NCBI GenBank assembly: GCA_021161465.1
Contig: JAGHAM010000014.1
Span: 1 to 7,005, forward strand
Reading direction: 5' to 3'
Source: Candidatus Iainarchaeum sp.
GTDB lineage: Archaea; B1Sed10-29; WALL01; JAGHAM01
DNA length: 7,005 nt
In this document: in pieces, positions 1 to 7,005 of the stretch
Layout: the number at the start of each line of letters is the position of its first letter
Numbering within the stretch: position 1 is the first letter of the stretch
Notes under the pieces: generated by a model
The model's database searches: none
What the model was told of the DNA's origin: nothing
The model's input: the letters and a program-made list of their open reading frames with translations, nothing else
Position numbers and translations under genes: made by a program

Positions 1-1
1 C

Positions 2-181
2 CTAGTTATAATGTCCATAGCCATAAACCTGACGATAAACGGCAAGCCATTTTTGCCACCAGATATAGGAAATTTCTTATATTCGCTGGTTATGATATTA
101 GTTCTCCTAGCAGCGATAATAACTTTCACATCACTGAAAGTATCAACATTCTTTAAAATAATTAAAAAAGGAGGCGAGTAG
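2..181 (+). CDS. C-terminal end of a membrane protein (5'-truncated)
   Basis: An open frame enters from the left edge and runs to a TAG at 179-181, giving 59 visible residues. The fragment starts with a hydrophobic stretch (LVIMSIAINL). A short polar and proline-containing loop (GKPFLPPD) follows, then a strong membrane segment at visible residues about 24-46. It ends in a basic tail (KIIKKGGE), which would place the C-terminus in the cytoplasm by the positive-inside rule. The family cannot be recognised from this fragment. The stop lies 2 nt before the next start codon, and the Shine-Dalgarno of the next gene (GGAGG at 170-174) lies inside this frame, so the two genes probably share a transcript. 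The hydrophobic composition and operon spacing support a real gene; the function is unknown. Confidence 0.7.
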   Translation, partial: LVIMSIAINLTINGKPFLPPDIGNFLYSLVMILVLLAAIITFTSLKVSTFFKIIKKGGE

Positions 182-183
182 GA

Positions 184-684
184 ATGGATATAATGAAAAA
201 TATCAGGGAAACTAAAATACGCGAGGTAATGAGCAGGGAGGTAGTGTGGTTAAATGAAGATGATCCTGTAGAAAAAGCTGTGAACGTCCTATGCAGCTCG
301 GAAGTCAGTATGCTTCCTGTCAGGAATAAGAAGGGATTGCTCAGTGGCCAGATGGTTGAACGAGACCTTTTGAAGATTATCATCAACCCATCGAAAATGT
401 CGCCCGAGGAGATAATGATGGAACCACTGGTTGCACTAAGCTTCTTCCCAAAGAGTGTTAAAGAAGCTATGAGACCAATAAACCTGGAACTTAGCCCTGA
501 TGACACGGTTGAATACGCGGCAAGAGAAATGTTCAGGAAACAAACCACACTGGCGCCAGTCATTGATAACGGTAAACTGGTCGGGATAATTACAGAAGAT
601 GACTTGGTTAGACTACTTTCAGAGCCTATCGGAAAAGTCAGCTGTACAATAGTGAAGATAAAACCAGAAGAGATAAAACCATGA
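184..684 (+). CDS. Protein with two CBS domains
   Basis: The product has 166 residues and consists almost entirely of a tandem CBS pair (Bateman module). CBS 1 covers about residues 13-66, with IREVMSREVVWL at the start and GQMVERDLLK at the end. CBS 2 covers about residues 94-147, with MRPINLELSPDDTVEYAA and the closing GIITEDDLVRLL. The T/V-E-x-D-L endings are the usual CBS signature. Such modules typically bind adenine nucleotides or SAM and act as energy or ligand sensors; here there is no attached enzymatic domain, so the target is unknown. GGAGG at 170-174 sits 9 nt before the ATG at 184 and decides that start over the ATG at 193. The gene is 2 nt behind a membrane-protein gene, so it may regulate that protein, which is an inference from context only. 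Confidence 0.9.
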   Translation: MDIMKNIRETKIREVMSREVVWLNEDDPVEKAVNVLCSSEVSMLPVRNKKGLLSGQMVERDLLKIIINPSKMSPEEIMMEPLVALSFFPKSVKEAMRPINLELSPDDTVEYAAREMFRKQTTLAPVIDNGKLVGIITEDDLVRLLSEPIGKVSCTIVKIKPEEIKP

Positions 685-721
685 GATGGCTAAGACAACA
701 TAACATAATGCCATACCTTAG

Positions 722-737
722 AAGGAAAATTTAAAAA
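722..737 (+). promoter_or_regulatory. Archaeal promoter (BRE/TATA) of the tRNA-Cys gene
   Basis: A purine-rich BRE-like stretch (AAGGAAAA) runs into a TATA box, TTTAAAAA at 730-737. The box is about 26-33 nt before the first base of the tRNA at 763. This spacing fits archaeal TBP/TFB promoters and suggests that the tRNA is transcribed separately from the CBS gene, with little or no leader. Confidence 0.65.
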
Positions 738-762
738 CAATGTTTGCCATAGTATAAAGCAC

Positions 763-845
763 GCGGAGGTGGCAGAGTAGCTATGCATCCGGCTGCAGAC
801 CGGAGTACGGGGGTGCGACTGCGCAAGCAAATCCCTCCCTCCGCT
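763..845 (+). tRNA. tRNA-Cys (GCA) with a 12-nt T-loop insertion
   Basis: The acceptor stem is 763-769 paired perfectly with 838-844 (7 bp). U8 is at 770. The D-stem is 772-774 with 784-786. The anticodon stem is 788-792 with 800-804, closing the 7-nt loop CTGCAGA, which places GCA at 795-797. The variable loop is 805-808 and the T-stem is 809-813 with 833-837 (one G-U). The unpaired 3' base at 845 is T. The GCA anticodon and U73 are both classical cysteine identity elements, so the assignment is firm. CCA is not encoded. The oddity is the T-loop: 19 nt (814-832) instead of 7. Removing 12 nt, for example 815-826, would leave TGCAAAT. The extra bases can themselves fold (TGCG 814-817 with CGCA 822-825). 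It may be a tiny non-canonical archaeal intron, a stable extension, or a decayed gene. Confidence 0.85.
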
Positions 846-934
846 CTCAATTGTTTAATATAAATATATTAACCGCTTACTACCTTCCTAATACTCTCTT
901 ATCTAATTGATTTATGGTATAGACAGCGGATAAA

Positions 935-946
935 ATATTTAAATAT
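935..946 (+). promoter_or_regulatory. TATA box for the 97-residue protein gene
   Basis: ATATTTAAATAT is a 12-bp perfect palindrome and a strong TATA-like element. A start about 25 nt downstream would fall near 965, leaving a short leader of roughly 20 nt that contains the Shine-Dalgarno at 971-977. The bases between the tRNA end and this box (846-934) are AT-rich and show no gene. Confidence 0.6.
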
Positions 947-970
947 TACAACGAACCAAACAATAAGCCT

Positions 971-977
971 AAGGAGG
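971..977 (+). promoter_or_regulatory. Shine-Dalgarno AAGGAGG
   Basis: AAGGAGG ends 7 nt before the ATG at 985. It is near-perfectly complementary to the usual archaeal 16S 3' end and fixes the start of the downstream gene. Confidence 0.75.
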
Positions 978-984
978 ATTCAAA

Positions 985-1278
985 ATGATAAAGATATTCA
1001 AAGTAAACCCAGAAGCAAACAGCAAGGTGCAATCAGTACTTGGGCAGGACCCATTTGCCAGGAATGAGTACATTTATAGAGATGGCACTACACTGGGACT
1101 TGATACAAGGAACTACTATTTATACATAAACGCACCGGAAGAATTCTTCAAGGAAAATGAGGAACAACTCAAGATAGAGGGTGTCGAAGAAGTAGAAAAG
1201 GAAGAATTCGACGAGATAAAAGAGAAAATAGAAAAAGAGCAGGAAAACGTCGCCACTGGTCTATCCCTCTTTGATTGA
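985..1278 (+). CDS. Unknown 97-residue protein with acidic, stalk-like C-terminal tail
   Basis: I do not recognise the family. The first ~65 residues look like a small compact domain with strand-like stretches (MIKIFKV, NEYIYRDGTTLGL, YYLYINA). A highly charged, glutamate-rich helical segment follows at about residues 67-88. The last residues are VATGLSLFD. That ending resembles the tails of ribosomal stalk proteins: eukaryotic P1/P2 end in GFGLFD, and archaeal aP1 tails are similar, of the GLSALFG type. In those proteins an acidic linker precedes a short hydrophobic peptide that binds translation GTPases and ABCE1. A ribosome-related role is therefore possible, but it is inferred only from this short match. 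The gene has its own TATA box and a strong Shine-Dalgarno, stands alone next to tRNA-Cys, and its stop codon overlaps a perfect inverted repeat. The coding call is secure; the function is not. Confidence 0.85.
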   Translation: MIKIFKVNPEANSKVQSVLGQDPFARNEYIYRDGTTLGLDTRNYYLYINAPEEFFKENEEQLKIEGVEEVEKEEFDEIKEKIEKEQENVATGLSLFD

Positions 1279-1355
1279 TAGATAGTATCTATCGAGAGCA
1301 GCTCTCAGTGACTATTCTCCGGCTCTACCTTGTGGTTTGAGTTACTATCAGTAAC
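1277..1355. repeat. Three perfect short inverted repeats in a convergent intergenic gap
   Basis: Three dyads each have a 3-nt centre. First is GATAGAT at 1277-1283 with ATCTATC at 1287-1293. Second is GAGAG at 1294-1298 with CTCTC at 1302-1306. Third is GTTACT at 1341-1346 with AGTAAC at 1350-1355. The first begins inside the stop codon of the 97-residue gene and touches the second. The first and third share TACTATC in opposite orientation. They lie between the ends of two convergent genes, so they could be RNA hairpins that protect or define 3' ends. The odd-length palindromes could equally be protein-binding sites. No long T-run follows, so this is not a classical intrinsic terminator. Confidence 0.5.
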
Positions 1356-1384
1356 AATGTGCAGCAAAGAGCTCCTTTGAAACA

Positions 1385-2623
1385 TCAGCCTCTGGCTTCC
1401 ATAGCATCTGCAACTCTTCGAACCGCAAGCATGTAAGCAGCAGTTCTCATGTTCACTTTGTGCTTTTCCATGAGCACGTACACTCCTTCAAATGCATCTT
1501 CCATTATCTTCTTGAGCTTTTCCTTGACCTCTTCCTCACTCCAATAGTAACCCATTGTATTCTGGACCCACTCAAAGTAGCTAACCGTAACTCCCCCCGA
1601 GTTCGCAAGGATATCTGGTATCACTAGAGTTCCATTCTTGTGGAGTATACCATCCGCCTCTGGGGTAGTCGGCCCATTGGCCAGCTCAAGCACGATCTTA
1701 GCTTTTATCTTGCTTGCATTTTCCCGAGTTATCTGGTTCTCAAGCGCGGCTGGCACCAGAACATCACAGTCAAGCTCAAGTAATTCCTCGTTGGTTATTT
1801 TCTTGCTCCCAGGGAACCCTGTAACACTGCCTGTTTCTTTCTTGTGTTTCAGAACAGCCTCTGGGTCGAGCCCGCTCTCGTTCAGGATACCACCCCTTGA
1901 GTCGCTCACAGCTACTATCTTGTAACCATCATTTGCAAGTATGATAGCTGCAAACGAGCCAGCATTTCCAAAGCCCTGGACTGCAACTCTAGTTTTCTCT
2001 GGTTTCAAGCCCTGCTTTTCAAGTGCCTTGTTTAGAACATACACACCACCCTGAGATGTCGCAGTGCCTCTTCCTTTTGAGCCACCAACGCTTAAAGGTT
2101 TCCCTGTTATGACACCTGGTGTGTTCTTTCCAACCAAGCGGGAATACTCATCCATCATCCAGGCCATTATCTTTGGATTAGTGTAAACATCTGGGGCAGG
2201 GATATCGCGTTCAGGCCCGATAAACCTGTGTATCGCTTGGATAAACGCACGACTTAGCCTTTCAAGCTCTCCCTCGGATAGCTCCTTTGGGTTTACTATA
2301 ACTCCTCCCTTTGCTCCCCCATAGGGTATCCCAGCAACAGCACACTTCCACGTCATCCATGTTGCAAGGGCCTTAACTTCATCCAAGCTCACATTTGGAT
2401 GAAAACGGATTCCACCTTTGGTTGGTCCCCTTGCATCATTGTGCTGTACTCTATAGCCCTGGAATACCTTCACAGAGCCATCATCCATCCTCACAGGAAA
2501 GTTCACTGTGAGTAACCTCTTCGGGTGCTTTAAAACTTCAAGTATTTCTGGTTTGAGGTGCATGACCTCGGCTGCCTCATCTAATTGTTTTTGTGCTGAT
2601 TCAAACGGATTTATTTTTTCCAT
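1385..2623 (-). CDS. gdhA: Glutamate dehydrogenase
   Basis: This 412-residue enzyme of the hexameric Glu/Leu/Phe/Val dehydrogenase family interconverts glutamate with 2-oxoglutarate and ammonia in the cytoplasm. The length is typical of the ~410-420-residue archaeal and Gram-positive enzymes. The substrate-binding lysine is in [11 protein letters not shown] (K69), with a second lysine in [13 protein letters not shown] (K93). The catalytic lysine is in GGAKGG (K105) and the catalytic Asp in PAPDV (D145). The Rossmann nucleotide fold starts at VQGFGNAG (residues 215-222). The acidic D241 in AVSDSRGG lies where the adenosine ribose is held, which leans towards NAD(H), though cofactor choice cannot be settled here. 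The ATG at 2623 is preceded by GGGGGG (2634-2629) 5 nt away, an unusual but usable Shine-Dalgarno. The gene stands alone, divergent from rnhA and convergent with the 97-residue gene. Confidence 0.97.
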
Positions 2624-2628
2624 GGAAA

Positions 2629-2634
2629 CCCCCC
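2629..2634 (-). promoter_or_regulatory. All-G ribosome-binding site of gdhA
   Basis: Read on the minus strand, GGGGGG ends 5 nt before the gdhA ATG. It can pair with a CCUCC anti-Shine-Dalgarno through one G-U pair. The gap gene on the same strand uses the same element. Confidence 0.5.
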
Positions 2635-2658
2635 TAGAAAATAAGATTACACAGAAGG

Positions 2659-2669
2659 AATTAATAATT
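2659..2669 (-). promoter_or_regulatory. Probable TATA box of gdhA
   Basis: On the minus strand this reads AATTATTAATT, about 25 nt before a start near 2637, giving a leader of roughly 14 nt that just includes the G6 ribosome-binding site. It is AT-rich and not a perfect consensus. A second AT-rich stretch further up (2693-2701) reads on both strands. Confidence 0.4.
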
Positions 2670-2692
2670 GTTTTGGAGAAGTGAAAGCAAAC

Positions 2693-2701
2693 ATTTTAAT
2701 A
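2693..2701 (+). promoter_or_regulatory. TATA box placing a leaderless start for rnhA
   Basis: ATTTTAATA is centred about 26 nt before the ATG at 2723. That is the normal archaeal TATA-to-start distance, so transcription probably begins at or within a few bases of the start codon. No Shine-Dalgarno precedes 2723, which agrees with leaderless translation. Confidence 0.5.
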
Positions 2702-2722
2702 CCTGATGAATTTAGTTCTAGC

Positions 2723-3118
2723 ATGAAATTTACTGTGTACTTTGATGGTAGTTGTGACTCGAACAAGATAGGCCGAACTGGCTTGGGAGTAGCCATGTAC
2801 AAAGATGGGAAACTCGTTAAAAAGGTATCGGAATACATAGGCCTTGGAACAAACAACACCGCAGAATATCATGCGGCCATACGCGCCATTGAGGAAGTCA
2901 GGAAAGCGGGAGTCGATAGTGCTACAATCATTGGCGATAGCGAGCTAGTCATAAAGCAACTAAAAGGCGAGTACAAAACAAAAAAAGAACATTTGAAAAG
3001 CCTAAGAGACAAAGCTTTAGAATTAGCAAGCCCAATAAAAGATATAAAATTTAAATGGGTACCGAGAGAAGAAAACCAACTGGCCAATGAGCTCGCACAA
3101 AAAGCAGTATTTGGGTGA
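2723..3118 (+). CDS. rnhA: Ribonuclease HI
   Basis: This enzyme cuts the RNA strand of RNA-DNA hybrids such as R-loops and primers. From the chosen start it has 131 residues, a compact single-domain length. Catalytic acids are D8 in VYFDGS, E48 in NNTAEYHA and D72 in IGDSELV. The fourth metal-site position, normally Asp in an A-D-x-L-A context, is Asn here (N122 in QLANELAQKA). From memory, the matching D134 of the E. coli enzyme tolerates Asn, so activity is likely but should be tested. The ATG at 2723 is preferred because the family begins right at the first strand (MKFTVYFDG) and a TATA box lies 26 nt upstream. The in-frame GTG at 2681 would add 14 residues outside the fold. The stop is 4 nt before the next gene, whose ribosome-binding site overlaps this gene's end, so the two are probably co-translated. 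Confidence 0.92.
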   Translation: MKFTVYFDGSCDSNKIGRTGLGVAMYKDGKLVKKVSEYIGLGTNNTAEYHAAIRAIEEVRKAGVDSATIIGDSELVIKQLKGEYKTKKEHLKSLRDKALELASPIKDIKFKWVPREENQLANELAQKAVFG

Positions 3119-3119
3119 T
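3114..3119 (+). promoter_or_regulatory. Shine-Dalgarno GGTGAT overlapping the rnhA stop
   Basis: GGTGAT matches the anti-Shine-Dalgarno AUCACC exactly and contains the rnhA stop TGA (3116-3118). It lies 3 nt before the ATG at 3123, a short spacing. It supports that start over the in-frame ATG at 3087 and suggests translational coupling. Confidence 0.55.
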
Positions 3120-3122
3120 GAC

Positions 3123-4028
3123 ATGTATGACGTTGTAATAGTTGGTGGTGGGCCAGCGGGACTGTCTGCTGCCCTAACCGCAAAGCATGAAGAGCTAGAT
3201 TATTTGCTCTTGGAGAAGAACAAGATATTAAGCACTTTTGAGAAATATCATCCAGAAAAGCCTGTGATGACATACCCTTGTGACAAGTCAGTTAAAGGGC
3301 CATTACCCTTTGAAAAGATGAAGACAAAAGAGCTGGTTGAGAAGTGGAAGAAGCTTACAGATGAGTTGAATGTAAGACTGGAAGAAGCGATTGATATCAA
3401 GCAAGAGAACACAACTTACATAATAAAAACAACTGGTGGGGAGTATAAATCAAAGAATGTGGTCTTAGCGATAGGTATCCAGGGGACACCAAGAAGGCTT
3501 GGTGTACCAGGGGAGTATCAAAAAAATGTGTATCACAACCAAACACCCTGCCTTGATTTCAGCAACAAAACTGTTGTTGTGGTTGGTGGAGGCGATACTG
3601 CTTTAGAAACTGCGCTCATTGCTGAATCTGAAGGGGCCGATGTAATAATATCCTATAGAAAGCCAGCATTTTTTAGACCTCACAAGGAGAACATAGACAA
3701 GATAGCCAAGAGCAAAATTAAAACAATCTTCAATTCGCACATAGTTAAGATAGACGGCAACAAACTGATATTGAATACTAACGAGGGGGAGAAACCAATT
3801 AAATTCGACTGCCTAGTGATTTGTATAGGCACTGTTTGGCCAGAAGGATTTCTCAAGAAAATTGGTATAACTGTGGAAAGAAAAAATGCTTTCACGGACA
3901 AAGCCATTGAAGTGCAGCCAGGTTTGCTTGTTGCAGGTGACCTGGTAGGAAGGCCATCCATAAAGATGGCGATAAACCAGGGATTCGATGCTATAAAAAA
4001 GATAAAAAATAGAACCAGCCACACCTGA
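3123..4028 (+). CDS. Thioredoxin-reductase-like flavoprotein lacking CxxC
   Basis: This 301-residue two-dinucleotide-fold oxidoreductase starts with the FAD-binding GGGPAGL (residues 8-14). It continues with VVLAIGIQGTPRRLGVPGE (the ATG-like motif, about 113-131) and the NAD(P)H-binding VVVVGGGDTALE (151-162). The second FAD contact, GLLVAGDLVG, is at 267-276. Basic residues after the second nucleotide strand (SYRKPAFFR, 177-185) lean towards NADPH. True thioredoxin reductases carry a CxxC just before the NADPH domain; here that stretch reads YHNQTPCLDF with a single Cys143, so ordinary dithiol chemistry is unlikely. The layout is closer to YpdA-like or ferredoxin/flavodoxin NADP reductase-like relatives, but the YpdA Cys in the first glycine motif is replaced by Ala12. 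The substrate is unknown. The start at 3123 begins directly at the first strand (MYDVVIVGGG). It follows rnhA closely in a probable two-gene operon. Confidence 0.9.
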   Translation: MYDVVIVGGGPAGLSAALTAKHEELDYLLLEKNKILSTFEKYHPEKPVMTYPCDKSVKGPLPFEKMKTKELVEKWKKLTDELNVRLEEAIDIKQENTTYIIKTTGGEYKSKNVVLAIGIQGTPRRLGVPGEYQKNVYHNQTPCLDFSNKTVVVVGGGDTALETALIAESEGADVIISYRKPAFFRPHKENIDKIAKSKIKTIFNSHIVKIDGNKLILNTNEGEKPIKFDCLVICIGTVWPEGFLKKIGITVERKNAFTDKAIEVQPGLLVAGDLVGRPSIKMAINQGFDAIKKIKNRTSHT

Positions 4029-4051
4029 GAGAGGCAAACTTCAACTCTCAG
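4025..4051. terminator. Stem-loop between convergent gene ends
   Basis: CTGAGAG (4025-4031) pairs perfectly with CTCTCAG (4045-4051) around a 13-nt loop. It begins in the stop codon region of the flavoprotein gene and lies 19 nt from the end of pgk. It could serve as a 3'-end structure for both strands. There is no T-run beside it, so a classical archaeal T-tract terminator is not evident. Confidence 0.4.
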
Positions 4052-4069
4052 AGGCTGTAGTGGCTGATT

Positions 4070-5302
4070 CTAAATCATCTTCCTGCTAGGAGCTGCCCTT
4101 AAAGCCTCAACACCTGGCAACTCATCTCCACTTAGTTGGGTGATAAGTGCCCCTCCAGCCAAGCTGACGTAGGAGAATGCACTTCTGTCAAGTCCTAAGT
4201 CATTAATTGCCGCAGAGGTGTGCCCACCACCAAGCAAGGAAAATGCACCTGCCTTGGTTGCTTCTTCAATTGCCTTAAATATACTATAGGTCCCTTTAGA
4301 GAATACGGGATTCTCATAAACACCAGCAGGGCCGTTCATGCAGATAGTTTTCGCCTTCATTATAACGCTGACATATTTTTCAATGGTTTCGTCGCCTATG
4401 TCCTTTATCATGTCTTTGAATTCTCCGTTTGGCTTCACATTAACACGCTTTCCTGCCCTGGTTACTGCAACATCTACAGGCACCTCAACTTTCTCTGGAT
4501 ACCTCCTTAGGAGGTCCCTTGCCCTGTCTATATAATCATAGGCCTCCAGCTTCCTTAGCGTATCCATGTTTGGCTCCCCTATGTCTGTACCCTTAGCTGC
4601 CATGAATAGTTCTCCAACCAGACCACAGGTTAAGATAGCATCCGCACTACCCCTGTCAAGAGTGTTCTCCATAACTTTTATAGAATCATCCGTCTTTATT
4701 CCACCAAGAATAAAAACAGTTGGTCTTTGGGGGTTATCAAGAACCTTCTCCGTTGCCTTTACTTCCATTTCCATCAACCTGCCAGCTGCCGATGGCAAAA
4801 CATGTGTGAAACCAACAACAGATGCGTGAGAACGATGTGCTACCGAGAAGCCATCATTTACAAATATATCAAACAAAGGTGCGAGCCGCCTTACTAAATT
4901 GCTTTGGGCATGGCCAGGAGCATCTCTCTTCAAGGTTTCCTCGGACAGGAACCGCACATTGTCTAGGAACAAAATTTCGCCTGGTTTCATATTCCTTATC
5001 TTTTCCCTTGCATGGGAGCCCATAATATCATCTACAAACTCTAAACTCCCATCAGCATTCTCTTTTAGTACCCTCACATGTTCTTCCATCGATATAAAGT
5101 CGGGCTTACCGGGTCTTCCCTGATGGGCAAGAACTACTACCTTCGCCCCCTTGTCGCTCAGCTCTTTGAGTGTTGGCCAGTGTGCCATTATTCTCTTGTC
5201 TGAAGTGACCTTTCCCTGTTCGCATGGTGAATTTATATCTATTCTTACCAGGACAGTTTTGCCGTCAAAATCAAAGTCATCGAGGGTTTTCATTTTCTTC
5301 AT
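4070..5302 (-). CDS. pgk: Phosphoglycerate kinase
   Basis: This 410-residue cytoplasmic enzyme transfers phosphate between 1,3-bisphosphoglycerate and ADP. N-domain substrate motifs are present in order: VLVRIDINSP (17-26), AHQGRPG (59-65), FLDNVRF (112-118) and NDGFSVAHRSHAS (149-161). The nucleotide-binding half has FILGGIKTDDS (197-207, with the phosphate-contacting K203), MNGPAGVYE (322-330) and LLGGGHTSAA (357-366). The last motif has His where bacterial enzymes usually have GGGDT; I believe this is normal for archaeal PGKs. All arginines of the basic patch that I expect are visible (R20, R37, R117, R157). The ATG at 5302 overlaps the gap stop as ATGA; GGGGTGGG just upstream inside gap can serve as its ribosome-binding site. 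ATG at 5293 is a possible alternative start. Confidence 0.97.
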   Translation of the reverse strand: MKKMKTLDDFDFDGKTVLVRIDINSPCEQGKVTSDKRIMAHWPTLKELSDKGAKVVVLAHQGRPGKPDFISMEEHVRVLKENADGSLEFVDDIMGSHAREKIRNMKPGEILFLDNVRFLSEETLKRDAPGHAQSNLVRRLAPLFDIFVNDGFSVAHRSHASVVGFTHVLPSAAGRLMEMEVKATEKVLDNPQRPTVFILGGIKTDDSIKVMENTLDRGSADAILTCGLVGELFMAAKGTDIGEPNMDTLRKLEAYDYIDRARDLLRRYPEKVEVPVDVAVTRAGKRVNVKPNGEFKDMIKDIGDETIEKYVSVIMKAKTICMNGPAGVYENPVFSKGTYSIFKAIEEATKAGAFSLLGGGHTSAAINDLGLDRSAFSYVSLAGGALITQLSGDELPGVEALRAAPSRKMI

Positions 5303-6324
5303 CTTCCCACCCCAATGTTCAAAGCCTTATTAGTCTTCTCCATTGATTTCTTCTTGTCAGTTTCTATTCCGCCCAAAGCCCTTATGCAATCTATGTTTTC
5401 TGGAACAACATCGGACTCCTGGTGAACTGCCTGCATATAATAAAGCTCCTTCCCATCATCACTTGTATTCAGACACTCATCCCAAACAGCTATTTCATAC
5501 AGGTCTCCCATATCCCTACCAAGGTCCTTTGCATACTCCATGATTTCAGCGGTCGTTTTAAACCCGTCCTTGACACGCAAAACTCTTACACGGGGGTTAG
5601 CCCTAAATGCATCAATTACCTGTTCTCTGTCTAACTTATTCTTCAGCTCAACCATTATAGCATGCGAGTGCATGAGTGTGGTTGGAACAACAAAAGCAAT
5701 GCTCATTATATCAATGCTAGGTATCACTGTCTTTAAGTCTGGTCCATGATGAGATGGCATTTCAGGAGTTGGTTTTATTGCATTTATTGGACCTTTTCCA
5801 GATTGTGCAGGGTCTGCAGCCCTTCGCACAAGAACAACCCGAATTTTGCCTGTATCAGAAAGCTCCCTGATAGTGCTGATAGTCCTTGCCAAGCCAGTAG
5901 TGTTGCAGGAAACAACTCTCACACTATTCTTGCCTATGGCGTCCTCATAGTTAGCTTGGGCATTGAATGAAACATCCGCAGTGCTTGCCTTCTCTCCGCC
6001 TTGAAAAATCATCTTCAGGCCGTACTTTTCATACAACGCCTTGTTCTCAACGCCCATCTTGCTTGGAGCGCCATCAACAACCAGGTCTATCTCACTCAAA
6101 AGGTCGTCCAAAGAGCCAGCAAGCTCCATACCCACTTCCTTAAAAAGTTTTTCGTTCCCAGGGACTGAACAATAAATAGGAATTCCCTTGTTCACAGCGT
6201 CAAAAGCCTTGAAATCAGGCTTGGTTTTAGCGACGCCAACCAGCTTCATGTCGTCCTGCTTCAGGACAGCATGAGCCACTCTTCTACCGATTGTACCATA
6301 ACCATTTATCCCTACCTTTAACAA
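5299..6324 (-). CDS. gap: Archaeal (type II) glyceraldehyde-3-phosphate dehydrogenase
   Basis: This phosphorylating dehydrogenase interconverts glyceraldehyde-3-phosphate and 1,3-bisphosphoglycerate. At 341 residues it has the usual archaeal length. The Rossmann motif is VGINGYGTIGRR (4-15), and KTKPD (33-37) lies in the coenzyme region, where archaeal enzymes often accept NADP. The catalytic cysteine is in VVSCNTTGL (C140), followed by the phosphate-binding VRRAADP (166-172), SHHGPD (191-196) and H219/H221 in LMHSHA. The start is TTG at 6324: an in-frame TAA lies directly upstream, the protein begins at its first strand, and GGGGGG (6336-6331) sits 6 nt before it. It is the first gene of a gap-pgk operon with a 4-base ATGA overlap, so both enzymes are made together. 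In many archaea this pair works mostly in gluconeogenesis; direction here is an inference. Confidence 0.97.
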   Translation of the reverse strand: MLKVGINGYGTIGRRVAHAVLKQDDMKLVGVAKTKPDFKAFDAVNKGIPIYCSVPGNEKLFKEVGMELAGSLDDLLSEIDLVVDGAPSKMGVENKALYEKYGLKMIFQGGEKASTADVSFNAQANYEDAIGKNSVRVVSCNTTGLARTISTIRELSDTGKIRVVLVRRAADPAQSGKGPINAIKPTPEMPSHHGPDLKTVIPSIDIMSIAFVVPTTLMHSHAIMVELKNKLDREQVIDAFRANPRVRVLRVKDGFKTTAEIMEYAKDLGRDMGDLYEIAVWDECLNTSDDGKELYYMQAVHQESDVVPENIDCIRALGGIETDKKKSMEKTNKALNIGVGR

Positions 6325-6330
6325 TTAAAT

Positions 6331-6336
6331 CCCCCC
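6331..6336 (-). promoter_or_regulatory. All-G ribosome-binding site of gap
   Basis: On the minus strand GGGGGG lies 6 nt before a TTG start codon, mirroring the element in front of gdhA. It is the main support for TTG as the initiation codon. Confidence 0.55.
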
Positions 6337-6377
6337 AAGATTTGCATAGATAGCAATTGTTGTTATGGATTATGGGT

Positions 6378-6386
6378 ATTATAAAT
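6378..6386 (-). promoter_or_regulatory. TATA box of the gap-pgk operon
   Basis: On the minus strand this reads ATTTATAAT. A start about 25 nt downstream would be near 6355, giving a leader of about 30 nt that contains the G6 ribosome-binding site. The divergent spacer 6325-6509 shows no other feature apart from the promoters. Confidence 0.6.
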
Positions 6387-6479
6387 GTTTATCTTTTAGA
6401 GTGAGATTATTGCAAACAACTAAAGGCAAAAGCGTGTGTAGTCATCCACGACCAATTGCTGATCCAGATTACAAGTTCC

Positions 6480-6489
6480 TTTATTAAAT
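6480..6489 (+). promoter_or_regulatory. TATA box for the 144-residue protein gene
   Basis: TTTATTAAAT is centred about 25 nt before the ATG at 6510, which predicts a leaderless or nearly leaderless transcript. A weak GTGAT at 6496-6500 could act as a ribosome-binding site only if transcription starts earlier. Confidence 0.45.
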
Positions 6490-6509
6490 AAGATTGTGAT
6501 AAATTAATC

Positions 6510-6944
6510 ATGGGTGAAAGAGTTCCAAAGGAAGAATTCAACCCAAAGAAGAGGTTAAGAAGGGTACTAGGGAATAAAAAAACAATCACTATCGAGAAAC
6601 TCGCCGGTCTCCTACATAGGGATTCCTTTGGGGAGCACACAGGTAAAATAGTATTATCAGGAACCCAAACAGAACCCGTGGATAGAACCATTTATAAATT
6701 TATATATAAAGATGAGGATGAAAACATAACTGATATTTCCATACAGGAAGGTATTAACGCTTTAGATAAATTAAGTAGAAAGCACGAGGCGTGGGTAAAC
6801 AAAATAAAGGATAAAACACCTGGGTCAAAGATACCACCCCCTCCAAAAGATCTTCATAGCATAGAATTGGATTCATCTGAACTTATAAAACGAGTTTTAA
6901 TTGTGAGACATCTAAAACCTGGTGAATATGGTTCTATGAGGTAG
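6510..6944 (+). CDS. Unrecognised 144-residue basic protein
   Basis: No family is recognised. The N-terminus is strongly basic (KEEFNPKKRLRRVLGNKK, residues 8-24) and could touch nucleic acid or membrane. A predicted mixed region follows (TITIEKLAGLL, TIYKFIYKDED), then a helix around 78-102. A proline run, KIPPPPKD (107-114), acts as a linker before a last short segment ending KRVLIVRHLKPGEYGSMR. No signal peptide, membrane segment, metal-binding cysteines or Walker motif is visible; the protein has no cysteine at all. In-frame TAA at 6489-6491 precedes the ATG, so the start is well bounded, and a TATA box lies at the right distance. It is divergent from gap and may form its own unit. The coding call rests on length, promoter placement and plausible composition; it could be lineage-restricted. 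Confidence 0.7.
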   Translation: MGERVPKEEFNPKKRLRRVLGNKKTITIEKLAGLLHRDSFGEHTGKIVLSGTQTEPVDRTIYKFIYKDEDENITDISIQEGINALDKLSRKHEAWVNKIKDKTPGSKIPPPPKDLHSIELDSSELIKRVLIVRHLKPGEYGSMR

Positions 6945-6967
6945 TCAAAAGTATTAAGAAGGAGGGG

Positions 6968-6989
6968 GCGATTACCAAGAGGCAATCGC
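6968..6989 (+). other. Stem-loop after a strong Shine-Dalgarno-like stretch at the window edge
   Basis: GCGATT (6968-6973) pairs with AATCGC (6984-6989). After one A-C mismatch, CC (6975-6976) pairs with GG (6981-6982) around an AAGA loop. Just upstream, AAGGAGGGGG (6959-6968) is an excellent ribosome-binding match, yet no ATG, GTG or TTG follows at a usable distance. It may be the leader of a gene or a structured RNA that continues beyond 7005. Confidence 0.35.
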
Positions 6990-7005
6990 GGTTTAGGGGC
7001 TTATC

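What the first reader, a model, noticed from the sequence alone, without database searches (positions are those of the whole stretch)
814..832. tRNA-Cys with a 12-nt insertion inside the T-loop
All other stems of the tRNA are intact and Cys identity is clear (GCA, U73), but the T-loop is 19 nt instead of 7. The surplus can form its own 4-bp hairpin (814-817 with 822-825) stacked on the T-stem. Archaea are known to carry small non-canonical tRNA introns removed at bulge-helix-bulge sites, but a 12-nt one here would be near the lower size limit, and the local fold does not make a textbook bulge-helix-bulge. If it is not spliced, it would be a tRNA with an expanded T-arm.
Basis: partly seen in the sequence, partly recalled or inferred. 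Interest (0 to 1): 0.6.

Follow-up and report, generated by a model that had tools for sequence, protein, structure and literature searches.

The report
Tiny T-loop intron in archaeal tRNA-Cys
The only cysteine tRNA gene found in this small archaeon has 12 extra letters in a loop that is normally 7 long; they are almost certainly a very short intron, because most other tRNA genes of the same genome are interrupted at exactly the same spot.

Summary
A tRNA-Cys(GCA) lies at 763-845(+), and its T-loop (814-832) has 19 nt instead of 7. Best explanation: a 12-nt non-canonical intron at tRNA position 59/60, window 820-831 (UGCGCAAGCAAA), giving a mature T-loop UGCGACU.

The rest of the genome decides it. 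Of 25 tRNA genes first listed, 20 carry an insertion (12-321 nt) at this T-loop site; Leu, Pro, Ser and Thr loci read later show it too. In the 19 genes tested, T-stem and acceptor stem pair 12/12 across the insertion, and in 16 of 19 exon bases 54-56 pair with intron bases just before a 3-nt bulge, as in a bulge-helix-bulge site. Seventeen introns form two homologous families; Cys (12), Val-GAC (13) and Val-UAC (16) are short loners. The sister genome's uninterrupted tRNA-Cys has T-loop UUCAACU, which supports this register. EndA, RtcB and CysRS are present; no second tRNA-Cys was found.

T-loop introns are a known kind. Unusual here are their near-saturation of one genome, their presence in Leu and Ser tRNAs, and a lone M. 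jannaschii-like (alpha4-type) EndA, a type reported to cut only canonical sites. Excision itself was not shown.

The parts
763..845 (+). tRNA-Cys(GCA) gene, unspliced, CCA not encoded
   Evidence: Rfam RF00005 43.9 bits, positions 1-71; class-specific model R1 45.4 bits
763..819 (+). 5' exon (tRNA positions 1-59)
   Evidence: sequence; register from the sister tRNA-Cys T-loop UUCAACU and the BHB-like pairing
820..831 (+). predicted 12-nt intron UGCGCAAGCAAA at position 59/60 (exact ends inferred)
   Evidence: same site in 19 genes; 54-56 pair upstream of a 3-nt bulge; ARAGORN finds tRNA-Cys only after a 12-nt removal
832..845 (+). 3' exon (tRNA positions 60-73)
   Evidence: T-stem and acceptor 3' strands pair 12/12 with the 5' exon
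814..832 (+). 19-nt T-loop of the precursor
   Evidence: sequence; between T-stem strands 809-813 and 833-837
827..829 (+). intron GCA that can pair with exon 54-56 (UGC, 814-816); bulge AAU 830-832
   Evidence: -7.8 kcal/mol against -8.7 for the competing hairpin
730..737 (+). TATA-like box TTTAAAAA, starting 33 nt upstream of the gene
   Evidence: similar box at -29 to -37 in 12 of 18 tRNA genes scanned
779..779 (+). A at tRNA position 18 (G in most relatives); partner position 55 is G815 (U in relatives)

Best explanation
The 12 extra nt are a minimal non-canonical tRNA intron at position 59/60, the T-loop equivalent of the canonical 37/38 site. In the precursor, exon bases 54-56 (UGC) pair with intron bases 827-829 (GCA), leaving a 3-nt bulge AAU on the 3' side; EndA cuts after C819 and after A831, and RtcB joins the ends, giving a 71-nt tRNA-Cys with T-loop UGCGACU. 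Shown: the insertion, intact exons, the same site occupied in most other tRNA genes, the pairing trend, and the enzyme genes. Inferred: the exact cut sites, excision itself, and that the lone alpha-type EndA does it.
For: Twenty T-loop insertions at the same site in different tRNA genes, 19 checked with 12/12 exon pairing, more in Leu, Pro, Ser and Thr loci. Pairing of 54-56 just upstream of a 3-nt bulge in 16 of 19; with a 2-4 nt bulge 18 of 19, against a shuffled mean of 3.1 and maximum of 9 in 2000. The sister genome's uninterrupted tRNA-Cys has T-loop UUCAACU, the only one of 54 loops with C59; cutting at 59/60 here leaves the same C59 U60. ARAGORN: none unspliced, tRNA-Cys after removal. 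No second tRNA-Cys; CysRS 506 bits; RtcB 565 bits; EndA 109 bits with full-length match to M. jannaschii EndA. TATA-like box at -33.
Against: No RNA data. The motif is relaxed: three pairs, the fourth (G817/A826) mismatched, and no inner helix. The minimum-energy fold is a different hairpin. For this gene alone the pairing would arise by chance in about 20% of shuffles. The mature loop would carry G55 and A18 in place of the near-universal U55 and G18. EndA of the alpha4 type is reported to cut only canonical motifs (PMC4033280).
Confidence: 0.88

Rival explanations
1. The insertion is not removed: the mature tRNA-Cys carries an expanded T-arm in which the surplus forms a 4-bp hairpin stacked on the T-stem.
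For: The hairpin 814-817/822-825 is the minimum-energy fold, and G55 and A18 depart from the usual elbow pair, as if the elbow were relaxed.
Against: Insertions of up to 321 nt sit at the same site in other tRNA genes and cannot all be kept; the relatives' tRNA-Cys have 7-nt T-loops; splicing enzymes are present; G19 and C56 are kept.
Confidence: 0.07
2. The gene is a decaying pseudogene and another tRNA-Cys, in the missing part of the genome or supplied by a host, does the work.
For: Genome is about 93% complete; positions 18 and 55 are both altered.
Against: All stems are intact; it is the only tRNA-Cys found by three searches; a full-length CysRS is encoded; a TATA-like box lies at the usual distance; a 12-nt insertion exactly at a site used by many other tRNA introns is not what random decay gives.
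Confidence: 0.04
3. The intron is real but the cut sites lie elsewhere in the loop, for example 56/57 to 58/59, leaving UGCAAAU or UGCGAAU.
For: Any 12-nt removal starting at 815-821 yields a tRNA that ARAGORN accepts; UUCAAAU is the commonest loop in relatives (33 of 54).
Against: Only the 59/60 register combines a 3-nt 3' bulge with pairing of 54-56 and keeps the rare C59 of the sister tRNA-Cys.
Confidence: 0.2

Closest known systems
Non-canonical archaeal tRNA introns of Thermoproteales (Pyrobaculum), including position 59/60
   Same: Introns outside 37/38, several per gene, similar intron sequences shared between different tRNAs; 59/60 is a listed site (PMC4090602).
   Different: Here one site, the T-loop, is occupied in at least 20 of 25 genes; Leu and Ser genes carry them too; the genome has only an alpha-type EndA. 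P. calidifontis has 71 introns in 46 genes (PMC8450103); here a rough minimum is 40 in 25.
T-arm introns of the Guillardia theta nucleomorph, with a 3-nt intron in tRNA-Cys(GCA)
   Same: Very short T-arm intron in tRNA-Cys, excision confirmed there by RT-PCR (PMC4090602).
   Different: Eukaryotic nucleomorph; no homologous intron families reported in what I read.
ARMAN-2 epsilon2 EndA and its relaxed BHB substrates
   Same: Small archaeon with relaxed tRNA splice motifs (PMC6379350).
   Different: EndA here is a single 170-aa alpha subunit like M. jannaschii 1A79, not a three-unit fusion.

Membership tests
Archaeal tRNA intron spliced by EndA/RtcB | Intron at a known tRNA intron site | tested here: met
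   Position 59/60 in the T-loop; site listed in PMC4090602; same site in 19 other genes
Archaeal tRNA intron spliced by EndA/RtcB | Strict bulge-helix-bulge: 4-bp helix between two 3-nt bulges | tested here: not met
   3 bp plus a G/A mismatch and no inner helix: at best a relaxed motif
Archaeal tRNA intron spliced by EndA/RtcB | Strict or relaxed motif (relaxed forms such as BHL are accepted for non-canonical introns) | tested here: inconclusive
   Cys alone 20% by chance; across 19 genes 18 against 3.1 expected. Seventeen belong to two homologous families, so the genes are not independent
Archaeal tRNA intron spliced by EndA/RtcB | Removal restores a normal tRNA | tested here: met
   ARAGORN finds tRNA-Cys only after a 12-nt removal; G55 and A18 remain odd
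Archaeal tRNA intron spliced by EndA/RtcB | EndA and RtcB encoded | tested here: met
Archaeal tRNA intron spliced by EndA/RtcB | Intron excised in the cell | not testable with these tools
   needs RNA
(alpha-beta)2 or epsilon2 EndA of broad specificity | Second (beta) subunit or three-unit fusion, or a specific loop | tested here: not met
   One EndA gene in own genome and in nearly all relatives; aligns to M. jannaschii EndA with one 1-residue gap, no insertion. A gene in the missing 7% is possible
Group I intron | Catalytic core of hundreds of nt | tested here: not met
   12 nt; Rfam finds only tRNA in the window

The most novel reading that the evidence does not exclude
One archaeal lineage has filled the T-loop of most of its tRNA genes with two self-spreading intron families, class II tRNAs included, and processes them with a lone alpha4-type EndA, which would mean that this enzyme type can have broad specificity; the 12-nt intron of tRNA-Cys would be near the smallest substrate.
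Probability: 0.5. Interest if true: 0.75.

Novelty: new variant of a known kind. Interest (0 to 1): 0.55.

Why it matters
Published work ties introns at unusual tRNA positions to broad-specificity EndA types ((alpha-beta)2 or epsilon2). A genome whose T-loops are mostly interrupted but which shows only an alpha4-type EndA puts that rule to a direct test. The homologous introns at one site give a natural series for how tRNA introns spread and shrink, down to 12 nt. It also warns that standard tRNA finders miss most tRNAs of such genomes: Rfam's tRNA model found 8 here against 13-44 in relatives.

Tried and rejected
Plasmid search with the gene found nothing. An idea that Ile, Gly, Phe and Lys genes were trans-spliced halves was dropped once their 3' exons were found in cis downstream. 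A weak second PF01974 hit proved to be TruD. Automatic 3'-end detection gave wrong results for genes without T-loop introns (Asn, iMet, Leu-UAA, Pro-UGG) and for L015 and L088; these were excluded or redone. Searches for papers on DPANN T-loop introns found none in the held library; Marck and Grosjean 2003 and Kaneta 2018 are not held, so the published minimum intron length was not checked.

Full report
Observation. The window is one contig (G000:C10) of an archaeal genome bin of 976 kb, 40 contigs, about 93% complete. Rfam's tRNA model matches 763-845(+) at 43.9 bits; ARAGORN misses it. The layout read from the sequence is: acceptor 763-769/838-844, D-stem 772-774/784-786, anticodon stem 788-792/800-804 with GCA at 795-797, variable 805-808, T-stem 809-813/833-837, U73 at 845. 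The T-loop 814-832 is UGCGACUGCGCAAGCAAAU, 19 nt.

Uniqueness. A search with the gene itself, a class-specific tRNA model and an anticodon-arm pattern found no other tRNA-Cys in this genome. A full-length CysRS is encoded (506 bits). A TATA-like TTTAAA lies at -33, as in most of its other tRNA genes. A pseudogene is therefore unlikely, though 7% of the genome may be missing.

Relatives. Most relatives have a plain tRNA-Cys with a 7-nt T-loop. The closest one, G001 of the same family, reads UUCAACU. Others have tRNA-Cys introns elsewhere: L020 within the T-arm, L027 in the D-loop and near the anticodon, L024 in three places including the T-loop. The 12-nt insertion itself was seen only here.

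The rest of the genome. Rfam's model finds only 8 tRNAs at E 0.01 here, against 13-44 in 20 other genomes. A model trained on 34 tRNAs of the relatives recovered more. Reading them out, 19 genes show an insertion between T-loop positions 59 and 60, with T-stem and acceptor pairing 12/12 across it: Cys 12 nt, Val-GAC 13, Val-UAC 16, the others 60-321. Gly-GCC makes 20. Asn, Tyr, iMet, Leu-UAA and Pro-UGG have ordinary T-loops but introns elsewhere. Stretches fetched for unexplained intron copies proved to be further tRNA genes with T-loop introns: Leu-GAG, a Leu with anticodon UAG, a Pro, and 3' parts that look like Ser; a Thr 3' part was already in L091. Fifteen of the 20 also have an enlarged 5' part, so a rough minimum is 40 introns in 25 genes; I did not delimit each of these.

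Intron families. Of the 20 T-loop introns, 10 and 7 form two groups linked by sequence similarity; the three short ones stand alone. A 67-base query of one family gives 30 matching pieces in this genome and weaker ones in G001, G012 and others, where G012 shows it in the T-loops of a Leu and two Val tRNAs and G001 in the T-loop of a Leu and in the anticodon loop of an Asp tRNA. This is the pattern called intron transposition in Thermoproteales (PMC4090602).

Splice motif and register. In a bulge-helix-bulge at 59/60, exon bases 54-57 should pair with intron bases that precede a 3-nt bulge before C61. At exactly 3 nt, 54-56 are fully paired in 16 of 19 genes (53 of 57 pairs); other offsets do worse. 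With 2-4 nt allowed it is 18 of 19, against a mean of 3.1 and maximum of 9 in 2000 shuffles. The genes are not independent because of the families. For Cys the pairing is UGC 814-816 with GCA 827-829 and bulge AAU 830-832; the fourth pair is a G/A mismatch, and there is no inner helix. That alone would occur by chance in about 20% of shuffles. The register gains from the sister's tRNA-Cys: its C59 is the only one among 54 T-loops, and cutting at 59/60 here leaves C59 U60.

Enzymes. RtcB is present (565 bits). The only EndA is a 170-aa protein with both EndA domains that aligns over its full length with M. jannaschii EndA (1A79) with one 1-residue gap and no insertion; relatives have the same type. 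Reviews state that alpha4 and alpha2 enzymes cut only canonical motifs, broad specificity being limited to (alpha-beta)2 and epsilon2 types (PMC4033280; PMC6379350). Either this enzyme is broader than the rule, or a beta subunit lies in the missing sequence or is too divergent for the search.

Verdict. The insertion is best read as a 12-nt intron at 59/60, a member of a genome-wide class of T-loop introns. The kind is known; its density at one site, its presence in class II tRNAs (a 2015 review knew of no translocatable intron in tRNA-Leu or tRNA-Ser, PMC4390854) and the enzyme type make it a variant worth testing. Excision, exact cut sites and the enzyme's competence are inference.

Noticed in passing
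window 779 and 815: The elbow pair 18/55 is A and G here, against G and U in most relatives; both partners changed, while G19 and C56 are kept.
   Followed up: partly
L083, L085, L015 (own genome): T-loop insertions of 197-321 nt contain several internal copies of the intron-family unit, as if introns had inserted into introns.
   Followed up: no
L012:171-256, L014:171-236, L091:40-156: Thr-UGU and Thr-CGU genes share a long near-identical anticodon intron and sit at contig ends, so these repeats probably broke the assembly.
   Followed up: no
L150, L151 (G000:C34, C13): Class II tRNAs (two Leu genes, and Ser-like 3' parts) carry T-loop introns of the same family.
   Followed up: partly
G012 loci L024, L108, L119, L124: A different family of the same class also has T-loop introns, in one case three introns in tRNA-Cys; the intron in a Leu and two Val tRNAs shares an identical 33-base core.
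   Followed up: partly
G016 loci L139, L140: The only genome of the 19 with two EndA-like genes, possibly an alpha and a beta subunit.
   Followed up: no
window 6510-6944 and 985-1278: Two open reading frames of 144 and 97 aa without any NCBIfam match.
   Followed up: no
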